This document shows, piece by piece, positions 1-64,000 of a stretch of DNA of 64,000 bases. The stretch comes from Streptomyces sp. NBC_00490. Lineage in GTDB: Bacteria > Actinomycetota > Actinomycetes > Streptomycetales > Streptomycetaceae. The DNA lies in contig NZ_CP107869.1 in assembly GCF_036013645.1 (NCBI RefSeq), positions 1,302,001 through 1,366,000 of the forward strand, given 5' to 3'. The notes beneath the pieces are model-generated. The model was not told the DNA's origin. It made no database searches and saw only the letters and a list, made by a program, of their open reading frames with translations. Within the stretch, counting starts at the first letter, position 1, and each line of letters starts with the position of its first letter. The translations under genes were made by a program, and so were the position numbers.

Positions 1-209
1 GGTGCCCCGGGGAGTCCGTCATGGTGGCGGACACGTCGTGCTCCTTACATCGGTGTGCGGTGCGTGAACGAACGCGGTGGGAGGGGAGTTCCTTCCGGAC
101 CGGTGGAACTTATCGGTCCGGCCGCGAGTTTCTACGTTGCTGTAGATATTAAGGGGTGCCGGATCGCCGTCCGAGCGGGCCGGGCCCCGACCGACCGTTT
201 GGAGCAGTC

Positions 210-665
210 ATGGCCCTGTGGGACCGGTTCAAGGAGTCCGCGTCGACGATGCAGACGCAGCTCGTGGCGAAGAAGAACGACCTCAAGAGCGGCGCCTTCC
301 GCGACGCGAGCATGGCCATGTGCGCGCTGGTCGCCGCCGCGGACGGGAGTGTCGATCCCTCCGAGCGCCAGCGGGTGGCCCAGCTGATCGCCACCAACGA
401 GGTGCTGCAGAACTTCGACGCCATGGACCTCCAGCGCCGCTTCGACGACAACATCAACAAGCTGACCACCGACTTCGCCTTCGGCAAGGTGAGCGTGCTC
501 CAGGAGATCGGCAAGGCGAAGAAGAAGCCGGCCGAGGCGCGTGCCGTGGTGCAGATCGGCATCGTGATCGGCGGGGCCGACGGCGACTTCGACAAGAGCG
601 AGCAGGCCGTCGTACGCGAGGCGTGTTTCGCACTCGACCTGCCGCCGCACGAGTTCGACCTCTGA
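210..665 (+). CDS. TerB-family tellurite-resistance-like protein
   Basis: A 151-residue cytosolic, all-helical protein of the TerB family, usually linked to tellurite or metal stress. The two acidic loops expected of TerB are visible: DGSVD at residues 45-49 and DGDFD at 124-128, which bind divalent metal in characterised members. An ATG at 210 is chosen because the protein then begins MALWDRFK, the usual N-terminus of short TerB proteins; an in-frame start at 156 would add an unrelated arginine/proline-rich tail. No other ter genes are adjacent, so it is an orphan copy. It converges on the M56 peptidase gene across a hairpin. Function in tellurite resistance is family knowledge, not shown here. 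Confidence 0.9.
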   Translation: MALWDRFKESASTMQTQLVAKKNDLKSGAFRDASMAMCALVAAADGSVDPSERQRVAQLIATNEVLQNFDAMDLQRRFDDNINKLTTDFAFGKVSVLQEIGKAKKKPAEARAVVQIGIVIGGADGDFDKSEQAVVREACFALDLPPHEFDL

Positions 666-669
666 GGAG

Positions 670-691
670 GACGGCGCGCGGCGGCGCCGTC
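670..691. terminator. Hairpin between convergent terB-like and M56 genes
   Basis: GACGGCGC (670-677) and GCGCCGTC (684-691) form a perfect 8-bp stem with a 6-base loop, directly between two convergent genes. It overlaps the M56 stop codon. There is no T-run, which is common for Streptomyces terminators. Confidence 0.6.
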
Positions 692-1622
692 ACAGCGGCG
701 TCGCGGCGCGCAGGATGACGATCATCGTCACCGCGGAGTTGGCGGACGACAGCGCGGAGAGCGCCGTACCGGCGGCGGCCGCCCAGGCCGCCATCCCGAC
801 CGCGGTGAACACCGAGGGCCAGCCGCGACCGCCGGGAGCGGGCGCCAGCAGGGCCGCCACCCGCCGGGGCACCGGTCCGGGCAGGGCGAAGCCCGCGAGT
901 GCCGGCACGGGAGTGCGGCGGGAGACCAGCGCCGCCCTGCCGATCGCGCGCGCCACGGTGTGGCGGTCGCCGACGACCCGGGCCGCCTCCTCGTCCGCCC
1001 AGCGCTCCGTCGTGTAGACGACCGCCGTACGCAGCGGACGCAGAAACGGGTTGGCGCGCGCCGCCAGCTGGGCGACGAGCAGGAACCGGTGGTGCCGGGC
1101 GGCCAGATGCACGCGCTCGTGGGCGAATAGGGCGCGCCGCTCGGCGGGCCCGAGAGCGGACAGCAGGGCCGTGGTCACCACGATGCGGCCACGGGTCCCG
1201 CCGGGCAGGGCGTACGCGTACGGCTCGCCGTCGGGCAGGATCGCGACCTGCGTGCCGGGCAGTCCGGCCAGCGCCCGGTGGGCGCGCCGTCGTACCCGCG
1301 CGTGCCGCCACAGCGCCCGCCCGCACAGCACGGCGACGGCCAGCAGGGCCGGGATGGCGGCCTTGCCGGCCACCTCGTCGTAGGGGACGGTCTCGCGGAC
1401 CTCGGGGTCGGACCAGCCGTCGGGCAGGGGGTTGCCCGGCAGCTGCGCCGTGCCGACCACCATCAGCAGCCCCAGACAGACCGTGCTGCACAGCGCCATC
1501 ACTCCGGCCACGCCCGTCAGCAGGCGGGTGGCGACACGGGGATGCAGACGCTGTTCGGCGAGTCTCGCGATCGGCCAGGCCGTCAAGGGCAGCACCAGCG
1601 GAAGGAAGACGAACACCCCCAT
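690..1622 (-). CDS. M56 family membrane metallopeptidase (BlaR1-like)
   Basis: A 310-residue membrane protein with hydrophobic segments near residues 1-20, 37-57 and 88-103 and another at the C-terminus. The zinc-protease motif HERVH (168-172) sits after the cytoplasmic loop, as in BlaR1/MecR1-type M56 peptidases. It lacks a penicillin-binding sensor domain, so the inducing signal is unknown. It lies 6 bases downstream of a BlaI-type repressor gene on the same strand, the standard two-gene module in which the activated peptidase causes loss of its repressor. Family assignment is strong; substrate and signal are inferred only from the BlaI neighbour. Confidence 0.88.
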   Translation of the reverse strand: MGVFVFLPLVLPLTAWPIARLAEQRLHPRVATRLLTGVAGVMALCSTVCLGLLMVVGTAQLPGNPLPDGWSDPEVRETVPYDEVAGKAAIPALLAVAVLCGRALWRHARVRRRAHRALAGLPGTQVAILPDGEPYAYALPGGTRGRIVVTTALLSALGPAERRALFAHERVHLAARHHRFLLVAQLAARANPFLRPLRTAVVYTTERWADEEAARVVGDRHTVARAIGRAALVSRRTPVPALAGFALPGPVPRRVAALLAPAPGGRGWPSVFTAVGMAAWAAAAGTALSALSSANSAVTMIVILRAATPL

Positions 1623-1628
1623 GAGAAG

Positions 1629-2045
1629 TCAGTGGTCCCTTTCGCCCTCGGCCGCTTCGCCCACGTCGCCTTCGCCCTCCGCCTGCCCCAGCAGGTCGCG
1701 CAGCAGCTTCTCGTCGTCCGGATCGAGCGAGGTGACGAAGCTGGCGAGGACCGCCTCGCGGTCGCTCTCGCCGTCCAGGAGTTTGCGCATCTTGTGGGCC
1801 GCCAGCCCGGCCTGGTCCGACACCGGGGTCCAGACGAAGGACCGGCCCGAGCGCTCCCGGGTCACCGCGGCCTTGGCCAGCAGCCGGGTCAGGATCGTGA
1901 TCACCGTCGTATAGGCGAGGCCCGCGCCGAGCCGCTCCTGCACCCAGCCCGCCGTCGCCGGACCGTCGGCCTCGCGCAGGGCCGACAGAACCTGCGCCTC
2001 CAGCTCACCCTGCCCCCGTCGCCGGGGCCTTCGGTGATCCGTCAC
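1629..2045 (-). CDS. BlaI/MecI/CopY family transcriptional repressor
   Basis: A 138-residue winged-helix repressor. The sequence runs GELEAQVLSAL-READGPATAGWVQERL, then AYTTVITILTRLLAKA, the recognition helix typical of BlaI, then a C-terminal helical dimerisation region. The start is the GTG at 2045, preceded by GGGAG; the frame is open further upstream but that part does not resemble the family. It is co-transcribed with the M56 peptidase downstream. I did not find a clear TACA-type BlaI operator in the 148 bases separating it from the divergent tatA. Confidence 0.9.
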   Translation of the reverse strand: MTDHRRPRRRGQGELEAQVLSALREADGPATAGWVQERLGAGLAYTTVITILTRLLAKAAVTRERSGRSFVWTPVSDQAGLAAHKMRKLLDGESDREAVLASFVTSLDPDDEKLLRDLLGQAEGEGDVGEAAEGERDH

Positions 2046-2193
2046 GTCCTGTCTCCCTTCCGCTGCCACGCACGTCACAGGCGGTCCATGGTAAGGACAC
2101 CGGCGGCTCCGCACGGTCGGGCAGGGGTACGCTGCCCGCCTGGCCGAGATCGCCTCCGACTTCGGCGTCCCCGTCTGATCCGGAGGGATCCCC

Positions 2194-2421
2194 ATGTTCG
2201 GACTGAGCGAGCTCGCCATCCTGCTCATCGTCGTCATCGCCGTCCTGGCGGCGAAGAAGCTCCCCGAACTGACCCGCTCTGCGGGCAAGTCGGCGCGCAT
2301 TCTCAAGGCGGAGAAGGACGCCATGGACGACGGCCCGGCCGAGGGACGGGCGAACCCCGAGGTGATTCAGGGCGAGGTCGTCACGCCTCGCCCCCAGGAC
2401 GACGGTCCGGCCCGGTCATGA
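2194..2421 (+). CDS. tatA: TatA/TatE-type twin-arginine translocase subunit
   Basis: A 75-residue single-span protein: FGLSEL, a transmembrane helix to about residue 20, then AAKKLPELTRSAGKSARIL, the conserved hinge and amphipathic helix of TatA/E. The acidic hydrophilic tail is short. A strong site GGAGGGATCCCC precedes the ATG. No tatB or tatC is nearby, so this is an additional, orphan TatA copy that would join pores made elsewhere. Its stop codon overlaps that of the convergent lipoprotein gene by 6 bases (TCATGA, 2416-2421). Confidence 0.9.
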   Translation: MFGLSELAILLIVVIAVLAAKKLPELTRSAGKSARILKAEKDAMDDGPAEGRANPEVIQGEVVTPRPQDDGPARS

Positions 2422-3393
2422 GAACAGGGTGTTCAGGTCCGGCTTCTTGTCGCCGAACAGGCCGTCCTTCTCGCTGAGTGCGGCCAGCTTCTCCAGGGAG
2501 GCCATGTCGACGTCGGTCGGCCAACTGGGGAGGATGAGGTTCTTCAGGACATCGCCGCTGATCTTGGTGTAGGTCGTGAGGGTCTGACGGGCCTCGTCCG
2601 GGTGGGCGGAGGCGTACTCGAGCGACTCCGTCATGGCTTCGGTGAACTTCTTCACCAGGTCCGGGTTCTGCTGCGCGAACTGTGCCGAGGTGAAGTACGT
2701 CGCCACGGTGAGCTCGGGGTCCGTCTCGGCGAACGGTGAGGCCACGACGCGGGCGCCCTGCGCCTTGGCGACCGTCTGCGCGGGCTCGCCCATCCAGGCG
2801 GCGTCCACCCGGCCGTCGTCCACGGCGGCGGGCATCTGGTCGAAGGGGATCTCGACGAACTTGACCTCGGAGGGGTCGCCGCCGGCCTTGCGCACCGACT
2901 CGCGCACGGTGGTGTCGCCGATGTTCTGCAAGGTGTTCACGGCCACCGTCCGTCCGGCGAGGTCCTTGGCCGTCCTGACGGGGCTGTCCTTCTTCACCAT
3001 CACGGCGGTGACGTCACCGCCGACCTTGCCGTTGGAGGCCGCCCCGTTGACCACGGACTTGACCGGAACTCCCTTGACCTGGGCGACCATCAGCGAGGTC
3101 GTGTTGCTGAACCCGAACTTGAACTGCCCGCTCACCACACCGGGGACGATCGCGGCGCCGCCCTGGGCGGGGACCATCTCCAGCTTGATGCCACGGCTGC
3201 TGAAGAAGCCCTTCTCCTGCCCCAGATAGAGCGGGGCGACGTCGACGATCGGAATGATGCCGACCTTGACCGTCGTGGTCTTGCCGCCTCCCGAGGATGA
3301 CGAGTCACCGGCGTCCGAGTCCGAGGATCCGCATCCGGCCACGGCGACGAAGGTGATCAGCGCTGCGCCGAACCCGAGTATGCGCCTTCGCAT
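2416..3393 (-). CDS. ABC transporter substrate-binding lipoprotein, sulfonate/nitrate/taurine type
   Basis: A 325-residue periplasmic-binding protein of the NMT1/SsuA type. It opens with a lipoprotein signal: MRRRILGFGAALITFVAVAGC, lipobox VAGC, then a Ser/Gly-rich linker. The mature part begins VKVGIIPIVDVAPLYLGQEKGFF and has the family features GQFKFGFSNTTSLM, AVNTLQNIGDTTVRE and AAWMGEPAQTVA. The start at 3393 has GGAGGAG upstream. No permease or ATPase gene is adjacent, so it is an orphan binding protein or borrows partners. The ligand cannot be read from sequence; aliphatic sulfonates or small aromatic anions are plausible. Confidence 0.87.
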   Translation of the reverse strand: MRRRILGFGAALITFVAVAGCGSSDSDAGDSSSSGGGKTTTVKVGIIPIVDVAPLYLGQEKGFFSSRGIKLEMVPAQGGAAIVPGVVSGQFKFGFSNTTSLMVAQVKGVPVKSVVNGAASNGKVGGDVTAVMVKKDSPVRTAKDLAGRTVAVNTLQNIGDTTVRESVRKAGGDPSEVKFVEIPFDQMPAAVDDGRVDAAWMGEPAQTVAKAQGARVVASPFAETDPELTVATYFTSAQFAQQNPDLVKKFTEAMTESLEYASAHPDEARQTLTTYTKISGDVLKNLILPSWPTDVDMASLEKLAALSEKDGLFGDKKPDLNTLFS

Positions 3394-3488
3394 GGGCTCC
3401 TCCTGGGGGAAGGGGTGGGGGAAGAGACCACGGCTGTCCTGGTGCGGCTCGACAGCCCGGCTTGTTTGTGCATTTTCGCGACGGCCGC

Positions 3489-3517
3489 AATCTACACGCC
3501 ACACTTCACACTGTCAG
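3489..3517 (-). promoter_or_regulatory. Vegetative-type promoter for the binding lipoprotein
   Basis: Read on the minus strand, CTGACA (3517-3512), 17 bases, then TAGATT (3494-3489). Five of six -35 bases and a TANNNT -10 match the main actinobacterial sigma consensus. It leaves roughly 90 bases of leader before the ATG at 3393. Confidence 0.6.
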
Positions 3518-3565
3518 TACTCCGGACAAGGCTCCGTCCACGATGCGCGGTCACCGCCCGGACAG

Positions 3566-3571
3566 TACGGT
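3566..3571 (+). promoter_or_regulatory. -10 box giving a leaderless ppk2 mRNA (candidate)
   Basis: TACGGT ends 6 bases before the ATG at 3578, and no Shine-Dalgarno sequence lies in that gap. This is the usual arrangement for Streptomyces leaderless transcripts. The -35 region is weak. Confidence 0.45.
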
Positions 3572-3577
3572 GCAGGC

Positions 3578-4381
3578 ATGGTCGCCAAGAAGGCGGAGAA
3601 ACTGCCGCGCAAGGTGTACGAGAAGGAACTGCTGCGCCTGCAGACGGAGTTGGTGAAGCTCCAGGAGTGGGTGCGGGCCACCGGGACCCGGCTGGTCGTC
3701 GTCTTCGAGGGGCGGGACGCGGCGGGCAAGGGCGGCACCATCAAGCGGGTCTCCGAGCATCTCAACCCGCGTGTGGCACGGATCGCCGCGCTGCCCAAGC
3801 CGACCGAGCGCGAGCGCAGTCAGTGGTACTTCCAGCGCTACGTCGAGCATCTGCCGGCCGCCGGCGAGATCGTGCTGTTCGACCGGTCCTGGTACAACCG
3901 GGCCGGGGTCGAGCACGTGATGGGCTTCTGCACCAAGCAGGAGCACCAGCTCTTCCTGCGCCAGTGCCCCGTCTTCGAGCGGATGCTCGTCGAGGACGGC
4001 ATCCTGCTGCGCAAGTACTGGTTCTCGGTGAGCGACACCGAGCAGCAGGAACGCTTCCGGCGCCGGCTGGAGGATCCGCTGCGGCGCTGGAAGCTCTCGC
4101 CCATGGACCTGGAGTCGATCACCCACTGGGAGGCGTACTCGCGGGCCAAGGACGAGATGATGGTGCACACCGACATCACCGATTCCCCGTGGTACGTGGT
4201 GGAGAGCGACGACAAGCGCCGCGCCCGGCTCAACACCATCGCCCATCTGCTGAGCTCGGTGCCGTACCACGACGTGCCACCACCGGTCCTGGAACTGCCC
4301 GACCGCCCGGAGTCGACCGGCTATCAGCGCACGCCGCGCGATCTGCAGACCTACGTCCCCGATCACGCGGCACGCCTGTGA
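3578..4381 (+). CDS. ppk2: Polyphosphate kinase 2 family protein
   Basis: A 267-residue PPK2 enzyme, which transfers phosphate between polyphosphate and nucleoside mono- or diphosphates in the cytosol. Walker A is seen as EGRDAAGKGGT (44-54), followed by ERSQWYFQRYV and the Walker B/lid region FDRSWYNR (101-108), all diagnostic. The single-domain length fits class I/III PPK2. ATG 3578 is preferred over upstream in-frame starts because the protein then begins at the conserved helix and a -10 box sits 6 bases upstream. Direction (NDP or NMP kinase) cannot be told from sequence. Confidence 0.92.
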   Translation: MVAKKAEKLPRKVYEKELLRLQTELVKLQEWVRATGTRLVVVFEGRDAAGKGGTIKRVSEHLNPRVARIAALPKPTERERSQWYFQRYVEHLPAAGEIVLFDRSWYNRAGVEHVMGFCTKQEHQLFLRQCPVFERMLVEDGILLRKYWFSVSDTEQQERFRRRLEDPLRRWKLSPMDLESITHWEAYSRAKDEMMVHTDITDSPWYVVESDDKRRARLNTIAHLLSSVPYHDVPPPVLELPDRPESTGYQRTPRDLQTYVPDHAARL

Positions 4382-4396
4382 CACACCCCGCGCGGG

Positions 4397-5917
4397 CTAC
4401 GCCGTCGTCAGCGGCAGCGCGGTGAAGGTGTGCCGCTCCCACAGCCGGCGTGAGAGCTCCTCCGGGTAGGCGGCGACCGTGGGTTCGGTGTCGAGGAGCC
4501 GGACGAGGCGGCGCTCGGGATCGTAGGCGGGCCAGCCCGGGTCGCCCGTCGTGGCGAACGCGGTCCAGGAGGAGCGGATGTGGGCGGAGAGGGCCTCGGT
4601 CTCGGGCGAGGGGGTGGGTCCGATCAGCATGGCGCCCAGACCGGTGCCGTCGAACACACCGAAGGTCAGGGGTACGTCCAGCCCGTGACAGGCGCCGAGT
4701 GCGCCGCCGTTCGCGGGGGCGGACCAGGTGAGGTCGTAGACGTGCGCCCGGCCGCCGCCGGCCACATGCGCCTGGGCCAGCCGCAGTGAGGGCATGCGGA
4801 ACAGCCAGTCGGACTGCACGAGTTCGAACAGGTACTCCGTGGAGGCGTCGGGGAAGGCCGCCCGGTAGGCCCGCTCGGCGTCCGGCGTCGGGCCGAACAG
4901 GCTCAGGGTCAGTGCGGCCAGTCCGTCGTCCACCCGGCCGAGCAGCCCGCCGAGCAGGAGGAAGAGGCGGTACTCGTCCCTGTTGTGCCCGGCGATCAGC
5001 TCCACGTCACGGGCGGCGCCGTCCGCGAGGGCCTCCCAGGGTGCGGTGGGCAGGACCTCGCCGTCGACGACGGGCGAGAAGGGGGTGGGAGTGAGGGCGA
5101 CGGCGCCCCAGCGAGGCACGTGTTCACGCATACGGCCGCTCAGCGCGGCCCCCGCCTCGGGAAGCTTGCGCGGGTCCACCCCGGCGAGGTCGGCCACGGT
5201 GGGCCGCAGCCCGATCCCGGCGGCCAGGGTCTGCGCGATGTCGGCGGCGAGCGCGTCCGAGAAGTACGTGCCCGGCACGCTCTGCGCGATGGCCCGCCGG
5301 AACAGCCCCCGCGCCCCCGGCATCGCCATCAGCGCGGCGATGGACCCCGCGCCCGCCGACTCACCGAAGACGGTGACCTGCTCCGGATCGCCTCCGAAGG
5401 CGGCGATGTTCTCGCGCACCCACTCCAGCGCCGCCACCTGGTCGAGCAGACCGCGGTTCGCGGGAGCGCCCTCGATCCGCAGGAAGCCCTCGATGCCGAC
5501 CCGGTAGTTCAGGGTGACCACGACGACCCCGCCCTCGCGCGCGAGCCGGCCACCGTCGTAGGCGGGGTCGTCGGAGGAGCCGAACTTGTAGGCGCCGCCG
5601 TAGATCCACACCATCACCGGGCGGCGTGCCACCGGGTCCGCGTCCGGCGTCCAGACGTTCACGGTGAGCCAGTCGTCACCGGCCGGAAGGGTCCCGGGAG
5701 CCTCGGGGCCGAACGGTTCCTGCGGTGGAGGCGGGCCGAACGCGAAGGCCTCCCGTACGCCGTCCCAGCGCTCCACCCGCCGCGGAGCCGCGAAGCGGGC
5801 CTCGCCCACGGGAGGCTGCGCGTACGGGATTCCGCGGAACACCGCCAGGGCACCCTCCCGCCGACCGCGTACCGCGCCCGCCGCCGTAGCGGCCTCCGGA
5901 TACTCGCTTGTGCTCAT
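4397..5917 (-). CDS. Type-B carboxylesterase / para-nitrobenzyl esterase
   Basis: A 506-residue alpha/beta hydrolase of the carboxylesterase type-B family. The oxyanion loop YGGAY (106-110), the nucleophile elbow GESAGAGS with Ser187, the conserved FRGIPYAQPPVGEARF start, and a C-terminal GACHGLDVPLTFG segment holding the catalytic His are all present. There is no signal peptide, so it is probably cytosolic. GAGGAG precedes the ATG. It lies 99 bases downstream of the AhpD-like gene on the same strand and may share its transcript. The substrate is unknown; the family hydrolyses diverse carboxylic esters. Confidence 0.9.
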   Translation of the reverse strand: MSTSEYPEAATAAGAVRGRREGALAVFRGIPYAQPPVGEARFAAPRRVERWDGVREAFAFGPPPPQEPFGPEAPGTLPAGDDWLTVNVWTPDADPVARRPVMVWIYGGAYKFGSSDDPAYDGGRLAREGGVVVVTLNYRVGIEGFLRIEGAPANRGLLDQVAALEWVRENIAAFGGDPEQVTVFGESAGAGSIAALMAMPGARGLFRRAIAQSVPGTYFSDALAADIAQTLAAGIGLRPTVADLAGVDPRKLPEAGAALSGRMREHVPRWGAVALTPTPFSPVVDGEVLPTAPWEALADGAARDVELIAGHNRDEYRLFLLLGGLLGRVDDGLAALTLSLFGPTPDAERAYRAAFPDASTEYLFELVQSDWLFRMPSLRLAQAHVAGGGRAHVYDLTWSAPANGGALGACHGLDVPLTFGVFDGTGLGAMLIGPTPSPETEALSAHIRSSWTAFATTGDPGWPAYDPERRLVRLLDTEPTVAAYPEELSRRLWERHTFTALPLTTA

Positions 5918-6016
5918 CGACGACTCCTCACCGGATCCATGTACTGGTGAAAACTAGTGCACCTGGCGAACATGGAACACCCCTCACCCGGAAAAGGCCT
6001 CCACCCGGCGGATCAC

Positions 6017-6598
6017 CTAGTCGACGGGCCCACTGGACGGCGCGGCCGGGAACGGGGTGCCCCAGGCTTCCTCCTCCAGTTGGAGTCCGTTGGCCAGGTG
6101 ACTGATCGTGCGGTACCAGCCGGTCAGCACGAGGAACTCCAGGAGCTGGTCGTCCTCGTAGTGGACGCGCAGGGCGTCCCAGGCGGGCTGCGAGAGGCGG
6201 GCGGTGTCGTGCAGTTCGTCGACGGCGGCGAGGAGCGCGGTGTGGCGGGGCAGCCAGGAGGTCGTCGCGGTGGGGTCGGCCTCCGTCGTCGCCCGGATCT
6301 GCTCCTCGGTGAGTCCCGCCTGCCGGGCCAGGGAGGCGGCGTGCACGCCCCATTCGTAGGCGCAGCCCGCGCGTGCGGTGACGCGGGCGATGACGATCTC
6401 GCGGTCCGTCGCGGGCAGCAGTCCGTGACCGAGGAGTCCGGAGCCCAGGACGAACATCCGGGAGGTCAGTTCCGGGTTGCGGTGCAGGACACGGAACAGG
6501 GTGAGCGGCTCGTGCGGTACGTCCGGGGGCATCCAGCGGCGCAGTGACTGGTCGACGGCGGCGGAGTAGGGCGGGTGGAGCGGTTCTATGCGCGGCAT
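6017..6598 (-). CDS. Carboxymuconolactone decarboxylase / AhpD-like protein
   Basis: A 193-residue protein with the AhpD-like helical fold: LPATDREIVIARVTARAGCAYEWGVHAASLARQAGLTEEQI. In peroxidase-type AhpD the motif is CxxC then His; here Cys79 is followed by Ala-Tyr-Glu82, so the second cysteine is missing while His86 remains. Disulfide-based peroxidase activity is therefore unlikely. It is divergent from an HxlR regulator, with a long inverted repeat in the shared 68-bp gap, which suggests that regulator controls it. Confidence 0.85.
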   Translation of the reverse strand: MPRIEPLHPPYSAAVDQSLRRWMPPDVPHEPLTLFRVLHRNPELTSRMFVLGSGLLGHGLLPATDREIVIARVTARAGCAYEWGVHAASLARQAGLTEEQIRATTEADPTATTSWLPRHTALLAAVDELHDTARLSQPAWDALRVHYEDDQLLEFLVLTGWYRTISHLANGLQLEEEAWGTPFPAAPSSGPVD

Positions 6599-6611
6599 AC
6601 GACACCCTCCT

Positions 6612-6653
6612 GCTTCGATTTTCGAATCAGTATGCTGCTTTCAAAACCGAAGC
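6612..6653. promoter_or_regulatory. Inverted repeat in the AhpD-like/HxlR intergenic region
   Basis: GCTTCGATTTT (6612-6622) and AAAACCGAAGC (6643-6653) are inverted copies matching at 10 of 11 positions, with 20 bases between them. The left arm also contains a compact palindrome TTCGA-TTT-TCGAA (6614-6626). The position between divergent genes and the AT-rich content fit an operator for the HxlR dimer. Confidence 0.55.
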
Positions 6654-6666
6654 ACAAGGAGCGGTC

Positions 6667-7026
6667 ATGGAGTCAGACGCGGAGTCCAGGACGCCGCGGC
6701 CAGGTGTGCCGGTACGCGGGTCCACCTCGGGCCGGCCCGTCATGGCGGCACTGGATCTGCTCGGCCGACGCTGGGCACTGCGCATCCTCTGGGAGCTGCA
6801 CCAGAGCCCCGCGGGCTTCCGCGAGCTGCAACGGCGGTGCGAGCGCATGTCCTCCAGCGTCCTCAGCACCCGCCTCGGCGAACTGACCGGGGCCCGCCTC
6901 CTCGACCTGCGCGACGACTCGTACCGCCTCACCCCGCTCGGCGAGGATCTCGTCGAGGCGCTGAGTCCGCTGAACGCGTGGAGTGCGCGCTGGGCCGCAG
7001 AGACGGGGGGCGAGGCGGCGGGGTGA
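6667..7026 (+). CDS. HxlR/MarR-like winged-helix transcriptional regulator
   Basis: A 119-residue HxlR-family regulator. The diagnostic run is ALDLLGRRWALRILWELHQSPAGFRELQRR, followed by SSSVLSTRLGELTGARLLDL (recognition helix) and YRLTPLGEDL (wing). No cysteine-rich redox cluster like that of the HypR or QorR sensors is apparent. The ATG at 6667 follows AAGGAG. Its divergent neighbour is an AhpD-like protein, a common pairing for HxlR regulators of small redox or electrophile-response enzymes. The effector is unknown. Confidence 0.9.
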   Translation: MESDAESRTPRPGVPVRGSTSGRPVMAALDLLGRRWALRILWELHQSPAGFRELQRRCERMSSSVLSTRLGELTGARLLDLRDDSYRLTPLGEDLVEALSPLNAWSARWAAETGGEAAG

Positions 7027-7086
7027 GCGCGACGGTCGCAGTCGGCTTCCACGGTCACCGGTCCGGTGCCACGTCATCGCACACGT

Positions 7087-7117
7087 CGACCGGCGAGGGC
7101 GGCGCCCCCGCCGGTCG
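7087..7117. terminator. Terminator between hxlR and the mannanase
   Basis: CGACCGGCG (7087-7095) pairs perfectly with CGCCGGTCG (7109-7117). Inside lie GGGC/GCCC after one A-C mismatch, and a GGC loop. TTT follows on the plus strand. It separates two convergent genes. Confidence 0.7.
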
Positions 7118-7131
7118 TTTCAGGTGTCCGG

Positions 7132-8790
7132 TCAGGTGGTCGTGCAGGCGCTCCCGCTGAGGGTGAACGCGGTCGGGGCCGTGTTGGTCGCGCCCTTGGT
7201 GCCGATGAAGCCGACGGTGACCGAGCCGGCGGCGGGGATGGTGGAGGTGTAGGAGGCGGGGGTGACGCTCACCGCGGCACCGGTCTGAGTGGGTGTGCCT
7301 CCCCACATGTTGGAGACGGTCTGGCCGTTGGCGAAGGAGAAGCCGAGGGTCCAGCCGTTGACGGCGGTCGTCCCGGTGTTGCGGATGGTGATCTCGCCCT
7401 GGAAACCGCCCTGCCACTCCCCGACGACGCGGTAGCCGACGGAGCAGTTTCCGGCAGGAGTGTCGGCGGTCGTCACGTTCACGGTGGCCGAACGGGACGA
7501 GCGGTTGCCGGCCGCGTCACGGGCGTAGACGGCGAAGGTGTACGCCGTCTTGGCCGTGAGGCCCGAGACCGTGGCGGAGTTGGTGGTGGAGGCGGCGACC
7601 TTCGTCTCCGTGCCGCCGCTCACCCGCACGACGTCGTATCCGGCGACGCCCACGTTGTCGGTCGAGGCGGTCCAGGACAGGGTCGCGGAGGTGGCGGTGA
7701 CCGCGGAGGCGGTGGGGGTGCCGGGGGTCGTCGGCGCCTGGGTGTCGCCCGGGTTGCCGCCGCCGTAGATCGTGGCTTCCTTCGACGTCTGCGCGATGCC
7801 GTTGACGCCGTTGAAGATGCGCTGTCCCCAGGCACTCAGCTGCGTGGGGTCGAAGCCGATCGACAGGTCGAGGATCGGGTCGGTGTTGCCGCTCCAGGAC
7901 CAGGCGAGATAACCGAGGTCGAGCTGTTCGGCGGTGGCCAGCATGGTGTCCTCGTCCGGGTCGCCCCACTGGTCGGCGGGACCGCCGAACTCACCGATGA
8001 CGAGGGGGAGTTTGGCGGTGACGAAGGCGTTGAGGTAGTCGGTGATCTCCGCCGCCGTGTCGAAGACGCTGTACATGTGGATCGAGAAGATCAGGTTGCC
8101 GGTGGTGTCGGCGGCGTACACGGACTGGGCGTTGGCGCGCATGACGCCCTGCCAGTCCTGGCCCCAGTTGGGCGCGTCCACCATGATCGTGTGCTCGAAG
8201 CCGGCGGCGCGCAGCTTCTTGATCGCGGCGGTGGTGGGGGCGGTCCAGCCGGCGGGGTCGGTGTTGCCCCAGGGCTCGTTGCCGATGTTGATGATGATGT
8301 AGTTCTCTTGACCCGCGAGCACGTTCTTGAGGCCGATCCAGTAGTCGGCCGCCTGGTCGAGGGTGCCGGCCGCGGCCTCCTCGCCGTATCCGGTGGTGTC
8401 GTGCACCTCCAGGACGCAGATGAGCTTGTTGGCCTTGCACTGGGTGACAACGTTGGCAACGTCCGCGGCGCTGTTCGCGGTCCAGCGGTGGCCGTCGGCG
8501 AGGACGACGCGGACGGTGTTGGCGCCGAGCGCCTTCACGTCGGCCAGCGACTGCGTCTCGTTCGGGTACCAGGTGTGGGCGTGGTTGACGCCGCGCATCA
8601 CGAAGTCGTTGCCGTTGCCTTCGAGCAGCCTGCCGTTGCTGATGTGCAGGCCGGTGGCCTGGGTGCCCGGCGGTTCGGCCTGGGCCAGGGCGACGGCGGG
8701 ACACAGGGCGCCTACGACGACGAGTCCGAGGAGGACGGTCACCAGGCGGGCCAGGAGGCTCTTTCTGGTCGTGCTTCTTGTTCTTCTCAC
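7132..8790 (-). CDS. Secreted GH5 beta-mannanase with FN3 and CBM2 modules
   Basis: A 552-residue secreted enzyme. Signal peptide about 1-37 (Arg/Lys start, hydrophobic core, AVALAQA). The catalytic domain, about 45-345, closely resembles Streptomyces endo-1,4-beta-mannosidases: LLEGNGNDFVMRGVNHAHTWYP, acid/base Glu172 in NIGNEPWGN and nucleophile Glu267 in LVIGEFGG. A fibronectin-III module (about 353-440) and a C-terminal CBM2 (about 447-552, CSVGYRVVGEWQGGFQGE start and ACTTT end) follow. The start is GTG with GGAG upstream. A perfect CebR operator lies 51 bases upstream, implying cello-oligosaccharide induction. Beta-mannanase is the best call; cellulase is possible but less likely. Confidence 0.9.
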   Translation of the reverse strand: MRRTRSTTRKSLLARLVTVLLGLVVVGALCPAVALAQAEPPGTQATGLHISNGRLLEGNGNDFVMRGVNHAHTWYPNETQSLADVKALGANTVRVVLADGHRWTANSAADVANVVTQCKANKLICVLEVHDTTGYGEEAAAGTLDQAADYWIGLKNVLAGQENYIIINIGNEPWGNTDPAGWTAPTTAAIKKLRAAGFEHTIMVDAPNWGQDWQGVMRANAQSVYAADTTGNLIFSIHMYSVFDTAAEITDYLNAFVTAKLPLVIGEFGGPADQWGDPDEDTMLATAEQLDLGYLAWSWSGNTDPILDLSIGFDPTQLSAWGQRIFNGVNGIAQTSKEATIYGGGNPGDTQAPTTPGTPTASAVTATSATLSWTASTDNVGVAGYDVVRVSGGTETKVAASTTNSATVSGLTAKTAYTFAVYARDAAGNRSSRSATVNVTTADTPAGNCSVGYRVVGEWQGGFQGEITIRNTGTTAVNGWTLGFSFANGQTVSNMWGGTPTQTGAAVSVTPASYTSTIPAAGSVTVGFIGTKGATNTAPTAFTLSGSACTTT

Positions 8791-8840
8791 TGCGACTCCA
8801 GGGAGTGAGCGCCAAGAAACTCAGGCATGGGAGAGGGGTA

Positions 8841-8854
8841 TGGGAGCGCTCCCA
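8841..8854. promoter_or_regulatory. CebR operator upstream of the mannanase
   Basis: TGGGAGCGCTCCCA is the perfect 14-bp palindrome known as the binding site of CebR, the LacI-family cellobiose-responsive repressor of Streptomyces. Read on the minus strand, TTGACG (8882-8877) and TACATG (8858-8853) with 18 bases between them form the likely promoter, so the operator overlaps the end of the -10 and blocks initiation when occupied. Confidence 0.85.
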
Positions 8855-8926
8855 TGTAGCCACTATGCCAAGTACACGTCAATAGAAAGCGCATACATAG
8901 TTGTAGTGGGCTTCGCCTGTCGATCA

Positions 8927-10588
8927 CTACCGGGAACAGCAACCAGCGTCGAGACGGCAGAAGCACGACGCCTCGATCGGTACGTCCGCCAGCGCGACGG
9001 CGATCTTCAGTTGCTGTGCCACGATCCGCGCCTCACCCTGCTTGCCGAGCCGCACGAGGCACTCGTGGAACCCGTGCAGGGCCCACACGTTGCCCGGGTG
9101 CTGCACCGCGCGCGGCAGGGTGTCGTCGAGCCCGAGGTCGGCGCGGTAGACCGCCTCGGCCTCCGCGACACGCCCCTGTTCCAAAAGCAGGGCGCCGTAG
9201 GCGTGCCGGGTGGGCTGCATCCACCCCCACGGCTCGTCGTAGGGCAGGTTGTCGTCGAGGTCGACGGAGCGCTCCAGCGCGGCGAACGCGGCGTCGAAGT
9301 CGCCCTTGCGGTAGGCGAGTTCGCCGTCGAGCATCGCGGAGGCGATGGCGAGGATGTCGGCGCAGGTGTTGTTGAACAGCATGCGCGTCTCCTGAACCCG
9401 GGGCACCGCCTCGTGGAACAGGACGCGCTCGGCCTCGGCCTCGGGGATCCGGCCGGTGGCGGACAGGGCGACGCCACGGGCGTAGTGCAGCATCGCGGTC
9501 GTCACGCTGTAGAGCTCCGGGTCAGCGGGCAGGGGCAGTTGGAGGATGTCGGCCCAGCGTCCGAAGCGGATCAGCACATGCACCCGCATGGCGAGGAAGC
9601 CCTCCAGCCAGTCGGCCATGGGCGGGCTCTGTACCCGCAGCAGCTCCTCCGGGACGGAGGCCTCCAGCTGGGCGGCGGTGTCCAGGGCGGTCCGGGACCG
9701 GCCGAGGAACATCGCGCCGTAGATCTTGAAGTGGTAGTTGTGCGACCGGTACAGGGTGTAGAAGTTCATGGCTCCGGCGCGGGCGTGGAACTTCTCGTCG
9801 GCGACGATCGCGGCGCTGTTGTCCGACACGACCCGCCGGTAGTCGCCGCACAGCACGTCGATGTGCGTGGGCATGTGCTGGAGATGACCGGCGTCGGGGA
9901 CCAGCCCGCGCAGCCGGTCGGCGACGGGCAGCGCGGCCTCGGGCGTCGGGGACATCTCCATCAGGTGGATGTACAGGTGCAGCACACCCGGATGGCGTGC
10001 GCCGGCGTCCGTCGCGAGCCCGCGGTCGAGCACCGCCTTGGCCTCCAGGGTGCGGGAGCCTTCCGCCGGTTCACCGGTTCGGATGTTCCACAGCTGCCAG
10101 GGGGTCAGGTTCATCAGGGCGTCGGCGTACAGGGTGGCGATGTCCAGGTCGTCGGGGGCGAGTTCGTGGACGGCGCGCATGGCGTCGGCGTACGGCGTGT
10201 TCCACACCGAGCAGTCCTCGACGGCCTTCGCCTGCGGGTAGCGGGCGCGCAGCGCGCCGATCAGGGCCCGCTCGACGGGCGTGGCACCGGCCTGCGCCTT
10301 CTCGTGCGCCAGCTCCACCGCGGCGTGGGTGCGCTCGACGGTCCGTACGAGGTCTTCCCCGTCGAAGAACTCCCACGGCTTGTTGTAGTTGGGCCCGAGC
10401 GCGTACGCGATGCCCCAGTACGCCATGGCACAGTCGGGGTCGGCCCGGACGGCGGACTCGAAGCAGGCGACGGCTTCCTCGTGGTGGAAGGCGTACGTCC
10501 ACACGAGGCCGCGGTCGAACCACAGCTGGGCCTCGGGGGACGAGGTCGTCACGGTACGGCCGTGCGTGCCGAGGTCGTAGTAGTCCAT
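8927..10588 (-). CDS. Tetratricopeptide-repeat protein
   Basis: A 553-residue cytosolic protein built of degenerate TPR helices. The first repeats are clear: AQLWFDRGLVWTYAFHHEEAVACFESAVRADPDCAMAYWGIAYALGP. Later repeats include AEAERVLFHEAVPR and EAEAVYRADLGLDDTLPRAV. Proteins of this architecture occur widely in actinobacteria without an assigned role. The extreme C-terminus is unusual, CFCRLDAGCCSR, with four cysteines in 12 residues, which could bind metal or be a chance tail. GGGGG precedes the ATG. It is divergent from the tandem-GNAT gene. Confidence 0.8.
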   Translation of the reverse strand: MDYYDLGTHGRTVTTSSPEAQLWFDRGLVWTYAFHHEEAVACFESAVRADPDCAMAYWGIAYALGPNYNKPWEFFDGEDLVRTVERTHAAVELAHEKAQAGATPVERALIGALRARYPQAKAVEDCSVWNTPYADAMRAVHELAPDDLDIATLYADALMNLTPWQLWNIRTGEPAEGSRTLEAKAVLDRGLATDAGARHPGVLHLYIHLMEMSPTPEAALPVADRLRGLVPDAGHLQHMPTHIDVLCGDYRRVVSDNSAAIVADEKFHARAGAMNFYTLYRSHNYHFKIYGAMFLGRSRTALDTAAQLEASVPEELLRVQSPPMADWLEGFLAMRVHVLIRFGRWADILQLPLPADPELYSVTTAMLHYARGVALSATGRIPEAEAERVLFHEAVPRVQETRMLFNNTCADILAIASAMLDGELAYRKGDFDAAFAALERSVDLDDNLPYDEPWGWMQPTRHAYGALLLEQGRVAEAEAVYRADLGLDDTLPRAVQHPGNVWALHGFHECLVRLGKQGEARIVAQQLKIAVALADVPIEASCFCRLDAGCCSR

Positions 10589-10755
10589 GCGGTACCCCCG
10601 AACACGAGCCGATCTGAGGACGGTGACGTTACCGGGTGTTTTGTACCCGACACACCGGAGAACGGGGACGAATGAGCAACCGGACGAAGCGCGTCCGGCA
10701 CCCGCCGCGGGAAATCCCGTTGCACGCTCCCCCGGCCCCCAGCACTCTGGCCCTC

Positions 10756-11682
10756 ATGTCCTACGTCCTGCGCCCGGCCCGGCTCGCCGACGCCCCCGCG
10801 ATCACCGAACTGCTCAACACCGTCGACGAGATCGAGATCGGCCGGCGCGAGACCGACCTGCACGCCGTCGAGGCGGATCTGAAGCGGCCCGACATCGACC
10901 TGGAGCGCGACTCCTGGCTGGCCTTCGACGGGGACCTGCTGGTGGCGTACGGACTGCTGTGGGACGACTCCGGGGACGAACGCGTCGACATCGACCACTA
11001 CGTCCTTCCCGATCACCAGGCGGCCGGCGAACTGCTCCTGGACCCGATGCAGATCCGGGCCCTCGACAAGGCCCGGGCCAACGGCGCGGCGAAGGCGGTG
11101 GTCCATCTGCATCTCAACACGGAGCCCACGCTCGACACAGCGCTGATCAAGGCGCGGGGCTGGCAGGTCGTACGCCGCTATCACGTGCTGCGACGCCCCC
11201 TGGACCCGGCGCGCGACCTCGCCCCCGAACCGCCCGCGGGGGTACGGATACGCCCGTGCGCGACGGACGCCGACCGTGAGCGGGTCCATCGGCTCTACCA
11301 GGCCGCTTTCGCCGAGCACTTCGACTTTCAGCCGCGCACGTACGAGCAGTGGCTGCACGATGTCGACGCCGGAGTCCTCGACTGGTCGCTGGTGTGGCTC
11401 GTCAGCACCGAGGAGTCGGGGGACGCCGGGTTCCTGATCTCCCGGGACGACCGGGAGGCGATGGGGTGGATCCGCAGTATCGGAGTGCTGGGCGAGGCCC
11501 GCGGCCGGGGTCTGGGCGCACTGCTGCTGCGGCAGGCCTTCGCCGCGTTCGCCGGGCGGGGGCGGGACACCGTGGGGCTGGGCGTCGACACGGCCAACGC
11601 CACCGGCGCCCCCGAGCTGTACGGGCGTAACGGAATGACACTTCACTTCGCCGTCGACACCTGGGAAGCGGTGCTGAGCTGA
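10756..11682 (+). CDS. Tandem GNAT-fold N-acetyltransferase
   Basis: A 308-residue protein with two GNAT folds, as in mycothiol synthase and its relatives. The N-terminal half (about 1-150: RPARLADAPAITELLNTVDEIE) lacks a good acetyl-CoA loop. The C-terminal half (about 155-308) carries IRSIGVLGEARGRGLGALLLRQAFAAF, the canonical acetyl-CoA binding motif A, and AELYGRNGM-type motif B. Only the second domain is therefore likely catalytic. The start is taken at ATG 10756; in-frame ATGs at 10636 and 10672 are possible. The acceptor substrate is unknown. Confidence 0.82.
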   Translation: MSYVLRPARLADAPAITELLNTVDEIEIGRRETDLHAVEADLKRPDIDLERDSWLAFDGDLLVAYGLLWDDSGDERVDIDHYVLPDHQAAGELLLDPMQIRALDKARANGAAKAVVHLHLNTEPTLDTALIKARGWQVVRRYHVLRRPLDPARDLAPEPPAGVRIRPCATDADRERVHRLYQAAFAEHFDFQPRTYEQWLHDVDAGVLDWSLVWLVSTEESGDAGFLISRDDREAMGWIRSIGVLGEARGRGLGALLLRQAFAAFAGRGRDTVGLGVDTANATGAPELYGRNGMTLHFAVDTWEAVLS

Positions 11683-12473
11683 GCAGCGCGGGAAACGGTT
11701 CCTCGCCCAGGGCCTTCTACGACGACCTGGCCGCCGACTACCACCTGATGTTCCCGGACTGGGATGCGAGCATGGCGCGCCAGGCGGCGGTGCTCGACGC
11801 GCTCGTCGAGGGCCGGCTGGGAGCGGGGCCGCGGCGCGTCCTGGACTGTTCCTGCGGGATCGGGACCCAGGCGATCGGGCTGGCCCGATCCGGGCACCGG
11901 GTCGTCGGCAGCGATCTGAGTCCGCGTGCCGCCGCGCGCGCCGGGACCGAGGCGGCCGCGCGGGGCGTCGGGCTCGCGACGGCCGCCGGGGACATGCGCC
12001 GGCTGCCGTTCGCGTCCGGCGTCTTCGACGTCGTCGTCTGCGCCGACAACTCGCTCCCGCATCTGCTCTCCGCGCCGGACGTCGCAGCGGCACTCGGCAG
12101 TATGCGGCGGGTGCTGCGCGACGGCGGACTGCTGCTGCTCACCCTCCGGGACTACGACGGGATCCGCCGGACCAGACCCCTGTCGACACCGCCCCAGGTC
12201 AGCCGGACCCCCGACGGCCGGGTGATCACGTTTCAGCTGTGGCACTGGCACGAGGACGGCGAGCGCTACGACCTGGAGCACTTCCAGCTCATCCCGGTCG
12301 GGGCCGACTGGACGGTCCGACGGCGCCGGACCACCTACTGGGCGCTGTCCCGACCGCAGTTGACCCGCCTCCTGGCCGAGGCGGGCTTCGCCGACGTCGT
12401 CTGGCACGCGCCGGAGGCCACCGGGTACTACCAGCCCGTCGTGACGTGTCAGGAGCGGCGGGCCAGGACGTAG
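11679..12473 (+). CDS. SAM-dependent class I methyltransferase
   Basis: A Rossmann methyltransferase with motif I VLDCSCGIGTQAIGLA, an acidic motif II (VVGSDLSPRAAARA), AAGDMRRLPF and DVVVCADNSLPHLL. The first ATG in frame is 11748, but the codons before it read FYDDLAADYHLM, the conserved N-terminal helix of this family, so translation should begin earlier. The only candidate I see in the frame is a CTG at 11679-11681 that overlaps the preceding GNAT stop codon, with GGGAAG about 10 bases upstream. The start is therefore uncertain. The 3' end overlaps the convergent methyltransferase by 25 bases. The substrate is unknown. Confidence 0.78.
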   Translation: MSSAGNGSSPRAFYDDLAADYHLMFPDWDASMARQAAVLDALVEGRLGAGPRRVLDCSCGIGTQAIGLARSGHRVVGSDLSPRAAARAGTEAAARGVGLATAAGDMRRLPFASGVFDVVVCADNSLPHLLSAPDVAAALGSMRRVLRDGGLLLLTLRDYDGIRRTRPLSTPPQVSRTPDGRVITFQLWHWHEDGERYDLEHFQLIPVGADWTVRRRRTTYWALSRPQLTRLLAEAGFADVVWHAPEATGYYQPVVTCQERRART

Positions 12474-13090
12474 GCGCGGCGGGTCTCCACCTCGTGGGCG
12501 TAGTGCGTGCGTTGCAGGCTCATCTCCACGGCGAAGCCGGCCGTCTCCAGCTGCTCTGCGACCCGGGTCGGGTCGAGGAAGCGGAAGTCGACGTCCACCT
12601 TGTGCCCCCACCACTCGTCCAGGTGCCGGACCTCCTCGCCGATGTGGAAGGAGAGGAGGGCGAGGCCCGAGGGACGCAGGACGCGTGCCATCTCCTTGAA
12701 GGCGCGGTGGAGTTCATCGGGGTCGAGGTGGATGATCGTGTAAAAAGCGACCACCGCACCGAACTCAGCCTCTTTCGCGGGCAGTTCCAGCAGGTCGCCC
12801 TCGCGGAACTCCACCTGCGGGAAGCGGCGCGCGCCCGCCGCGAGCATGCCCGGGGACAGGTCGATCCCGACCGTGTGCTCGCCCTTCTCGGCGAGCCGGG
12901 CCGCCACGTGTCCGGGACCGCAGCCCAGGTCACCGATGGTGGTGCCCGGTTCCGTCTGTTCCAGGAGGGCGGCGAGCAACGCCTTGTCCAGGGGCTTGTG
13001 GTCGAGTTCCGCGTGGAGGCGGGTCGCGTACTCCTCCGCCACGGTGTCGTAACTGCGGCGTACCGAGTCGTGGTGTGCGTGATCAACCAT
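12449..13090 (-). CDS. SAM-dependent class I methyltransferase
   Basis: A 213-residue methyltransferase: N-terminal helix SYDTVAEEYATRL, motif I TIGDLGCGPGHVAARLA, motif II VGIDLSPGMLA, then FREGDLLELP and a post-I region FYTIIHLDPDELHRAFKEMARVLRPSGLALLSFH. ATG 13090 is used; another in-frame ATG lies 12 bases upstream. It converges on and overlaps another methyltransferase gene of different sequence. The small-molecule target cannot be inferred. Confidence 0.88.
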   Translation of the reverse strand: MVDHAHHDSVRRSYDTVAEEYATRLHAELDHKPLDKALLAALLEQTEPGTTIGDLGCGPGHVAARLAEKGEHTVGIDLSPGMLAAGARRFPQVEFREGDLLELPAKEAEFGAVVAFYTIIHLDPDELHRAFKEMARVLRPSGLALLSFHIGEEVRHLDEWWGHKVDVDFRFLDPTRVAEQLETAGFAVEMSLQRTHYAHEVETRRAYVLARRS

Positions 13091-13167
13091 GCGGTCCAGC
13101 ATGCCATTGCGGGGTCCGTGGGCGACCGGTCCCGCCCTCGTCCCGTGCGGGGCTAGCGTGGGGCCCC

Positions 13168-13692
13168 ATGATCGTATGGCTCAACGGCACCCACGGTGCG
13201 GGCAAGACGACGACCAGTCCACTGGTGCAGCAACTGATCCCTGATTCACGGGTGTTCGACGCCGAGAAGGTCGGCGAGACACTCATGGACATCACGCCGG
13301 GGCTGCCCGCGACGGACAACTTCCAGCACTGGCCGCCGTGGCGGCCGCTCGTCGTCGAGACCGCCCGCCACATCCTCGACTACACCGGCGGCACTCTGGT
13401 GATCCCCATGACCGTCCTGGTCGAGCGGTACTGGCGCGAGATCAGCGCGGGCCTCGACCGACACGCCATCCCGGTACGGCACTTCGTCCTCCACGCCGAC
13501 CAGGACACCCTCCGCGGCCGCATCGCGGGCGACACCGTTCTCGGCCCCGATTCCCCGTTCCGGCTCCGCCACCTCGAGCCCTACGCCGAGGCGGCTCGCA
13601 CCTGGCTGCATGCCGAGGCCGAGGTCGTCGACACCACGCACATCACGCCCGCCGAGGCCGCCCTGCGGATCGCGGAGGCGGTCAAGGGCTGA
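13168..13692 (+). CDS. P-loop kinase-like ATPase (TmrB-like)
   Basis: A 174-residue single-domain P-loop protein. Walker A is NGTHGAGKTT (6-15), followed by DSRVFDAEKVGETL, LVIPMTVL and HFVLHADQDTLRGRIAGD, a layout shared with TmrB-like and nucleoside/shikimate-kinase-like ATPases. TmrB confers tunicamycin resistance in Bacillus, but sequence alone does not show that role. A TAGCGT -10-like box ends 8 bases before the ATG with no ribosome-binding site, so the message may be leaderless. Confidence 0.8.
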   Translation: MIVWLNGTHGAGKTTTSPLVQQLIPDSRVFDAEKVGETLMDITPGLPATDNFQHWPPWRPLVVETARHILDYTGGTLVIPMTVLVERYWREISAGLDRHAIPVRHFVLHADQDTLRGRIAGDTVLGPDSPFRLRHLEPYAEAARTWLHAEAEVVDTTHITPAEAALRIAEAVKG

Positions 13693-13694
13693 GG

Positions 13695-14147
13695 TCAGAC
13701 CATGAGCCCGGCGGCCAGGGTCGCGCCCAGTTCCCAGCAGGCCTCGGTGTCGGACTTGCCGGGCTCCGCGGTGACCGTCACCGCGTCCGTCGCGCGGCGC
13801 CAGCCGAGGCCGGTGGTGATCGTCTCGATGCCCCGCACCGCTCCGGTGACGTCGCTTCCGCCGTGCACGTAGTAGCCGAAGGGCCGGCCGCGCGTCTCGT
13901 CCAGGCACGGGTAGTAGACCTGGTCGAAGAAGTGCTTGAGGGCACCGGACATGTAGCCGAGGTTCGCCGGGGTGCCCAGCAGATAGCCGTCGGCGTCCAG
14001 GACGTCGGAGGCGGTGGCCGCCAGGGCGGCCCGCCGGACGACCCGGACGTTCTCGATCTCCGGCGCCGTGGCGCCGGACACGACGGCTTCCAGCATCGCC
14101 TGGCAGTTGGGCGAGGGGGTGTGATGCACGATCAGCAAAGTAGCCAC
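13695..14147 (-). CDS. Flavodoxin-like / NADPH-dependent FMN reductase family protein
   Basis: A 150-residue flavodoxin-fold protein beginning VATLLIVHHTPSPNCQAM, with the phosphate-loop HHTPSPN in the FMN-binding position. It continues with DADGYLLGTPANLGYMSGALKHFFDQVYY, typical of the WrbA/FMN-reductase family. The GTG at 14147 is the best start because the beta-1 strand follows at once; the frame is open upstream. It converges on the small-kinase gene with only 2 bases between them. Likely a cytosolic quinone or flavin reductase; electron donor and acceptor unknown. Confidence 0.83.
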   Translation of the reverse strand: MATLLIVHHTPSPNCQAMLEAVVSGATAPEIENVRVVRRAALAATASDVLDADGYLLGTPANLGYMSGALKHFFDQVYYPCLDETRGRPFGYYVHGGSDVTGAVRGIETITTGLGWRRATDAVTVTAEPGKSDTEACWELGATLAAGLMV

Positions 14148-14193
14148 ACCCCGAACCCTGCCGTCGGCCCTGCGCCGCACGCAAACGCTGCGG

Positions 14194-14868
14194 CTACTTC
14201 TTCACCTCGCCGGTGAAGATGGAGGTCTCCGACTCGTAGTCGGGTGCCACCTCGATCTGGAGGAAGCTCTCACCCTTGGGGAGTTCGCATCCCCACGGCA
14301 CGGAGAGGGACCGGCCGGCGAGGATGCTGGTGTCGGGCAGTCCGTCGAGTCCGTCGTCGTAGATGGCCTCGCCCTCCTTGCCTTCGTCGCCGTAGGCGCA
14401 GTTGACCGTCATCATGCTCGCGTCGACCTTCTTGTCGGACCGGTTGACGACCTTGATCGTGAACTTGGCGTACGGGGTGTTCTCGGGCGCCGCGTAGTCG
14501 CTGGAGACCGCGCGGGAGAACTTGGAGAGGCTGACCTCCACGTCGTTGTCGTAGACGATCGTGTCGCCGAACCCGTAGGAGTCCCCGCCCGCTTCCTCCG
14601 CGGCCGGTTCCTCGGTGGCCTGGTCGGACCCGGTGTCCGCCACCGTGTCACCGGCGTCGGCGGGGACCGTCTTGGTGACGGTGACGGTCGGTGCCGCCTC
14701 GGCCTCGCCGTCGCCGCCGACTCTGGCGGTGACGACGGCGGCGAGGACAGCGGCCACCACCGCGGCCGCGGCGGCGACCAGGACCGTGGTGGTCCTGTCC
14801 GGGCGCTGAGGCGGCTGCGGCGGCGGCAGATAGCCGGGCGCGGGCGGCGGAGTGTTTTCGTGGCTCAT
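14194..14868 (-). CDS. Membrane-anchored extracellular protein, DUF4352-like
   Basis: A 224-residue protein with a short proline-rich cytoplasmic head (PPPAPGYLPPPQPPQRPD), one transmembrane helix (about residues 29-50, Ala/Val-rich), a Ser/Thr/Glu linker and an extracellular beta-sandwich: FGDTIVYDNDVEVSLSKF, YAKFTIKVVNRSDKKVD, LAGRSLSVPWGCELPKG. The last part matches the pattern of DUF4352/telomeric-repeat-like domains found in Streptomyces surface proteins. GGGGGGACC precedes the ATG at 14868. Two cysteines in the domain may form a disulfide. Function unknown. Confidence 0.75.
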   Translation of the reverse strand: MSHENTPPPAPGYLPPPQPPQRPDRTTTVLVAAAAAVVAAVLAAVVTARVGGDGEAEAAPTVTVTKTVPADAGDTVADTGSDQATEEPAAEEAGGDSYGFGDTIVYDNDVEVSLSKFSRAVSSDYAAPENTPYAKFTIKVVNRSDKKVDASMMTVNCAYGDEGKEGEAIYDDGLDGLPDTSILAGRSLSVPWGCELPKGESFLQIEVAPDYESETSIFTGEVKK

Positions 14869-14965
14869 GGTCCCCCCAGGGATGTGCTGTTGAGTGCTCA
14901 ATGATCATCCACGGGGGCACTTATGTGGAATTCTCGTAATGAAAATGTGCCGATGACGCGATCGG

Positions 14966-17323
14966 CTACTCCGTGCGCAACGCCGTCGCCGTGCGGGCCT
15001 TGGCCGCCCAGCCCGCCGGGAGCAGCGCGCCCAGCACGGCGATGCCGACCCCGGCCAGACCCAGCAGGACCAGTTCGAGAGCGTCGTACACCTCCAGGAC
15101 CGACGGCGGCAGCCCGGTGCCCGCGGCCTCCGCCATCTCCGGCAGCACGAAGCCGTGCAGGGCGAAGCCGGCCGGCACCCCGACGAGTCCGCCGAAGAGG
15201 CCGATCCCGGCCACCGAGGCGAGCACGAGGCTCACGGTCTGCCGCGGCGTCATCCCCAGCGCCTTGCACACCCCCAGGTCATGGACGCGCTCCCGGGTGT
15301 CGAGGACCACGGAGTTGAGGACCCCGAGTCCGGCCACGGAGACGAGCATCAGGGTGAGGAGCGCGGCCATCGCGTTCAGGACGATGAGGAGGTTGTCCTG
15401 CTCGGAGAGGGAGTTGGCGAAGGCGTCGGCGCCCAGCGGCTCCACTGCCGCGGCGAGTGCCTCGGCGTACTCGGTCGGGGAGACGCCGTCCTTCACGTCG
15501 ACCCGGAACTCGGTGGGCTCGACGGCCGGGAAGTCGGCGATGTCCGCGTGGATCTCCAGCGTGTCGTCGGAGGTGTCGAAGGCCTCGCCCACGATCCGCA
15601 GGGTGGCCGTGTCCTCGCCGGCGGTCACCCGCACGGTGTCGCCGATCTCGGTGCCGGTGGTCTCCAGGAAGTGGGAGGAGACGATGACCTGGCCGGGGCC
15701 GGTGATCCAGTGGCCGGAGATCATCGCGTAGCTGCCGGAGCTCGAGTCACCGTCGTAGAGGGTGACCCGGACGGTGCCGGAGACTCCGGGCACGGTGGCC
15801 TCCTGCTGGGCCACGCCGTAGTAGAGGGCGGTGCCCGGCTGTGCCTTGATGGCGGCGCTCACCTTCGCCGGATCGGCCGGCTCGCGGGTGGGGGTGTTCG
15901 GTGCGGGGACGTGTTGGCCCTTGCCGATGGTGGGACCGCCCGCGAAGACGCTCACGTCGTTGCGGCTCTCGGGGTCCCCGGCCGCCGCCACCTCGTTCAG
16001 CGACGAGGTCAGCCCCAGCGCGAAGGTCGCCGCGACCGTGCCGAAGGCCACGGCGAGGAGCATCGCGAGGGTACGGACCGGGTGGGCGAAGGGGCTCGCC
16101 AGACCGTAGGTCACCGCGCGGGGCAGCGGCAGCCGGCCCGCCGCCCGGTGCGCCCACTGGCCGCGTCCCGTCCGGGGGGCCCGGCCGACGGCGATCGCCT
16201 CCGCGGTCCGCAGCCGCCCGGCCCGCAGCGCGGGGACCAGCGCCGCGACCCCGACGACGAGCAGGGCGACGGCCGCCACCAGGACGTCCACCCACCAGGC
16301 GACCGTCAGCGAGACCGTGCCGTAGACCGTCTCGGTGTCCTCCAGGAGCGGCAGGGCCATGAGGTTGCCGAGGACGACACCCAACGCGATACCGGCGCCG
16401 GCCGGGAGGAGCGCCTGGGCGATGTAGGCGCGGACGACTTCGCGCGGGGTGAAGCCGATGGCCTTGAGGATGCCGATCCTGCGCAGGCTGGTCCCGACCG
16501 CGCCGCTGATGACGCTGCCGACGATGATCACCGACATGACGATGCCGAGCACGCCGAAGGCGATGAGGAACGGGATCGTCGGGGCGGCGTTCTGGTCGGC
16601 GGCCCGCTTGGTGTCCAGGTAGGACTGGCTGCCGAGGAGCGCACCGGACGGCACGGCGGCCGCGAGCCGCTTCCGGTCGGCGGCGATCTGGCTCGTGGTG
16701 CCGGCGGAGTCGAAGCGGTAGAGCATCTGGCTCGTGACCGGGGTGTCCTTCGACCCGAGTGCCCGCACCTGGGCGGGGGTCGCCCAAGCGTCGGCGGTCT
16801 TGCCGACGGACAGGGCGAATCCGACGATGGTGAGCGTCGGGCTGTTGTCGGCGTCCGAGGCCTTGAGGGTGGAGCCCAGCTTGAAGGCGGGGCCCTCGAA
16901 GGACTCCGAGAGCGCGATCTCACCGGTCTTCGTCGGCCACCGGCCCTCCTTGAGATCCAGTCGCTCCACGTCGCTGTCCGGGTCGGACCGGCCGACCAGT
17001 GTCATCGCCGGTGTCTGCCGCCCCTCGTCGTCCACCCCGTGGATCGTCGTGGACGGGTAGGGCCCCGCGGTCCCGGTGACGCCGTCCAGCGTGCGCGTGG
17101 CCGTCAGCTGGGCCGTACTCACCTTGGCCGGGTCGAACTCCGCGGTGAGATGGGCCCCGTTCTGCCGGGAGAAGGCGCGGTCGAAGGGGGCGTTGGTGGC
17201 GACCATGAGCGAGCCGGCGACCACCGCCGAGGCCACGGCCATCATCGTGGCCAGGGCGATCACCACGGTCTGCACCCGGCGCCGCCCGACCCCGGACCGT
17301 ACGACCCGGCCGAGGGCGCTCAT
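14966..17323 (-). CDS. ABC exporter permease with two FtsX domains
   Basis: A 785-residue permease of the MacB/FtsX type: one N-terminal transmembrane helix, a large extracellular domain, then three helices around residues 250-400 that include IGILKAIGFTPREVVRAYIAQALL. A second unit follows at about 420-785 with another extracellular domain and VHDLGVCKALGMTPRQTVSLVLASVAG. Two FtsX signatures in one chain mean it probably acts without a second permease. The start overlaps the ATPase stop by ATGA, so the two genes are translationally coupled. The divergent two-component system suggests envelope-stress or antimicrobial-peptide control. The cargo is unknown. Confidence 0.9.
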   Translation of the reverse strand: MSALGRVVRSGVGRRRVQTVVIALATMMAVASAVVAGSLMVATNAPFDRAFSRQNGAHLTAEFDPAKVSTAQLTATRTLDGVTGTAGPYPSTTIHGVDDEGRQTPAMTLVGRSDPDSDVERLDLKEGRWPTKTGEIALSESFEGPAFKLGSTLKASDADNSPTLTIVGFALSVGKTADAWATPAQVRALGSKDTPVTSQMLYRFDSAGTTSQIAADRKRLAAAVPSGALLGSQSYLDTKRAADQNAAPTIPFLIAFGVLGIVMSVIIVGSVISGAVGTSLRRIGILKAIGFTPREVVRAYIAQALLPAGAGIALGVVLGNLMALPLLEDTETVYGTVSLTVAWWVDVLVAAVALLVVGVAALVPALRAGRLRTAEAIAVGRAPRTGRGQWAHRAAGRLPLPRAVTYGLASPFAHPVRTLAMLLAVAFGTVAATFALGLTSSLNEVAAAGDPESRNDVSVFAGGPTIGKGQHVPAPNTPTREPADPAKVSAAIKAQPGTALYYGVAQQEATVPGVSGTVRVTLYDGDSSSGSYAMISGHWITGPGQVIVSSHFLETTGTEIGDTVRVTAGEDTATLRIVGEAFDTSDDTLEIHADIADFPAVEPTEFRVDVKDGVSPTEYAEALAAAVEPLGADAFANSLSEQDNLLIVLNAMAALLTLMLVSVAGLGVLNSVVLDTRERVHDLGVCKALGMTPRQTVSLVLASVAGIGLFGGLVGVPAGFALHGFVLPEMAEAAGTGLPPSVLEVYDALELVLLGLAGVGIAVLGALLPAGWAAKARTATALRTE

Positions 17324-18012
17324 CGCACGGCCTCCGTCCGGGTGTCGAGGGCGAGGTGTCCGTCGACCAGGTGGATCGTGCGGCTCGCGCACGCCTCGGC
17401 GAGGGCCGGGTCGTGGGTGACGAGCACGATGGTCTGCCCGCCGCGGTGCAGGTCGACCAGCAGCTCCCGGACGTCCGCGCCCGAGGCGCTGTCCAGAGCG
17501 CCGGTCGGCTCGTCGGCGAGCAGCAGCGCCGGCCGGTTGACCAACGCCCGGGCCACCGCGACCCGTTGGCGCTCGCCGCCGGAGAGCCGGCCGGGGTAGG
17601 CGCGGGCGTGCTTCTGGATGCCCAGCACCTCCATGAGTTCCCCGGCCCGGGTGGCCGCCTTGCGCCGGGAGGTGCCGGTCAGCTGGGCGGGCAGCTGGAT
17701 GTTGTCGGCGACGGTGAGGTCGTCGAGCAGGTTGAAGAACTGGAAGACCATGCCGATCTGTTCGCGTCGGAACCGGGCCAGCGCGTGCTCGCCCATCCGG
17801 TCGACCCGCTGTCCGGCCACGGTCACGGTGCCGGTGGTGGGCTTGTCGAGGCCCGCGACGAGGTTCAGCAGGGTGGACTTGCCGCTGCCGGAGGGGCCGG
17901 TGACGGCGAGGGCCTCGCCCTGGGCGACACCGAGGTCGATCGGTCCGAGCGCGGGTGCGCCGGCACTGTCGTAGCGCTTTGCCACGCCCGTCAGTTCGAT
18001 CACATGAGTCAT
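17320..18012 (-). CDS. ABC transporter ATP-binding protein (MacB/LolD type)
   Basis: A 230-residue nucleotide-binding subunit. Walker A GPSGSGKST (39-47), Q-loop FQFFNLL, signature LSGGERQRVAVARAL (143-157), Walker B LLLADEPTGALD (163-174) and switch His200 (VTHD) are all intact. The signature and spacing are those of the LolD/MacB exporter group. ATG 18012 is chosen because the family begins MxxVIELTGVxKRY. It is the first gene of a two-gene operon with the FtsX permease and is divergent from a histidine kinase. Confidence 0.95.
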   Translation of the reverse strand: MTHVIELTGVAKRYDSAGAPALGPIDLGVAQGEALAVTGPSGSGKSTLLNLVAGLDKPTTGTVTVAGQRVDRMGEHALARFRREQIGMVFQFFNLLDDLTVADNIQLPAQLTGTSRRKAATRAGELMEVLGIQKHARAYPGRLSGGERQRVAVARALVNRPALLLADEPTGALDSASGADVRELLVDLHRGGQTIVLVTHDPALAEACASRTIHLVDGHLALDTRTEAVR

Positions 18013-18217
18013 GGAGTCGGTCCTCGCGTCGAAGGGGTTCCGGCTCAGCGAAGGTAGGGGCGCGGGCTCGTGCGCCGCGTCGCCCGGGGCACCGACATGG
18101 GGCCCTTCCCGCGGAGGACCCGATCGCGGGGTCATCCCTGCGATGTACGCCAGGAGGACGGTTCGTCGGCCTCACAGGCGGACGCGTCCGCGGCGGCACG
18201 GGCGCCACAATGTGCCG

Positions 18218-19501
18218 ATGGAGACCGTGAACCGTTGGCTGCGTCAGGTGCGTGCCGCCGTGCGGCCGGAGCCGAGGCGTACCCCGCTGTCGCGGCGTGC
18301 GGTCAGTGCCGACGTCGTCCTTGCGGTGCTGCTGACCGCGGTCGCGCTGCTGGTGGCGGCGCGCTATCCCGGCGACGGGCCCGCCAGCCTGGGGAACGTG
18401 CGGTACGGGGCCCCGGACGCGCCCGTTCCTCCCGAGCCGCCGGGACCGCGGTTCATGCCGGAAGAGGAGTACGCCACGCCCTGGCCGCTGATCGTCCTGT
18501 CGGCGCTGCCTCTCGCCGTCCGGCGCAGGTTCCCGCTCGCCGCGTTCGCGGTGCTGATGACCGCGGTGCTGGCCATCGGTGACGACGCCTCCTGGATCAA
18601 CGTGCTGACCTGTGTCATCGCCGCGTACAGCGCCGTCATGCACAGCCGGCACCGGACGGTGGCGACGGCGGCGATGGTCTTCGCGGCGGTGCTGGCCGGC
18701 TTCGCCTTCCGGGAGACGGAGCCCATCCTGCCGGGGTGGTCGAGCCCCGCGGTGGTCCTGCTCATCGCAGGGGTGACGGCCGGTCTCGTCCGCTACTGGC
18801 GGCGGCGTCTGTCGGCCGACCGCGAGCGGCTCGCCCAGTTCCAGCGGGACCAGGAGGAGGCGACGCACCGGGCCGTGGAGGAGGAACGGGCCCGTATAGC
18901 CGCCGAGTTGCACGACGTCGTGACCCACAATGTGAGCGTGATGGTCATTCAGGCGGGGGCGGCGCGCAAGGTGATGGACGTGGCGCCGCAGCGGTCGAAG
19001 GAAGCGCTGCTGGCGGTCGAGGCGGGCGGCCGGGCCGCGATGGCCGAACTGCGCCATGTGATGGGCCTGTTGGCCGCCCCGGACGCGGATCAGCCCGACG
19101 CCCTGGAACCCCAGCCCGGTCTCGCGCAGCTCGACGCGCTGATCGTGCGGGTGCGCGGCGCCGGGACTCCGGTGGGCGTCGCGGTCTCGCTCCCGCCGGA
19201 TCCGCTGCCGCCCGGGATCGATCTGACGGCGTACCGCGTCGTGCAGGAGGCGCTGACGAACACGATCAAACACGCGCCGGGCGCGGAAGCCTCGGTCGTG
19301 CTCGGCTACGCCGAGGAGGTCCTCCAGATCGAGGTCATCGACACCGGAGCCGTCCGTGACGCTCCGCGGACGGAGGGGAACGGCCGCGGGCTGATCGGGC
19401 TGCGCGAGCGACTCGCGGTCTACGGCGGCGAGTTGACCGCAGGTCCGACCCTCGCCGGCGGCTACCGCGTCAAGGCCCTCCTCCCGTGGCGGACGGCATG
19501 A
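18218..19501 (+). CDS. Sensor histidine kinase, DesK/NarX-like (HisKA_3)
   Basis: A 427-residue membrane kinase. About five hydrophobic helices span residues 31-195 with short loops and one proline-rich external loop (58-85), so the signal is probably sensed in the membrane. The dimerisation and phospho-acceptor box ARIAAELHDVVTHNVSVMV has His232; the ATPase domain has the N-box VQEALTNTIKHA and the G-box GNGRGLIGLRERL. It overlaps the response regulator by ATGA. The divergent ABC exporter is the likely regulated target, as in other Streptomyces modules that detect cell-envelope antibiotics. Confidence 0.92.
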   Translation: METVNRWLRQVRAAVRPEPRRTPLSRRAVSADVVLAVLLTAVALLVAARYPGDGPASLGNVRYGAPDAPVPPEPPGPRFMPEEEYATPWPLIVLSALPLAVRRRFPLAAFAVLMTAVLAIGDDASWINVLTCVIAAYSAVMHSRHRTVATAAMVFAAVLAGFAFRETEPILPGWSSPAVVLLIAGVTAGLVRYWRRRLSADRERLAQFQRDQEEATHRAVEEERARIAAELHDVVTHNVSVMVIQAGAARKVMDVAPQRSKEALLAVEAGGRAAMAELRHVMGLLAAPDADQPDALEPQPGLAQLDALIVRVRGAGTPVGVAVSLPPDPLPPGIDLTAYRVVQEALTNTIKHAPGAEASVVLGYAEEVLQIEVIDTGAVRDAPRTEGNGRGLIGLRERLAVYGGELTAGPTLAGGYRVKALLPWRTA

Positions 19502-20181
19502 GCGGGCCGGAGCTGCGCGCCGTGATCGCCGACGACCAGGCCCTCGTACGGACCGGCTTCGGGATGATCCTCGCCGCGGACGGCATCGAGGTGACCGCCG
19601 AGGCCGCCGACGGGGCGGCGGCGGTCGACGCGGTCCGCCGTACCCGGCCGGACGTGGTCCTCATGGACATCCGGATGCCGGGCATGGACGGGATCGAGGC
19701 CACGCGCCGCATCCTCTCGGAGGAGGGCGCGGACGGCCCCCGGGTCATCATCCTCACCACGTACGACCTCGACCACTACGTGTACGCCGCGCTCACCGCC
19801 GGCGCCAGCGGCTTCCTGCTCAAGGACGTCACCCCGGAGCATCTGGTGGCCTCCGTACGCCTGGTGCAGTCCGGGGACGCCCTGCTCGCGCCGGCGATCA
19901 CCCGCCGGCTCATCGAGCGCTTCGCGCACCGCGAGGAGGCCCGCCCGGCTCCCGGCCCGCACCGCGACCTCTCCGACCTGACACCGCGCGAGACGGAGGT
20001 GCTCCGGCTGCTGGCGACAGGGCTGAGCAACGCCGAGCTCGCCGACCGGCTCTTCCTCAGCCCGACCACGGTCAAGACCCACGTCGGCCGCATCCTGTCG
20101 AAGCTGGATCTGCGCGACCGCGTCCAGGCGGTCGTCCTGGCCTACGAGACCGGGCTGATCACCCCGGGCGGAACGGACTGA
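19498..20181 (+). CDS. LuxR/NarL-family response regulator
   Basis: A 227-residue regulator. The receiver has the acidic pocket ADDQ, phospho-acceptor Asp57 (VVLMDIRMPGMDG), Thr87/Thr88 and Lys109 (GFLLKD). The C-terminal LuxR helix-turn-helix runs LTPRETEVLRLLATGLSNAELADRLFLSPTTVKTHVGRIL. The ATG at 19498 gives the ATGA overlap with the kinase; a GTG at 19486 is also in frame. Its target is probably the divergent ABC exporter and its own operon. Confidence 0.94.
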   Translation: MSGPELRAVIADDQALVRTGFGMILAADGIEVTAEAADGAAAVDAVRRTRPDVVLMDIRMPGMDGIEATRRILSEEGADGPRVIILTTYDLDHYVYAALTAGASGFLLKDVTPEHLVASVRLVQSGDALLAPAITRRLIERFAHREEARPAPGPHRDLSDLTPRETEVLRLLATGLSNAELADRLFLSPTTVKTHVGRILSKLDLRDRVQAVVLAYETGLITPGGTD

Positions 20182-20188
20182 AAACCGC

Positions 20189-20217
20189 GGGACGTCCCCG
20201 GCACCGCCGGTTACCGT
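20189..20217 (+). promoter_or_regulatory. Promoter for a leaderless alanine leader peptide
   Basis: GGGACG (20189-20194), 17 bases, TACCGT (20212-20217), then 6 bases to the ATG at 20224. The TANNNT box at this distance predicts transcription starting at or next to the start codon. Confidence 0.5.
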
Positions 20218-20223
20218 GGATCC

Positions 20224-20292
20224 ATGGAGGTCATCGAGCACACCCACACCGCAGCCGCGCGAGCGACCAGCTCCCCGGCTGCCGACGCCTGA
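20224..20292 (+). CDS. Alanine-rich leader peptide of the alaS-like gene
   Basis: A 22-codon ORF ending in TGA, 106 bases upstream of the alaS-like gene. Seven of 22 residues are alanine. Three consecutive alanine codons (GCA GCC GCG, codons 10-12, 20251-20259) are followed by Ala14, Ala19, Ala20 and Ala22; the C-terminal part reads TSSPAADA. It is too short to be an enzyme, lies directly after a -10 box and is followed by mutually exclusive RNA pairings, as expected for a transcription-attenuation leader that senses alanyl-tRNA. Streptomyces proteins are already alanine-rich, so composition alone is weak evidence; the placement of the triplet inside RNA segment 1 is the stronger point. Confidence 0.55.
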   Translation: MEVIEHTHTAAARATSSPAADA

Positions 20293-20330
20293 CCTCACAC
20301 CTCCCCCGGCGGCCGGAAACGGACCGCCGG
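20251..20330 (+). promoter_or_regulatory. Candidate ribosome-mediated attenuator (Ala) for alaS-like gene
   Basis: Segment 1 GCAGCCG (20251-20257, the alanine codons themselves) pairs 7/7 with segment 2 CGGCTGC (20276-20282). Segment 2, extended to CCGGCTGCCG (20275-20284), pairs over 10 bp with one G-U against segment 3 CGGCGGCCGG (20307-20316). Segment 3 is also the left arm of the terminator-like hairpin 20306-20330. A ribosome stalled on Ala10-12 would mask segment 1 and favour 2:3; a ribosome reaching the stop would cover segment 2 and favour 3:4. Confidence 0.5.
20306..20330 (+). terminator. GNRA-loop attenuator hairpin before the alaS-like gene
   Basis: CCGGCGGCCG pairs with CGG-A-CCGCCGG: ten base pairs with one bulged A, closed by a GAAA tetraloop. 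A pyrimidine-rich stretch follows from about 20341. It lies 69 bases before the start codon of the alaS-like gene and after the leader-peptide stop. Confidence 0.55.
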
Positions 20331-20398
20331 TGCAGTGCGCCCTTTCCTTCTCTGTCCCCGCGGCTCTTTCCGGTCCCCCGACCCGAAGGAACACCGCC

Positions 20399-21574
20399 AT
20401 GAACACGGACCGGATCCTGCGCACCTTCACGGACTTCTACGTCGAGCGCGGACACCACCTCATCACCGGCACCACCCTGCTGCCGCCGCCCTCGGACCCG
20501 GTGCTGTTCACCACGTCCGGCATGCACCCCCTCACCCCGTACCTGGAAGGCCGCCCGCACCCTCACGGCCGGCGCCTGGTCAACGTCCAGCGCTGTCTGC
20601 GCACCACCGACCTCGACGAGATCGGCGACTCCACGCATCTGACGGTCTTCGAGATGCTGGGCTCCTGGTCGCTCGGCGACTACGGCCATTCACAGAGCCT
20701 GCGCTGGGGATACGAGCTGCTGCACGACGGATTCGGCATCCCTGACGGGCAGTTGTACGTCACGATCTTCGGCGGGGACGACCAGGTCGGACCCGACACC
20801 GAATCCCTGCGCACCTGGCGGGAGTTGGGAATGCCAGTGGAACGGACCCGCGAGGACAACTGGTGGTCCAACGGCCCCGTAGGCCCGTGCGGCCCCGACT
20901 CGGAGATCTTCGTCTGGACCGGTGACACCCCACCGGAGGGCACCCCCACCACCGACCCGCGCTGGGTCGAGGTCTGGAACCACGTCAGCATGCGCTACCG
21001 CCGCCACGAGAACGGCGGCCTCTCCCCACTGTCGCGGCCCTCCATCGACACGGGCATGGGTCTGGAACGCCTCGTGACCGTCCTCCAGGGGCACGACTCG
21101 GTCTACGACACCGACCTGTTCGAGCCCTGGACGCGACTGCTTCCACCCCTGTGGGACCTGGACGGGACGCCGTCACTGCGGCTGGTCTGCGACCATCTGC
21201 GGTCCGGCATCGTCGTCATCGGCGACGGAGTACGGCCGTCCAACACCGGCCGTGGCTACGTTCTGCGGCGCCTGGTCCGCCGTGTCCTCACCACCCTCTG
21301 GCAGCACGACCCCACCCGCACCCTGTCCGACCTGCCGCCGGAACTCGTCGAGCACACCCTGGACCACTTCCGGCTGCCCGGCGGCTCCTCCCCGGTCCTC
21401 GAGGTGCTCCTGGACGAGGAGCACCGCTTCGGCAGGCTTCTCCAACAAGGCCGGCGGGTCCTCTCCCGCCCGCAGTACCAAGGGCAGTTGAGCGACGAGG
21501 ACTACCACTACCTCCATGACACCCACGGCCTGCCCCGCGATCTCGTCGTCGGGCTGCGGGGGCCGCGCCGCTAG
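20399..21574 (+). CDS. Short alanyl-tRNA synthetase-like protein (catalytic core only)
   Basis: A 391-residue class II synthetase core; full AlaRS has about 880. Conserved AlaRS elements are present: DPVLFTTSGMHPLTPYL, CLRTTDLDEIGDSTHLTVFEMLGSWSLGDY (motif 2 region), NWWSNGPVGPCGPDSEIF, VEVWNHVSMRYRR, SIDTGMGLERL (motif 3) and DGVRPSNTGRGYVLRRLVRR in the tRNA-binding helical part. The editing domain, the zinc-binding SxxHxxxH region and C-Ala are all absent. GAAGGAA precedes the ATG. It may aminoacylate a tRNA without proofreading, activate alanine for another purpose, or be a regulator. The upstream alanine leader suggests it responds to the alanyl-tRNA supply. Confidence 0.85.
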   Translation: MNTDRILRTFTDFYVERGHHLITGTTLLPPPSDPVLFTTSGMHPLTPYLEGRPHPHGRRLVNVQRCLRTTDLDEIGDSTHLTVFEMLGSWSLGDYGHSQSLRWGYELLHDGFGIPDGQLYVTIFGGDDQVGPDTESLRTWRELGMPVERTREDNWWSNGPVGPCGPDSEIFVWTGDTPPEGTPTTDPRWVEVWNHVSMRYRRHENGGLSPLSRPSIDTGMGLERLVTVLQGHDSVYDTDLFEPWTRLLPPLWDLDGTPSLRLVCDHLRSGIVVIGDGVRPSNTGRGYVLRRLVRRVLTTLWQHDPTRTLSDLPPELVEHTLDHFRLPGGSSPVLEVLLDEEHRFGRLLQQGRRVLSRPQYQGQLSDEDYHYLHDTHGLPRDLVVGLRGPRR

Positions 21575-21586
21575 ACTCCCCCGTCC

Positions 21587-22258
21587 ATGGACATGATCAC
21601 CGTCCCGGCCGGGCGGGTCACGCTGTCGGACCGCAGGACGCAGCGCAGTTGGGCGGTCGAGGTCGCGTCCTGCGAACTCGCGGCGCACCCCGTCACCCAG
21701 GCGCTGTACGAGCGGGTCACCGGTCTGCGTCCCGCCGCGGCCGACGGGGAGCGGCTGCCGGTCGAGGGCGTCTCGTGGTGGGACGCGGTCGGTTTCTGCA
21801 ACGCCCTGTCCGAGCGTGAGGGGCTCGAGCCCGCCTACCGTCTGTCCTCGGGCGGTGATCACGTCGACTGGCACGCCTCGGCCGACGGCTACCGGCTGCC
21901 GACCGAGGCGGAGTGGGAGCACGCGTGCCGCGCCGGGACGGCCGGCCCGCGCTACGGCCCCCTGGACGACATCGCGTGGTACCGCGGCAACTCGGGGGAG
22001 CGGATCCACGAGGTGGGCGGCAGGCGACCCAACGGGTGGGGGCTGCACGACACCCTCGGCAATGTGTGGGAGTGGTGCTGGGACGTGTACGACGCCGAGG
22101 TCTACGGCAGTTACCGGGTACTGCGCGGCGGGGGCTGGTTCGACGAGCACTGGAGCTGCCGGGCCTCCGTTCGGCGCCGCAGTCATCCCACGTTCCGGGT
22201 GGACGACGTGGGGTTCCGCGTGGCCAGGTCGGGTCGGTGCCGGGGCCCGGTGTCCTGA
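21587..22258 (+). CDS. SUMF1/formylglycine-generating-enzyme-fold protein
   Basis: A 223-residue C-type-lectin-like SUMF1 domain: AAHPVTQALYERVTG, PVEGVSWWDAVGFCNALSEREGLEPAYRL, GYRLPTEAEWEHACRAG, GWGLHDTLGNVWEWCWDVY and RVLRGGGWFDEHWSCRASVRRRSHP. The two copper-binding cysteines of true formylglycine-generating enzymes are not in the expected pattern; only one Cys follows the RGGGW signature. It is more likely a non-FGE member (binding or another oxidase role). It starts 12 bases after the alaS-like stop, with a TAGACT box overlapping that stop, and may be co-transcribed. Confidence 0.82.
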   Translation: MDMITVPAGRVTLSDRRTQRSWAVEVASCELAAHPVTQALYERVTGLRPAAADGERLPVEGVSWWDAVGFCNALSEREGLEPAYRLSSGGDHVDWHASADGYRLPTEAEWEHACRAGTAGPRYGPLDDIAWYRGNSGERIHEVGGRRPNGWGLHDTLGNVWEWCWDVYDAEVYGSYRVLRGGGWFDEHWSCRASVRRRSHPTFRVDDVGFRVARSGRCRGPVS

Positions 22259-22264
22259 GCGTTC

Positions 22265-22786
22265 TCAGGCGATGAGTGCCTGGTCCGGCGACCCCAGCTG
22301 CTCCAGGAGCCGGGCGTGGTGCAGTTCGGCCACGGGCGCGACCAGGTCGGGGTGGCGCAGCAGGGCCGCCGCCCGCCGGTCGTGCTCGTCCGGGGCGAGC
22401 AGGCGGCGGAACTCGAACGGCGTCCCGGCCGTGTGGTCGCCCTCCCCCACCGCGGCCACGGCGAGGCGGGCCAGTTCCGGGTCGGTCAGCAGACAGGCGG
22501 CCCAGCTCGCGACGACCTCGTCCACCCAGGTGCGCCAGGCCTCGTCGTCGCCGTCGTAGCGGTCCGCGCCGGTGATCCGGTCGAGTCGCGCGGCGCCGCC
22601 CGGGCCCGCCATCTCGACGAGTGCGGCATCCATCGCCGTGGGGTAGCGCAGCCATGCCGCGACCGTGACGGCCTGCCGGGCCTGCACCTCGCACAGGGCC
22701 GAGGCCAGGGCACCGCCGGGGGCGGCGTAGGCGCAGGTCAGCCACTGGGAGGTGGCCGCGATGACCGGGGAGAGAGCTGCGTGCAC
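22265..22786 (-). CDS. Hypothetical actinobacterial protein
   Basis: I do not recognise this family. It is a mostly helical, acidic, soluble protein of about 173 residues with regular alanine/leucine helices: WLTCAYAAPGGALASALCEVQARQAVTVAAWLRYPTAM, DDEAWRTWVDEVVASWAACLLTDPELARLAVAAVG and PDLVAPVAELHHARLLEQLG. There is no signal peptide or membrane helix. The GTG at 22786 is a guess because no good ribosome-binding site is visible; the frame stays open upstream into the promoter region of the divergent transporter operon. Codon usage is typical of a real Streptomyces gene. It converges on the SUMF1-like gene. Confidence 0.55.
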   Translation of the reverse strand: MHAALSPVIAATSQWLTCAYAAPGGALASALCEVQARQAVTVAAWLRYPTAMDAALVEMAGPGGAARLDRITGADRYDGDDEAWRTWVDEVVASWAACLLTDPELARLAVAAVGEGDHTAGTPFEFRRLLAPDEHDRRAAALLRHPDLVAPVAELHHARLLEQLGSPDQALIA

Positions 22787-22891
22787 TGGGGAACCGTCCG
22801 AACCGCTGCTGGGGCGAGTGCGGAAACGGTAGCCCGTGGAGGGGGTCCGTGGGGGAAGTTGTGACCTCGGTGAAATCTCCGATCCATGTCT

Positions 22892-22921
22892 TGACATACC
22901 CCGGTAACGATTCTTAGCTTG
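22892..22921 (+). promoter_or_regulatory. Promoter of the aldarate uptake/catabolism operon
   Basis: TTGACA (22892-22897), 18 bases, TAGCTT (22916-22921): a consensus -35 and a TANNNT -10. This is one of the better sigma-70-like promoters in the window. It lies 53 bases before the start of the binding-protein gene. Confidence 0.65.
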
Positions 22922-22937
22922 GGCGATCATTTAGATT

Positions 22938-22954
22938 CGTGAAGCCGGTTCACG
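22938..22954. promoter_or_regulatory. Palindromic operator candidate after the operon promoter
   Basis: CGTGAA-GCCGG-TTCACG: perfect 6-bp arms with a 5-bp spacer, 16 bases downstream of the -10 box and 20 bases before the ATG at 22975. The location fits repression by a dimeric sugar-acid regulator encoded elsewhere. Confidence 0.5.
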
Positions 22955-22974
22955 GATATGAACGGAGAAAGCTC

Positions 22975-24303
22975 ATGGGCGATCGCCGACGAAGTCGCCG
23001 CCTGGCCGCCGTGCTCACCGTCACGGCGCTGGCGTTCGGAACGGCCGCCTGCGGCTCCGGTTCCGACAGCGCCGGCGGCGCAGACCCGAACACGCTCGAG
23101 GTGTGGACCCGCAGCAACCCGGACCCCGCCGCCACCTACGAGCGGGTCTTCGCCGCCTTCACCAAGAAGACCGGCATAAAGATCGACTACCAGCCGGTCA
23201 TCAACTTCGACCAGCAGCTGCAGAGCCGCGCGTCCACCAAGGACCTGCCGGACGTCATGATCAACGACACGGCGCTGATGGGCAGTTACCAGAGCCAGGG
23301 CCTGCTCAAGCCCCTCACGCCCGCCTCCATCGCGGGCGGCGACCAGATCACCGACAAGACCTGGTCCTCCACCGTCGGCATCGACGGAAAGCACTACGGC
23401 ATCCCGTACTCCCGCCAGGCCCAGACCCTGATGATCCGCACGGACTGGCTCAAGAAGCTCGGCCTGAAGGCGCCCACGACCTGGCAGCAACTGCTGACCG
23501 TCGCCAAGGCGTTCGCCACCCGCGACCCGGACGGCGACGGCAAGGCCGACACCTACGGCATGGTCGTCCCCGGCAGCGCCCAGAACGGCTACGCCGCCTG
23601 GTGGGGCGCCAGCTTCCTCTGGCAGGGCGGCGCCCGGATCATCGAGGCGGACGGCAAGGGCACCTACACCCCGACCATGGACTCGACGGCCGCCGTCAAC
23701 ACCGTGACCTGGATGAAGGACAACCTCTTCTGCGGTGACAACGCTGTCATCCAGCCCGGCGCCGTCACCGCGGTCACCGGCACCGCCACCAACTTCCAGG
23801 ACGGCAACGCCGGGATGTACCTCACCGGCCCCTACAACATCGCCACCTTCGACACGACCCTCGGCAAGGACAAGTACGAGGTGGTCCCGGCCCCCGCGGG
23901 CCCGGCCGGCGACGACGTGCTGGCCGACGGCGAGAACATCTACTTCGGCGCCAAGACCGGCAAGACGAAGCAGGAACAGGCGCTGGCCGCGTTCCTGATC
24001 TCGCCGCAGGGCCAGCGGCTCGCCATGACCGGCAAGAACCAGCCCGTCGTCCGTATCCCCGTCAACTCCACGCTGGACGCGGCACAGGTGCGCGACGACC
24101 CCCGCTGGAGCGTGGTGCAGAAGGCGTACGAGGACGCCTCGCAGCAGTTCCCCAACGCACCCGACTTCGCCCCGATCAAGCAGGACACCGCCGACAGCCT
24201 CAACGCCATCTTCACCTACTGCGGCAGTGATGTGCGCTCCCAGCTGAGGGAGCTCAACGAGACCCTCGCCGGCGACCTCAAGGATCAGGACCTGTTGAAA
24301 TGA
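22975..24303 (+). CDS. Sugar-type ABC transporter substrate-binding lipoprotein
   Basis: A 442-residue family-1 extracellular binding protein. Lipoprotein signal with lipobox FGTAACG; mature part LEVWTRSNPDPAATYERVFAAFTKKTGIKIDY, DLPDVMINDTALMGSYQSQGLL and HYGIPYSRQAQTLMIRTDWLKKLGL are classical. GGAG lies 8 bases upstream of ATG 22975; a GTG at 22939 is in frame but inside the palindrome. First gene of a five-gene operon whose last two genes degrade aldaric acids, so the ligand is probably glucarate or a relative rather than a neutral sugar. Confidence 0.9.
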   Translation: MGDRRRSRRLAAVLTVTALAFGTAACGSGSDSAGGADPNTLEVWTRSNPDPAATYERVFAAFTKKTGIKIDYQPVINFDQQLQSRASTKDLPDVMINDTALMGSYQSQGLLKPLTPASIAGGDQITDKTWSSTVGIDGKHYGIPYSRQAQTLMIRTDWLKKLGLKAPTTWQQLLTVAKAFATRDPDGDGKADTYGMVVPGSAQNGYAAWWGASFLWQGGARIIEADGKGTYTPTMDSTAAVNTVTWMKDNLFCGDNAVIQPGAVTAVTGTATNFQDGNAGMYLTGPYNIATFDTTLGKDKYEVVPAPAGPAGDDVLADGENIYFGAKTGKTKQEQALAAFLISPQGQRLAMTGKNQPVVRIPVNSTLDAAQVRDDPRWSVVQKAYEDASQQFPNAPDFAPIKQDTADSLNAIFTYCGSDVRSQLRELNETLAGDLKDQDLLK

Positions 24304-25214
24304 CCGCCACCGTCCCCGCCCCCGCGGCGCGCAGAGTCCTCGGCGCGATCAGCAGGAAGTCCGTCGTCCCGTGGCTGTTCCTGGCGCCGGGTCTGCTGCT
24401 CGCCCTCGTCTTCAAGTTCTGGCCCATGGCCAAGGGCGTCTGGCTCAGCTTCCACGACGTACGCCCCTTCCTCGGCGACAAGTGGACCGGCCTCGACAAC
24501 TACACCCGCGTCCTGAGCGACCACCGCTTCCAGGACGCCATCGGGCACACCCTGGTCCTCGGCATCGGCCAGTCGCTCGGCGCGATCCTCCTCGGCATCG
24601 TCCTCGCCCTGCTCCTCGAAGGCCAGGCCCGCTCACTGAAGTTCATCCGTACCGCGGTCTTCCTCCCCGCCGTCACCGCGACCGCGGTCGTCGGTGAGCT
24701 GTGGCGGCTGATGTACTACCCGACCTCCGACGGACTCCTCAACAGCGGTCTGCACCTGCTCGGTCTCGGGCCCGTGCAGTACCTCGACGACCCGAACCTC
24801 GCCCTGTACTCGACGATGGTCATGGGCATCTGGATCTGGGCCCCGTACAACATGGTGATCATCCTCGCCGGCCTCGCCGGGGTGGACCGCACGCTGTACG
24901 AGGCCGCGGCGATGGACGGCGTCTCACTGTGGCAGCGGCTGCGCCACGTCACCCTGCCCGCGATCCGTCCCGCCCTGAGCATCGTCCTCACACTCGCCGC
25001 GATCCGCGGACTGCGCGTGTTCACCGAGGTCTACGTCCTCACCGGCGGCGGCCCCGCCGGATCCACCGAGGTCTGGATGACCCGCGCCTACACCCTCGGC
25101 TTCACCCGCAACGACATCGGCGGCGCCTCCGCGGCCTCGGTCGTGCTGCTCTGCGTGACGCTGCTGCTCACCGTCACGGTCAACCACTTCCGCAAGAGGG
25201 GAGACGTGCGATGA
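24300..25214 (+). CDS. CUT1-type ABC transporter permease
   Basis: A 304-residue permease with six predicted helices and the EAA loop EAAAMDGVSLWQRLRHVTLPAIRPAL that contacts the ATPase. The N-terminal WLFLAPGLLLALVFKFWPMAKGVWLSFHDV is typical of MalF-like subunits. ATGA overlap with the binding-protein gene upstream and with the second permease downstream. No ATPase gene is present; Streptomyces CUT1 importers usually share the MsiK ATPase encoded elsewhere. Confidence 0.93.
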   Translation: MTATVPAPAARRVLGAISRKSVVPWLFLAPGLLLALVFKFWPMAKGVWLSFHDVRPFLGDKWTGLDNYTRVLSDHRFQDAIGHTLVLGIGQSLGAILLGIVLALLLEGQARSLKFIRTAVFLPAVTATAVVGELWRLMYYPTSDGLLNSGLHLLGLGPVQYLDDPNLALYSTMVMGIWIWAPYNMVIILAGLAGVDRTLYEAAAMDGVSLWQRLRHVTLPAIRPALSIVLTLAAIRGLRVFTEVYVLTGGGPAGSTEVWMTRAYTLGFTRNDIGGASAASVVLLCVTLLLTVTVNHFRKRGDVR

Positions 25215-26155
25215 GCACCCCCGTCATCGAGCCCGTCCGTCCGGTCGCCGCGAAGTCACCGTCCCGGAGATCCGCCAAGCCCCAGCGCACCACGCCCGCC
25301 CGCTTCGACACCGCACTCGGCTGGAACGACAAACCGGGACTGGCCTGGACCCTGCGGATCCTGCTCTGCGCGATAGCCCTGGCCGTCTTCGCCGCCCCGT
25401 TCCTGACCATCTTCTCGGGCGCCTTCAGCACCAACCCCAGCGGCTCCTCGCTGTCGTTCCTGCCGCACCACGGCACGCTACTCAACTTCGAGGTGGCGGG
25501 CGAGCGCGGCATCTGGGACTACCTCGGCAACTCCCTCGTCATCGCGGGCGGCGGACTGCTGCTCCAGCTCACGGTGTGCACGCTCGCCGCATACGCGCTG
25601 GCCCGGCACCGGTTCCGCGGCCAGGCGCTGATCATGCTGCTGTTCATGATGACGCTGATGCTCCCCGAGGAGGTCATCGCGATCCCGCTGTCGCTGGTCC
25701 TCGGCGATGTACCGGTGGTCCACCTGGACCTCAAGGGCACAGTGTGGGGCGTCATCCTGCCGCTGGGTGCCTGGGGTTTCTCGGTGATGATGCTGACCGA
25801 GTTCATGAAGGACATCCCCACCGAGATCGAGGAGGCGGCCCGCCTCGACGGCGTCGGCGAGCTGCGCATGCTCTGGCAGATCGTCCTGCCGCTGTGCAAG
25901 CCCGCGCTCGGCGTGGCCGGCGTGCTCGGCTTCATCATGATCTGGGACCAGTACCTGCTGCCCCTGATCGCCTCCAAGGACCCCACCGACTACACGGTGA
26001 CCGTCGCCCTGTCCATCCTGCGCACCGACCCCGAGGTCGGCTCCGGGGTGGTGCTGGCCGGTGCGGTCATCGCCCTCATCCCCAGCCTGATCGTCTATCT
26101 GCTCCTCCAGCGCTCGCTGGTCACCGGCATCGCCGCCGGTGCCACCAAGGGCTGA
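25211..26155 (+). CDS. CUT1-type ABC transporter permease
   Basis: A 314-residue MalG-like permease. It has a longer basic N-terminal tail (about 45 residues), then six helices and the EAA loop IEEAARLDGVGELRMLWQIVLPLCKPAL. It ends with SLVTGIAAGATKG, the usual MalG-type tail. The ATG at 25211 overlaps the upstream stop by ATGA. With the preceding permease it forms the membrane channel of the putative aldarate importer. Confidence 0.93.
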   Translation: MSTPVIEPVRPVAAKSPSRRSAKPQRTTPARFDTALGWNDKPGLAWTLRILLCAIALAVFAAPFLTIFSGAFSTNPSGSSLSFLPHHGTLLNFEVAGERGIWDYLGNSLVIAGGGLLLQLTVCTLAAYALARHRFRGQALIMLLFMMTLMLPEEVIAIPLSLVLGDVPVVHLDLKGTVWGVILPLGAWGFSVMMLTEFMKDIPTEIEEAARLDGVGELRMLWQIVLPLCKPALGVAGVLGFIMIWDQYLLPLIASKDPTDYTVTVALSILRTDPEVGSGVVLAGAVIALIPSLIVYLLLQRSLVTGIAAGATKG

Positions 26156-26179
26156 GCACACCGTAGTTACGAGGGAGAC

Positions 26180-27088
26180 ATGAAGTTCCAAGGAGTGCTG
26201 TTCTTCCCGGTCACGCCGTTCGCCACGGACGGCTCGCTGGACCAGGAACGGCTCGCGCGGCACATCGAGGCCGGGGTCACGGCGGGCGCGGGCGGCGTGT
26301 TCGTCGCCTGCGGCACCGGTGAGTTCCACGCGCTGACCGCCGATGAGCTGGAGCGGGCGACGCGGGTCGCGGTCGAGACGACCGCGGGCCGCGTGCCCGT
26401 CCTGGCCGCGGCGGGCGGCCCGACACCGGTCGCCCGCGACCACGCCGTCCGCGTGGCACGGGCCGGCGCCGACGGCATCCTGCTGCTGCCGCCCTACCTG
26501 GTGACGGCACCGCAGCGGGGCCTGGTGCGGTACGTCGAGGAGGTCACCGCCGTCACCGACCTCCCGGTGATCTTCTACCAGCGCGGTACGGCCCGTCTGA
26601 CGGAGACGACGGCCGCCGAGATCGCCGCGCTGCCCAAGGTCACCGGCCTCAAGGACGGTCTCGGCGACATCGAGCGGATGCACCGCATCGTCCGCGCGGT
26701 GCGCGCCCTGCCGGACGGGCGGGACTTCCAGTTCTTCAACGGCCTGCCCACGGCCGAGATGACCGCGCCCGCCTACCAGGGCATCGGCGTCGGCCTGTAC
26801 TCCTCGGCGGTGTTCGCCTTCGCCCCCGAGATCGCCCTGGCCTTCCACCGGGCGCTCGGCGAGGGCGACGAGGCGCTGCTGTCGACGCTCCTCGACGAGT
26901 TCTACGGCCCGCTCGTCGCACTTCGCGACGAGGTACCCGGATACGCCGTCTCCCTGGTCAAGGCGGGCGTGACGCTGCGCGGCCTGGACGTGGGCGGCGT
27001 GCGGGCTCCCCTGCTGGACGCCACCCCGGAACACGTGGCCCGCCTCGCGAAACTCATCGACCACGGCCTGGAGGTGGTCGGCGCATGA
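26180..27088 (+). CDS. 5-dehydro-4-deoxyglucarate dehydratase
   Basis: A 302-residue DapA-fold (TIM-barrel) lyase. It would convert 5-keto-4-deoxyglucarate, the product of glucarate dehydratase, to 2-oxoglutarate semialdehyde with loss of CO2 and water. The Tyr-bearing strand VIFYQRGTARL and the Schiff-base Lys in VTGLKDGLGD are present, and FFPVTPFATDGSLD opens the barrel as in the KDGDH branch. GAGGGAGAC precedes the ATG. It overlaps the glucarate dehydratase gene by ATGA. A dehydrogenase for the semialdehyde is not in the window. Confidence 0.88.
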   Translation: MKFQGVLFFPVTPFATDGSLDQERLARHIEAGVTAGAGGVFVACGTGEFHALTADELERATRVAVETTAGRVPVLAAAGGPTPVARDHAVRVARAGADGILLLPPYLVTAPQRGLVRYVEEVTAVTDLPVIFYQRGTARLTETTAAEIAALPKVTGLKDGLGDIERMHRIVRAVRALPDGRDFQFFNGLPTAEMTAPAYQGIGVGLYSSAVFAFAPEIALAFHRALGEGDEALLSTLLDEFYGPLVALRDEVPGYAVSLVKAGVTLRGLDVGGVRAPLLDATPEHVARLAKLIDHGLEVVGA

Positions 27089-28335
27089 ACCCCACCAGGA
27101 TAAGGGAACTGATCGTCACCCCGATCGCCTTCCGTGACCCGCCGCTGCTCAACTCCAACGGCGTCCACGAGCCCCTCGCCCTGCGGATCATCCTCCAACT
27201 CGTCCTGGAGGACGGCACGGTGGGCCTGGGTGAGTCCCCCGGCGGAACGGCCCGGCTGGCGCGCCTGGAGGCGGCCGCGAAGGTGGTCCCCGGCATGGAC
27301 GTCTTCGACACGACCGCCGTCTCCGCGGCGATCGACGCCGATCTCCTGCCCACCGTCCCCAGCTCCCACGAACGCGGCTGGACCAGCTCGGCCGTGGAGG
27401 TCGCCTGTCTCGACGCGCAGGGCAAGCTGCTCGGCCGTCCGGTCAGCGACCTGCTGGGCGGGAAGGTCCGGGACACGGTGCCCTTCGCGGCGTACCTCTT
27501 CTACAAGTGGGCCGAACATCCCGCCCTCGACGGACGGGCGGCGATCGGCGACGACTGGGGCGAGGCCCTGGACCCGGCCGGGATCGTGGAACAGGCCCGG
27601 CTGATGCAGGAGCGGTACGGCTTCCGTTCGTTCAAGCTCAAGGGCGGTGTCTTCCCTCCCGACGAGGAGATCGCCGCGATCAGGGCGCTGGCCGAGGCCT
27701 TCCCCGGCCAGCCGCTGCGCCTGGACCCCAACACGGCCTGGACGGTGGAGACCTCTCGGTACGTCGCCCGTGAACTGGACGGCGTACTGGAGTACTTGGA
27801 GGACCCGACGAGGGGGATCGAGGGCATGGCCGCGGTGGCCGCGGACTCCCCTCTCCCCCTGGCGACCAACATGTGCGTGATCGCCTGGGAGCACCTGAAG
27901 CCCGCGATCGAGCGGAACGCGATCCAGGTGCTCCTCACCGACCACCACTACTGGGGCGGGCTGCGCCGCACCCGCGAACTGGCGGCCGTCTGCGAGGCGT
28001 TCGGACTCGCGCTGTCCATGCACTCCAACTCCCACCTCGGCATCAGCCTGGCCGCCATGACCCATGTCGCCGCGGCCATCCCGAATCTCGACCACTCCTG
28101 CGACACCCACTACCCGTGGAACTTCGCCGACGACGTGATCGTCCCCGGGGTCCTGGAACTGCGCGACGGCCATGTCGAGGTCCCCACCGGCCCCGGCCTG
28201 GGCGTCGAGCTGGACCATGACGCCCTCGACCGGCTCCACCATCTGTACGTGGACTCCGGCGTGCGCTCCCGCGACGACACCGGTTACATGCAACGCTTCG
28301 ACCCCTCCTACGAGTTGAGGCTGCCCCGCTGGTGA
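27085..28335 (+). CDS. gudD: Glucarate/galactarate dehydratase (enolase superfamily)
   Basis: A 416-residue enolase-superfamily dehydratase of the GlucD type. Early substrate loop PLLNSNGVHEP; catalytic KxK pair in FRSFKLKGG; metal ligands in RLDPNTAW, EYLEDPT and TNMCV; general base His in SMHSNSHLGIS; and LTDHHYWGGLRRTRELA, a strong GlucD signature. Product 5-keto-4-deoxyglucarate feeds the preceding gene. Last gene of the operon; it converges on metG with 1 base between stops. D-glucarate is the best substrate call, but galactarate or a dual substrate cannot be excluded. Confidence 0.9.
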   Translation: MNPTRIRELIVTPIAFRDPPLLNSNGVHEPLALRIILQLVLEDGTVGLGESPGGTARLARLEAAAKVVPGMDVFDTTAVSAAIDADLLPTVPSSHERGWTSSAVEVACLDAQGKLLGRPVSDLLGGKVRDTVPFAAYLFYKWAEHPALDGRAAIGDDWGEALDPAGIVEQARLMQERYGFRSFKLKGGVFPPDEEIAAIRALAEAFPGQPLRLDPNTAWTVETSRYVARELDGVLEYLEDPTRGIEGMAAVAADSPLPLATNMCVIAWEHLKPAIERNAIQVLLTDHHYWGGLRRTRELAAVCEAFGLALSMHSNSHLGISLAAMTHVAAAIPNLDHSCDTHYPWNFADDVIVPGVLELRDGHVEVPTGPGLGVELDHDALDRLHHLYVDSGVRSRDDTGYMQRFDPSYELRLPRW

Positions 28336-28336
28336 T

Positions 28337-29860
28337 TCAGTGCTGCTCCTGGAGGCGGGCGAAGAGTGGTTCCGTCTCCGGGAGGGTGCCGTCGACGGGG
28401 GTCACCCGGCGTCCGACGTGCTCCGCCGCGCCGGGGATGAAGGGCCGTAGCTCGTCGGCCAGGGCGCGGCATGCCGTGACCAGTGCGGCGAGGACCGCGT
28501 CGAGGCGTTCGGCGGCGTCGGTGTTGCCGTTCCGTTCCGCTCTGGCCAGTTCCCAGGGGCGGGTCGCGTCGATGCAGCGGTTGGCCTCCTCCACGATGTC
28601 CCAGACGGCGTCGGCGGCCCGGCGGAAGTCGAAGTCGGCCAGCGCGGCGTCGATGCGGCCGGGTGCCTCGCGGCATACGTCCAGCAGCGTCGCCACGGGG
28701 AACCGGTCCGTCCCCGGCGGGGGCACGGACCCGCCGCGGTAGCGGTGGACCATCGTCACGATCCGGTGGACCAGGTTGCCGAGGCCACCGGCGAAGTCGG
28801 CGTCGGCGCGGGCGGTCAGCCGCTCGGTGGTGAAGTCGGCGTCCCCGACCCGGGGGACGTCGCGCAGCAGCCACCAGCGGACGGCGTCCGTGCCGTAGTC
28901 GGCGGCGAGGGAGACGGGGTCGACGGCCGTCCCGTTTCCCGACTTGCTGATCTTCCGTCCGCCGACCGTCAGATAGTCGTGGACGAGGATGTCGGTGGGC
29001 AACGGCAGACCCGCCGACAGCAGCATGGCCGGCCAGTACACGGCGTGGAACCGGACGACGCCCTTGCCGACGAGGTGGACACGGCGCTCCCCGGCCGCCC
29101 ACCACCGCTCGTAGGCGGGGTCGTCGGTGCCGTAGCCGAGGCTGGTGACGTAGTTGCCCAGGGCGTCCCACCACACGTAGACGACCTGTTCGGGGTCGCC
29201 GGGGACGGGGATGCCCCAGCCGCGGGCGCGGGTGTGGGAGCGGGAGACGGAGAAGTCGTGCAGGCCGCCGGCGATGAGCGCGAGGACCTCGTTGCGGCGG
29301 GCGGCCGGCTCGATGCGCAGGGTGCCGTCGGTGATCAGTGCGTGGAGGCGGTCGGCGTACCGGGACAGCCGGAAGAACCAGTTCTCCTCCGCGACGAGCT
29401 GGGGTGCGATGCCGTGCTCGGCGCAGTTGCCGTCGACGAGTTCGTCGGGCGTGTAGAACTGCTCGCAGCCGACGCAGTACAGCCCCTCGTACTGCTTGCG
29501 GTACAGATCGCCCGCCTCCGCGCAGCGGCGCCACAGGCGCTCCACGCCGGTGCGGTGGCGGGGGTCGCTGCTGGTGCGGATGAAGTCGTCCAGCGACAGC
29601 GCCAGCGGGTCGCGCAGCGCGGCGAACGCGTCGGCGTTGCGGTCGACGAACTCCCGTACGTCGACGCCCTCGGCCTCCGCGGCGAGGACGTTCTTCAGGG
29701 AGTTGTCGTCCGTCCCGCTCAGCAGCCGCACCTGCCCGCCGCGCTGCCGGTGGTGCCGGGCCAGCGTGTCCGCCTGCACGAGCTCCAGGGCGAAGCCGAG
29801 GTGCGGTCGGGCGTTGACGTACGGAATGGTCGTGGTGATGTAGTGCCGTGGTCCGGTCAT
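28337..29860 (-). CDS. metG: Methionyl-tRNA synthetase
   Basis: A 507-residue class I synthetase. The nucleotide-binding motif is HLGF (20-23) rather than the usual HLGH, inside TIPYVNARPHLGFALE. KISKS (303-307) is intact. The zinc knuckle is Cys129, Cys132, Cys146 and His149. Anticodon-binding helices follow from about 350, with RPWELAR. There is no C-terminal dimerisation domain. AGGAGG precedes ATG 29860. The altered HIGH motif and moderate divergence suggest this could be a second, conditionally used MetRS. A Met-Met leader peptide and attenuator-like hairpin lie immediately upstream. Confidence 0.93.
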   Translation of the reverse strand: MTGPRHYITTTIPYVNARPHLGFALELVQADTLARHHRQRGGQVRLLSGTDDNSLKNVLAAEAEGVDVREFVDRNADAFAALRDPLALSLDDFIRTSSDPRHRTGVERLWRRCAEAGDLYRKQYEGLYCVGCEQFYTPDELVDGNCAEHGIAPQLVAEENWFFRLSRYADRLHALITDGTLRIEPAARRNEVLALIAGGLHDFSVSRSHTRARGWGIPVPGDPEQVVYVWWDALGNYVTSLGYGTDDPAYERWWAAGERRVHLVGKGVVRFHAVYWPAMLLSAGLPLPTDILVHDYLTVGGRKISKSGNGTAVDPVSLAADYGTDAVRWWLLRDVPRVGDADFTTERLTARADADFAGGLGNLVHRIVTMVHRYRGGSVPPPGTDRFPVATLLDVCREAPGRIDAALADFDFRRAADAVWDIVEEANRCIDATRPWELARAERNGNTDAAERLDAVLAALVTACRALADELRPFIPGAAEHVGRRVTPVDGTLPETEPLFARLQEQH

Positions 29861-29902
29861 CGGTCCTCCTACCGGCAACGGGACCTGATCCGCACAGCGT
29901 GA

Positions 29903-29922
29903 AGGCCCCGTTCCCGGGGCCT
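29903..29922 (-). terminator. GNRA-loop attenuator hairpin before metG
   Basis: On the minus strand AGGCCCCG (29922-29915) pairs perfectly with CGGGGCCT (29910-29903) around a GGAA tetraloop. It lies between the leader-peptide stop and the metG ribosome-binding site. There is no clear U-run after it. Confidence 0.6.
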
Positions 29923-29971
29923 CGGTTTCGGTGCGCGTGCGCGCTCAGCAGCCCCTGTGCGGGGGCATCAT
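29903..29971 (-). promoter_or_regulatory. Candidate ribosome-mediated attenuator (Met) for metG
   Basis: Two Met codons (29971-29966) are followed at once by segment 1 GCCCC (29966-29962), which pairs with segment 2 GGGGC (29955-29951) over a 6-base loop. Segment 2 can instead pair with GCCCC in segment 3 (29920-29916) plus one U-G. Segment 3 is the left arm of the hairpin 29922-29903. A ribosome waiting for Met-tRNA would cover segment 1, allow 2:3 and prevent the hairpin; a ribosome at the stop would cover segment 2 and allow it. Confidence 0.6.
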
Positions 29972-29998
29972 GCGGTGCTGAGGCGTAGGCGTGATCAT
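29945..29998 (-). CDS. Methionine leader peptide of metG
   Basis: A 17-residue ORF, MITPTPQHRMMPPHRGC, ending in TGA 84 bases before the metG start. Internal tandem methionines at codons 10-11 are rare in any sequence and are placed directly before the first arm of the RNA structure. A TACCCT -10 box ends 7 bases before its ATG and no Shine-Dalgarno site is seen, so translation is probably from a leaderless mRNA. This is a regulatory peptide by inference; no coding database entry was consulted. Confidence 0.6.
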   Translation of the reverse strand: MITPTPQHRMMPPHRGC

Positions 29999-30005
29999 GG
30001 GACGG

Positions 30006-30011
30006 AGGGTA
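30006..30011 (-). promoter_or_regulatory. -10 box for the metG leader transcript
   Basis: TACCCT on the minus strand, 7 bases upstream of the leader-peptide ATG at 29998. No convincing -35 at 16-18 bases. Confidence 0.45.
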
Positions 30012-30075
30012 GCAACGGGGTGCGTCACCGGGCATCCGGATTTACGGACAGCCCCGTTCGCTAAGGTCGGGCGCC

Positions 30076-30369
30076 ATGACGGTTCAACTGTGTGTGTTGC
30101 TCTGGGCCCGGCCGGGCGCCGCCGCCGCGCTGGCCGCGTACGAGGACAAGGTGCTGTCCCTGCTCGGCGAGCACGGCGGGCGGGTGGTGCAGCGGGCCCG
30201 GGCCGACGGACGCGAAGGCCGCCCCGACGAGATCCAGTTGATCGAGTTCGCCACGCAGGACGGGTACGACGGGTTCATGACGGACGGCCGTCGCACCGCG
30301 TTGGCCAACGAGCGTGACGCCGCCGTCGCGCGCACCGACCTCTACCCCGTCGAGCTGAGCCGGGCGTAG
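30076..30369 (+). CDS. DUF1330-like small protein
   Basis: A 97-residue dimeric alpha-beta barrel-type protein of the DUF1330/antibiotic-biosynthesis-monooxygenase-like group: VQLCVLLWARPGAAAALAAYEDKVLSLLGEHGGRVVQRAR and EIQLIEFATQDGYDGFMTDGRR. A TAAGGT box ends 8 bases before the ATG with no ribosome-binding site, again a possible leaderless start. It is divergent from the metG leader and overlaps the convergent nucleotidyltransferase by 28 bases. Biochemical role unknown. Confidence 0.78.
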   Translation: MTVQLCVLLWARPGAAAALAAYEDKVLSLLGEHGGRVVQRARADGREGRPDEIQLIEFATQDGYDGFMTDGRRTALANERDAAVARTDLYPVELSRA

Positions 30370-31052
30370 AAGTGGTCGCGGACGCGGTGCAGCCAAGCCT
30401 CGACCGCCGCCTCGTCGGGGTGGTCCGGCAACACCGTGCGGGTCTCGTCGAACGCGGTCTCGTAGTGCGCGAGCAGAGGGCGGGCCACTGAGGCGTCGGC
30501 GGCGACCCGTTCGCCGAACTCCCGGTATTCCTCGGGGTTCTCGACACGGATCGTCAGGTGGCCGGTGGCGTACAGCTCCAGACCCTGGTGGCACAGCCGC
30601 TTGAGGTGCCGGGCGTGCTTGGAGGTGCGTTTGCGGGTCTCCGCGGAGGAGGAGCGGTCGGCCCGGTTCTCGAGACGGCGGAACTGCTGGGTGGCGTAGC
30701 CGAGATAGGCGTCCCGGATGCGCTTGGCGCTCAGGAACGATGTGCGCAGGCCGATCAGTTCGTCGCCGAGAGGGGTGAGCACCTCGTACAACTCCGGTGG
30801 CAGCCAGACGAGTTCCATGGCGGTCGGGTTGCCGCCCAGAGCGAGCCGGCACCACTTCGCGGCCTCGTGCAGGGTGCGGTCCGGGGCCGTGCTGACGTGG
30901 GACTCCTTCGGCCCGTGGAGGCCGTGCAGGGACTCGGTGGGTGCGGCGAACATGCCGAGGCGGTCCACGTCGGAGCCCTCGTGGGCGAGGCCGTAGGCGG
31001 TGGAGCCGACGACGCCGGACAGCAGGACGTTCGGGACGGTCACGTCGGCCAC
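30342..31052 (-). CDS. Predicted nucleotidyltransferase (RlaP-like, DNA polymerase beta fold)
   Basis: A 236-residue protein of the predicted-nucleotidyltransferase family seen in bacteria and phages. The catalytic motif is GSTAYGLAHEGSDVDRLGMF, that is GS-x-D-x-D with both acidic residues present. It continues with EAAKWCRLALGGNPTAMELVWLP and a helical C-terminal half (AYLGYATQQFRRLE, TRKRTSKHARHLKRLCHQGLELYATG). Substrate unknown; related proteins are suggested to act on RNA ends. No toxin-antitoxin partner such as a HEPN gene is adjacent. Confidence 0.85.
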   Translation of the reverse strand: MADVTVPNVLLSGVVGSTAYGLAHEGSDVDRLGMFAAPTESLHGLHGPKESHVSTAPDRTLHEAAKWCRLALGGNPTAMELVWLPPELYEVLTPLGDELIGLRTSFLSAKRIRDAYLGYATQQFRRLENRADRSSSAETRKRTSKHARHLKRLCHQGLELYATGHLTIRVENPEEYREFGERVAADASVARPLLAHYETAFDETRTVLPDHPDEAAVEAWLHRVRDHFYARLSSTG

Positions 31053-31209
31053 CTTTCGGATCGGGGGTGTGGCGCTCCATTGTGCTGACCTGCGGGGATG
31101 CGGTCACTCGGTTTTTCCCCGGTGCCGGGTCGGCGAGGCCACCTCCCGGGTACGGCCTGTCGGTGGCCTCCGCTAATGTGTGCGCCCTGTAGCGAGGGGA
31201 GACATCGAA

Positions 31210-31905
31210 GTGCTGGTCAGGGCGGGGAATGCAGGGCGTCGGATGGCTTACGTGGCCTTGCTGGCGGGGGTGTTGGCGGGCTGTTCCGAGGGCGCCGACG
31301 ACAAGAAGGACGCGAAGACGTCCGCGAGTGCGTCGGCGAGCGCCGGCCAGGTCGCCGAGAGCGGCGACAGCATCGGGGCGGCCGGTTCGGCGTGCGAGCT
31401 GCCCGTGAGTTTCGACCTCGCCAAGGACTGGGAGGCGGAGGCCATCGACTCCGCGGCCGCCGAGGACACGGCTTCCCCGACCGATTCCGGCGACCTCGAG
31501 GACGAGATCTCCGAGGAGGTCCTCGACTCCCTCTTCCGCCAGGGTCCGGTCGCCGCCGCGTGCGAGGTCGACGCCAAGCCGGCCGGCTACGTCGGCTTCC
31601 TGCGGATCTGGACCGGTGAGCCCGGCGACGACGACGCGCGCACCGTGCTGAAGGAGTTCGTCGCGGCGGAGGACGGCGCGCGCAAGGCGAAGTACACCTC
31701 CTTCACGTCGGGCGGCCTGGCCGGTGTCGAGGTGGAGTACGTCGTCACGAGCGAGCTCCTGGACGAGACGAAGAAGGAGAGCGCCTTCGCCGTCGCCACC
31801 CCGGACGGCCCCGTCGTCGTGCACCTCGGCGGTATGGACACCGAGGAGCACGAGAAGATGGCCCCGGCGTTCGAACTGGCGAAGAAGACCCTCCAGAAGG
31901 TCTGA
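31210..31905 (+). CDS. Secreted lipoprotein of unknown function
   Basis: A 231-residue lipoprotein: GTG start with AGGGGAG upstream, basic N-terminus, hydrophobic stretch AYVALLAGVLAGC with the lipobox LAGC, then a Lys/Ser/Ala linker. The mature domain (CELPVSFDLAKDWEAEAID, RQGPVAAACEVDAKPAGYVGFLRIWTG, LLDETKKESAFAVATPDGPVVVHLGGMDTEEHEKMAPAFELAKKTL) has the pattern of an alpha/beta lipoprotein domain common in Streptomyces; its role is not known. Two cysteines in the mature part may pair. It converges on the xylanase across a strong palindrome. Confidence 0.85.
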   Translation: MLVRAGNAGRRMAYVALLAGVLAGCSEGADDKKDAKTSASASASAGQVAESGDSIGAAGSACELPVSFDLAKDWEAEAIDSAAAEDTASPTDSGDLEDEISEEVLDSLFRQGPVAAACEVDAKPAGYVGFLRIWTGEPGDDDARTVLKEFVAAEDGARKAKYTSFTSGGLAGVEVEYVVTSELLDETKKESAFAVATPDGPVVVHLGGMDTEEHEKMAPAFELAKKTLQKV

Positions 31906-31920
31906 CAGCCGGTCCGAGTG

Positions 31921-31956
31921 GTTCCGGCGCGGCGGACCGGTCCGCCGCGCCGGAAC
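31921..31956. terminator. 36-bp perfect palindrome, bidirectional terminator
   Basis: GTTCCGGCGCGGCGGACC (31921-31938) is followed immediately by its exact reverse complement (31939-31956). All 18 pairs match. It lies between the convergent lipoprotein and xylanase genes and is by far the strongest hairpin I found in the window. Confidence 0.8.
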
Positions 31957-31974
31957 GACGGCATCACTCCAGGG

Positions 31975-33357
<1,383 letters not shown>

Positions 33358-33460
33358 TCATATTCCGGAAGTGCGCCGAGACCATATGAGCGGCACACCA
33401 CACCGTCAACAGATCGCGCATCAGCTCTCGGCAAGGAACCGAAGACTCCCAGGCCCCACC

Positions 33461-33488
33461 AAACATTCGATCGCTGCACCGAATGTTT
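33461..33488. promoter_or_regulatory. Second inverted repeat in the xylanase intergenic region
   Basis: AAACATTCG (33461-33469) and CGAATGTTT (33480-33488), a perfect 9-bp inverted repeat with a 10-bp spacer. The right arm is nested in a compact palindrome CCGAA-TGT-TTCGG (33479-33491). It sits midway between the xylanase and the divergent secreted protein, so it could act on either. Confidence 0.5.
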
Positions 33489-33577
33489 CGGAAATTTACA
33501 TCAGGACAAGGTGCAACCTTTTCTTCAACCGTGTTGTCTCATCAGATATCCGGCACCTGAACTCCGCGGGGGACATC

Positions 33578-34138
33578 ATGAGACGCAGCAGAACCACATG
33601 GGCCACCGTCGCTCTGATGGGCGCGACGCTCGGCGTGGCCGCGGTACCCGCGCAGGCCGCCACCACCTGCCCCACCGGCTGGGGCAGCGTCGCCAAGCAG
33701 CAGGCGGTCAGCACATCGGAATCGGTGACGAACGCACGGACCGGCAGTCACGCCTGCTACGACCGTCTGGTCGTGGACGTTCCGGGCGCGGCGAAGGCCC
33801 ACCTCGGCTATTCCGTCCGGTACGTCGACAAACTGCGGCAGGACGGATCGGGCCGGCTGATACCCGTCGGCGGCGGCGCCGTCCTCGAGGTACGGGTGGC
33901 CGCGCCCGCCTACGACGTCGACACCGGCGCCCCGACCTATCCCGGACGGGTGGCACGCCCCCTGCCGGGCGTCGACCTCGACGGGTACCGCACCTTCAGG
34001 GACACCCGGTACGCCGGCAGCTTCGAGGGAGACACACAGTTCGGCCTCGGCGTCCGTGCCCGGCTCCCGTTCCGGGTCCTGCGGGTGGACGACAGGGTCG
34101 TGGTGGACGTGGCCCATTCATGGAGCGCCAAGTCCTGA
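33578..34138 (+). CDS. Secreted AMIN-like domain protein
   Basis: A 186-residue exported protein. Signal peptide about 1-27 (MRRSRTTWATVALMGATL, cleavage near PAQAA). The mature part is a beta-rich AMIN-like domain: CPTGWGSVAKQQ, ACYDRLVVDVPGAAKAHLGYSVRYVDKLRQDGSG and VLRVDDRVVVDVAHSW, with a probable Cys-Cys pair at the start. AMIN-like domains bind cell-wall material in other proteins. GGGGGAC precedes ATG 33578. It is divergent from the xylanase and may share operators with it. Confidence 0.85.
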   Translation: MRRSRTTWATVALMGATLGVAAVPAQAATTCPTGWGSVAKQQAVSTSESVTNARTGSHACYDRLVVDVPGAAKAHLGYSVRYVDKLRQDGSGRLIPVGGGAVLEVRVAAPAYDVDTGAPTYPGRVARPLPGVDLDGYRTFRDTRYAGSFEGDTQFGLGVRARLPFRVLRVDDRVVVDVAHSWSAKS

Positions 34139-34146
34139 CCCCTGTG

Positions 34147-34185
34147 CCGGGTCGGCCCCGCCACACGGCGACGGGACCGACCCGG
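34147..34185. terminator. Terminator between convergent AMIN-like and SRPBCC genes
   Basis: CCGGGTCGG (34147-34155) pairs with CCGACCCGG (34177-34185); inside, CCCG/CGGG adds four pairs after a C-A mismatch. Loop of 11 bases. Confidence 0.6.
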
Positions 34186-34226
34186 GCGACGCGGCGTACA
34201 TCCGCCCCGTGTGAGCCCCGCCGCCG

Positions 34227-34859
34227 CTATCCCCCCGTGTAGGCCTTGACCGTCGCGGCCGTCGTGGCCGCCACCGTCTCCGGATCGGCACCCGAGGCGG
34301 CGTAGGCGGCGCCCCACTCCTCGCCGGACCGCTTGAAGAACTCCTTGGCCTCGGCCGTGCCCTGCCAGGCCTCGGACTCCTCCCGGCTCATCCCGCGACC
34401 GGCGAGGTGCATGCCGAGGCCGAGGGCGATGCTGTCCCAGCCGATACCGACCGCGCCCGGTCCGAACTGGTTCCAGAAGTCCTCCGGCACCACGGCCACG
34501 TGCTCCACCTCGAACACCGTCCGCCCCTCGCCGTCCGGCGCGAGCCGCAGCTCGACCTCGCTGAAGCCCGGGTCAGGCCCGTACAACCAGCTCACCCGCA
34601 GTCGCTCAGGCTCCACGCACTCAAGGATCTCGCCCCCGGCATGGCCCTCCAGCTGATAGCGCCCGCCGAGCCGGAACTCCCCGGTGACCGGCAGGAACCA
34701 CCGCCCGATCCGCTCGGGGGAGGTCACCGCGCCCCAGACGTCGGCGAGCTCCGCGTCATAGGTGCGCCGCAGCAGCACCGCGTGAGCCTCCTCCGCCTCG
34801 ACCTTGCGGGTGCCGACCTCCCGGTGTGCACGGTCGATCTGGTCGACGATCTCGCTCAT
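34227..34859 (-). CDS. SRPBCC (AHSA1-like) domain protein
   Basis: A 210-residue START-like protein: LLRRTYDAELADVWGAVTSPERIGRWFLPVTGEFRLGGRYQLEGHAGGEILECVEPERLRVSWLYG is the typical AHSA1 N-terminal half that shapes a hydrophobic cavity. A helical C-terminal extension (about 150-210) with WQGTAEAKEFFKRSGEEWGAAY is longer than the bare domain. Role unknown; AHSA1-like proteins often sit beside ArsR regulators, but none is present here. Confidence 0.87.
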   Translation of the reverse strand: MSEIVDQIDRAHREVGTRKVEAEEAHAVLLRRTYDAELADVWGAVTSPERIGRWFLPVTGEFRLGGRYQLEGHAGGEILECVEPERLRVSWLYGPDPGFSEVELRLAPDGEGRTVFEVEHVAVVPEDFWNQFGPGAVGIGWDSIALGLGMHLAGRGMSREESEAWQGTAEAKEFFKRSGEEWGAAYAASGADPETVAATTAATVKAYTGG

Positions 34860-34970
34860 CCCCGCTCACTTCCTCTCTCGGCGCGATGCCTCGGCCCGGA
34901 CGGCGTACCTGGGGCAACGCTCGCACAAAGGGGACGGGATCGCCTGATCCCGGCCGGGAGGCCCCGCGGG

Positions 34971-35891
34971 TCAAGCGCCGAACCAGGCGCGGGCGAGCCC
35001 GGACAGGGTCCCTTCGGCGGGGCCCTCCAACTCCCGCAGATACCAGGGCAGGTTGCTGTACACGTGCAGCAGTGTGTAGGCGAGAGCGTGGGACGGGTCG
35101 ACACCGCTGCCGTACGCCGCGGTGAGCCGGGCGAGCAGGTGGGGGTCTCCTCGGGTGACGAACAGACCCACGCCGACGAAGTCGTAGGCGGCGTCCCCGA
35201 TCATGGCGGGCTCGAAGTCGAAGAGGCCGGTCAGGCGCCAGCCGTCCGGGTCGACGAGGAAGTGCTGCTGCATGACCTCGGTGTGCAGCAGCGAGCGACG
35301 GGGGGTGCGCGGCAGCTCGACCGAGGCGAGGAAGCCGGGGATCTGCTCCAGCCAGCTGTCCGGCAGACCGTGGCCGCGCTGCCGCGCCACGGCGTTCGCG
35401 CGCTGCCGGTCGAGGAAGGCCCCCCAGTCGCCGGGCCCGAGGACGTCCTCGAGCGGGGCCGGGTCGAGCGAGTGGAGTACGGCGAGGGTTTCGCCGATCT
35501 CGGTGACGAGGCGTTCCCGGTCGGGCCGCGGGATGCGCTCCCAGGCCCGGGCGAGGTTCTCACCGCGCAGCCGGGACATCAGGACGTACTGCCAGCCGTT
35601 CTCGTACGGCCCGAAGTCGTCCACCCCGGGCGTCGGTACGGGGAGCAGCCCGTGCAGATGGGACAGGACACGGCCTTCGGCGATGCCGTCCCGGGCGGCG
35701 GAGGTGGGGAAGAGCTTGAGGACCCGGTCCTCGCCCACCGCGTAGACCGGTTGAGAGCCGTCCGGGAAGCGGGTCAGGGGCTCGTCGCCGAGTCCGAGTC
35801 GGGTGCAGAGGTCCTGCGCGCCGGCCCGCATCAGCTTCTCGTCCCCGACGATCGCGTCCCACTCTTCGTCGGTCTCCACCACGGGCAGCAT
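34971..35891 (-). CDS. APH-family phosphotransferase-like protein
   Basis: A 306-residue protein of the aminoglycoside phosphotransferase/choline-kinase fold. Nucleotide-binding lysine in DRVLKLFP, hinge YVLMSRLRGENL and metal motif LFDFEPAMIGD (Asp225) are recognisable. The catalytic loop reads HTEVMQQH (203-210) where family enzymes have H-x-D-x4-N, so the catalytic Asp is Glu205 and the Asn is His210. Activity is therefore uncertain. ATG 35891 is used; the frame is open upstream. There is no evidence that it confers antibiotic resistance. Confidence 0.82.
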   Translation of the reverse strand: MLPVVETDEEWDAIVGDEKLMRAGAQDLCTRLGLGDEPLTRFPDGSQPVYAVGEDRVLKLFPTSAARDGIAEGRVLSHLHGLLPVPTPGVDDFGPYENGWQYVLMSRLRGENLARAWERIPRPDRERLVTEIGETLAVLHSLDPAPLEDVLGPGDWGAFLDRQRANAVARQRGHGLPDSWLEQIPGFLASVELPRTPRRSLLHTEVMQQHFLVDPDGWRLTGLFDFEPAMIGDAAYDFVGVGLFVTRGDPHLLARLTAAYGSGVDPSHALAYTLLHVYSNLPWYLRELEGPAEGTLSGLARAWFGA

Positions 35892-35993
35892 GATCGCGAC
35901 CGTAGGCCGGGCGGTGGCGGCGGGGCAAACGGTTTTGGACATGCGGGACGCCCGGCCGGACACCCCCGGCCGAGCGCCCTCACGAACCTGCGG

Positions 35994-36230
35994 TCAGCCG
36001 CCGCTCAGGCGCGCGCGCAGCAGTTCCTTGCCGAGTTCGGCACCCTTGCGGCTGTCCGCCTGCGCCTTGCGGAACAGGTCCGCGACCTGGGTGTCCTTGT
36101 TCCGTTCGGCGTCCTGGATGTACGACTCGAGGCGCAGCGCGTTGTTCAGACACGCCTCCACGTACCAGATGAGGTTGTAGTCCTTGTCCGGCGTACCGGT
36201 CACGCCGCCGGTCTCCGTGCTGCTGGTCAT
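35994..36230 (-). CDS. Small helical conserved protein
   Basis: A 78-residue protein starting MTSSTETGG after a clear GGAGG site. The body is helical: YNLIWYVEACLNNALRLESYIQDAERNKDTQVADLFRKAQADSRKGAELGKELLRARL, reminiscent of short ferritin-like or DUF892-like helices, but too short for assignment. Codon use is normal. It may be its own transcript between the Lrp regulator and the APH-like gene, all on the minus strand. Function not known. Confidence 0.7.
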   Translation of the reverse strand: MTSSTETGGVTGTPDKDYNLIWYVEACLNNALRLESYIQDAERNKDTQVADLFRKAQADSRKGAELGKELLRARLSGG

Positions 36231-36292
36231 ACAGGCCTCCTCCAGCGGTTGTCGTTGCGGTGCCGTCCGAGTACCCGTCCCACGCGGGTCAA

Positions 36293-36757
36293 TCAGCCGA
36301 CATCCCACAGGAACCGGTGCGTGTGGATGCCGAAGTACGGGAACGAGCGGACCTCTTGGACCCCCTCGACGTTGCGGACGACGTCGTTGACGAAGTCCAG
36401 CAGGTCCCGGGGGCCCGGGGCGACCACCTCGACGAACAGGTCGAAGCCGCCGGAGGTCAGCACCGAGTAGACGACCTCGTCACGCCGGGCGAGTGCGTCG
36501 GCGACGGTCCGCGGGTCGCCGTCCACGCCGATGCCGAGCAGGGCCATCGCCTGGCCGCCCATGGCCATCGGGTCGGTGACACCGACGACCTGAACCGCCT
36601 TGGAGTCCAGGAGCCGTTGCAGGCGCTGCCGTGCGGCCGAGGCGGACAGGCCGACCTTGGGGCCGAGATCGGCGTAGGCGATGCGGCCGTCGCTCTGGAG
36701 CTCGCGCAGGATGGCCCGGTCGATCTCGTCCACGTGCTTCCTTTCGGGGTCTGTCAT
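36293..36757 (-). CDS. Lrp/AsnC family transcriptional regulator
   Basis: A 154-residue Lrp: helix-turn-helix VDEIDRAILRELQSDGRIAYADLGPKVGLSASAARQRLQRLLDSKAVQVVGV, then the RAM domain that binds amino acids (MALLGIGVDGDPRTVADALARRDEVVYSVLTSGGFDLFVEV). The ATG at 36757 overlaps the aminotransferase stop (ATGA), so it is translated with that enzyme and likely controls it in response to an amino acid. The large inverted repeat before the aminotransferase is the probable binding site. Confidence 0.93.
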   Translation of the reverse strand: MTDPERKHVDEIDRAILRELQSDGRIAYADLGPKVGLSASAARQRLQRLLDSKAVQVVGVTDPMAMGGQAMALLGIGVDGDPRTVADALARRDEVVYSVLTSGGFDLFVEVVAPGPRDLLDFVNDVVRNVEGVQEVRSFPYFGIHTHRFLWDVG

Positions 36758-38103
36758 CCGGCCAGTTCGGCCAGGGCGGCGGCGAAGACCTCGGTGTGGG
36801 TGTCCACGTCCGCCTCGGTGGTGTCCGGGCACATCAGCGCCATGTTGTGGAAGGGCGTCAGGAGGATGCCACGGTTGGCGAGGTGGACGTGCAGGAAGTC
36901 CTCCAGCTCGGCGTCACCGGCCGCCTCGGACTCGGTGCCGGTGCGGGGTGCCGGGGAGGCGAAGCGGTATTCGGTGCGGGCGCCGAGCCTGCTCACCGAC
37001 CAGGGCAGGGCGTGGGCGTCGATGCCCGCCTGCACGCCGGCCTCGAACCGCTCGGACAGCTTCGCCATCCGGCCGAACGCCTCGTCCGTCAGGACGTGTT
37101 CGAGCGTGGCGCGCATCGCCGCGACCGAGAGGGCGTTGCCCGCCAGGGTGCCGCCGACGCCGCCCATGTCGACGAGGTCGAGGTCGTCGCGGCCGAGGAG
37201 CCGGTCCGCGAGCTCGGCGGACAGTCCGTACGCGCCGGCCGGGATGCCGCCGCCGATCGCCTTGCCGACGGTCAGCAGGTCGGGCTCCAGGTCCCAGGCC
37301 GCCGTGCAGCCGCCGGGTCCGGCGGAGAGGGTGTGGGTCTCGTCGTTGATGAGCAGGGTGCCGTGCTGCCGGGTCAGCGCCCGGACGCCGTCCAGATAGC
37401 CCGGTTCGGGCAGCACGATGCCGATGTTGGTGAGCGCCGGTTCCATGAGGACGGCGGCCACGTCGCCGTGGGCCAGTTCGCGCTCCAGCTGCTCCAGGTC
37501 GTTGAACTCGGCGACCCGGCTGGTGAGGGTGACATCGCAGGGGGCGCCCACGTTGCCGGGGCGGGCCACGCCGTGGCCGTCGGGGCCGACGACGATCAGG
37601 GACTCGTCGACGCTGCCGTGGTAGCTGTAGCTGTTCACCAGGATCTTCGGGCGGCCGGTGACGGCACGGGCGAGGCGGATGGCCCACCGGTTGGCGTCGG
37701 TCGCCGTCAGCGAGAAGCTCCAGCGGGCGAGTCCGAAGCGGCGGGTGAGTTCCGCGCCGACCCACTCGGCGTCCTCGGTCGGCAGCATCGCCGTGGCGCC
37801 GCCCTGCTCGGCGAACCGGCGCTGGACCGCCTCGGCCACCGGTGCGGGCGAGTGTCCGGCCATCGCCCCCGTGTCGCCGAGGCAGAAGTCGATGTACTCG
37901 TGTCCGTCGATGTCGGTGACCCGGGCGCCCCGGGCGGTGTCGAGGTAGCGGGGAAAGGACCCGGCGGTCTTGTTCATCCAGGTCATCGGCACCCGCCCGA
38001 AAAGATGCCCGGCGCGCGCGTACGCCTCCTCGGAGCGCGGACAGCGGCGCTGGGCCTGCGCCCTCTCACGGGCGAGGAGGTGCTGGAGACGGGTGCGGTC
38101 CAT
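36754..38103 (-). CDS. Class III PLP aminotransferase (glutamate-1-semialdehyde-aminomutase-like)
   Basis: A 449-residue fold-type I PLP enzyme. PLP-lysine Lys281 in LTVGKAIGGGIPAG, Asp254 in LLINDETHTL, and the HemL-like SYSYHGSVDE (158-167) and TDANRWAIRLARAVTGRPK. It differs from HemL in size and in the N-terminal ARAGHLFGRVPMTWMN segment shared by actinobacterial transaminases of unassigned substrate. It is coupled to an Lrp regulator, suggesting that it deaminates an amino acid or amine whose level the regulator senses. A role in haem synthesis is unlikely because no other hem gene is near. Confidence 0.88.
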   Translation of the reverse strand: MDRTRLQHLLARERAQAQRRCPRSEEAYARAGHLFGRVPMTWMNKTAGSFPRYLDTARGARVTDIDGHEYIDFCLGDTGAMAGHSPAPVAEAVQRRFAEQGGATAMLPTEDAEWVGAELTRRFGLARWSFSLTATDANRWAIRLARAVTGRPKILVNSYSYHGSVDESLIVVGPDGHGVARPGNVGAPCDVTLTSRVAEFNDLEQLERELAHGDVAAVLMEPALTNIGIVLPEPGYLDGVRALTRQHGTLLINDETHTLSAGPGGCTAAWDLEPDLLTVGKAIGGGIPAGAYGLSAELADRLLGRDDLDLVDMGGVGGTLAGNALSVAAMRATLEHVLTDEAFGRMAKLSERFEAGVQAGIDAHALPWSVSRLGARTEYRFASPAPRTGTESEAAGDAELEDFLHVHLANRGILLTPFHNMALMCPDTTEADVDTHTEVFAAALAELAG

Positions 38104-38436
38104 GGGTTCTCCGAGCGTGCGTACGAAAGAAAACGGGGTGACATCACTCTACGACGATCGATTCGAGCGTCAAGGCAATCGAATCAATCGCCCCTATGGG
38201 GCACGTGCGGTGATCCTGCCGCGCGGCTGATCCGAGTCCGAGGGAAGCGCCAACTCGCCTTCCCTACACGGCATTTCAGACAGTCGACGCAGAAGTGAAC
38301 AGAGAGCGTTCGATTTCGGAGCGAAGTCTCGATCAACCGTGCGAGAGGGGTCGGCGACGGTGTGTACTGTGCTGCGAGCGCCTGGCCACCGGCACTCGGA
38401 CACACCCCTGCCCGACTTCCCCTGGAAACCGATTCG
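38104..38436. other. 333-bp intergenic region between aminotransferase and conservon
   Basis: No gene is called here. The left part holds the inverted repeat at 38155-38190. The right part is more AT-rich than its surroundings and contains GTTCGATTTCGGAGCGAAG (38310-38328) and a TACTGT -10-like box near 38364 that could serve the conservon, giving a leader of about 65 bases. Short open frames exist but none has a ribosome-binding site and credible composition. Confidence 0.5.
38155..38190. promoter_or_regulatory. Lrp operator candidate upstream of the aminotransferase
   Basis: CGATCGATTCGA (38155-38166) and TCGAATCAATCG (38179-38190) are inverted copies matching at 11 of 12 positions with a 12-bp spacer. 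They start 52 bases upstream of the aminotransferase ATG, in an AT-richer patch. This spacing suits an Lrp dimer pair. Confidence 0.55.
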
Positions 38437-39774
38437 ATGATCGAATTACCGGACCTGGCTGTCGGCGGTCTCGCCGTCGGCACACTGTCCGCGCTCGCCC
38501 TCGGCGGCGGTCTGCTGCGCTCACGGCGCCAACTGACCCGGCAGCGCACCGAGACGGACGCCCTGCGCTCCCGACTCGACGCCACGCTGCACACGTTGAC
38601 GGCCGAGGTCGAGCACCTGACGGCACAGCGCGTACCCGCCGCCGCCCGGCAGCTCGCCCACCCGCACATGACGGTCCCGGGCCCGCTCCACCCGCACACC
38701 GCGGGAACGCCCCTGGGCATCGCCCTGGAAGGCGTGCTGCTGGGACTGCGTGCCGAACTCTCCGCACAGCGCACCCGTATCGACGCGGCCGCGCAGGCCG
38801 GGATGCGCGGCGCCACCCGGGAGATCCAGGCAGCCCTCTACCGCTTGCAGGACGCCCTGCGTCAGCTGCAACAGCGCTACGACGACCCGGAGTTGGCGCA
38901 GACCCTCTTCCAGCTGGACCACGAGAACGAGCAGTCGCTGCGGCGGGCGCAGGTCGCCGCCGTGGTGTGCGGGGCCTGGGTGGGGCTCGCCCGCGAGGAG
39001 TCCCACCTGGTGGACGCGGTGACCGGCGGACAGTCGCGGCTCGCGGGCTACCACCGGGTGAAGGTCCACAACCATCTGGAGACGGGCACCGCCCTGGTCT
39101 CCCACGCCGTCGAGCCGGTCGCCATCATCGTCGCCGAGCTCCTCGACAACGCGCTGCGCCACTCCGCGCCCGACACCGACGTCGTGGTCAACCTGGAGCA
39201 CGTCCATCACGGCGTCTGCGTCACCGTCGACGACGCGGGCGTGGGCATGACCCAGGACGAACGGGCCCACGCCCAGCGGACGGTGGCCGGTACCGAGCCG
39301 ATCCTCCTCACGAGTCTCGGTGATCCGCCCCGTATGGGCCTCGCCGCGATCGGCCAGCTCACCCGGCAGTTCGACCTCGGCGTCGACCTCTCCTCGCCGT
39401 CCCCGTACGGCGGTGTCCGCGCGGTGCTGAGAGTCGAGAGCCACCTCCTCAGCCGTATCGACCCCGTCGAGCAGCCGCCGGCGGTCAGCACGCCGCGCTC
39501 GACGCGCAAGGCCACGACGGAGGCGTCCCACGGCTACGGCACCGACGACCCCGCCGCCTTCACCGGGCACCACGACGGACTGCCGCAGCGCCGCCGCCGT
39601 ACCCGCACCACCGCTCCGAAGGCATCCGCGGCCGAGTACCCGGCACGCAGTCCCGAGGACGCCGCCGCCGCGCTCGGCGCCCTGCAGTCCGGCACCGCCG
39701 CCGCCCGCGCGGACGGTGCCGCCACCGACGTACCGACGAACGAGACCGACCACGAGGGAGGACCGGCTCGATGA
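38437..39774 (+). CDS. cvnA: Conservon sensor-like ATPase CvnA
   Basis: A 445-residue membrane-anchored histidine-kinase-like protein. One N-terminal helix (about 8-26), a coiled segment, then a HATPase domain: IIVAELLDNALRHSAPDTDVVV (N-box), CVTVDDAGVGMTQDE and MGLAAIGQLTRQFDLGVDL. No phospho-acceptor H-box is obvious, as is usual in CvnA. The tail is rich in Ala, Pro and Thr. ATGA overlap with cvnB. In Streptomyces, Cvn proteins form a membrane complex resembling a G-protein system and influence development and antibiotic production. Confidence 0.93.
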   Translation: MIELPDLAVGGLAVGTLSALALGGGLLRSRRQLTRQRTETDALRSRLDATLHTLTAEVEHLTAQRVPAAARQLAHPHMTVPGPLHPHTAGTPLGIALEGVLLGLRAELSAQRTRIDAAAQAGMRGATREIQAALYRLQDALRQLQQRYDDPELAQTLFQLDHENEQSLRRAQVAAVVCGAWVGLAREESHLVDAVTGGQSRLAGYHRVKVHNHLETGTALVSHAVEPVAIIVAELLDNALRHSAPDTDVVVNLEHVHHGVCVTVDDAGVGMTQDERAHAQRTVAGTEPILLTSLGDPPRMGLAAIGQLTRQFDLGVDLSSPSPYGGVRAVLRVESHLLSRIDPVEQPPAVSTPRSTRKATTEASHGYGTDDPAAFTGHHDGLPQRRRRTRTTAPKASAAEYPARSPEDAAAALGALQSGTAAARADGAATDVPTNETDHEGGPAR

Positions 39775-40193
39775 CCAGCCGCGACGCAGGCGACACGGCA
39801 TGGGTACTGGAACCGATCCTCGAGGTGCCGCATGTCGTGGCCGCCGTCCTGCTCACCCGGGACGGCCTGGTCACGGGGTACACGGACGCGCTGTCGCGGC
39901 CGTCGGCCGAGCGGGTGGCCGCGATCACCAGCACCGTGCAGGGGGCGTGCCGGACCGCCGCGGCCGCGTTCGCCGACCGGGACCGGGCCGAGATCCGGCA
40001 GGTCGTCATCGAGTCGGACCACGGGTACGTCCTCATCGTGCCTACCGACCACGGCACCTGTGTGGCCGCGTACGGAAGCGGCGAGGTGCGTCTGGACCTG
40101 CTCGCGCACCGCGTGCACTCGCAGGTGGCACGGCTGGGCGAGAAGGCGATGGCCACCGCACCCCGAGGGAGCGACGACGGCGCTCCGGCATGA
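39771..40193 (+). CDS. cvnB: Roadblock/LC7 domain protein CvnB
   Basis: A 140-residue Roadblock/LC7 protein, regarded as a regulator of the small GTPase of the conservon. The fold is seen in WVLEPILEVPHVVAAVLLTRDGLVTGYTDALSRPSAERVAAITSTVQGA and the later strands QVVIESDHGYVLIVPTDHGTCVAAYG. It overlaps cvnA and cvnC by 4 bases each (ATGA), the strict arrangement of conservons. Confidence 0.95.
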   Translation: MTSRDAGDTAWVLEPILEVPHVVAAVLLTRDGLVTGYTDALSRPSAERVAAITSTVQGACRTAAAAFADRDRAEIRQVVIESDHGYVLIVPTDHGTCVAAYGSGEVRLDLLAHRVHSQVARLGEKAMATAPRGSDDGAPA

Positions 40194-40540
40194 CCGGCCG
40201 CCCCCTGGTCCCGGCGTATCTGTCCACCGGCGGCACCGCGCGCCCCAGCCGCCCGCACCTGGAACGGCTGTCGGTCCTCACCGCCACCGGCCGACCGGCG
40301 CCGGTCGGTCTCCCGGCCGCCGAACTGGCCCTCCGGGACGCCCTGGAGGAGGGCTCGCTGACGGTGGTGGAGGCCGCGGCCCTGCTCCGGCTCCCGGTCT
40401 CCGCCGTCCGTGTCCTGGCCGGCGCCCTCCTCGACCGGGACCTGGTGGAGTCCCGCGCCCCGGTCCCGCCCGCCGAACGGTTCGACCCCGACCTGCTGAA
40501 GAGAGTGGCCGATGGCCTCCGCGCCCTCAAGCACAGCTAG
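40190..40540 (+). CDS. cvnC: DUF742 protein CvnC
   Basis: A 116-residue DUF742 protein. The typical elements are RPLVPAYLSTGGTARPSRPHLERLSVLTATG, a basic/aliphatic middle, and the winged-helix-like EGSLTVVEAAALLRLPVSAVRVLAGALLDRDLV. The start overlaps cvnB by ATGA, and its 3' end overlaps the cvnD start by 29 bases. Molecular role unknown; needed for conservon function in studied cases. Confidence 0.93.
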   Translation: MTGRPLVPAYLSTGGTARPSRPHLERLSVLTATGRPAPVGLPAAELALRDALEEGSLTVVEAAALLRLPVSAVRVLAGALLDRDLVESRAPVPPAERFDPDLLKRVADGLRALKHS

Positions 40541-41141
40541 CAGCGCCCCCGGCACACCCGGCCGCGTCCATCTGCCGGACACCGCCCGCGATCTGGTGAA
40601 GATCCTGGTCACGGGCCCCTTCGGGGTGGGCAAGACGACCCTGATCGACTCGGTGTCCGAGATCGTGCCCCTGCACACCGAGGAACAGCTCACCGAGGCC
40701 TCCGCGCAGGTGGACGACCTGGAGGGGGTGCGGGACAAGTCGACGACCACCGTCGCCATCGACTTCGGGCGGATCAGCCTGGCGGGCGGGGTCGTCCTGT
40801 ACCTGTTCGGCACGCCCGGACAGGAACGGTTCCGGTCCTTGTGGGACGACATCGCCTACGGCGCGCTGGGCGCCCTCGTCCTGGTCGACAGCCGTCGCAT
40901 CGACGCCTCCTTCGACGTGCTCGGCCTGGTGGAGGAGAGCGGGCTGCCGTACACGGTCGCCTTCAACGCCTTTCCGGACGCGCCGAGCCACCACACCGAG
41001 GAACAGCTGCGTGCCGCCCTGGACCTGGAGCCGGACACACCGATGGTCACCTGTGACGCGCGGGACGCGAACTCCTCGATCGACGCACTGCTCACGCTGG
41101 TCCAGCACCTCATCGACCGCCACCCCTCGGAGAGCCGGTGA
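40512..41141 (+). CDS. cvnD: Conservon small GTPase CvnD
   Basis: A 209-residue Ras-like GTPase. P-loop VTGPFGVGKTT (33-43), switch I Thr in DKSTTTVAIDFGRI, and G3 LFGTPGQERF (99-108) with Gln104. The NKxD element is replaced by NAFPD, and SAK by CDARD, both usual for CvnD/MglA-like GTPases. The stop overlaps the first P450 gene by GTGA. Confidence 0.95.
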   Translation: MASAPSSTASSAPGTPGRVHLPDTARDLVKILVTGPFGVGKTTLIDSVSEIVPLHTEEQLTEASAQVDDLEGVRDKSTTTVAIDFGRISLAGGVVLYLFGTPGQERFRSLWDDIAYGALGALVLVDSRRIDASFDVLGLVEESGLPYTVAFNAFPDAPSHHTEEQLRAALDLEPDTPMVTCDARDANSSIDALLTLVQHLIDRHPSESR

Positions 41142-42376
41142 CCCCCTACCCCCCTGCCCGGCAGGACTTCTCCCGCTCCGCCCCCGTGCGGCTGTGGGAG
41201 GACGGATTCGCCCTCGACCCGTACCGCTACTACGACGACCTGCGGGCCCAGGGCCCGGTCGGCTGGGCGGAGTTGGCGCCGGGCGTGCCGGCGTACGTCG
41301 TTACCGACCGGTTGGCTGCCCTGGAACTGCTGCACGACACGGAGACCTTCTCGCACGACCCGCGGCCGTGGGAGTCGACGGTCGCCGACGACTCCCCCGT
41401 GCTCGGCATGATGCGCTGGCGGCCCAACTCCCTGTTCGCGGACGGCGCCGCCCATGCCCGCTACCGCACCACCCTGATCGACACCTTCGACCTGGTCGAG
41501 CCGCACGACCTGCGGGCCCGCGTGCACCGGGCGGTGCATCTGCTGGTGAGCCGGATCGGGCCGAAGGGCGAGGCGGACCTGGTGGGCGAGTTCGCCCGGC
41601 CGCTGATGGCGCTGGTCTTCAACAGCCTCTTCGGGCTGCCCGACAGCCAGAGCGAGCGGCTCAACCAGGCGCTCGGCAAGATGATGGAGGGCGGCGCCCA
41701 GGCGGCCGCGGGCGAGGCCGAGTTCGGCGGCTACGTACTGGAGTTGATCGCCGCCAAGGCCGAGCGGCGCGGCGACGACCTGCCGAGCCGCCTCCTGGAC
41801 CACCCGGCGGGGCTCACCCCGGAGGAGGTCACCTGGCAGGTGTTCCTCACCCTCGGGGCCGGTCACGAACCGACCGCGAACCTGGTGTCCAACGCGCTGT
41901 CCCGCATCCTCGGCAACCCGGCCTACTACTCCACCCTCACCAGCGGCGCCCGCCCGGTGATGGACGCCGTGGTCGAAGTACTGCACCACGAGACCCCGCT
42001 CGCCAACTACGGCGTCCACTACGCCCGCCGGCCTACGACCTTCCATGGCACGTGGATCAGAGCCGCGGTGCCGGTCGTGGTGTCGTACGGGGCGCTCGCG
42101 TACGTCGCCGAGCAGGAGGTCGTCGAGGGCCGCCACCCCAAGGACGCCTCCCACCTGTCCTGGTCGGCGGGCCCGCACGCCTGCCCGGTCAAGCAGCACA
42201 CCCTGCTCATCGCCACCGAGGCGATCGAGCGGCTGACCCAGTGGCTGCCCGACCTCGCACCCGTGCTGCCACGAGAGCGACTCGCCTGGCGGCCGGGCCC
42301 GTTCCACCGTTCGCTGACGGCGCTGCCCGTCAGGTTCAGCCCTCGCTCCCCCGACCAGCCAGGAGATCCGTCGTGA
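41138..42376 (+). CDS. cvnE: Conservon cytochrome P450 with degenerate ExxR motif
   Basis: A 412-residue P450-fold protein. The I-helix AGHEPT (241-246) and haem-ligand loop SWSAGPHACP with Cys349 are recognisable, but the loop lacks the usual FG start and the Gly after Cys. The absolutely conserved K-helix ExxR reads EVLH (280-283): Arg is His. It may bind haem without classic monooxygenase chemistry, or act as a structural or sensory partner. The GTG start overlaps cvnD by GTGA, and its stop overlaps the second P450 by GTGA. Confidence 0.88.
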   Translation: MTPYPPARQDFSRSAPVRLWEDGFALDPYRYYDDLRAQGPVGWAELAPGVPAYVVTDRLAALELLHDTETFSHDPRPWESTVADDSPVLGMMRWRPNSLFADGAAHARYRTTLIDTFDLVEPHDLRARVHRAVHLLVSRIGPKGEADLVGEFARPLMALVFNSLFGLPDSQSERLNQALGKMMEGGAQAAAGEAEFGGYVLELIAAKAERRGDDLPSRLLDHPAGLTPEEVTWQVFLTLGAGHEPTANLVSNALSRILGNPAYYSTLTSGARPVMDAVVEVLHHETPLANYGVHYARRPTTFHGTWIRAAVPVVVSYGALAYVAEQEVVEGRHPKDASHLSWSAGPHACPVKQHTLLIATEAIERLTQWLPDLAPVLPRERLAWRPGPFHRSLTALPVRFSPRSPDQPGDPS

Positions 42377-43608
42377 CCGTGACCGACCGCATCGACCGCT
42401 TTGTCATCGACCCGTTCGGTTCCGACATCACGGCCGAATGCGCCCGGCTGCGCGCCTTCGGCCCGATCGTCCCCGTCGAACTGCCCGGCGGCATCCCCGC
42501 CTGGGCGCCCACGGGCTACGACACCCTCAAGGAACTGATCCTCGACCCGCGGGTCAGCAAGGATCCGCGACTGCACTGGCGGCTCTGGCCCGAGCTCGGC
42601 GAACACCCCTCGTGGGGCTGGGTCCTGGGCTGGATCGGCGTGGTCAACATGCTCTCCACCTACGGCGCCGACCACACGCGGCTGCGCAAGCTGGTGGCGC
42701 CGAGCTTCACCCACCGGCGCACCGAGACGATGCGGCCCCGGGTGGAGGCGATCACGGCGGAACTGCTCGACGCGGTGGCGGCGGACGACGCCGAGGTGGT
42801 CGACCTGCGGGCGGCCCTCGCCCATGCGCTGCCCATGCGGATCATCTGCGAACTCTTCGGAGTCCCCGACGAGTTGGTGGCCGACACCGCGCGGATGATA
42901 GCGGCCATCATGGACACCTCCGACCCGACCCCGGAGCACGCGGCGTCCGTGCAGCAGCAGATCGGCACGGTGCTGCCCGCGCTCATCGCCCACCGCAGCG
43001 CACACCCCGGCGACGACCTGACGACCGAGCTGATCCGGGTGCGGGACGAGGTCGGCGACCGGCTCAGCGACGAGGAACTGCTGTACACGCTGCTGCTGGT
43101 CATCGGCGCCGGCTTCGAGACGACCGTCAACCTCATCGGCAACGCCATCGTCGCCCTGCTACGGGATCCCGGGCAGCTGGAGGCGGTGCGGTCCGGGCGG
43201 GTCGGCTGGGACGCCGTCGTCGACGAGACGCTGCGGCTCCAGCCCTCCATCGCCTCGCTGCCGCTGCGGTTCGCGGTCAGCGACCTCGAGGTCGGCGGGG
43301 TCACCGTCCCGGCCGGCGACGCCATCATCACCACCTTCGCCGCCGCCGGGCTCGACCCCGCCCACTACGGACCGGACGCGCACACCTTCGACGCCGCGCG
43401 CGGGGCGGACGATCATCTGGCGTTCGGGATCGGCGTGCACCGGTGCATCGGCGCTCCGCTGGCCCGGGCGGAGGCCCTGACGGCGCTGCCCGCCCTCTTC
43501 GACCGCTTCCCCGACCTGCGCCTCGCGGTCGGGGAGGAGGAGCTGCGGCAGGTGCCGTCGTTCATCGCGTTCGGCTGGCAGGAGGTACCGGTGCGGCCGC
43601 ACGGCTGA
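42373..43608 (+). CDS. Conservon cytochrome P450, canonical
   Basis: A 411-residue P450 with all hallmarks: I-helix GAGFETT (245-251), ExxR as ETLR (285-288) and haem loop FGIGVHRCIGAPLAR with Cys358. AGGAGA precedes the GTG. It is the last gene of the conservon; ferredoxin and ferredoxin reductase genes are absent, so electrons come from elsewhere. Its pairing with the degenerate P450 suggests a division into a catalytic and a non-catalytic partner, but that is inference. Confidence 0.93.
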   Translation: MTVTDRIDRFVIDPFGSDITAECARLRAFGPIVPVELPGGIPAWAPTGYDTLKELILDPRVSKDPRLHWRLWPELGEHPSWGWVLGWIGVVNMLSTYGADHTRLRKLVAPSFTHRRTETMRPRVEAITAELLDAVAADDAEVVDLRAALAHALPMRIICELFGVPDELVADTARMIAAIMDTSDPTPEHAASVQQQIGTVLPALIAHRSAHPGDDLTTELIRVRDEVGDRLSDEELLYTLLLVIGAGFETTVNLIGNAIVALLRDPGQLEAVRSGRVGWDAVVDETLRLQPSIASLPLRFAVSDLEVGGVTVPAGDAIITTFAAAGLDPAHYGPDAHTFDAARGADDHLAFGIGVHRCIGAPLARAEALTALPALFDRFPDLRLAVGEEELRQVPSFIAFGWQEVPVRPHG

Positions 43609-43617
43609 CACGGCGAA

Positions 43618-43656
43618 CAGGGGCAGGACCGGTCCCCCGTTCCGGTCGTGCCCCTG
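43618..43656. terminator. Terminator after the conservon
   Basis: CAGGGGCAGGACCGG (43618-43632) and CCGGTCGTGCCCCTG (43642-43656) pair at 14 of 15 positions around a 9-base loop. It separates the conservon from the convergent PucR-type gene. Confidence 0.75.
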
Positions 43657-43729
43657 CGGCCCGTCGAACTTACGTGAACAACAGTGCCGTTGTGAACCGC
43701 ACCGGTGCCCGTTGTACGGCGCGGAGGGC

Positions 43730-45214
43730 TCACCTGTGCACAGATGAGTCCGAATGGCGCGTTTTCTCTGCGGCCAGCCGGGGCGGTTCCAGCTCTCCTG
43801 TCGCCAGATGGGCCAGGACGACCTCGTAGAGGTCGCTGCCGGCGGCCAGCAGTTGCCGTTCCAGGACGGGCTCCGCGCTGCGGACGTGTTCGCGCACGGT
43901 CTGCGCGTGGACACCGAGTGTCTGGGCGGTCCGCTCGGAGTTCCCGCCCACGGCGATCCAGGTGCGCAGGGTGCGGCGCAGATCGCGGGCGTCCGGGTCG
44001 AGGCGGCCCAGCAGGTCCTGGGCCCAGGTGCGCAGGGCGGGGCCGGACAGCACGTCCGCGAGCGGAACGGGCCCGGACCGCTCCCTGGCGGGTGCCTGTT
44101 CCATGCCTGCCTGGGTGTTCAGTGCCAGGTGGACCAGGGCGCGGACGGTGAGGTCGGAGAAGTCCGTGCCGAGCAGGCCCTCCACCCGCTCCATGCGGGC
44201 GCGCACGGTGTTGCGGCTGACGCCCAGGACCTTGGCCGCGCTCACGGCGGTGAACTCCAGGCCGAGCCGGGTGGTGGCGAGGAGTTCGCCGTGGGTGTGG
44301 TGGGCCAGTACGTCGAGCGGGCGCAGCAGGTCCGCGGTCCAGCCGTGCAGGAGCGCCGGGTCCATGAGGCGTTCCGGGTGGGTGCGTTCGGCGTAGACGG
44401 CGGCGTTGTCGGGGCGGAAGTGCGCGACGGCGAGGGCGCTGACGGCCTGTCCGTAGGCGGTGGCGGTCCGGGCCAGGGTCTGCCGGGAGCTGCCGCCGAT
44501 GAAGGTGTCGGGGCGGCCTTCGACCACCGAGCGCAGCTCCCGGGCGGCGGTCTCGTCGGGGGCCACGACGATCACATGCCGGTCCACGGCCGGGCAGCGT
44601 ACGACCAGGGCCTGCTCCTCGGTGGCGGCCACGCACTCCTCGGCCAGCCGGTCGCGTTCCTCGACGGTGCCTTCCACGACGTAGACGCACGCGGAGTCCG
44701 TGTCGAGCAGCCCGGGCCACAGGCCCGCGGCGACGCGGCGCGCGGAGACGATGTCCTCCACCATCAGCAGCTGCAGGATCGCCAGCCGCAGGTCGGCGGT
44801 GGCCCGTGCCAGCCGGTGTCCGGCGGCGGTCGTCTCGCGTGCTCTGAGCAGGAGTTCGACGACCTGGGCGGTGTGCGTCAGCGTGTCGGCGGCCCGCCGG
44901 TCGAAGGGCGCGGGCCGGGACACGGCCAGTACGCCCGCCGTCGCGGAGTGCGGCTGCTCCACTGCGACCAGACGCTGGTGGCGTCCCTCGCCCTCCCAGG
45001 CGGCGGAGGCGATCCGGCCGGCGACGATCTCGGCGACCAGGTCCTCGTCGAGCGGGACAGGGGTTCCGGCGAGCAGGACGCCGTCGGCGTCCTGAAGGGC
45101 GGCCGTCCCGTCCACGCTGTCGGCGAGCCAGGCGACGACCCGGCGGACGTCCCGTCCGGTGGGCCGCAGATGGTCGAGCAGTTCCTCCGCCCACGACGCG
45201 CCGGTGCCCTTCAC
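43730..45214 (-). CDS. PucR-family helix-turn-helix regulator
   Basis: A 494-residue regulator. The N-terminal part is a GAF-like ligand domain (about 20-140, SVDGTAALQDADGVLLAGTPV). The C-terminal part holds two PucR-type helix-turn-helices, AAKVLGVSRNTVRARMERVEGLLG and TAQTLGVHAQTVREHVRSAEPVL. GTG 45214 is chosen because GGGGAGGG lies 7 bases upstream; a GTG at 45238 is also in frame. No purine genes are near, so the effector is unknown. It is divergent from yciO. Confidence 0.85.
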   Translation of the reverse strand: MKGTGASWAEELLDHLRPTGRDVRRVVAWLADSVDGTAALQDADGVLLAGTPVPLDEDLVAEIVAGRIASAAWEGEGRHQRLVAVEQPHSATAGVLAVSRPAPFDRRAADTLTHTAQVVELLLRARETTAAGHRLARATADLRLAILQLLMVEDIVSARRVAAGLWPGLLDTDSACVYVVEGTVEERDRLAEECVAATEEQALVVRCPAVDRHVIVVAPDETAARELRSVVEGRPDTFIGGSSRQTLARTATAYGQAVSALAVAHFRPDNAAVYAERTHPERLMDPALLHGWTADLLRPLDVLAHHTHGELLATTRLGLEFTAVSAAKVLGVSRNTVRARMERVEGLLGTDFSDLTVRALVHLALNTQAGMEQAPARERSGPVPLADVLSGPALRTWAQDLLGRLDPDARDLRRTLRTWIAVGGNSERTAQTLGVHAQTVREHVRSAEPVLERQLLAAGSDLYEVVLAHLATGELEPPRLAAEKTRHSDSSVHR

Positions 45215-45386
45215 CCGACCGCCCTCCCCGCCAGCCACGACACCCGTCCCCTCGTCCCTCGCATCGACCTCGGCACAGTCGTCCGGGACGTTACCTCACC
45301 TATGGCCAGGGGTCTTCCCGCTGTGGACAAGGAGGGCCGAGCGGCCCCGGGGCCCGGGCCTGCGTCGCCGCCGCCCCCGGACGGCA

Positions 45387-45392
45387 TAAGCT
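45387..45392 (+). promoter_or_regulatory. -10 box giving a leaderless yciO-like mRNA (candidate)
   Basis: TAAGCT ends 6 bases before ATG 45399, with no ribosome-binding site in the gap. Confidence 0.45.
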
Positions 45393-45398
45393 CGGCGG

Positions 45399-46019
45399 AT
45401 GGCGAAGTACTTCGACGTGCACCCCGACAACCCCCAGCCGCGCACCATCTCCCAGGTCGCCGACAGCATCCGCAGCGGGGCGCTCATCGCGTATCCGACG
45501 GACTCCTGCTACGCGCTCGGCTGCAAACTGGGCAGCCGTGACGGCATCGACCGGATCCGGACGATCCGCAAGCTGGACGACCGGCACCACTTCACCCTCG
45601 TCTGCCAGGACTTCGCGCAGCTCGGCCAGTTCGTACGGGTCGACAACGACGTGTTCCGCGCGATCAAGGCCTCGACGCCGGGCAGTTACACCTTCATCCT
45701 CCCGGCGACGAGGGAGGTGCCGCGCATGCTCCAGCACCCCAAGAAGAAGACGGTCGGTGTGCGCATCCCCGACCACGTCGTCACGCACGCCCTGCTCACC
45801 GAGCTGGGGGAGCCGCTGCTGTCCAGCACGCTGCTGCTGCCCGACGAGGAGGAGCCGATGACCCAGGGCTGGGAGATCAAGGACCGGCTCGACCATGTGC
45901 TGGACGCGGTCGTCGACTCCGGCGAGTGCGGGACCGAGCCGACGACAGTCATCGACTTCTCGAACGGCGAGGCGGAGATCATCCGGCACGGGGCGGGCGA
46001 CACGACCCGGTTCGAATAG
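45399..46019 (+). CDS. YciO/Sua5/YrdC-family protein
   Basis: A 206-residue YrdC-fold protein of the YciO branch. Conserved parts are SGALIAYPTDSCYALGCKL, IRKLDDRHHFTLVCQDFAQL, STPGSYTFILPATREVPRML, KKKTVGVRIPDHVVTHALL and STLLLPDEEEPMTQG. The family binds ATP and RNA; true TsaC makes threonylcarbamoyl-adenylate for tRNA t6A, while YciO proteins appear to have a different or weaker role. Length and the PTDS motif favour YciO. Confidence 0.9.
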   Translation: MAKYFDVHPDNPQPRTISQVADSIRSGALIAYPTDSCYALGCKLGSRDGIDRIRTIRKLDDRHHFTLVCQDFAQLGQFVRVDNDVFRAIKASTPGSYTFILPATREVPRMLQHPKKKTVGVRIPDHVVTHALLTELGEPLLSSTLLLPDEEEPMTQGWEIKDRLDHVLDAVVDSGECGTEPTTVIDFSNGEAEIIRHGAGDTTRFE

Positions 46020-46130
46020 GGCCGAGGGGGTGCCGCGAGGCAGTTGGATGGCGGGTGAAACCATATCGGCGGCCCCACCTTCCCGGGCCGGCGACCTGCT
46101 CGCCGTCCACTGCGCAGAGAGGCAGCCCCC

Positions 46131-46886
46131 ATGACCTCCGTCCAGGGAACATCCGTCGACATCCGCACCGAGGACGGCGTCGCCGACGCCTACCTCGTCC
46201 ATCCCGGTGACGGGCTCCCTCACCCGGGCGTCCTGCTCTACCAGGACGCCTTCGGCCTGCGCCCGCACCTGACGTCGATGGCCGACCGGCTCGCCGGGGC
46301 CGGTTACACGGTGCTCGTCCCCAATGTCTTCTACCGTCACGGACGCTCCCCGGTCTTCGAGCTGCCCGAGTTTATCGACACCGACAGCCGGCCCGACCTG
46401 TGGGACAGCATCGGCCCGGTCATGCAGTCCCTGACGCCCGAGCTCGCGATGCGCGACGCCGGTGCCTACCTGGGATGGCTGGCCGAGAGTCCGTTCGTGG
46501 CCGACGGCCCGGTCGCGCTGACCGGGTACTGCATGGGCGCCCGGCTCTCCCTGCTCACCGCGGGCACGTATCCGGACCGGGTCGCGGCCGCGGCCGGTTT
46601 CCACGGCGGGCGGCTGGCGACCGACGCCCCGGACAGCCCGCACCTGGTGGCCGAACACATCACCGCGGAGCTGTACTTCGGCCACGCCGACGAGGACCCC
46701 TCGCTGCCGCCGGAGCAGATCCAGCTCCTGGAGGACACGCTCACCAAGGCGGGCGTACGGCACCGCTGCGAGGTCTACCCGGGCGCGCACCACGGCTTCA
46801 CGCAGGCCGACACCGCCGCGTACCACCGCGAGGGCGACGAGCGGCACTGGGCGGCGCTGCTGGACCTGTTGAAGCGCACCTTCTGA
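46131..46886 (+). CDS. Dienelactone hydrolase family protein
   Basis: A 251-residue alpha/beta hydrolase with the dienelactone-hydrolase Cys nucleophile: TGYCMGARLSLL, Cys134. The catalytic Asp (HADEDPSLP) and His (GAHHGFTQ) follow in order. Cytosolic, no signal peptide. The substrate may be a dienelactone or another cyclic ester; no aromatic-degradation genes are nearby. It starts 111 bases after yciO on the same strand. Confidence 0.9.
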   Translation: MTSVQGTSVDIRTEDGVADAYLVHPGDGLPHPGVLLYQDAFGLRPHLTSMADRLAGAGYTVLVPNVFYRHGRSPVFELPEFIDTDSRPDLWDSIGPVMQSLTPELAMRDAGAYLGWLAESPFVADGPVALTGYCMGARLSLLTAGTYPDRVAAAAGFHGGRLATDAPDSPHLVAEHITAELYFGHADEDPSLPPEQIQLLEDTLTKAGVRHRCEVYPGAHHGFTQADTAAYHREGDERHWAALLDLLKRTF

Positions 46887-47031
46887 AGCACGCGTTCCGG
46901 ACCGGAGGGCGGCACGGCAGGCAAACCCTGAGTGCCGTCCTTCCGTGTTCCCTTCCCTCCTCCCTTCCGTGTTCTTCACGGACACCCGAGTTCTGTCGTT
47001 GTCATTGACATGCCCGCGACGCGGCGCAACC

Positions 47032-47047
47032 CTGAGAGCGCTCTCAG
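47032..47047. promoter_or_regulatory. LacI-type operator upstream of the GH64 gene
   Basis: CTGAGAGCGCTCTCAG is a perfect 16-bp palindrome. It has the central GAGCGCTC core of the CebR box but different flanks. TTGACA at 47005-47010 places the -10 region (about 47028-47033) at its left edge, so bound protein would block initiation. Confidence 0.7.
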
Positions 47048-47099
47048 AACTGGTACGGACCAATCCCCCCATCCATATCCCCCCACATGGAGGTGGAGA

Positions 47100-48299
47100 G
47101 TGCTCGGACGCCTCAGGCACCAACTCCTCGCCACGGCCGCGACCGCCACCCTGCTCGGCGGGCTGCTCGCGCTCGGAGCGTCGCAGCCCGCGAGCAGCGC
47201 GGTGCCGGCCACGATCCCCCTGAAGCTGACCAACAACTCCGGCCGGAGCGACGCCGTCTACGTCTACAACCTCGGCACCAACCTCGCGACGGGGCAGCAG
47301 GGCTGGGCCGACGCGAACGGCACGTTCCACGCCTGGCCCGCGGGCGGCAACCCGCCCACGCCCGCGCCGGACGCCTCCATCCCCGGCCCGGCCGCCGGGC
47401 AGTCCAAGACGATCCGGATGCCCAAGTTCTCGGGCCGCGTCTACTTCTCCTACGGCCAGAAGCTCGACTTCCGGCTGACCACCGGCGGCCTGGTGCAGCC
47501 GGCCGTGCAGAATCCGAGCGATCCGAACCGCAACATCCTCTTCAACTGGTCGGAGTACACGCTCAACGACTCGGGTCTGTGGCTCAACAGCACCCAGGTC
47601 GACATGTTCTCCGCTCCCTACGCGGTGGGCGTCCAGCGCGCCGACGGCACCACGATCAACACGGGGCACCTCAAGTCCGGTGGCTACAACGAGGTGTTCA
47701 GCCGCCTGCGCGCCCAGTCGGGCGGCTGGGCGGGCCTGATCCAGACCCGCCCCGACGGCACGGTGCTGCGCGCGCTCTCCCCCGCCTACGGCCTGGAGAC
47801 CGGAGCGCTGCCCGCCTCCGTCCTGGACGACTACATCAACCGCGTCTGGCAGAAGTACGCCACCACGACGCTCACGGTGACCCCCTTCACCGACCAGCCG
47901 AACACCAAGTACTTCGGCCGGGTCTCCGGTGGCGTCATGAACTTCACCAACTCCTCCGGTGCGACCGTCACCAGCTTCCAGAAGCCGGACGCGTCCAGCG
48001 TCTTCGGCTGCCACAAGCTCCTGGACGCCCCGAACGACCAGGTCCGCGGACCGATCTCCCGCACGCTCTGCGCGGGGTTCAACCGCTCCACGCTCCTGAC
48101 CAACCCCAACCAGCCGGACACCTCCTCGGCAGCCTTCTACCAGGACGCGGTCACCAACCACTACGCGCGCGTCATCCACGACCGGATGGCCGACGGCAAG
48201 GCCTACGCGTTCGCCTTCGACGACGTGGGCAACCACGAGTCCCTCGTGCACGACGGGAACCCGCAACAGGCGTACCTCACGCTCGACCCGTTGAGCTGA
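47100..48299 (+). CDS. Secreted GH64 beta-1,3-glucanase
   Basis: A 399-residue GH64 enzyme (laminaripentaose-producing type). The GTG at 47100 follows GGAGGTGGAGA and gives a signal peptide of about 36 residues (RHQLLATAATATLLGGLLALGAS, cleavage near ASS-AVP). The mature protein opens TIPLKLTNNSGRSDAVYVYNLGTNLATGQQGW and continues with FNWSEYTLNDSGLWLNSTQVDMFSAPYAVGVQ and TLCAGFNRSTLL, all GH64 hallmarks. It would hydrolyse fungal or callose beta-1,3-glucan outside the cell. No carbohydrate-binding module is attached. Confidence 0.93.
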   Translation: MLGRLRHQLLATAATATLLGGLLALGASQPASSAVPATIPLKLTNNSGRSDAVYVYNLGTNLATGQQGWADANGTFHAWPAGGNPPTPAPDASIPGPAAGQSKTIRMPKFSGRVYFSYGQKLDFRLTTGGLVQPAVQNPSDPNRNILFNWSEYTLNDSGLWLNSTQVDMFSAPYAVGVQRADGTTINTGHLKSGGYNEVFSRLRAQSGGWAGLIQTRPDGTVLRALSPAYGLETGALPASVLDDYINRVWQKYATTTLTVTPFTDQPNTKYFGRVSGGVMNFTNSSGATVTSFQKPDASSVFGCHKLLDAPNDQVRGPISRTLCAGFNRSTLLTNPNQPDTSSAAFYQDAVTNHYARVIHDRMADGKAYAFAFDDVGNHESLVHDGNPQQAYLTLDPLS

Positions 48300-48376
48300 C
48301 TCCTGAAGAGCCTGAAGCAGGCGCAGTCGACCCCCATCAGCCCGGTGGTGACCTCGGTCCCCACCGGGCCTGCGTC

Positions 48377-48382
48377 TAGGGT
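48377..48382 (+). promoter_or_regulatory. -10 box giving a leaderless SDR mRNA (candidate)
   Basis: TAGGGT ends 7 bases before ATG 48390. Confidence 0.4.
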
Positions 48383-48389
48383 GCGAGGC

Positions 48390-49169
48390 ATGGGCTCGCA
48401 GACGTATCTCTCCGAAGTGTTCTCCCTGGAAGGCCGGGTCGCCGTGGTGACCGGGGGCAGTTCCGGTATCGGCCGGGCGATCGCCGGGGCGCTCGCTCGC
48501 GCCGGGGCGGGTGTCGTGGTCGTGGCGCGCAAGGAGGCGGAACTGGCCGCCACGGTCGACGAGTTGACCGCGGAGGGGTGCCGGGCGGGATGGGTGAGCG
48601 GCGATCTCGGCACCCGCGGCGGGGTGCGGGAGGCGGCGGAGCGGGCGGCGGAGGTGTACGGGGAGCCCGACATCCTCGTCAACAGCGCCGGGATCAATCT
48701 GCGGCCGCCGATGGGTGAGCTGGGTGAGGACGTGTGGGACACCACGATGGCGCTGAACCTGGAGGCGCCGTTCCTGCTGGGTCAGCGGTTCGGGCCCGGC
48801 ATGGCCGAGCGGGGTTTCGGGCGGATCATCCACGTCACCTCGCAGCAGGCGCACCGGGCGTTCGTGCAGAGCGGCGCCTACGGGGTCTCCAAGGGGGCGC
48901 TGGAGTCGCTGGCCCGTTCACAGGCCGAGGCGTGGTCGCCGTACGGCGTCACCTGCAACACGCTCGTGCCGGGTTTCGTGATGACGCCGCTCAACGCGCG
49001 GCTGGCGTCCGACCCCGAGAAGGCGGCGGAGCTGGCCGCGCGCACGATGGTCGGGCGCAACGGTCTGGCCGAGGACTTCGCGGGGGCGGCGGTGTTCCTG
49101 GCGAGCGGTGCCTCCGCGTACGTCACGGGGCAGGCGCTCTTCGTCGACGGCGGGCTGTCGGTGCACTGA
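48390..49169 (+). CDS. Short-chain dehydrogenase/reductase
   Basis: A 259-residue classical SDR. Cofactor loop TGGSSGIGRA (21-30), NSAGI in the NNAG position, catalytic Ser in HVTSQQAHRAF, Tyr-Lys in YGVSKGALESLARS, and the C-terminal VTGQALFVDGGLSVH. An Arg after the glycine motif at beta-2 (VVVARKEAEL) favours NADP(H). It resembles gluconate 5-dehydrogenase-like SDRs, but the substrate is not certain. Confidence 0.93.
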   Translation: MGSQTYLSEVFSLEGRVAVVTGGSSGIGRAIAGALARAGAGVVVVARKEAELAATVDELTAEGCRAGWVSGDLGTRGGVREAAERAAEVYGEPDILVNSAGINLRPPMGELGEDVWDTTMALNLEAPFLLGQRFGPGMAERGFGRIIHVTSQQAHRAFVQSGAYGVSKGALESLARSQAEAWSPYGVTCNTLVPGFVMTPLNARLASDPEKAAELAARTMVGRNGLAEDFAGAAVFLASGASAYVTGQALFVDGGLSVH

Positions 49170-49210
49170 GCCGCGTACGGCGGCCCACGCGGCGGTGGCC
49201 GCACGTGAAC

Positions 49211-49244
49211 GCGGCCCCGCGACCCGTACGGGGCGCGGGGCCGC
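49211..49244. terminator. Bidirectional terminator between SDR and GNAT genes
   Basis: GCGGCCCCGCG (49211-49221) pairs perfectly with CGCGGGGCCGC (49234-49244); CCC/GGG inside adds three pairs after an A-G mismatch, closed by a GTAC loop. Confidence 0.8.
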
Positions 49245-49265
49245 ACCGGACCTCGCCGGTACTGC

Positions 49266-49781
49266 TCAGATACCGAAGGGTGCCGCGTAGCGGACCGTGC
49301 CGCTGGGCAGCGGGTGTGCCACGTCGAGGGCGAGGGCCATCATGGCCTCGTCCGGGACGTCGAGGGTGATGCGGATGCCGTGCGCCGAGGCCCGCGTGAA
49401 GCCGAAGCGTGGATAGTACGGCGGGTGTCCGAGGACGGTGACGAAGCGCTCGCCCCTCATCCCGGCCGCATCGAGCGCGGCCCGGATGGCCGCCGACCCG
49501 GCACCGGTGTTCTGGTACTCGGGCAGTACGGCGACGGGGCCCAGGCACAGGGCCGGGGTGTCGTCGATGTGGCAGCGGGTCATCAGCGCGTGGCCGACGA
49601 CTGTGCCGTGCTGGTCGGTGACGACGAGGGACAGGCCGTCGATCCAGGCGCTGTCGGTGCGGAGGGCCTCGACGAGATCGGCCTCCAGCGGGGTGTCGAA
49701 GGCCGCCAGGTCGATCTCGCGGATGGCGGGGACGTCGGCGCCGGTCTCGGCGCGCGTGATCCAGTCGATGCGCATGCTCAT
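49266..49781 (-). CDS. GNAT family N-acetyltransferase
   Basis: A 171-residue GNAT of the YhbS-like group: IREIDLAAFDTPLEADLVEAL, then CLGPVAVLPEYQNTGAGSAAIRAALDAA (acetyl-CoA motif with Q/NTGAG in place of R/QGxGxG) and VLGHPPYYPRFGFTRASAHGI. Substrate unknown. It may be preceded by a short in-frame-coupled ORF. It faces the SDR gene across a strong terminator. Confidence 0.87.
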   Translation of the reverse strand: MSMRIDWITRAETGADVPAIREIDLAAFDTPLEADLVEALRTDSAWIDGLSLVVTDQHGTVVGHALMTRCHIDDTPALCLGPVAVLPEYQNTGAGSAAIRAALDAAGMRGERFVTVLGHPPYYPRFGFTRASAHGIRITLDVPDEAMMALALDVAHPLPSGTVRYAAPFGI

Positions 49782-49868
49782 GACGGGATGGGGATCCGTT
49801 TCATGGTGGTGTTCGTGTGGGTGACACCTCGCGAGCTCACGCTCCCGGCGAGGCAGCTCCGGTGGAGG

Positions 49869-49937
49869 TCAGACCGTCGCCCGGGACGTGAGGAAGGTCC
49901 GGGCGCTGCGCGCGGCAGTGGCCTTGAGCGCGGTCAT
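49869..49937 (-). CDS. Possible 22-residue small ORF
   Basis: ATG 49937 follows a strong GGGGAGG site (9-15 bases upstream) and the ORF begins MTALKATAARSARTFLTS, ending after 22 codons. It lies between the nitrobindin-like gene and the GNAT gene on the same strand, in a 209-base gap. Basic, no cysteines. It could be a small protein, a leader peptide or chance; no hairpin follows it closely. Confidence 0.3.
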   Translation of the reverse strand: MTALKATAARSARTFLTSRATV

Positions 49938-49990
49938 CGACCTCGCCTCCCCGCATTCCTCGACTCGGGCACACACGAACGCGGGCGAGC

Positions 49991-50515
49991 CTACCGCTTG
50001 CGGTGCAGGGTCGCGGAGAGATGGTGCTGCAAGGGCCGGCCGACCGCCGCGAGGTCGTGGACGAAGGTGAGCGTGTCGTCGGTCAGGGTGTAGCGGCGGC
50101 GGGTGGCGGTGACGTCCTTGGCAGTGGGGGTGAGGGCCACGTCGTGGGTGGAGAGGTCGACGGCGCCGTCCGCCGCCTGCCCGACCGCGATCTCCGCGAT
50201 GCCGGTCGGCTGGGTGATCAGCGCCTCCACCCTGCCGTCGGGCTGAAGTCGCCACCAGCCGCTCTCCCGGGCCGCCGGCCGCAGGGGCGCCCCGTCGCCG
50301 TCGAGCAGCCAGGCCCTGGCCTCGTAGCGGAGGAAGGGACGCCCGTCGTGACTGAAGGTGACCTCCTGCGCATACCTGAAGTCCCCGGCGAGCGTGGGAT
50401 ACCCGCCCTCGCCCCGCCCGTGCCACGTCCCCAGGAAGCCGAGCACGGGTGCGAGCAGCGCGTGCGGAACGGGCGCCGCATCGGGGCCGCTGCCGTCGGG
50501 GTAGGGGATGTCCAT
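49991..50515 (-). CDS. Nitrobindin-like FABP-family haem-binding protein
   Basis: A 174-residue beta-barrel of the DUF1794/FABP-like family. The signature [15 protein letters not shown] (28-42) corresponds to the nitrobindin GxWxGxGxGxYPT motif. It continues with [20 protein letters not shown] and a C-terminal [13 protein letters not shown] that carries the His expected to ligate haem. ATG 50515 is used, as the protein then begins close to the family start. Members bind haem b and detoxify peroxynitrite. No regulator or haem gene is adjacent. Confidence 0.88.
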
Positions 50516-50758
50516 GTGCGCTCCTGAGGTTCGTGCCGGTGCCGGGTGAGAGCCTAGGCCGCCCGCCCAGCTGTCCCGGCCCCACGCGCCCACCCACGTC
50601 GGCCGATTCGTCCGTGGCCGGATCTCGTCCGTGAGTGACCAAAGTGAACCTGTGATAGTTCAGAGTTCATCGGTTACTGACGGTAAGTGCTTGCTTTACC
50701 CGGCTTTTACCCGTAGACCTGCTCCATCAGCAGCCGTGACTCTGGGGGGAGTTGGCTT

Positions 50759-51652
50759 ATGGAAGGCACGGTTGACGGGTTTCGCTATGGCGTCGTGACG
50801 CCGGTGGCGGCCTATCTCATGGCCTGTCTGGGAGGGGCGCTCGGACTGCGCTGCATCGTCCGGTCCCTGCTCAACGACCAGTCGTGGAAACCCGGTTGGC
50901 TGGCGCTGGGCGCCGCGTCGATCGGTTGCGGTATCTGGACGATGCACTTCATCGCCATGATCGGCTTCCAGGTCGAGGAGACGAGGATCCGCTACGACGT
51001 GGGTCTGACCCTCCTCAGCCTCGCCGTGGCGGTCATCGTGGTCGGCATCGGTGTGTTCATCGTCGGTTACCGCGGCGCCGGCACCGCCAACCTGGCGCTG
51101 GCGGGCACGGTCACCGGACTCGGCGTGGCCGCGATGCACTACCTGGGCATGTACGCGATGCGGCTCAACGGCGCGGTCAACTACGACGTGTTGACGGTCG
51201 CCCTGTCCATCCTGATCGCCATCGTCGCCGCCAGCGCGGCACTGTGGGCCGCCGTCACCATCCGGGGGTTCATGACGAGCCTCGGGGCCAGTCTCATCAT
51301 GGGCGTGGCCGTGTCCGGTATGCACTACACGGCGATGGCCGCGGTCAGCGTCCATGTGCACGGCACGACCGGCGGCACCTGGGACGGCGAATCGACCTCC
51401 TCGCTGCTCCTGCCGATGCTGCTGGGACCGGTCATCTTCCTCGTACTCGCCGGCGTGGTCGTGATGTTCGACCCCCTGCTCGTCATGGGCGACAGCAACG
51501 GGAACCGCCCCACCTCCCGCCGACGCCCCGCCGAGCCGCCCGCCGAGGAACCGGCCGCACCACAGCACAGGTCGGCCTTCGACCCGCCCGCGGCCCGCCC
51601 GCACGCCCGGCAGCACCCGTACGAGGCATCGCACCGCACCGGCGACTGGTGA
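50759..51652 (+). CDS. MHYT-domain membrane signalling protein
   Basis: A 297-residue membrane protein with seven hydrophobic segments and the repeated MHYT motif: WTMHFIAM, AAMHYLGMYAM and SGMHYTAMAAV. MHYT domains are proposed to coordinate copper and sense O2, CO or NO. Here the domain stands alone with a proline/arginine-rich cytoplasmic tail (about 245-297) and no GGDEF/EAL output. GGGGGAG precedes the ATG. It may signal through the tail to a partner. Confidence 0.9.
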   Translation: MEGTVDGFRYGVVTPVAAYLMACLGGALGLRCIVRSLLNDQSWKPGWLALGAASIGCGIWTMHFIAMIGFQVEETRIRYDVGLTLLSLAVAVIVVGIGVFIVGYRGAGTANLALAGTVTGLGVAAMHYLGMYAMRLNGAVNYDVLTVALSILIAIVAASAALWAAVTIRGFMTSLGASLIMGVAVSGMHYTAMAAVSVHVHGTTGGTWDGESTSSLLLPMLLGPVIFLVLAGVVVMFDPLLVMGDSNGNRPTSRRRPAEPPAEEPAAPQHRSAFDPPAARPHARQHPYEASHRTGDW

Positions 51653-51743
51653 CCGGCACCACCCGCCAACAGCCCCTCACCCCCGCGGCGTTCACGTGCG
51701 ACAGGACGGCCCTCCCCCTGCTCGGCCTCCGCCGGCCCATTGT

Positions 51744-51749
51744 TACGGT
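51744..51749 (+). promoter_or_regulatory. -10 box giving a leaderless metallophosphoesterase mRNA (candidate)
   Basis: TACGGT ends 6 bases before GTG 51756. Confidence 0.4.
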
Positions 51750-51755
51750 GCACCG

Positions 51756-53258
51756 GTGTCTGACTCATCACGCGATACCGCCGAGGGCGCCGGCTGGGGC
51801 GCCGCAGAACCCGGCGCGTACGAGCGGCTGATGCCGCCCAAGGTCGAGAAGCTCTCGTGGCTCGACCCGCGGACCCTGTGGGCGGCCCGCAACGGCGTGC
51901 TGGCCTCCTGGTTCGGGGACCCCACCGGCCGTACCCGCAGCCGTTGGGTGGCCCAGCGGGCGGCGGCCGGAGCGCCCGCGGACAAGGTGATCCGGCGGGA
52001 CGACCCGGACCGGTTCTCCTTCATGGTGATCGGCGACACCGGAGAGGGCGACGCGCCCCAGTACGCCGTCGTTCCCGGCTTCCTGAAGGTCAGTCAGGAC
52101 ACCCGTTTCTCCGTCGTCGCCAGTGACGTGATCTACCCGGTGGGCAGCGCCGACGACTACGACACGAAGTTCTTCCGCCCGTACCGGGACTATCCGGCGC
52201 CCATATACGCGATACCGGGCAACCACGACTGGTACGAGGACCTCGGCGCGTTCATGCGCGTCTTCTGCGCCGACACCCCGGCCCTCACCCCCGAGCCCGG
52301 GCCACGCCCCCTCAGCCGGGCCTGGCTGCGCTCCCTGCTCTGGCACCGGCCGAACACGCACGACGGACAACGCCTGGACCAGGCACGGCGGTTGCGTTCC
52401 GCGAGCGGGCAACAGGCGGACCAGCCCGGCCCGTACTGGGCGATCGACGCCGGACCGGTGCGGATCATAGGCATCGACACCGGACTGCTGGGGACGATCG
52501 ACGCCGAGCAGGGCGCGTGGCTCCGCGAGGTGTCCCAGGGCCCGCGCCCGAAGATCCTCATCACCGGCTCGCCCCTGTACGTGGACGGCGAGCACCACCC
52601 GTGCCCCATCGACGGGGGCGGCACGGTCGACGACATCGTCCGCGACCCTGAGCACCACTACGTCGCGGCGATAGGCGGCGACATCCACAACTACCAGCGC
52701 TACCCCGTCGACGTGGACGGCCGCACCATCCAGTACGTCGTCTCGGGAGGCGGCGGTGCCTTCATGCACGCCACCCACACCATCCCGCGCGTCTCCGTCG
52801 CGAACGTCACGGAGCAGGACTTCCGCTGCTATCCGCTGCGCGGCGACTCCCTCGCCTTCTACAGCACCCTGTACGGGCGCCGGATGCGGCTGCGCCGCTT
52901 CTTCACCCTCACCGAGGCCGACGCGGCGGCCGTGATCGCCGAGCGCCTGGGCATCCCCCTGACCCGCTCCCCGGGCCGGCCCGCCCGTGTCACCTTCCGC
53001 ACCCGTCTGGTCGCCAGTCTGCTGGGCGCGGGCGGCCGCCCCGACCGCACCTCGCGGTTCCGGCTCCCGGTCCGCAAGATCTACACCCAGCTGTTCTCCC
53101 CCAGCTCCGCGACCTACAGCCCGCCGTTCTTCAAGTGCTTCCTGCGCCTGGACGTCACCCCGGAGACGATCCGACTGCGCTGCCACGCGGCCACGGGCAA
53201 TCTCCGCCAGGAGCTGGACCCGCCGGTCGAGGACGAGGTCACCATCCCGCTGATCTGA
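51756..53258 (+). CDS. Metallophosphoesterase
   Basis: A 500-residue calcineurin-like phosphoesterase. Metal motifs in order: FMVIGDTGEGD, SDVIYPVGSADDY, AIPGNHDWYEDL and, later, ITGSPLYV and GGDIHNYQRYPV. The C-terminal 130 residues form an extra beta-rich domain (YSPPFFKCFLRLDVTPETIRLRCHAATGN). No signal peptide or membrane helix, so cytosolic. The substrate is unknown. Starting at GTG 51756 gives the natural N-terminus and follows a -10 box by 6 bases. Confidence 0.9.
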   Translation: MSDSSRDTAEGAGWGAAEPGAYERLMPPKVEKLSWLDPRTLWAARNGVLASWFGDPTGRTRSRWVAQRAAAGAPADKVIRRDDPDRFSFMVIGDTGEGDAPQYAVVPGFLKVSQDTRFSVVASDVIYPVGSADDYDTKFFRPYRDYPAPIYAIPGNHDWYEDLGAFMRVFCADTPALTPEPGPRPLSRAWLRSLLWHRPNTHDGQRLDQARRLRSASGQQADQPGPYWAIDAGPVRIIGIDTGLLGTIDAEQGAWLREVSQGPRPKILITGSPLYVDGEHHPCPIDGGGTVDDIVRDPEHHYVAAIGGDIHNYQRYPVDVDGRTIQYVVSGGGGAFMHATHTIPRVSVANVTEQDFRCYPLRGDSLAFYSTLYGRRMRLRRFFTLTEADAAAVIAERLGIPLTRSPGRPARVTFRTRLVASLLGAGGRPDRTSRFRLPVRKIYTQLFSPSSATYSPPFFKCFLRLDVTPETIRLRCHAATGNLRQELDPPVEDEVTIPLI

Positions 53259-53340
53259 TCGCGGCGGCGGGGAACATCGCGGGCCCTGATCAAGTTGCCC
53301 CAGCTGTACGACGTCGATCGGTGCTCACCTGGAGGAGCCG

Positions 53341-54369
53341 GTGCCCCCCACCTCTCGCCCGTTGCGCAAGCTGGGCTTCTTGACCATCGGTCTCTTCGAC
53401 GACGCGGATCCGCGCCGCGGCCACGAGTCCACGCTGGAGATCATCGAGCTGGGCGAGCGGCTCGGCTTCGACAGCGCCTGGCTGCGCCACCGGCACCTCC
53501 AGTACGGCATCTCCTCCCCGGTCGCCGTCATGGCGGCCGCCTCGCAGCGCACGAGCCGTATCGAACTCGGCACCGCGGTCATCCCGCTCGGCTGGGAGAA
53601 CCCGCTGCGGCTGGCCGAGGACCTGGCGACGGTCGACCTCCTGTCCGGCGGCCGGATCAACCCGGGCGTGAGCGTGGGCCCGCCCATGCACTACGACCAG
53701 GTCAAGGGTGCGCTCTACCCGGACACCGCCGACGTCGAGGACTTCTCCTACGAGCGGGTGCGGCGGCTGCTGGACCTCGTACGCGGCAAGCCGGCGACCG
53801 ACTTCAGCGGCGTCGAGGGCTTCGAGGTGTTCTCCAACCGGGTGCAGCCGCACTCCCCCGGCCTGGGCCGACGCCTCTGGTACGGCGGCGGCAGCCTGAG
53901 TTCGGCGCGCTGGGCCGGTGAGCACGGCATGAACTTCCTGACCAGCAGCGTCGTCAAGGCCGAAGCCCCGGAGGAGACAACGGACTTCGCCCAGATCCAG
54001 CTCTCCCACATCCGGGCGTTCCGTGACCACCACCCCGACGGCGAGGCCGCTCGCGTCTCCCAGGGCCTGGTCGTCATCCCCACCGACTCGGCCACACCCG
54101 AACAGCGGGCGCGGTACGAGGAGTACGCGGCGAAGCGCACCCCTCGCACGACGTCGCCGCAGGGCCCGGCCCGTCTGATGTTCGCGCCGGACATCGTCGG
54201 CACCTCGGCCGAGATCGCCGAACGGCTGCACGCGCACGTCGCGTTCCGCGAGGTCGACGAGGTCGCCTTCGCGCTGCCGTTCACCTTCGACCACGAGGAC
54301 TACGTGCAGATCCTCACGGACATGGCCACGCGGCTCGGACCTGCGCTCGGCTGGCAACCGTCCGCCTGA
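53341..54369 (+). CDS. LLM-class flavin-dependent oxidoreductase
   Basis: A 342-residue luciferase-like TIM barrel: GFLTIGLFDDADPRRGHESTLEIIELGERLGFDSAWLRHRHLQYG, ELGTAVIPLGWENPLRLAEDLATVDLLSGGRINPGVSVG, LWYGGGSLSSARWAGEHGMNFLTS. It would use FMNH2 (or F420). GGAGGAG precedes the GTG start. Flavin reductase partner and substrate are not evident. Confidence 0.92.
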   Translation: MPPTSRPLRKLGFLTIGLFDDADPRRGHESTLEIIELGERLGFDSAWLRHRHLQYGISSPVAVMAAASQRTSRIELGTAVIPLGWENPLRLAEDLATVDLLSGGRINPGVSVGPPMHYDQVKGALYPDTADVEDFSYERVRRLLDLVRGKPATDFSGVEGFEVFSNRVQPHSPGLGRRLWYGGGSLSSARWAGEHGMNFLTSSVVKAEAPEETTDFAQIQLSHIRAFRDHHPDGEAARVSQGLVVIPTDSATPEQRARYEEYAAKRTPRTTSPQGPARLMFAPDIVGTSAEIAERLHAHVAFREVDEVAFALPFTFDHEDYVQILTDMATRLGPALGWQPSA

Positions 54370-54387
54370 CACGGACCCGTCCAGAAG

Positions 54388-54424
54388 GCGGCGCCCGGCC
54401 GGTCCGACAGCGGCAGGGCGCCGC
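54388..54424. terminator. Hairpin between LLM gene and the sensor kinase
   Basis: GCGGCGCCC (54388-54396) and GGGCGCCGC (54416-54424), a perfect 9-bp stem with a 19-base loop, between convergent genes. Confidence 0.5.
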
Positions 54425-54457
54425 GCGGGCGGTGCGTGTCCGCCTCTTCCGAATCCC

Positions 54458-56260
54458 CTACTCCGCGGGCGTCGGCACCCACCACACCAACGCGGTGCCG
54501 CCGTCCGGCAAACGGCTCAACTCCAGCTCCCCGCCCAGCTGCTGGGCCCGTTCCGCCATGTTGCGCAACCCGCTGCGACGGCCCTCGGACGGGATGCCGA
54601 CGCCGTCGTCGGAGACGGTGAGGCGCACATGGCGGGAGTCCTCCGTGAGCACGACGTCGGCGCGACCGGCCCGCGCGTGCCGGGCGATATTGGTGAGCGC
54701 CTCGGAGAGCACCGCCACCACATGGTCGGCGATCTCGCGCGACACCCGGGTGTCCAGCAACCCCTCCATGCGCACGCTGGGCGCGAAGCCCAGCACCGGC
54801 GCCGCCTCGCCCGCCATCCGCACCGCACGTGCCCGCAGACCGGCGCCGCCGACACCCCCGCGCGCCCGCAGGCCGAAGATCGTCGACCTGATGATCTTGA
54901 TGGTCTCGTCGAGGTCGTCCACCGCGCGCACCACGCGCTCGGAGGCCTCGGGGTGATCGATGAAGCGGCCCACGCTCTGCAGGGTCATGCCCGTGGCGAA
55001 CAGCCGCTGGATCGCCAGGTCATGCAGGTCACGGGCGATGCGGTCGCGGTCCTGGAGCACCGCGACCTCCTCGGCGTCCGCGCGCCGCTCCGCCAGCTCG
55101 ATCGCGACCGCCGCCTGCGCGGCGAAGCCCTTCAGCGGCTCGATCTCCTTGCCGGAGAACACCGCCCGGCCCCGCTCACGGACCAGCAGGACCACACCCC
55201 GGACAGCCCCGGGGTCCGTTCCGATGGGGACCGCCACGGCCGGGCCGAGCCCGGCGAACCCGCCGGACCCCGTCGACATCCGTTCGTCGTGGGACACGTC
55301 GCCGCTGGTGACCGGGGTGCCGGCGGCGAAGGCCGCACCGATGAGGTTGTCCTTGCCGGGCACCACCAGACCCCGGTGTGTGTCCGCGTCCGTCCCGACC
55401 GCGAGTTCCAGCACGAGGGAGTCGGTGTCCGCCATCGGCACCGCGACCACGGCCAGTGCCGCGCCGGTGATCTCGCGGGCCCGGTCGGCGATCAGCCGCA
55501 GGACCTCGCCCTGCTCGCCACCGGACATCAGCGTGTGGGTGATCTCCGCGTTCGTCCGGAGCCAACGCTCCCGTAGCCGGGACTCCTCGTACAGGCGGGC
55601 GTTGTCGATGGCGACCCCGGCCGCCACGGCCAGCGTCGACGTCACCGAGACGTCCTCCTCGTCGAACTGCGCCCCGCCCCGTTTCTCGGTGAGGTAGAGA
55701 TTGCCGAAGACCTGGTCGCGCACCCGGATGGGAACACCGAGGAAGGTGTTCATCGGCGGGTGGTTGGGCGGGAAGCCATAGGACGCCGCGTGTTCGGAGA
55801 TCTTCGCCAGGCGCAGTGGCTCGGGATGGCGGATCAGCTCCCCGAGGATGCCGTGTCCCTCCGGGAAGGGGCCGATCCGGGCGATCTGCTCCTCGGCGAC
55901 CCCGACCGTGTGGAAGGCCGACAGCCGCCTGCCGTCCGGGCCGATCACCCCCAGGGCGGCGTACTCCGCGTCGACCAGCACCGCGGCGGCCTCGACGATG
56001 CTGTGCAGCGCCTGCTCCAGGTCCAGCTCCCGGCCGACGGAGAGCACCGCTTCCAGCAGGCTGTGCACCCGGTCGCGGGTGCCGCGGGCCGCGTCGATCC
56101 GGGCCTGCAGCTCCTCCAGCAGCTCGTCCAGCCTCAGCTGCGGCAGCCGTACACGGGCCTCCCGGGACTCTTCGGAGCCTCCCACCTGCGTCTCCTCCGA
56201 TCCCCTGGCCGCACGGACGCCGCCCGCTCCGGTACCGCTCACGGTATCGGCCCCCCTCAT
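54458..56260 (-). CDS. DevS/DosS-like GAF sensor histidine kinase
   Basis: A 600-residue soluble kinase with two GAF domains (about 60-210 and 235-395). The first has GFPPNHPPMNTFLGVPIRV, the segment conserved in the haem-binding GAF of mycobacterial DevS/DosT, so it likely senses O2, NO, CO or redox through haem. The HisKA_3 box is RIARDLHDLAIQRLFATGM; the ATPase domain has LSEALTNIARHARA and DDGVGIPSEGRRSGLRNMAERA. No membrane helix. It heads a dormancy-like block and is divergent from hmp; its partner is probably the DevR-like regulator at 62315. Confidence 0.9.
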   Translation of the reverse strand: MRGADTVSGTGAGGVRAARGSEETQVGGSEESREARVRLPQLRLDELLEELQARIDAARGTRDRVHSLLEAVLSVGRELDLEQALHSIVEAAAVLVDAEYAALGVIGPDGRRLSAFHTVGVAEEQIARIGPFPEGHGILGELIRHPEPLRLAKISEHAASYGFPPNHPPMNTFLGVPIRVRDQVFGNLYLTEKRGGAQFDEEDVSVTSTLAVAAGVAIDNARLYEESRLRERWLRTNAEITHTLMSGGEQGEVLRLIADRAREITGAALAVVAVPMADTDSLVLELAVGTDADTHRGLVVPGKDNLIGAAFAAGTPVTSGDVSHDERMSTGSGGFAGLGPAVAVPIGTDPGAVRGVVLLVRERGRAVFSGKEIEPLKGFAAQAAVAIELAERRADAEEVAVLQDRDRIARDLHDLAIQRLFATGMTLQSVGRFIDHPEASERVVRAVDDLDETIKIIRSTIFGLRARGGVGGAGLRARAVRMAGEAAPVLGFAPSVRMEGLLDTRVSREIADHVVAVLSEALTNIARHARAGRADVVLTEDSRHVRLTVSDDGVGIPSEGRRSGLRNMAERAQQLGGELELSRLPDGGTALVWWVPTPAE

Positions 56261-56368
56261 GCGTCACGGCACGGGAACGGGGGCGGTGCCATCGGCCCCT
56301 AAGCCGCCCGCCGTGGGCCGAGCGGCCTGGGAAGGGAACCGGTCGGCCCCGCCCGGGAGCGCGGAACC

Positions 56369-56382
56369 GGGACCTTCGTCCC
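56369..56382. promoter_or_regulatory. DevR/DosR-type box between sensor kinase and hmp
   Basis: GGGAC-CTTC-GTCCC, a perfect palindrome with the half-sites and 4-bp spacing of the DosR box (GGGAC-N4-GTCCC). Two similar looser elements lie at 56285-56299 (GGTGCCATCGGCCCC) and 56390-56404 (GGTGCCGATGGTCCC). They could serve both divergent genes. Confidence 0.5.
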
Positions 56383-56533
56383 CGATCACGGTGCCGATGG
56401 TCCCTCGCCTCCCCGCACCACCCCGAAGAGGCCGATATGCCGGATTTCCCCTTGCTATACAGGGGCTGCCGCCACGCGATCAGCGTCCGTCGGTTCCCGC
56501 TTTCCCCGCCCCGTCCCAGCCCTGGGAGGCTTC

Positions 56534-57736
56534 ATGCTGTCCGCCGAGTCCACCGCCGCCGTGAAGGCCACACTGCCCGCCGTGGCCGGGGCGCTCGACG
56601 CGATCACCACCCGGTTCTACACCACGATGTTCCGCGACCGGCCCGAGTTGCTGGACGGGATGTTCAACCGCGGCAACCAGGCCGACGGCACCCAGCAACG
56701 GGCACTGGCCGGCTCGATCGCCGGCTTCGCCGCCGCCCTCGTCGACGACCCCGGCACCAGGCCGGACGCCCTGCTGGCGAGGATCGCCCACAAGCACACC
56801 GCGGTCGGGGTCACCGACGCGCACTACACGATCGTCCACAAGTACCTCTTCGGCGCGATAGCCGAGGTCCTCGGCGACGCGGTCACCCCGCAGGTGGCCG
56901 AGGCCTGGGACGAGGTCTACTGGCTGATGGCCGGTGCCCTGATCGCCCAGGAGGCCCGCCTCTACCAGGAGGCGGGGGTGACGCCGGGCGAGATCTGGCG
57001 GCCGTGGACCGTCGTCGAGCGCCACGAGGACACCACGGACGTGACCTCCTTCCTGCTGCGTCCCGCGGACGGCCGACCCGCCCCGGCGGCGAAGGCGGGA
57101 CAGTACGTCAGCGTCCGGACCCGCATGCCGGACGGCGTGCACCAGGTGCGCCAGTACAGCCTGTCCGCGGACCCCGGCGGCGACCTGCGCCGCATCACGG
57201 TCAAACGGGTCGCGGGGACGGACACCGCCCCGGACGGCGAGGTGTCGCATCTGCTGCACCGCACGGTGCGCCCCGGGGACGAACTGACCCTCTCGGCGCC
57301 CTGCGGCGACGTCTCCCTCGACGAGGCCGACACACCACTGGTCCTCGTCTCCGCGGGCATCGGCTGCACCCCCATGGTCGGCATGCTCGCCCACCTCGCC
57401 GCAACCGGCTCCACCCGCCGGGTCCTCGTCCTGCACGCGGACACCGCCCCGGCCGCACACGCCCTGCGCGCCGAGACGCGTGATCTGGCGGACCGGCTGC
57501 CGTACGCGGCGACCGAGTTCTGGTACGAGCGGCCCGGCCCCGCCGAACCCGACGCGCACACCGGTCTGATGGACCTCACCGGTCTGGACGTACCGACCGA
57601 CGCCACCGTGTACCTGTGCGGCCCCCTGCCCTTCATGCGCACGATCCGCACCCGGCTGCTGAGCCTCGGCATCCCCGCACACCACATCCACTACGAGGTG
57701 TTCGGCCCCGACCTGTGGCTGCCCGACACGGCCTGA
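56534..57736 (+). CDS. hmp: Flavohaemoglobin, nitric oxide dioxygenase
   Basis: A 400-residue flavohaemoprotein. Globin domain 1-145: Tyr29 (FYTTMF), Gln54/55 (GTQQRAL) and proximal His88 in IAHKHTAVGV. FAD domain with RQYSLS (206-211) and NAD domain with GIGCTPMVGML. The enzyme converts NO and O2 to nitrate using NADH. It is divergent from the DevS-like kinase, consistent with joint control by hypoxia/NO. RBS GGGAGG lies 6 bases before the ATG. Confidence 0.95.
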   Translation: MLSAESTAAVKATLPAVAGALDAITTRFYTTMFRDRPELLDGMFNRGNQADGTQQRALAGSIAGFAAALVDDPGTRPDALLARIAHKHTAVGVTDAHYTIVHKYLFGAIAEVLGDAVTPQVAEAWDEVYWLMAGALIAQEARLYQEAGVTPGEIWRPWTVVERHEDTTDVTSFLLRPADGRPAPAAKAGQYVSVRTRMPDGVHQVRQYSLSADPGGDLRRITVKRVAGTDTAPDGEVSHLLHRTVRPGDELTLSAPCGDVSLDEADTPLVLVSAGIGCTPMVGMLAHLAATGSTRRVLVLHADTAPAAHALRAETRDLADRLPYAATEFWYERPGPAEPDAHTGLMDLTGLDVPTDATVYLCGPLPFMRTIRTRLLSLGIPAHHIHYEVFGPDLWLPDTA

Positions 57737-57769
57737 CCACCTAGCCCGTGCTGGTGGTCCACGCCTCCC

Positions 57770-58672
57770 TCACATCCTGTGCCGTCGGTCCTCGGCCGCG
57801 CCCATGCGTTCGGGCACGATGGCGACCGGGCAGGCGGAGTGGTGCAGTACTCCATGCGCCACCCGGCCCAGTTGGAGCCCGAAGTGGCGTTGATGGCGCC
57901 GGGCTCCGATGACCAGGAGGTCGGCGTCGCGCGAGGCGTTCACCAGTGCGGTCCGGGTGTGGCCCTCGACCGTGCGGCGGCGCAACTCGACATCGGCCGG
58001 GGCGTCCTGGAGCGCCGCTTCGAGTTCCTCGGCCGCCCGCTGTTCGTGCAGCCTGGCGGGCTCTCCGGCGAGCAGCGGATGGCCGGCGGATTCGTGCGCG
58101 GGGCACCGCCAGGCCCGTACGGCCTCCACCGGCACCCCACGCCGCCGAGCCTCCTCGTAGGCGAAGACCACCGCTGCCGAGCCCATCGGTTTCTCCGCGA
58201 CCCCGACGACGACACGACCGTGCGTGCCGGTCCGGGCCTGGTTGTCATGGCTGCCCCGCACGACGATCATCGGGCAGTGCGCGTGACCCGCCACGGTCAA
58301 GCTCACCGAACCCGACAGAGCCTCGGCGATGCCGCTGCGGCCTCGGCTGCCCGTCACCAGCAGCGAGGCGCTCCTGCTCTCCCTCACCAGCACGTACTCG
58401 GGCTCCTCGGCCACCACCTCGGTGGAGATCTTCACGTCGGGCCCGCGGCTGTGGGCACGACGGGCCGCGGTCTCGACGATGCCCTCGGCCCGCGACCACT
58501 CATACGGCTCGCCCTGGTCCTCGGCGAGCCGGGCGCCCTCGTACCGCTCCCACAGCGAGGCGTACACGAGGCGCAGCGGCGCCCCGCGCCGGACGGCCTC
58601 GTCGACGGCCCAGTCCACGGCGCGCAGGCCCGGCTCGGAGCCGTCCACGCCGACGACGACCGGCAGGTCCAT
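57770..58672 (-). CDS. Universal stress protein, tandem Usp domains
   Basis: A 300-residue double-Usp protein. Domain 1 (1-143): VVVGVDGSEPGLRAVDWAVDEAVRRG and the ATP-binding GSRGRSGIAEALSGSVS. Domain 2 (150-300): VVVGVAEKPMGSAAVVFAYEEARRRG and a modified loop GARRHQRHFGLQLGRVAHGVLHHSACPVAIVPE. GGTGAGGG precedes the ATG. It is 74 bases downstream of a second Usp gene and probably shares its transcript. Tandem Usp proteins are typical members of DevR-type dormancy regulons in actinobacteria. Confidence 0.95.
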   Translation of the reverse strand: MDLPVVVGVDGSEPGLRAVDWAVDEAVRRGAPLRLVYASLWERYEGARLAEDQGEPYEWSRAEGIVETAARRAHSRGPDVKISTEVVAEEPEYVLVRESRSASLLVTGSRGRSGIAEALSGSVSLTVAGHAHCPMIVVRGSHDNQARTGTHGRVVVGVAEKPMGSAAVVFAYEEARRRGVPVEAVRAWRCPAHESAGHPLLAGEPARLHEQRAAEELEAALQDAPADVELRRRTVEGHTRTALVNASRDADLLVIGARRHQRHFGLQLGRVAHGVLHHSACPVAIVPERMGAAEDRRHRM

Positions 58673-58746
58673 CGCCCTCACCTTCCCGTTCCGAGGTCGC
58701 ATCGGATCACTCGGGTGCGTCCGGCCGCTGGCATGGCTGCTCCTCC

Positions 58747-59652
58747 TCAGGAGTGGGGGACGACGGCGACGGGGGCGGCGGAGTGGTGCAGGACGGTGTG
58801 CGTGACAGGGCCGATGTGGGCGCCGAACGGGCTGCGGCGGACCCGGCGGCCGACGACGACCAGGGAGGCATCGCGGGAGGCGTCGACGAGATGGTTGCCG
58901 GGGGTGCCGTAGCGGGACTCCTCCGTGATCTCGACGTCCGGGTGCTTCTTGCGCCACGGCGACAGGACCTCGGCCAGCGCGGTGGTCTCGCGCCGGGCCA
59001 GTTCCGCGTGGAGTTCGAGGTCCGAGGCGAGCCCGTAGGCGTAGTACGGGGGCGGGTTCCAGCCGTGGACGACCCGCAGGGACGTGGCACGGCGGGCCGC
59101 TGCGGCGAACGCGAACCCGATCAGCTCCTCGTCCGGGCTCCCGATGTCGAGGCCGAGGACGACGGGCCGGAAAGCGGTGGCCGCGGACGGGATGCCGACG
59201 GGATCCATCTCGTGCTCGTCGGCGGCCTGCTCACCGGCCCGGACCAGGACGACCGGCCGCTCGGAGTGCGCCACGACCGACAGCCCGACCGAGCCGACCA
59301 TGAACCCGCCGATCCCGCTCAGCCCGCGCGAGCCCAGCACCAGCAGCTCGGCGTCCTTCGCCGCGCTCGCCAGGACGTCCGCGGGGTGACCGGACAGTTG
59401 CTCGGTGGTCACCTCGAGGCCGGGGTGGCGCAACCGGAGGCCCGCGGCCGCCTCCCGCGGGATCCGCTCGGTCCAGTGGGCCTGCGTCTCCGCGCCCCGC
59501 AGCGGTGCCTGTGCCAGGGGCTCCGGTACGGGCTCCCAGACATGGACCAGCTTCAGCGGCAGGCCGAGCGAACGTGCCTCGCGGGCCGCCCATTCGGCCG
59601 CGGCACGGCTCTCGGCCGAGCCGTCCAGACCGACGGTGATCGTGCGGGTCAT
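58747..59652 (-). CDS. Universal stress protein, tandem Usp domains
   Basis: A 301-residue double-Usp protein: ITVGLDGSAESRAAAEWAAREARSLG with GSRGLSGIGGFMVGSVGLSVVAH in domain 1, and VVLGLDIGSPDEELIGFAFAAAARRATS with GRRVRRSPFGAHIGPVTHTVLHHSAAPVAVVPHS in domain 2. It is divergent from the SulP transporter; the 216-base gap contains GGGGCCGACCGGTCC (59723-59737), which resembles the elements before hmp. Probably induced with the neighbouring dormancy genes. Confidence 0.95.
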   Translation of the reverse strand: MTRTITVGLDGSAESRAAAEWAAREARSLGLPLKLVHVWEPVPEPLAQAPLRGAETQAHWTERIPREAAAGLRLRHPGLEVTTEQLSGHPADVLASAAKDAELLVLGSRGLSGIGGFMVGSVGLSVVAHSERPVVLVRAGEQAADEHEMDPVGIPSAATAFRPVVLGLDIGSPDEELIGFAFAAAARRATSLRVVHGWNPPPYYAYGLASDLELHAELARRETTALAEVLSPWRKKHPDVEITEESRYGTPGNHLVDASRDASLVVVGRRVRRSPFGAHIGPVTHTVLHHSAAPVAVVPHS

Positions 59653-59868
59653 GAGGTCCACCTTCCGAATCCGCTGCATAGGGTCCTGATGCCAGCATCG
59701 TCCCCGGCCGAGGTTCCCGGCAGGGGCCGACCGGTCCAGACCGGTGCCGGTTCGGGAGGCGCGCGGGAGTCCGGCCTGTCCACAGGGCCCGTCGGGGTGC
59801 ATGATCGAGCTCGGCGCGCCGGCGGCACATCGCCGGGGGCTCCTGTACCGGACGGAGAGAGGCGGCCC

Positions 59869-61605
59869 ATGTCCCGGAGCGCGGGTGGACATGTTCCCGG
59901 GTGGCGGCGTTCGGTGCCCGGGCTCGGACCGCTGACCGGCTATCGACGTGCCTGGGTGCGAGGCGATCTGCTGGCCGGGGTCACCGTGGCCGCGTATCTG
60001 GTGCCGCAGGTCATGGCGTACGCGGGCGTCGCCGGGCTGCCGCCCGTCGCCGGACTGTGGGCGATCCTGCCCGCCCTCGGCGTGTACGCGCTCCTCGGCT
60101 CCTCGCGGCTGCTCTCGGTCGGCCCCGAGTCCACGACCGCGCTGATGACCGCCACCGTGGTCGCCCCGCTGGCGGCCGGCGCCCCCGGGCGCTACGCGAC
60201 CCTGGCGGCCACCCTCGCGGTCACGGTCGGCCTCCTGTGCCTGGTGGCGCGGGCGGTGCGGCTGGGCTTCCTCGCCGACCTCCTCTCCCGGCCGGTCCTG
60301 ATCGGCTACCTGGCGGGCGTCGCGCTGATCATGATGGTGGACCAGCTGCCGAAACTCACCGGCGTGGGGGCGGCAGGAACCACGTTCTTCCCCCAACTGT
60401 GGTCCTTCGCGGGGAACTTGCCCGACGCCCATCTGTCCACAGTGGTTTTCTCGGCCGCCGTGCTCGCGTTCCTCTTCGCGGCGACCAAGTACCTCCGCGC
60501 CGCACCCGGGCCCCTGCTCGCCGTGGTTCTGGGCACGGCGGCCGTGGTGGTGTTCGACCTCGACGACCGGTACGGCATCAAGGTGATCGGCGAGGTCCCG
60601 TCCGGCCTGCCCGGCCTCGCGTGGCCGGACTGGGGCGAGGTGCCGCATCTCGTCCTGCCCGCCCTCGGAGTGCTCCTGGTCGCGTACACCGACTTCATCC
60701 TCACCGCGCGGGCGTTCACCGGACGCGAGGAGGACAAGGGCCCCGGCCTCGACGCCGACCAGGAATTCCTGGCGCTGGGCGCGGCCAACCTCGGCGCGGG
60801 CTTCCTGCACGGCTTCCCCGTCAGCAGCAGCGCCAGCCGCACCGCGCTCGCCGCCTCGGCGGGCGCCCGCAGTCAGGCGTACTCCCTGGTCGCCGGTGTC
60901 GTGGTCCTCGCCGTCCTGCTGTTCCTCAGCCCTCTGCTCGCCCGCACGCCGTCCGCCGTGCTCGGCGCGCTCGTCGTCTACGCCGCCGTCCGCATGATCG
61001 ACCTGGCGGGCTTCCGGCGCCTGGCGTCCTTCCGCCGCCGTGAACTCCTGCTCGCCCTCGGCTGCCTGGCCGGGGTGCTCGCCCTCGACATCCTCTACGG
61101 CGTGCTCGTCGCGGTCGGTCTGTCGGTGGCGGAGCTGCTGGTCCGGGTGGCCCGTCCGCACGACGCCGTCGAAGGCCTGGTGCCCGGGATCGCGGGCATG
61201 CACGACATCGACGACTATCCGCAGGCCCGCACGATCCCCGGACTGCTGGTCTACCGCTACGACTCACCGCTGTTCTTCGCCAACGCCGAGGACTTCCGCC
61301 GCCGCGCTCTCGCCGCCGTCGACGAACAGACCCGGCCCGTCCGCTGGTTCGTCCTCAACACCGAGGCCAACGTGGAGGTCGACATCACCGCGCTCGACGC
61401 GGTCGACGAACTGCGCCGCGAACTCGCCGGGCGCGGCGTCGTGTTCGCCCTGGCCCGGGTCAAGCAAGACCTCCTGGACGACCTGGCGGCGTACGGCCTC
61501 ACGGACTCCGTCGGCACCGACCACATCTTCCCCACCCTGCCGACGGCCGTGGCCGCCTACCGGCAGTGGAGCGAGGCGAACCCCGAGGAGACCCCGGCGA
61601 AGTAG
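59869..61605 (+). CDS. SulP-family anion transporter with STAS domain
   Basis: A 578-residue SulP/SLC26 transporter. N-terminal signature LLAGVTVAAYLVPQVMAYAGVAGLPPVAGLWAILPAL, then about 11-12 helices and EFLALGAANLGAGFLHGFPVSSSASRTALAASAGARSQ. The C-terminal STAS domain (about 450-570) has NTEANVEVDITALDAVDEL. The substrate could be sulfate, bicarbonate or another anion. GGAGAGAGG precedes the ATG. Located inside the stress/dormancy block, where SulP genes also occur in related species. Confidence 0.93.
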   Translation: MSRSAGGHVPGWRRSVPGLGPLTGYRRAWVRGDLLAGVTVAAYLVPQVMAYAGVAGLPPVAGLWAILPALGVYALLGSSRLLSVGPESTTALMTATVVAPLAAGAPGRYATLAATLAVTVGLLCLVARAVRLGFLADLLSRPVLIGYLAGVALIMMVDQLPKLTGVGAAGTTFFPQLWSFAGNLPDAHLSTVVFSAAVLAFLFAATKYLRAAPGPLLAVVLGTAAVVVFDLDDRYGIKVIGEVPSGLPGLAWPDWGEVPHLVLPALGVLLVAYTDFILTARAFTGREEDKGPGLDADQEFLALGAANLGAGFLHGFPVSSSASRTALAASAGARSQAYSLVAGVVVLAVLLFLSPLLARTPSAVLGALVVYAAVRMIDLAGFRRLASFRRRELLLALGCLAGVLALDILYGVLVAVGLSVAELLVRVARPHDAVEGLVPGIAGMHDIDDYPQARTIPGLLVYRYDSPLFFANAEDFRRRALAAVDEQTRPVRWFVLNTEANVEVDITALDAVDELRRELAGRGVVFALARVKQDLLDDLAAYGLTDSVGTDHIFPTLPTAVAAYRQWSEANPEETPAK

Positions 61606-61692
61606 CGGAGAGCGGGCCATGCGGGGCCGCGTGGCCCGGTCCAGGGGCCGGGTGGCCCATGGACCGCCATCGCCGACGGGCGGAGGCTGGTC

Positions 61693-62193
61693 ATGGCAGT
61701 TCCCACACCCGTCGGGAGGCACGCCGTGACCACCATCACCCCCACGCCCAGCATGCTGCGGGCCCTGCCCGCCGAGCACCGGCAGCGGCTCATGCGCGTC
61801 GCCCGCGAGGTCTCGTTCCCGCAAGGAACTCGCCTGTTCGCGGAAGGCGCCAAGGCGGACCGGTTCTGGATCATCCGCACGGGCACGGTCGAGCTCGACA
61901 TGCACGTGCCCGGCCGCAGCGCGGCCGTGATCGAGATCCTCCGGCACAACGAACTCGTCGGCTGGTCCTGGCTGTTCACCCCGCACGCCTGGCACCTGGG
62001 CGCCACGGCGACGACGCCGGTACGGGCGTACGAGTTCGATGCCACAGCCGTCCGCATGATGTGCCAGGAGGACCCGGCCATGGGCCACACCATCGCCCAG
62101 TGGGTCGGCGACGTGCTCGCCCACCGGCTGCGCTCCGCCCGGGTCCGGCTGCTGGACCTCTACGCCCCCTACGGCGCCGGCAGTGCTGTGTGA
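61693..62193 (+). CDS. Stand-alone cyclic-nucleotide-binding-fold protein
   Basis: A 166-residue Crp/FNR-type sensor domain without a DNA-binding domain. The beta-roll is clear: MRVAREVSFPQGTRLFAEGAKADRFWIIRTGTVELDMHVP and VRAYEFDATAVRMM, followed by the C-helix. In cAMP-binding members the phosphate cassette has an RSA motif; here the segment is GWSWLFTPHAWHLGATA, with no Arg. It therefore probably does not bind cAMP in the usual way. It ends shortly after the C-helix (SARVRLLDLYAPYG). A role as an adaptor for the adjacent regulator is conjecture. Confidence 0.85.
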   Translation: MAVPTPVGRHAVTTITPTPSMLRALPAEHRQRLMRVAREVSFPQGTRLFAEGAKADRFWIIRTGTVELDMHVPGRSAAVIEILRHNELVGWSWLFTPHAWHLGATATTPVRAYEFDATAVRMMCQEDPAMGHTIAQWVGDVLAHRLRSARVRLLDLYAPYGAGSAV

Positions 62194-62314
62194 CCGCGTC
62201 CGCGCCCCGTGGCGAATGGGACCGGACGGCCCTGGTGCATCCCGTCCCTGCGAGCAATGATCGTGGTCACGGACGGTCCGCAGTCCGACCGCCACCGGGG
62301 AACGAGGGGTCGTC

Positions 62315-63016
62315 ATGACCGAGGCACGCACCTTCAGCGAACAGGACCCCGTCCGCGTGTTCCTGCTGGACGACCACGAGGTCGTACGACGGGGGCTGAC
62401 CGACCTTCTCGACTCCGAGCCGGACATCTCGGTCGTCGGTGACGCGGGCACCGTCGAGCACGCGCTCGCGCGCGGTCCGGCGCTGCGCCCGCATGTCGCC
62501 GTGCTCGACGTACGGCTCCCGGACGGCGACGGCATCACGGTCTGCCGGGAGCTGCGCAGCCGGATGCCGGAGCTGGCCTGTCTGATGCTGACCTCGTTCG
62601 ACGACGAGGAGGCCCTGCTCGACGCGATCATGGCCGGGGCCTCGGGCTATGTCCTCAAGCAGATCCGGGGCTCGGACCTGGTCTCGGCCGTGCGCACCGT
62701 CGCCTCGGGCCAGTCCATGCTGGACCCCGCGACCACGGCCCGGCTGATGCGCTCGCTGCGCGCCGATCCCGCAGAGAGCCCGGGCATGTCCCCCGAGCTG
62801 GCGAGCCTGTCCCCGCGCGAGCGGGACATTCTCGCGCTGATCGGGGAGGGGCTCACCAACCGTGAGATCGGCAAGAAGCTCTATCTGTCGGAGAAGACCG
62901 TCAAGAACCACATCAGTCGGCTGCTGGCCAAGCTGGGCGTCCAGCGGCGCGTCCAAGCGGCCGTGATCGCCTCACAGGTGGAGCGGCCGAACACCGGCGA
63001 GCGCCCCGGAAGGTGA
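62315..63016 (+). CDS. DevR/DosR-like NarL-family response regulator
   Basis: A 233-residue regulator. Receiver: LLDDHEVVRRGLTDLLDSEPDI, phospho-acceptor Asp65 (VLDVRLPDGDG), Thr93/Ser94 (LTSFDDEEALLDAIMAGASGYVLKQIRG, Lys115), close to mycobacterial DevR. LuxR helix-turn-helix: LSPRERDILALIGEGLTNREIGKKLYLSEKTVKNHISRLLAKLG. GAGGGG lies upstream of the ATG. The likely cognate kinase is the GAF protein at 54458-56260. Upstream at 62219-62233 is GGGACCGGACGGCCC, a looser version of the DosR-type box, hinting at autoregulation. Confidence 0.92.
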   Translation: MTEARTFSEQDPVRVFLLDDHEVVRRGLTDLLDSEPDISVVGDAGTVEHALARGPALRPHVAVLDVRLPDGDGITVCRELRSRMPELACLMLTSFDDEEALLDAIMAGASGYVLKQIRGSDLVSAVRTVASGQSMLDPATTARLMRSLRADPAESPGMSPELASLSPRERDILALIGEGLTNREIGKKLYLSEKTVKNHISRLLAKLGVQRRVQAAVIASQVERPNTGERPGR

Positions 63017-63058
63017 GGCCCGCCGGGACCGCCCGGAACCTCTCCGCCCCCGCCTCAC
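63013..63058. terminator. Hairpin between devR-like and tauD-like genes
   Basis: GTGAGGC (63013-63019) and GCCTCAC (63052-63058) with an inner CCGGG-ACCG-CCCGG hairpin (63023-63036). It overlaps the stops of two convergent genes. Confidence 0.45.
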
Positions 63059-64000
63059 CAGCGTCCGGCCTCGGTGCCGACGATCGGCTCCGACGGCTTG
63101 CCGTTCACGCCCACCGGGACGTCCCCGGCGAGCATCACCCGGTGCATGGTCCGCGGGAAGCCGAGGTGGGCGTTGTCGCCGGGGGCCAGGTGGATGGTGG
63201 CACGGTTGTCCCAGAAGGCCACGCTGCCCGGTTCCCAGCGGAAGCGGACGGTGTATTCGGGCCGGACGGCCTGCTCCAGGAGCATGTCCAGGATCGCGGT
63301 GCTCTCGGCTCGGGAGATGTCGGCGATCTGCTCGACGTAGTAGCCGTTGACGTAGAGGATCCGCTCCCCCGTCTCCGGGTGGACGCGCACCAGGGGGTGC
63401 AGCGAGGCGACCTGGTGGTCCAGCAGATGGCGGACGTAGGAGTCGTCACCGGGACGGGACTGATAGCCGACACCCAGCCGGTGTTCCGCCCGCAGTCCGT
63501 CCACGAACTCCCGTACCGGGGCGGAGAGTCCGGCGTACGCGGCGGCCAGATTGGACCAGGTCGTGTCGCCGCCGTACGGCGGTACGGTCTCGGCCCGCAG
63601 GATCGTCGCGGCCGGCGGGTCGACACGGGCGCCGTGGTCGCAGTGCCAGCCGCGCAGCAGGGTGTGCCGGCGTCGCCGGAGCCACTCGTCGTGCTCCATG
63701 CCGAACCTGCCGCCCAGTTCCAGCCGGTCGGCGGTCGTCTCCACCTCGGGAAAGCCCGGCGGCGAGGCGCTGCCCCGCTTCCGCGGCACCACCGGCTCGC
63801 CGAACCGGCGGGCGAACGCCACGTGCCCGGCGTGGTCGAGCCGCTGCTCCCGGAAGAACACCACCTTCCAGCGCAGCACCGCCGAGCGGATCGCGGCGAC
63901 CACGGCGTCGTCGAGTTCCCCGGCCAGGTCGACACCCGTGATCTCCGCCCCGATGTGCCCGGCGACGGGTTTCACCTCGATCCCCGGGATGTGCTCCGCC
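63055..64000 (-). CDS. TauD/TfdA-family 2-oxoglutarate dioxygenase (5' end outside window)
   Basis: A non-haem Fe(II)/2-oxoglutarate dioxygenase. Counting from a GTG at 63975, the iron motif is GWHCDHG with His111 and Asp113, and the distal His is in NRATIHLAPGD; the 2-oxoglutarate Arg is in FPRTMHRVML. The reading frame stays open to the window edge with EHIPGIEVKPVAGHIGAEI, which is the conserved TauD start, so the true start lies beyond position 64000. Taurine is one possible substrate, and the sulfonate-type binding protein at 2416-3393 is too far away to link them. The substrate remains open. Confidence 0.9.
   Translation of the reverse strand, partial: AEHIPGIEVKPVAGHIGAEITGVDLAGELDDAVVAAIRSAVLRWKVVFFREQRLDHAGHVAFARRFGEPVVPRKRGSASPPGFPEVETTADRLELGGRFGMEHDEWLRRRRHTLLRGWHCDHGARVDPPAATILRAETVPPYGGDTTWSNLAAAYAGLSAPVREFVDGLRAEHRLGVGYQSRPGDDSYVRHLLDHQVASLHPLVRVHPETGERILYVNGYYVEQIADISRAESTAILDMLLEQAVRPEYTVRFRWEPGSVAFWDNRATIHLAPGDNAHLGFPRTMHRVMLAGDVPVGVNGKPSEPIVGTEAGRW

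Follow-up and report, generated by a model that had tools for sequence, protein, structure and literature searches.

How the expression of metG2, a methionyl-tRNA synthetase (MetRS) gene on the minus strand of the window (the whole 64-kb stretch of DNA analysed), is adjusted to the supply of Met-tRNA is the question raised by the short ORF with tandem Met codons located just upstream of it. This leader is very probably a ribosome-mediated attenuator of metG2 which responds to charged elongator Met-tRNA, ribosome stalling and the switch in vivo being the steps that we infer. The proposed Met-tRNA sensing logic is well supported at the level of the leader sequences.

Direct reading of the minus strand (29998-29945) confirmed the predicted 17-codon ORF with tandem Met codons in front of the MetRS gene, which runs from ATG to TGA and encodes MITPTPQHRMMPPHRGC; in the ORF list the same frame is also open from a GTG (30028-29945). 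A -10-type box lies right before the leader start codon, as in leaderless genes, and judging from this box transcription probably starts at or next to 29998. All the strands of the predicted pairings 1:2, 2:3 and 3:4 were present in the window sequence (Table 1), including the hairpin 3:4, with a GGAA loop at 29914-29911 and a stem of 8 Watson-Crick pairs plus one G-U. Strands 2 and 3 are separated by a linker of 27 nt, and metG2 starts at 29860, 41 nt past strand 4. The free leader RNA was stabler than its shuffled versions (z -2.65, 0 of 200 shuffles as stable), and a consensus scan of 29700-30300 returned neither a sigma-70-type promoter nor a T-run terminator (0 and 0). Upstream of the leader and on the same strand, a gene for an RlaP-type nucleotidyltransferase was found (30342-31052; PF10127, RNA repair polymerase-beta family), with a small, weakly DUF1330-like gene between the two (30076-30369, plus strand).

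Table 1. Position of the metG2 leader elements and of the AlaRS-like element in the window.
Feature	Position	Strand	Remarks
Ala-rich leaderless-type leader ORF MEVIEHTHTAAARATSSPAADA	20224..20292	+	-10-type TACCGT at 20212-20217
Truncated AlaRS-like gene, 391 aa, PF01411	20399..21574	+	first 401 of 847 alaS-model positions
metG2, auxiliary methionyl-tRNA synthetase, 507 aa	28337..29860	-	
Shine-Dalgarno AGGAGG (29870-29865), overlapped by strand 6 GGACC (29866-29862)	29862..29870	-	
Strand 5 AGGTCCCG	29879..29886	-	candidate partner of strand 4 (8 pairs, one G-U) or strand 6
Strand 4 CGGGGCCTT	29902..29910	-	hairpin 3:4, terminator-like, without U-run
Strand 3 GAGGCCCCG	29915..29923	-	
Leader ORF MITPTPQHRMMPPHRGC	29945..29998	-	17 codons
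Strand 2 GGGGC	29951..29955	-	partner is strand 1 or strand 3
Strand 1 GCCCC	29962..29966	-	run-on from the tandem ATG codons
Tandem Met codons ATGATG	29966..29971	-	proposed stall site
-10-type box TACCCT	30006..30011	-	starts 13 nt before leader ATG

The distribution of the leader was studied in 87 loci, comprising the window, six loci from a search of 199 genomes and 80 relatives from a contig search (at least 80 exist); the relatives of metG2 in this set are 53-88% identical. When the 330 nt upstream were scanned for an ORF of 7-35 codons with TANNNT 12-13 nt before its start codon, a leaderless-type upstream ORF (uORF) was found in 75 of the 87 loci, in 74 of them with an internal Met codon and in 62 with Met-Met. 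The corresponding numbers were 6, 1 and 0 for 1172 control upstream regions of other long ORFs from the same loci, which include some antisense frames, and 181, 45 and 2 for 8700 first-order Markov sequences. A chance origin of the leader was ruled out by this survey and its controls. The leader is present in eight named actinobacterial families and in one Acidimicrobiales MAG; by the rules used it is absent from nine of the 87 loci (L008, L009, L067, L070, L100, L107, L108, L110 and L112), which include actinobacterial relatives such as Kutzneria. On an enzyme tree built by a quick method, three changes sufficed to account for the leader in the 78 rows that have it (17.7 on average after shuffling), and the distribution of the leader largely follows the enzyme clade.

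The 78 leaders consist of the 74 obtained by the -10 rule and four Met-Met ORFs with no such box (L065, L071, L081, L092). Met-Met was present in 66 of them; an internal Met codon was present in all 78, this being part of the calling rule. Met-Met is replaced by Met-Thr in L074, L076, L093, L097, L099, L102 and L103, by Met-Val in L048, by Met-Ser in L054, by Met-Arg in L104 and by Met-Ile in L105. Conservation of the leader peptide and its pairings in close relatives, on which the original prediction had been made to depend, was found, the exception being the close relative L005 with Thr-Met for Met-Met. Some variant leaders contain 3 to 6 internal Met codons (L080, L083, L084, L086, L088, L090, L096, L098, L101, L102); they belong to Frankia, Crossiella, Nocardiopsis and their kin, and by eye the Met codons of several lie inside the 1:2 loop. 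For the other MetRS type of the genus (39-43% identical), only one of 23 loci had a leaderless-type uORF containing an internal Met codon (L028, uORF MVTVSNRMGATPRGR, without Met-Met), and the same upstream scan gave no such uORF for the other MetRS of the window genome.

The helices were analysed in an alignment of 66 leaders from the Met codon to the end of 3:4; L073 was left out together with 11 Frankia-type leaders, whose 3:4 calls were unreliable and which were kept out of the alignment and of the swap test described below. In this alignment 88.8% of the cells were paired (84.4 in shuffled alignments), with 36 cells showing double-sided changes compared with a shuffled mean of 13.0. Eight pairs had double-sided changes, a number that 9 of 500 shuffles reached (shuffled mean 5.7). 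Sliding the partner along the alignment lowered pairing to 35-62%. An alignment-free swap test, in which each strand was paired with its own partner or with that of another group, was then applied to 67 leaders in 24 hand-assigned groups, roughly genera. The own partner was better in 23 of the 24 groups for 3:4 (p 1.2e-6) and in 16 for 1:2 (p 0.03). Pairing 2:3 showed no co-variation in this test (11 of 24, p 0.73), which fits its nearly invariant strands; in the Frankia-type leaders L090 and L096, strand 2 is GGCCTCC-like and by eye still matches GGAGGCC in strand 3. The unrelated pairings 3:5, 4:6, 3:6 and 2:5 gave no gain at the group level, and 1:4, 1:6 and 2:6 none in the row-level test. 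In seven new loci, with an approximate place for the start codon of L135, the own partner surpassed more than half of the 67 swaps in five for 1:2 and in six for 3:4. Thus, of the mutually exclusive conserved helices expected of a trp-type leader, 1:2 and 3:4 co-vary and 2:3 is conserved only. Loops and linkers vary among the loci.

The 66 leaders were used to build a covariance model, with which 394 genomes of the class were searched. The eight best matches (at least 36 bits) were all located before a relative of the window MetRS, so that strong matches belong to the metG2-type gene; judged by contig, two of the eight are training loci, the window among them, and six are not. Among 22 further matched loci, one lies before such a MetRS (L135, 24.6 bits), and for the other 21 no relative of the window MetRS was present within 3 kb. 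Below about 36 bits the model is unspecific, with 266 of the 394 genomes matching at E 0.1 or less; by eye, the weak matches resemble terminators or coding sequence.

The gene behind the leader had been taken for metG. It does encode a MetRS, and it is not the sole or main one, since the window genome carries another at 5.44 Mb with about 30% identity to metG2. A further MetRS was present in 42 of 47 genomes checked among the 80 from the contig search (tallied by eye; that of G210 is fragmented). Of 199 Streptomyces genomes, five, the window genome included, have the window-type gene with an identity of at least 74%, and two more have relatives that are 53% identical. As a second MetRS occurs in most genomes and the gene is rare in Streptomyces, metG2 is an auxiliary gene there, and its rarity fits a transferable one. 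A broken metG2 copy was also observed in G016, another genome of the genus (contig C20:1731-2741), in pieces 62 to 88% identical and with one internal TGA. Among the 14 neighbourhood clusters listed, several of which are antisense frames of metG2 itself, no neighbour had a fixed place in most loci; a transporter-like protein (by eye) is encoded near metG2 in seven loci of seven groups, at varying places.

The arrangement of the leader suggests the following mechanism. When Met-tRNA is plentiful, the ribosome would move past the two Met codons, reach the stop codon and cover strand 2, so that 3:4 would form and metG2 expression would be cut, by transcription termination and possibly also by a helix 5:6 masking the metG2 Shine-Dalgarno sequence. 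When Met-tRNA is scarce, through methionine shortage or inhibition of the main MetRS, the ribosome would stall on the Met codons and cover strand 1; pairing 2:3 would then form before strand 4 is made, 3:4 would be delayed and metG2 would be expressed. The footprint of a ribosome extends about 12 nt past its A site. In all 67 leaders, 3 to 7 nt separate the start of the C-rich strand 1 from the initial base of the first Met codon, and the stop codon lies at +24 in 33 and at +12 in 20 of 66 leaders. As in trp-type leaders, therefore, a short ORF carries codons of the regulated amino acid, and by sequence geometry, with the footprint just given, the Met codons and the stop codon are placed for covering strand 1 or strand 2. 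The sensor itself begins with Met, and severe starvation would be expected to hinder its own initiation.

Folding calculations agreed with one part of this mechanism. With strand 4 left out and strand 1 masked, the expected number of 2:3 pairs rose from 3.86 to 7.14, an increase seen in 67 of 67 leaders, and shuffled linkers gave 3.25. Equilibrium folding of the stalled, finishing and untranslated states was tried as a proof of the switch and rejected, the states not being separated: 3:4 formed to much the same extent whether the ribosome stood on the Met codons or at the stop codon (0.95 and 0.96, p 0.098), Shine-Dalgarno exposure was unchanged (0.31 and 0.30, p 0.19), and the window Shine-Dalgarno was predicted to be unpaired in each state. 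The switch would therefore have to be kinetic, depending on the order of folding, on which the switch of classical attenuators is likewise held to rest. The expectation that the leader acts exactly as in trp-type attenuation holds for its Met leader peptide, its exclusive pairings 1:2, 2:3 and 3:4 and the placement of its codons; it is less secure for the output step, as 3:4 lacks a canonical U-run and forms in every equilibrium state, and a further helix may involve the metG2 Shine-Dalgarno sequence.

For the step that follows 3:4, we lean towards termination as the main output and Shine-Dalgarno masking as the second, or both acting together. In the 8 nt after 3:4, T was enriched as might be the case for a weak terminator, with a frequency of 0.379; the remainder of the linker had 0.134, and the tails of intragenic hairpins had 0.142. 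The T run is interrupted, and TTT was found in these 8 nt in 7 of 67 leaders and not in the window. Hairpins between convergent genes showed no T enrichment (28 tails, T 0.134) and, being no better than intragenic ones, provide no positive control for terminator tails. The absence of a canonical U-run after 3:4 speaks for an output at translation initiation instead, in which 3:4 is no terminator and a relay of 1:2, 3:4 and 5:6 would be the off state and 2:3 and 4:5 the on state, with strand 6 lying in the Shine-Dalgarno sequence. For its helix 5:6, the strands of one leader paired better with each other than with those of another group (19 of 24, p 0.0018; 18 of 24, p 0.0025 for a wider search window), the sequences being very different, GGTCC/GGACC in the window, GGAAGCC/GGCTTCC in L006, CGTCTCC/GGAGACG in L071 and L093 and CGATCT/AGATCG in L092, and 4:5 was borderline (16 of 24, p 0.03). 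A MAFFT alignment of the stretch between strand 4 and the start codon put strand 5 in the wrong place for one group, and no counts were taken from it. The seven new loci left 5:6 neutral (3 of 7; 3 of 6 with the wider window, L135 being left out as its start codon was not located), 4:5 failed there (1 of 7), and stalling gave no gain in Shine-Dalgarno exposure at equilibrium, the window site being unpaired in every state. With the T enrichment added, a purely translational output is an option that we consider somewhat doubtful. A further reading dispenses with the switch: the uORF would act by translation coupling and Rho polarity only, the Met codons being a weak rheostat and the hairpins protecting the RNA. 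The consensus scan, which found no canonical terminator, is compatible with it, as are the published Streptomyces metL, thrL and trpL2 leaders, described in the available part of PMC8079986 as having no clear terminators or U-rich tails. Polarity alone needs no such pairing as the rise of 2:3 seen in every leader on masking strand 1, and the co-variation of 1:2 and 3:4, together with a strand 2 complementary to both its neighbours, makes it a rather improbable explanation.

That the leader region holds a metabolite riboswitch or a T-box instead of a peptide leader is highly improbable. The one observation in its favour comes from L100, a Thermomicrobiales MAG and thus a distant relative outside Actinobacteria, in which a T-box-like element (5700-5957; 77.4 bits, gathering score 93, E 3.3e-17) precedes a MetRS of the metG2 family. 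Neither the window nor 13 related loci gave an Rfam match at the gathering score, the Rfam searches revealed no T-box sequence with its stem I in the window, and near the leader there were only chance-level matches to unrelated families (E 0.52 and above); the variable loops and linkers also argue against it. For L107 and L110, T-boxes were searched for at the gathering score, with no match. The peptide leader might also serve plain feedback on the cell-wide supply of MetRS, whichever MetRS this is, and not an inducible spare. Consistent with this, the leader-bearing, window-type MetRS was the only one found in five of the 47 genomes (three Frankia, Crossiella and Actinorugispora, tallied by eye), whose leaders have between 4 and 6 internal Met codons. 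Against it stand the further MetRS of the other 42 genomes and the rarity of the gene in Streptomyces, where the five genomes at 74% identity or more are joined by the broken copy, and we regard plain feedback as a tenable, less favoured reading.

The window contains a second element of similar design, the Ala-rich leader ORF in front of a truncated AlaRS-like gene (Table 1), which lies 6.8 kb beyond the metG2 3' end (28337), in a genome with a full-length alaS elsewhere. By eye, MEVIEHTHTAAARATSSPAADA has an ARATSSP core in common with the S. lividans alaL peptide, given as MNVIGRNIFATARATSSPVAAA in the available part of PMC8079986. Relatives of the truncated gene with like leaders were found near metG2 in L033 and L034, and in L065 an AlaRS-like gene near metG2 has a similar Ala-rich ORF upstream (by eye), with no -10 box by the rule. 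A scan of the 64 kb on both strands for leaderless-type uORFs (ATG or GTG, 8-35 codons) yielded three in all, the leaders of metG2 and of the AlaRS-like gene (20224) and a third ORF at 3554 on the minus strand, MTAHRGRSLVRSTDSVKCGV. The most extended reading of the locus, which we put forward as speculative and rather unlikely in full, is a six-strand relay in which Met-tRNA charge would set 1:2 or 2:3, then 3:4 or 4:5 and finally the Shine-Dalgarno helix; inhibition of the main MetRS would induce a spare MetRS that is not hit, and with the truncated AlaRS this would constitute an inducible arsenal of spare synthetases.

Peptide leaders on synthetase genes, which the original prediction had held to be unusual, are known in Streptomyces. 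For leuS and trpS, attenuators had been predicted by 2005 in PMC1262725, a source whose available part reports no conserved RNA structures before methionine operons in Actinobacteria. RNA-seq of S. lividans TK24 placed leuL2, trpL2, alaL and thrL before leuS, trpS, alaS and thrS, with leuL2, trpL2 and thrL described as leaderless and thrL and trpL2 as having no U-rich stretch (PMC8079986, available part). These synthetase leaders resemble the metG2 leader in being short ORFs with cognate-amino-acid codons before a synthetase gene. None of the eight leaders in the S. lividans table of that part is on a MetRS gene; its methionine leader, metL, lies before the metNIQ importer and has a sequence unlike that of the window leader. 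What stands of the claim is that no leader peptide of a MetRS was found among the literature matches listed, which cover few subscription journals; this scope being partial, it is weak evidence of novelty.

An auxiliary tryptophanyl-tRNA synthetase of Streptomyces, presumably trpRS1 of S. coelicolor, is reportedly under ribosome-mediated attenuation. It is the closest case in biology, being likewise auxiliary, in Streptomyces and controlled in this way. TrpRS1 is resistant to indolmycin (PMC9437257, available part). It differs from metG2 in the amino acid and enzyme concerned, and resistance and regulation have been studied there, whereas metG2 is known from its sequence. A second MetRS of pneumococci is said to be tied to inhibitor sensitivity. 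Translational attenuators of the erm/cat type combine a leader ORF, a stalled ribosome and a Shine-Dalgarno sequence in an alternative helix, and the metG2 leader would resemble them if 5:6, which is partly supported, is real; their signal is an antibiotic on the ribosome, whereas that of the metG2 leader would be the charge of the codon's tRNA. T-box leaders (RF00230) would likewise sense tRNA charging before a MetRS gene, which the metG2 leader is proposed to sense by translation.

If the attenuator reading is true, MetRS would be added to the actinobacterial synthetases whose genes are under amino-acid leaders. It predicts that MetRS inhibitors should induce spare MetRS genes and, if this induction holds, the leader could be used as a reporter in searches for such inhibitors. 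A Met-codon sensor which itself starts with Met would also make the split between initiator and elongator Met-tRNA measurable. A short leader thus probably decides whether a spare MetRS is made, in a design conserved across several actinobacterial families.
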